From: an uncultured Collinsella sp.
GTDB lineage: Bacteria; Actinomycetota; Coriobacteriia; Coriobacteriales; Coriobacteriaceae
Length of the DNA stretch: 6,212 nt
Reading direction: 5' to 3'
Assembly (NCBI GenBank): GCA_900557505.1
Contig: USTC01000081.1
Span: forward strand, 1 to 6,212
Of the stretch, positions 1 to 6,212 are shown piece by piece; the first letter of the stretch is position 1, and each line of letters starts with the position of its first letter. The notes under the pieces were generated by a model. It ran no database searches. It saw only the letters and a list, made by a program, of their open reading frames with translations, and was not told where the DNA came from. A program made the position numbers and the translations under genes.

Positions 1-1
1 G

Positions 2-925
2 GTGCTCATGCACGGTCGCGGCGGTGCCGTGGGCCGTGGCGGCGGCCCGGCCAACAAGGCCGTGCTGGCGCAGCCCAAGGGTTCGGTCAACTGCTTCTTT
101 AAGCTCACCGAGCAGGGCGAGGTCATCTTTGCCCGTTACGGCAACCGCACGCTGGCTCAGCGCCATGTTGAGTCCGTTGCCGCCGCAACGCTTTTGCAGT
201 CGGCCCCGAGTGTCGAGAAGACCAACACCGAGACCACTCAGAAGTTCTGGGATATGGCCGAGAAGCTCAACACCGCAAGCCACGAGCGCTATCTGGACCT
301 GCTGAACACCGAGGACTTTACACCGTGGTTCTCGACAGTGACGCCGCTGCCCGAGGTCGGTCTGCTGCCGATCGGCTCGCGTCCCGCCAAGCGCGGCCTG
401 GGTGCCAAGTCGCTCGACGACCTGCGTACCATTCCGTGGATCTTCAGCTGGAGCCAGGCACGCATTAACCTGGCCGCTTGGTACGGCCTGGGCACCGCCT
501 GCGAGCAGCTGGGCGATCTTGACCAGCTCAAGGCTGCCTACCAGGAGTGGCCGTTCTTCCGCACGTTCATCGACAACATCGAGATGTCGATCGCCAAGAC
601 CGACCAGCGCATCGCCAAGATGTATCTGCATCTGGGCGATCGCCAGGATCTGTCCGAGAAGGTCTTCACCGAGATGCAGCTCACCCGTAAGTGGGTCCTT
701 GCCATCGTCGGTGACGAGTGGCCGCTGCAGCGTCGTCGCGTGCTCGGCTGCGCCGTTCGCGTGCGTAACCCCTATGTCGACGCTCTGTCCATCGCTCAGG
801 TCCGCGCCCTTCGCGAGGTGCGTATGAACCAGGACGAGATGGCCGAGGAGAAGAAGGCCGAGTACATGAGCCTGATTCTTTCGACTGTGACCGGCGTCTC
901 GGCAGGACTGCAAAACACGGGGTAA
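2..925 (+). CDS. ppc: Phosphoenolpyruvate carboxylase, C-terminal part (5' end outside window)
   Basis: This enzyme adds bicarbonate to phosphoenolpyruvate in the cytoplasm to give oxaloacetate, refilling the C4 acid pool. Only about the last 307 of roughly 900 residues are here; the GTG at position 2 is an internal codon, not a start. Seen in the sequence: the glycine/arginine active-site loop HGRGGAVGRGGGP (residues 4-16 of the fragment), then TEQGEVI, LPIGSRPAKR, the strongly conserved block IPWIFSWSQAR, WPFF, the AKTD segment matching the region of the E. coli allosteric lysine, VRNPYVD, and the C-terminal QNTG that closes nearly all bacterial members. The frame is open to a TAA at 923-925 with no defect. 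The reading frame, tail and motifs match the family end to end. It ends 21 nt before a hairpin repeat and is probably transcribed separately from larA, which starts 467 nt further on. Confidence 0.97.
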   Translation: MLMHGRGGAVGRGGGPANKAVLAQPKGSVNCFFKLTEQGEVIFARYGNRTLAQRHVESVAAATLLQSAPSVEKTNTETTQKFWDMAEKLNTASHERYLDLLNTEDFTPWFSTVTPLPEVGLLPIGSRPAKRGLGAKSLDDLRTIPWIFSWSQARINLAAWYGLGTACEQLGDLDQLKAAYQEWPFFRTFIDNIEMSIAKTDQRIAKMYLHLGDRQDLSEKVFTEMQLTRKWVLAIVGDEWPLQRRRVLGCAVRVRNPYVDALSIAQVRALREVRMNQDEMAEEKKAEYMSLILSTVTGVSAGLQNTG

Positions 926-945
926 TCGATAGCCCTGTAGTCGTT

Positions 946-1080
946 GTCCGGGGCCGCCGTTTGTTTTCTTTCCGGCGCGTCCTCGGACATGCAAGAAGCC
1001 CTCGCTGCGCACTTCGTGCGGCGAGGGCTTCTTGCGTCCTGCGGAGTGTGCCTAAAAGTAAACCTATGGCGGACCCTGCG
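946..1080. repeat. Hairpin intergenic repeat, copy 1
   Basis: A strong hairpin lies just after the ppc stop. Its 15-bp perfect stem is 991-1005 paired with 1021-1035, and inside it CGCAC (1008-1012) pairs with GTGCG (1016-1020) around a TTC loop. The same element recurs at 3476-3608, with shared GTCCTCGG before the stem, GTCCTGCGGAGTG after it, and AACCTATG(G/C)CGGACCCTGCG at the right end. In this copy the left outer arm has diverged from the right; GTCCG (946-950) can still pair with CGGAC (1070-1074). No U-tract follows the stem, so if it ends ppc transcription it is not a textbook intrinsic terminator. A family of dispersed palindromic repeats is the best description. Confidence 0.8.
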
Positions 1081-1238
1081 ATGTCCGGTCTTCAGCGGAT
1101 TACTGGCTGGGAAAAGCTGGTGCGCTTCGCGCGTTTTGGATGGGGTCTGTCCCGGCGGCGCGTTTGGTGCTTCGCGCCTCGCGTCTTATCGATCGGGATT
1201 GAGATGCATTTGGCGCTTCTCGCCTTACGACTGTAGCG

Positions 1239-1274
1239 GCCGCGGTCCCGTTTGGGATCGCGGCTGTTCTGTTG
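1239..1274 (+). terminator. Possible intrinsic terminator upstream of larA
   Basis: GCCGCGGTCCC (1239-1249) pairs with GGGATCGCGGC (1254-1264) through 11 bp with one G-U wobble and a GTTT loop. The stem is followed by the T-enriched but interrupted TGTTCTGTTG (1265-1274). It could stop read-through from ppc before larA. The broken T-tract keeps confidence moderate. Confidence 0.4.
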
Positions 1275-1373
1275 TGGGTCAAATATGAACGTTATGTTAA
1301 CGACTCGGTGGACGGTGGCGTTTTTCGGTGAGCGGCGTATCCTTCCAACGGTTTATCTAGTGTGTCAGTTGAA

Positions 1374-1383
1374 AGGAAGAGGG
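1374..1383 (+). promoter_or_regulatory. Ribosome binding site that fixes the larA TTG start
   Basis: AGGAAGAGGG lies 9 nt before the TTG at 1393. No ATG or GTG in the larA frame lies near the point where homology to LarA begins, so this purine-rich site decides the start. Confidence 0.65.
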
Positions 1384-1392
1384 CGCTCGTCA

Positions 1393-2670
1393 TTGTTTGA
1401 ATGTGAACTGCCGTTTGACCACAAGACGTTGCATCTGGAGCTCGAGGATAAGAACTTCGCGGGTGTGATGGAGGGTCATCAAAACGAGTTTAAGACCACG
1501 AAATCGCAGGAAGAGCTGGTAGAGGAGTCGCTTGCCAACCCTTATGGCTCGCCTTCGCTCGAGGAGCTTTGTGCTGGCAAAAAGGATATCGTCATCATTA
1601 GCTCCGACCATACGCGCCCCGTTCCCTCGCGTGTGACGATGCCTATTCTGCTGCATCACATCCATTCTGCTGCGCCTGAAGCGCGCGTTCGCATTCTGGT
1701 TGCTACGGGTATGCATCGTCCGTCGACGCACGAGGAGCTCGTCAACAAGTACGGCGAGGAGATCGTTGCCAACGAGGAAATCGTTATGCACGTTGCGACT
1801 GACGACAGCATGATGAAAAAGATCGGCACCCTGCCTTCTGGTGGCGAGTGCATCATCAATAAGATTGCCGTCGATTGCGATCTGCTGCTTGCCGAGGGCT
1901 TTATTGAGCCGCACTTCTTTGCTGGTTTCTCCGGCAGCCGCAAGTCCGTCCTGCCCGGCATCGCCAGCTACAAGACCATCATGTACAACCACAACGGCCA
2001 GTTTGTGAACGATTCTCATTCGCGCGCCGGCAACCTGTGCCACAACCACGTGAGCGAGGACATGTTTGCCGCTGCCGAGATGGCTCACCTTGCCTTTGTG
2101 CTGAACGTGGTGCTCAACGGCAAGCATGAGGTCATCGGCTCCTTCGCCGGTGACATCCACAAGGCACACGAGGCTGGCTGCGAGTTCGTGAAGAGCCTTG
2201 CCGGCGTTGAGCCCGTCGAGTGCGAGATTGCCATCACCACCAACGGCGGCTACCCGCTCGATCAGAACATCTACCAGGCCGTGAAGGGCATGTGCTCTGC
2301 CGAGGCCACGCTTCCCGAGGGCGGTGTGATCATCGACGTCGCCGGTTGTGCCGACGGTCACGGCGGCGAGGGCTTCTATCACAACATCGCCGACAACGAT
2401 CCGGCAGAGTTTGAGCGCGCCTGTATCGACCGTCCTAAGGACGAGACCCTGCCCGACCAGTGGACGAGCCAGATCTTTGCCCGCATCCTGGCGCATCACC
2501 CTGTGATCATGGTCACCGACCTGTGCGATCACCAGATGATCAAGGATATGCACATGACGCCGGTCAACACCCTCGAGGAGGCGCTCAAGCTCGCCTTTGA
2601 GATGAAGGGTGCCGATGCCAAGGTGGCCGTTATTCCCGATGGCCTGGGCGTTGTTGTCGCTCAGCACTAG
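1393..2670 (+). CDS. larA: Lactate racemase LarA (nickel-pincer cofactor enzyme)
   Basis: LarA interconverts D- and L-lactate in the cytoplasm using the nickel pincer nucleotide (NPN) bound to a lysine; hydride is taken from and returned to lactate. From the TTG at 1393 the product is 425 aa, against 424 in L. plantarum. As I recall the L. plantarum numbering, the key residues fall at the same positions: D72 and R75 in SSDHTRPVP, H108 in TGMHRPSTHEE, H174 and the cofactor lysine K184 in the stretch from EPHFFAGFSG to RKSVLPGI, nickel ligand H200, Q295 and K298 in YQAVKG. The conserved tryptophan is at 357, one residue earlier because of a one-residue gap. The frame is open upstream to TTG 1252, but those 47 codons do not resemble LarA and precede the ribosome site. 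It is followed after 49 nt by the channel gene, probably in one transcript. Catalytic conservation is complete, so lactate racemization is more likely than another LarA-homolog substrate. Confidence 0.96.
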   Translation: MFECELPFDHKTLHLELEDKNFAGVMEGHQNEFKTTKSQEELVEESLANPYGSPSLEELCAGKKDIVIISSDHTRPVPSRVTMPILLHHIHSAAPEARVRILVATGMHRPSTHEELVNKYGEEIVANEEIVMHVATDDSMMKKIGTLPSGGECIINKIAVDCDLLLAEGFIEPHFFAGFSGSRKSVLPGIASYKTIMYNHNGQFVNDSHSRAGNLCHNHVSEDMFAAAEMAHLAFVLNVVLNGKHEVIGSFAGDIHKAHEAGCEFVKSLAGVEPVECEIAITTNGGYPLDQNIYQAVKGMCSAEATLPEGGVIIDVAGCADGHGGEGFYHNIADNDPAEFERACIDRPKDETLPDQWTSQIFARILAHHPVIMVTDLCDHQMIKDMHMTPVNTLEEALKLAFEMKGADAKVAVIPDGLGVVVAQH

Positions 2671-2679
2671 CGCGCGGCC

Positions 2680-2698
2680 TAAACGAATCGTTTATAAC
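2680..2698 (+). promoter_or_regulatory. Palindrome in the larA-larD gap, possible operator or internal promoter
   Basis: TAAACGA (2680-2686) and TCGTTTA (2688-2694) form a perfect 7-bp inverted repeat around one base. It overlaps TATAAC (2693-2698), a 5/6 match to a -10 hexamer, but no -35 stands at the right distance. It could be a regulator site or chance; the short stem is unlikely to terminate transcription. Confidence 0.3.
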
Positions 2699-2719
2699 CG
2701 ACAAGAAAGATAAGGTTTT

Positions 2720-3451
2720 ATGCTTACCAAACTCCTCTGCGAATTCGGCGCAACGGCCCTCATGATCATCTTTGGCGTGGGCGTGCACTGCGATACCGTG
2801 CTCAAGGGCACCAAGTATCAGGGCTCCGGCCATATGTTTGCCATCACCACTTGGTCTTTTGGCATCTCGGTCTGCCTGTTTGTCTTTGGCGGCGCCGTGT
2901 GCATGAACCCGGCTATGGTGCTTGCCCAGTGCATCGTAGGCCTGGTGCCGTGGAGCAGCTGCATCCCCTTCATGATTGCCGATATGCTCGGCGGCTTTGT
3001 GGGCGCCGTAATCGCTTGGCTTATGTATGCCGATGAGTTCAAGGCTTCCGAGGGCGTCGTCGACCCCATTGCCCAGCGCAACATCTTCTCGACCAACCCC
3101 ACCACCGAGGGTACGAACTATGCCCGTAACTTCTTCTGCGAGGCTATCTGCACCTTTGTGTTCATCAGCGCCATCCTTGCTGCCGCTAGCCGCGCTGGCG
3201 AGAACGTTCTGATGCTTGCCATCTGCGTCGGCCTGATCGTTTGGGCTGTTGGCATGGGCATGGGCGGCATTACCGGCTTCGCCATGAACCAGGCTCGTGA
3301 CCTTGGTCCTCGCATGGCCTATCAGGTGCTGCCGATCAAGAACAAGGCTGACAACAACTGGAAGTACGGCCTGCTTGTTCCTGGCATCGCGCCGTTTGTC
3401 GGTGCCGCTTTGGCCGCGCTGTTTGTGCATGGTTTCTTGGGCATGTTCTAG
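2720..3451 (+). CDS. larD: MIP-family (aquaglyceroporin) channel, LarD-like
   Basis: A 243-aa integral membrane channel of the aquaporin/glycerol facilitator family. In L. plantarum larD in the lar operon encodes a lactic acid channel, and its place 49 nt after larA argues for the same role here, though this is inferred from context. Hydrophobic segments cover about residues 5-23, 40-60, 80-103, 137-156, 163-183 and 217-241, giving the six-helix pattern. The first half-helix motif is CMNPAMV (NPA at 63-65), where most members have HxNPAV. The second is MNQARDLGPR (NQA at 190-192), where NPARDxGPR is usual; the selectivity arginine R193 is kept. ATG 2720 is preceded by the purine-rich GAAAGATAAGG (2705-2715). 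The length is near the usual 230-290 aa. Assignment to the MIP family is firm; the substrate, and the symbol, are less sure because the motifs are unusual. Confidence 0.85.
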   Translation: MLTKLLCEFGATALMIIFGVGVHCDTVLKGTKYQGSGHMFAITTWSFGISVCLFVFGGAVCMNPAMVLAQCIVGLVPWSSCIPFMIADMLGGFVGAVIAWLMYADEFKASEGVVDPIAQRNIFSTNPTTEGTNYARNFFCEAICTFVFISAILAAASRAGENVLMLAICVGLIVWAVGMGMGGITGFAMNQARDLGPRMAYQVLPIKNKADNNWKYGLLVPGIAPFVGAALAALFVHGFLGMF

Positions 3452-3475
3452 TCCAAGACAATTGATATAACGCCC

Positions 3476-3608
3476 GGGTCCGGCATAGGTTAACTTTCCG
3501 CCGCGTCCTCGGGCATGCAAGAAGCTCCCGCTGCGCACTTCGTGCGGCGGGAGCTTCTTGCGTCCTGCGGAGTGCGGCGGAAAGTTAACCTATGCCGGAC
3601 CCTGCGGG
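3476..3608. repeat. Hairpin intergenic repeat, copy 2, with 29-bp perfect outer arms
   Basis: This is a nested palindrome between two convergent genes. The outer arms 3476-3504 and 3574-3602 are perfectly complementary over 29 bp. The inner stem, 3517-3531 with 3547-3561, is perfect over 15 bp, and an apical CGCAC/GTGCG stem (3534-3538, 3542-3546) has a TTC loop. The linkers 3505-3516 and 3562-3573 do not pair but resemble each other (GTCCTCGG, GTCCTGCGG). It begins 25 nt after the larD stop, much as copy 1 follows ppc. It could act as a two-way transcription stop or 3' end stabiliser, although no T-tract is present on either side. There is no transposase and no obvious target duplication. 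Confidence 0.88.
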
Positions 3609-3646
3609 AATCCAGTTGCGTTCGAACAAGCAACCAACATATATAT

Positions 3647-3764
3647 CTGAATTTGGATGTGGTGGGCACTTTGTTGTTGGGCGCTTTGAGGTGCGAGTGA
3701 CACTTTGGGATGCGTGGTGGCCTGGGGTGGGGCGGTGCCTTGGGATGAGAGGCTTACTTACTTA
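3647..3764 (-). terminator. C-rich, G-poor region after the TetR gene, possible Rho-dependent terminator
   Basis: Read as RNA from the - strand, starting at the tetR stop codon, this 118-nt stretch has 49 C and only 17 G, little capacity to form hairpins, and runs such as CCGCCCCACCCC. A C-over-G bubble just past a stop codon is the signature of a Rho utilisation site. No intrinsic terminator was seen for the larB-larC-tetR transcript before the hairpin repeat at 3608. Confidence 0.4.
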
Positions 3765-4301
3765 GTTGAAGAGGGGCTTTATGGCTGATAGGTAGTCTTT
3801 GGCTACGTCCTCTTTTGGGGCTTGGAAGTTGTGCCAGGCCCACCATTGGACCATTCCTACGAAGCTTGAGGCTATGTGGTGCAGCAAGAAACTGCGGTCC
3901 ATGGTGGCGGCGGGGCCTGCGGGGTCGGCGGGGACGGTTTCGGCTGCTCGTGACATGATGGTCTTGCGTAGGCAGTCGGCGAAGACGCGTGAGCCGGCGC
4001 CGGCTACGAGGGCTCGAACGCCCTGGCGGCGCTCCCAGAGGTTGTTGAGGATATGCTCGACCTGCACGAGCGGGTCGTCGAGTGGCGTGCCATCGTCGTC
4101 GAGGGCGTGGGTGCAGATGTCGCTCACGAGCTCGGACAGTAGGTCATCTTTGCTCTTGAAGAGGCCGTAGAATGTCGCGCGGCCTACGTGAGCGCGCGCG
4201 ATGATGTCGCCGACGGTGATCTTGCCGTAGTCCTTCTCGCGAAGGAGCTCGGAAAACGCATTGACAATAGCGGTGCGGCTTTTGGTTTTGCGGGCATCCA
4301 T
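3762..4301 (-). CDS. TetR/AcrR-family transcriptional regulator
   Basis: A 179-aa DNA-binding regulator. Residues 8-55 form the TetR domain; the helix-turn-helix lies at about 28-47 (ITVGDIIARAHVGRATFYGL), followed by the typical FKSKDDLL. The C-terminal part, ending around HHIASSFVGMVQWWAWHNF (141-159), resembles the ligand and dimer domain of DhaS-like TetR proteins. The ligand cannot be told. The start is ATG 4301, since the residues before it are out-of-frame larC sequence. Only 2 nt separate it from the larC stop (TAG-CC-ATG) and no Shine-Dalgarno is visible, so translation is probably coupled to larC. As last gene of the larBC unit it is the natural candidate to control the lar genes, in place of the CRP-type LarR of L. 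plantarum; this is inference. Its 3' half uses A-ending codons (ATA, CTA, TCA, GTA) more than the neighbours do. Confidence 0.9.
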   Translation of the reverse strand: MDARKTKSRTAIVNAFSELLREKDYGKITVGDIIARAHVGRATFYGLFKSKDDLLSELVSDICTHALDDDGTPLDDPLVQVEHILNNLWERRQGVRALVAGAGSRVFADCLRKTIMSRAAETVPADPAGPAATMDRSFLLHHIASSFVGMVQWWAWHNFQAPKEDVAKDYLSAIKPLFN

Positions 4302-4303
4302 GG

Positions 4304-5227
4304 CTATGCATCCACATGAACAAGCAGGCAACGGAGCGTGCCGGAGCAACCCTCGTAGGGGCGTTTGCCGGCGCCGTAGCCGACGGCTTCGATGCGGTAG
4401 CGTGAGGGCAGTTGGTCGGACGTGCGCAGCGCGGTGACGATGGCGGCGCCCGTGGGCGTCACGAGCTCGCCGGCGACCGGCGCGGGCGTGAGGGCGATAT
4501 TGCCTGCCTGGCACAGGTTGACGACAGCGGGGACGGGAATGGGCATGAGGCCGTGGGCACAGTGGATGGTACCGTGACCCTCGGAGAGCGACTCGACGAC
4601 AATATCCTCGATGCCCAGGTCATCGAGGCAGATGGCGACAGAGCAGATGTCAACGATGGAATCGATGGCGCCTACCTCGTGGAACATGACGGTCTCGGGC
4701 GTTTTACCGTGAGCCTTGGCCTCGGCAGCAGCGAGTACGGAAAAAATGGCGAGCGCGCGACGCTTGGCGCCATCGCTTAGCTGCGAGCCATCGATGATGG
4801 CGGTGACGTCGGCTAGCGAGCGGTGATGATGGTGGTGGGTGTGGTGATGATCCTCGTGCTCATGGGCGTGGCCCTCATGGTCATGTTCGTGGCAGTGCTC
4901 GTGTTCGCCATGATCATGATGGTGGTGCTCATGCTCATGCTCATGCTCATGTGTGTGCCCGGCAACTGCTTCGTTGCCGTAGAGCCAGGCCATGTCGTGG
5001 TCATGGTTCTCGAGCTCCTCTGCCAGCTGAACGTCAAAGTCGCAGGCGTCGATGCCATGCTTGTTTACGCGTGTGACGGCAATCTCAAAGCCGTCGACCG
5101 GCAGCGTGGCGAGCTGCTCGTGCAGATGCTCCTCGCTGGCGCCCAGGTCGAGCAGGGCCGCGACGGTCATATCGCCGCTGATGCCCGAGGTGCCGTCGAT
5201 GATAAGCGTATGCTGATGGTTGGACAT
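4304..5227 (-). CDS. larC: Nickel insertion protein LarC, N-terminal (LarC1-type) domain only, with His-rich insert
   Basis: LarC inserts nickel into the sulfur-bearing pyridinium nucleotide to finish the LarA cofactor; from the literature it is a CTP-dependent cyclometallase. Seen here: GISGDM (15-20), the variant of the family's GASGDM; FHEVGAIDSIVDI (182-194); the GHGTIHCAHG and PIPVPA segment (217-234); GELVTPTGAAI (253-263); GYGAGKRP (283-290). Residues 91-135 are a metal-binding type insert with 26 histidines. The product is 307 aa and stops at the usual end of the LarC1 domain. Full LarC proteins run to about 400 aa with a LarC2 domain; in L. plantarum LarC2 is reached by ribosomal frameshifting. 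No LarC2-like sequence occurs in any - strand frame downstream, which holds the TetR gene instead. The start is ATG 5227 with AAGGAG 6 nt upstream, 10 nt after the larB stop. Family identity is sure; function without LarC2 is open. Confidence 0.9.
   Translation of the reverse strand: MSNHQHTLIIDGTSGISGDMTVAALLDLGASEEHLHEQLATLPVDGFEIAVTRVNKHGIDACDFDVQLAEELENHDHDMAWLYGNEAVAGHTHEHEHEHEHHHHDHGEHEHCHEHDHEGHAHEHEDHHHTHHHHHRSLADVTAIIDGSQLSDGAKRRALAIFSVLAAAEAKAHGKTPETVMFHEVGAIDSIVDICSVAICLDDLGIEDIVVESLSEGHGTIHCAHGLMPIPVPAVVNLCQAGNIALTPAPVAGELVTPTGAAIVTALRTSDQLPSRYRIEAVGYGAGKRPYEGCSGTLRCLLVHVDA
4823..4957 (-). repeat. Histidine-rich low-complexity coding segment, with hexanucleotide tandem repeat
   Basis: This part of larC encodes residues 91-135, which alternate His with Glu and Asp. 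At 4926-4951 the + strand reads TGCTCA four times plus two bases, giving His-Glu pairs. Gain or loss of a unit would stay in frame, so the length of the insert can be expected to vary among strains. Confidence 0.85.
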
Positions 5228-5233
5228 GGAATG

Positions 5234-5239
5234 CTCCTT
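5234..5239 (-). promoter_or_regulatory. larC ribosome binding site, overlapping the larB stop
   Basis: On the - strand TAAGGAG contains both the last two bases of the larB TAA (5238-5240) and the Shine-Dalgarno AAGGAG, 6 nt before the larC ATG. This implies the same transcript and probably coupled translation. Confidence 0.8.
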
Positions 5240-6020
5240 AGCGGGCGCGGGGTGTGCCGGCGCTCAGATGATTGATAAGACTTGCCTGGTATGCGGCACC
5301 AAAGCCGTTGTCGATATTGACGACCGAAACGCCGCTGGCGCAGGAGTTGAGCATGGCGAGCAGTGCGGCTACGCCACCAAAGCTCGCGCCGTAGCCCACG
5401 CTGGTGGGAACGGCAATGACCGGACAGCTCACCAGGCCGCCGATAACGCTCGCCAGCGCGCCTTCCATGCCGGCGATGGCGATGACCACCTGCGCCTGGG
5501 CAAGTTCCTCGGCATGCGCGAGCAAGCGGTGCAGGCCGGCGACGCCTACGTCGTAGAGGCGGTCGACCTCGTTGCCATAGAACTCGGCCGTCAACGCGGC
5601 TTCCTCGGCGACGGGCAAGTCGCTCGTGCCGGCGCAGGCGACGACGATGCGTCCGTTACCGGTGGGGGAGGGCTTGCCGCCCACGAGGGCGAGCTGCGCG
5701 TCCGGGATATATCCCAGGTCGATGCCGTTGTCGAGGAGCTCCGAGATGCGGGCTGCTTTTTCGCTGTCCAGGCGCGTGACCAGGATGCGCTCCTGACCGG
5801 CATCGTGCAGCGCTTCGATAATGGCGGCAATTTGCTCGGCGGTTTTTCCGGCGCCGTAGACAACCTCGCCGGCTCCCTGGCGCACCCCGCGCGAAAGATC
5901 GAGCTGCGCAAAACCCAGATCGGCGGTTGGCGCCGTCTGGAGGCGCGTGAGGGCGACTGCCGGGGTGACTACTCCGTCGGCAACATCGCTCAGCAATTGC
6001 TCAAGATCTCGCTTATCCAT
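5238..6020 (-). CDS. larB: LarB, nicotinic acid adenine dinucleotide carboxylase/hydrolase
   Basis: LarB performs the first step of nickel-pincer cofactor synthesis: it carboxylates the pyridinium ring of nicotinic acid adenine dinucleotide and releases AMP, giving the biscarboxylic mononucleotide for LarE. The 260-aa product has the family's N-terminal RGVRQGAGEVVYGAGKT (44-60), then the PurE-like C-terminal domain: AGTSDLPVAEEAALTAE (130-146), GNEVDRLYDVGVAGLHRLL (149-167), AGMEGALASVIGGLV (183-197), PVIAVPTSVGYGASFGG (200-216) and LNSCASGVSVVNIDNGFGA (224-242). C227 in NSCASG corresponds, from memory, to the cysteine that attacks the pyridinium ring in L. plantarum LarB. The start is ATG 6020, with AAGGGA 6 nt upstream; a GTG at 6053 in the same frame lacks a ribosome site. 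L. plantarum LarB is about 246 aa. It heads the larB-larC-tetR unit. Confidence 0.95.
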   Translation of the reverse strand: MDKRDLEQLLSDVADGVVTPAVALTRLQTAPTADLGFAQLDLSRGVRQGAGEVVYGAGKTAEQIAAIIEALHDAGQERILVTRLDSEKAARISELLDNGIDLGYIPDAQLALVGGKPSPTGNGRIVVACAGTSDLPVAEEAALTAEFYGNEVDRLYDVGVAGLHRLLAHAEELAQAQVVIAIAGMEGALASVIGGLVSCPVIAVPTSVGYGASFGGVAALLAMLNSCASGVSVVNIDNGFGAAYQASLINHLSAGTPRAR

Positions 6021-6026
6021 ATATGT

Positions 6027-6032
6027 TCCCTT
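6027..6032 (-). promoter_or_regulatory. larB ribosome binding site
   Basis: On the - strand AAGGGA stands 6 nt before ATG 6020 and selects this start over the in-frame GTG at 6053. Confidence 0.7.
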
Positions 6033-6062
6033 CGACGGTGCAAAGTCTAGCACGAGAAAGGG

Positions 6063-6098
6063 AGTTTCCGAACATTAGAACAAAATCGTTCGGAAACT
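6063..6098. promoter_or_regulatory. Perfect 11-bp inverted repeat upstream of larB, candidate operator or leader hairpin
   Basis: AGTTTCCGAAC (6063-6073) and GTTCGGAAACT (6088-6098) are exact complements separated by 14 nt. The element lies 43 nt before the larB ATG and 39 nt after the stop of the unidentified upstream gene. Wide half-site spacing suits either two regulator half-sites (the TetR protein of this operon is the obvious candidate) or an RNA hairpin. The run CCCTTTCTC after it in the - direction is a poor U-tract, so terminator function for the upstream gene is less likely though not excluded. Confidence 0.55.
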
Positions 6099-6114
6099 AG
6101 ACATAGGGGAATTG

Positions 6115-6144
6115 ATTCTATTGTTAGACAGATCGACTAGTCAC
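6115..6144 (-). promoter_or_regulatory. Possible larB promoter
   Basis: On the - strand GTGACT (6144-6139, 4/6 match to a -35) and TAGAAT (6120-6115, 5/6 match to a -10) are 18 nt apart. Transcription would start near 6108, putting the inverted repeat at 6063-6098 in the early transcribed region. The -35 overlaps the end of the preceding gene. This is a pattern match only. Confidence 0.33.
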
Positions 6145-6212
6145 GCAGGATGATGTCCATGGCGAGCATCAGGTTGCGCTCATCGATGGCAAACGGGGCG
6201 GCTTCGCGCGGC
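6137..6212 (-). CDS. C-terminal end of an unidentified protein (start outside window)
   Basis: On the - strand a frame is open from the window edge to a TAG at 6139-6137, giving 24 residues that end in NLMLAMDIILRD. Nearly every codon ends in G or C, as in the real genes here, which supports coding. I do not recognise the protein. The tail does not look like the end of LarE, the missing lar enzyme, which commonly closes with a tyrosine/arginine-rich YR-GSMNE type segment. The gene lies 116 nt upstream of larB on the same strand. Confidence 0.6.
   Translation of the reverse strand, partial: PREAAPFAIDERNLMLAMDIILRD

What the first reader, a model, noticed from the sequence alone, without database searches (positions are those of the whole stretch)
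4304..5227. LarC without its LarC2 domain
The larC frame stops at TAG 4304 right after the LarC1 domain (GYGAGKRP...TLRCLL). In known LarC proteins about 130 more residues follow, and in L. plantarum LarC2 is fused by ribosomal frameshifting. I translated the other two - strand frames past the stop: one is the TetR gene, the other soon hits a stop, and neither resembles LarC2. From the literature LarC2 binds CTP, which nickel insertion needs. Either LarC2 is encoded elsewhere, a stand-alone LarC1 works here, or the locus is decayed. All catalytic residues of LarA and LarB are intact, which argues against decay.
Basis: partly seen in the sequence, partly recalled or inferred. Interest (0 to 1): 0.75.

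Follow-up and report, generated by a model that had tools for sequence, protein, structure and literature searches.

The report
Nickel-insertion enzyme split into distant genes
In this stretch, whose nearest matches are all the gut bacterium Collinsella, the gene for the enzyme that puts nickel into the lactate-racemase cofactor encodes only the first half (LarC1); relatives carry the second half (LarC2) as a separate, distant gene that family trees trace to a different copy, so the working enzyme is likely put together from two halves of different origin.

Summary
In detail: larC at 4304-5227 (-) encodes an intact LarC1 and no LarC2, in any frame. It is neither an error nor decay: 21 of 21 loci examined end at the same place, two bases before tetR, under purifying selection. 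The missing half is not lost. Of 43 Collinsella genomes, 20 carry a lone LarC1 gene plus a lone LarC2 gene elsewhere (615-647 kb apart in the three with both on one contig), at the site where 17 others keep larB-larC. Trees give the halves different ancestry: LarC1 groups with an unsplit lar cassette of other Coriobacteriia, LarC2 with resident Collinsella larC. C. bouchesdurhonensis holds the intermediate. Best reading: a second lar cassette was gained, then cassette and resident gene lost opposite domains; the nickel insertase is likely assembled in trans. Not tested: binding, activity, and the window's own genome (not held). Against a simple story, 12 other genomes of the order and one Lachnospiraceae genome checked have LarC1-type proteins without detectable LarC2; two of these 13 have LarA.

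The parts
4304..5227 (-). larC1: complete LarC1 domain (307 aa) without LarC2
4817..5008 (-). His-rich loop of LarC1 (64 residues, 28 His) between the N-terminal part and the core
   Evidence: a His-rich stretch of varying length is also present in the full-length LarC relatives measured
4299..4306 (-). junction TAG-CC-ATG: larC1 stop, two bases, tetR start; in the unsplit relatives L020 and L156 the LarC2 coding stretch lies between LarC1 and tetR
3762..4301 (-). tetR-family regulator, directly downstream of larC1
5238..6053 (-). larB (271 aa), upstream of larC1
   Evidence: (NF033503, 290.7 bits, cut-off 175)
1252..2670 (+). larA, nickel-dependent lactate racemase (ORF from a TTG; similarity to solved LarA begins at residue 51, so the true start may lie downstream)
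   Evidence: (NF033504, 600.9 bits, cut-off 460)
2720..3451 (+). larD, lactic acid transporter of the MIP family
   Evidence: NF043012, 421 bits, cut-off 390

Best explanation
The window's larC encodes LarC1 only, and its LarC2 partner is likely supplied in trans by a separate gene elsewhere in the same genome, which in relatives is apparently the trimmed remnant of an older resident larB-larC locus, so that the nickel insertase is predicted to be a two-part hybrid of different ancestry. Inferred history: an ancestor of C. bouchesdurhonensis and the C. aerofaciens group had a resident larB-larC (full length) and gained a second cassette, larA-larD / tetR-larC-larB. The cassette larC lost its LarC2 part, the resident locus lost larB, and in the C. 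aerofaciens group the resident larC then lost LarC1, leaving LarC2 alone. Inferred work: LarB and LarE make the pincer nucleotide precursor, LarC1 (with its His-rich loop) and the separate LarC2 (the CTP-binding half, recalled) associate and insert nickel, and LarA uses the finished cofactor to interconvert L- and D-lactate, which LarD carries. Shown here: gene structure, distribution, synteny, phylogeny, selection. Not shown: presence of LarC2 in the window's own genome, binding of the two halves, activity.
For: (1) 20 of 43 Collinsella genomes have a lone LarC1 (model 1-235) and a lone LarC2 (237/238-375) that together cover the family model; 615-647 kb apart in G028, G029, G041 (same contig), on different contigs in the other 17. 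All 20 also have LarB, LarE and LarA over cut-off. All 34 genomes with LarA over cut-off have a LarC2, lone or fused. (2) Synteny: in 21 of 21 lone-LarC2 loci the yfcE-like and mazG genes follow and the PHP-domain gene lies on the other side (about 4.5 kb off in two, L083 and L125); 17 of 17 full-length-only genomes have larB-larC at a locus with yfcE, in some with shuffled order (names). (3) Intermediate: C. bouchesdurhonensis (G006) has the cassette with lone LarC1 and a full LarC without larB at the his/PHP locus. (4) Unsplit cassette in two related genomes: L020 (larB-larC full-tetR) and L156 (larA-larD / tetR-larC full-larB, same order and orientation as the window). (5) Trees: cassette LarC1 with L020 100/99; one clade with resident LarC1 rejected, p 1.7e-6 and 2.2e-5 on a changed row set. 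Lone LarC2 with resident LarC2 100/98 and 98/98; one clade with L020 rejected, p 0.032, with L020+L156 p 0.017. HisF+HisA tree: split loci one clade 100/97, with C. bouchesdurhonensis 99/96. (6) The stretch before lone LarC2 resembles the resident linker; the AlphaFold model of unsplit L020 LarC has low confidence at 280-294 between two better-predicted parts, so the split falls in a likely flexible linker. (7) Lone LarC2 matches solved LarC2 6bwo (7.3e-29) and NCBIfam LarC2 (152 bits, cut-off 50); median dN/dS 0.06.
Against: The window's own genome is not held, so its LarC2 is inferred from relatives. No co-expression, binding or activity data. Support is uneven: the LarC2 tests are moderate (p 0.032, 0.017) and a LarB tree with cassette and resident as one clade is not rejected (p 0.099). 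One of 25 columns at least 90% conserved in other LarC2 (G71) is A in 3 of 8 lone LarC2, and 1 of 19 invariant columns differs in L073. LarC1-type proteins without detectable LarC2 exist in 13 of 13 other genomes checked for it (12 of the order, and G018, Lachnospiraceae, whose LarC1 contig ends about 420 bases further on); two of the 13 (G134, G018) have LarA. So LarC1 without LarC2 may do something. In one search two of 43 genomes break the pairing (G048 LarC1 only, G050 LarC2 only); their cassette contigs are cut at assembly ends, but that this explains them is an interpretation.
Confidence: 0.82

Rival explanations
1. LarC1 works alone here, and the distant LarC2 is not part of nickel insertion (it has another role or is a leftover).
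For: LarC1-only or core-only LarC1 proteins, most of them read next to larB, occur in genomes without any LarC2 match, two with LarA (G134, G018). LarC2 sits in a different run of genes with yfcE and mazG.
Against: LarC2 is kept in 20 of 21 genomes with a lone LarC1 and no full LarC and under strong purifying selection; 11 of the 12 LarC2-free genomes of the order that were checked lack LarA. In print, nickel insertion by L. plantarum LarC is CTP-dependent and Moorella LarC cytidinylylates the substrate (PMC11796402, passages); that CTP binds the LarC2 part is recalled, from no call.
Confidence: 0.1
2. The larC gene is decayed: LarC2 was lost and nickel insertion no longer works at this locus.
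For: LarC2 is absent from the gene where unsplit relatives have it.
Against: Same end point in 21 of 21 loci, 36 of 36 invariant residues kept, median dN/dS about 0.1 for LarC1 and LarB, larA, larB and larD over their cut-offs.
Confidence: 0.04
3. The stop is an assembly error, or a programmed frameshift joins a LarC2 frame, as in L. plantarum.
For: An overlapping LarC1/LarC2 pair of frames is seen in L033 (Phascolarctobacterium).
Against: No LarC2 signal in any frame of the window; tetR starts two bases after the stop; the same arrangement in 21 of 21 loci.
Confidence: 0.01
4. LarC1 and LarC2 in the split genomes come from one ancestral larC of the genus that was cut in two and moved apart, not from two lineages.
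For: A LarB tree with cassette and resident LarB as one clade is not rejected (p 0.099).
Against: LarC1 one-clade test rejected (p 1.7e-6 and 2.2e-5), LarC2 test rejected (p 0.032 and 0.017); C. bouchesdurhonensis carries both copies at once; L156 has the unsplit cassette in the window's gene order.
Confidence: 0.06

Closest known systems
L. plantarum LarC1/LarC2, joined by programmed frameshift (recalled; solved LarC2 6bwo/6bwq/6bwr, its organism recalled)
   Same: LarC1 and LarC2 as separate frames covering the same two domains
   Different: There the frames are adjacent and joined by frameshifting; here LarC2 is far away, in another gene neighbourhood, so no such joining is possible
Anaerobutyricum larC1 (EHLA_1342) and larC2 (EHLA_1341) (PMC7702098, one passage)
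   Same: Separately annotated larC1 and larC2, lar genes scattered in the genome
   Different: Neighbouring locus numbers; the passage says nothing of two different larC lineages
Full-length LarC, e.g. Moorella thermoacetica (PMC11796402 passages); solved chain 12bi that spans both halves
   Same: Same LarC1 and LarC2 domains by sequence
   Different: One polypeptide
Unsplit lar cassette of Coriobacteriia G059 (L156) and L020
   Same: Gene order and orientation larA-larD / tetR-larC-larB in L156; larB-larC-tetR in L020
   Different: larC keeps LarC2 between LarC1 and tetR

Membership tests
LarC nickel insertase (PF01969) | LarC1 part of the model | tested here: met
   positions 1-234 of 375, 271.5 bits; TIGR00299 193.4 bits, cut-off 90
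LarC nickel insertase (PF01969) | LarC2 part in the same polypeptide | tested here: not met
   no LarC2 in six frames of the window
LarC nickel insertase (PF01969) | LarC2 somewhere in the same genome | tested here: inconclusive
   own genome not held; 20 of 21 Collinsella genomes with lone LarC1 and no full LarC have it
LarC nickel insertase (PF01969) | Invariant residues of the family | tested here: met
   36 of 36 in LarC1 of the window; 18 of 19 in lone LarC2 L073 (invariant in 12 full-length rows)
LarC nickel insertase (PF01969) | CTP-dependent nickel insertion | not testable with these tools
   needs assay
L. plantarum-type frameshifted LarC | overlapping or adjacent LarC2 frame | tested here: not met
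   tetR follows after 2 bases; no LarC2 signal
Lactate racemase locus (larA, larB, larD) | LarA, LarB and LarD over curated cut-offs | tested here: met
   600.9, 290.7 and 421 bits
Lone LarC2 (NF052512) in relatives | LarC2 equivalog domain over cut-off | tested here: met
   L073, 152 bits, cut-off 50

The most novel reading that the evidence does not exclude
An obligate hybrid enzyme born by reciprocal domain loss: an incoming LarC1 and a resident LarC2, from larC lineages whose halves are only about 41-54% (LarC1) and 42-43% (LarC2) identical, were each trimmed to one complementary domain and now function only together, from genes some 600 kb apart, with a living intermediate in C. bouchesdurhonensis.
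Probability: 0.68. Interest if true: 0.68.

Novelty: new variant of a known kind. Interest (0 to 1): 0.58.

Why it matters
It says where the nickel-insertion half went in a common human gut genus, and warns that a larC without LarC2 in a lar operon need not mean a broken pathway. It gives a natural LarC1 + LarC2 pair with which the separate duties of the two halves can be assayed, and an example, with an intermediate still living, of gene fission by opposite domain loss in two copies. The LarC1-type proteins without LarC2 in other Coriobacteriales make the need for LarC2 itself a testable question.

Tried and rejected
Frameshift or read-through to LarC2: rejected. Sequencing error: rejected, 21 of 21 loci alike. 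Decay: rejected. Search of the window's own genome failed because none is held. Searches for print: LarC / lactate racemase / LarC2, nickel-pincer + LarC + CTP, LarC + frameshift + lactate racemase, Collinsella + lactate racemase, LarC1 / LarC2 / nickel, Collinsella + larA + nickel, gene fission terms. Of these I saw listings with titles and abstract starts, and passages of PMC11796402, PMC7702098 and PMC11770544 (no mention of Collinsella). What I saw holds no account of LarC splitting in Collinsella; two key LarC papers (PMC6093250, PMC8962377) are not held and were not seen. A trace of resident larB in C. bouchesdurhonensis: the only second LarB piece found (L133, 81% to the window LarB) looks cassette-like rather than resident and was not followed. 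The structure model was not used for a fold search, since sequence hits already reach solved LarC chains.

Full report
What the window holds. On the - strand larB (5238-6053), larC (4304-5227) and a tetR-family gene (3762-4301) follow each other closely; on the + strand larA (1252-2670) and larD (2720-3451) converge on them. LarA, LarB and LarD are over NCBI's curated cut-offs, and LarA and LarB match solved LarA and LarB over most of their length. The larC product covers only the LarC1 part of PF01969 (1-234 of 375) and ends two bases before tetR. No LarC2 is encoded in any frame. The nearest relatives are all Collinsella (20 loci at 84-93%); the window's own genome is not held.

The stop is real. 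The window and the 20 further Collinsella cassette loci examined end alike and have TAG or TAA, CC, ATG before tetR (21 of 21). The LarC1 core has a median dN/dS of 0.103 over 203 of 210 pairs and LarB 0.114 over 208 of 210 (pairs with dS up to 0.05 or not computable were left out). All 36 residues invariant in the LarC1 part of 12 full-length LarC proteins are kept.

Where LarC2 is. In 43 Collinsella genomes: 20 have a lone LarC1 and a lone LarC2; one (G006, C. bouchesdurhonensis) has a lone LarC1 and a full LarC; 17 have full LarC only (3 of them in pieces: G046, G051, G055); one has LarC1 only (G048), one LarC2 only (G050), three have none. In the three split genomes with both genes on one contig they lie 615-647 kb apart; in the other 17 they are on different contigs. 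The cassette contigs of both odd genomes end within the cassette (L131, L134), so these are probably incomplete. All 20 split genomes have LarB, LarE and LarA over cut-off. All 34 LarA-positive genomes have LarC2, lone or fused; 5 genomes have full LarC without LarA over cut-off.

The lone LarC2 gene looks like a remnant in place. In 21 of 21 lone-LarC2 loci (20 split genomes and G050) the gene is followed by a yfcE-like phosphodiesterase and a mazG gene, with a PHP-domain gene on the other side (about 4.5 kb off in L083 and L125). hisE lies beyond in 20 of 21 (L130 ends before it), enolase in 20 of 21 (not matched in L079) (names). In the 17 full-length-only genomes larB-larC lies at a locus with yfcE, some with shuffled order. 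C. bouchesdurhonensis keeps a full LarC there but no larB (L085). The lone LarC2 begins with a stretch like the resident linker (LSRETDAPETIVKLE against LSAETQAPNCIVKLE). An AlphaFold model of the unsplit L020 LarC (12 sequences, mean pLDDT 82, pTM 0.61) has pLDDT under 50 at 73-105 (the His-rich loop) and at 280-294, between the two halves, which is where the split falls.

The two halves have different ancestry. Cassette LarC1 (9 of 21 rows used) groups with L020 at 100/99; forcing it together with the 15 resident LarC1 rows is rejected (p 1.7e-6). Lone LarC2 (8 of 21 rows used) groups with the 15 resident LarC2 rows at 100/98; forcing it with L020 is rejected at p 0.032. With long-branch rows dropped (L035, L037, L039 for LarC1; L035, L039, L078 for LarC2) and L156 added the results hold: 100/99 and p 2.2e-5 for LarC1, 98/98 and p 0.017 for LarC2. 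LarB agrees in grouping (cassette with L020 and L156, 97/98), but joining cassette and resident LarB is not rejected (p 0.099). The three genomes with LarC in pieces were left out of the trees.

Unsplit cassette and order of events. L156 (G059) carries larA-larD / tetR-larC-larB in the window's order with a full larC; L020 has larB-larC-tetR with a full larC. In both, LarC2 lies between LarC1 and tetR, where the window has two bases. A HisF+HisA tree of 28 loci (20 split, C. bouchesdurhonensis, and the 7 of 14 whole resident loci whose fetched stretch holds both genes) makes the 20 split loci one clade (100/97) with C. bouchesdurhonensis next (99/96). Inferred order: gain of the cassette, loss of its LarC2 and of resident larB before C. 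bouchesdurhonensis branched off, then loss of resident LarC1 in the C. aerofaciens group. Whether the cassette came by transfer or is an ancient second copy is open.

Function. The lone LarC2 matches solved LarC2 6bwo (L. plantarum by recall) and NCBI's LarC2 model, keeps 24 of 25 conserved columns in all 8 rows looked at (the 25th is changed in 3 of 8), and has a median dN/dS of 0.06 over 208 of 210 pairs. In print, L. plantarum LarC inserts nickel in a CTP-dependent step and Moorella LarC cytidinylylates the substrate (PMC11796402, passages). That LarC2 is the CTP-binding half is recalled. Working together in trans is inference.

What speaks against a simple story. In 120 genomes of the order of G013, drawn from a larger group, 24 have only a short LarC1 core (model start 39-68, end 204-232) and two (G093, G101) a lone LarC1, without LarC2; cut or broken cases such as G124 and G103 are not counted. 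Ten of the 24 and both of the two were searched with a LarC2 profile at E up to 10: none of these 12 has LarC2, and 11 of 12 lack LarA (G134 has it). G018 (Lachnospiraceae) also has LarC1 and LarA and no LarC2 found, but its contig ends about 420 bases past LarC1. Of six short-core contexts read, five have larB beside the core gene, and L170 also larE. So LarC1-type proteins without LarC2 exist, mostly where LarA is absent. Split LarC genes also occur elsewhere: G201 and G025 on separate contigs, G259 adjacent, L033 overlapping. NCBI already names lone LarC2 proteins (Anaerolineae; model NF052512). Splitting as such is therefore known; the distant, mixed-origin pair is the new variant.

Noticed in passing
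L170:5704-6159, L171:5642-6076, L172:5775-6263, L173:5510-6076, L176:5922-6404, L177:1369-1926 and others: 24 of 120 genomes of the order have only a short LarC1-core protein (188 and 185 aa in L173 and L177), in five of six contexts read beside larB and in one beside larE, with no LarC2; 9 of the 10 searched also lack LarA. Possibly a LarC2-free, LarA-free pincer-nucleotide pathway of unknown use.
   Followed up: partly
L168:6100-6999, L169:6194-7102 (G093, G101): larB followed by a lone LarC1 (299 and 302 aa) with no LarC2 and no LarA detected in the genome: another LarC1-only case.
   Followed up: partly
L174/L175 (G201), L078 and L069 (G025), G259, G273, G263: In the family of G025 (Negativibacillus) LarC1 and LarC2 are split on separate contigs in G201 and G025 (in G025 LarC2 sits in a longer frame), adjacent in G259; G273 and G263 have a full LarC plus an extra LarC1. 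Splitting looks recurrent.
   Followed up: partly
P0151: A LarC2-only protein that matches the end of C. bouchesdurhonensis LarC (L085) by eye, starting at an internal Met, in a cluster of 9 member sequences: LarC1 of the resident gene may be breaking down in some strains, or contigs are cut.
   Followed up: no
P0015: One metagenome protein reads larC1 and tetR as one frame (471 aa).
   Followed up: no
L133:9178-9474: C. bouchesdurhonensis has a second, partial LarB (residues 169-270, 81% to the window LarB) on another contig than both larC genes.
   Followed up: no
window 4817-5008: His-rich loop of LarC1, 28 His in 64 residues; 49-65 residues in the 17 of 21 cassette loci where it was measured.
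   Followed up: partly
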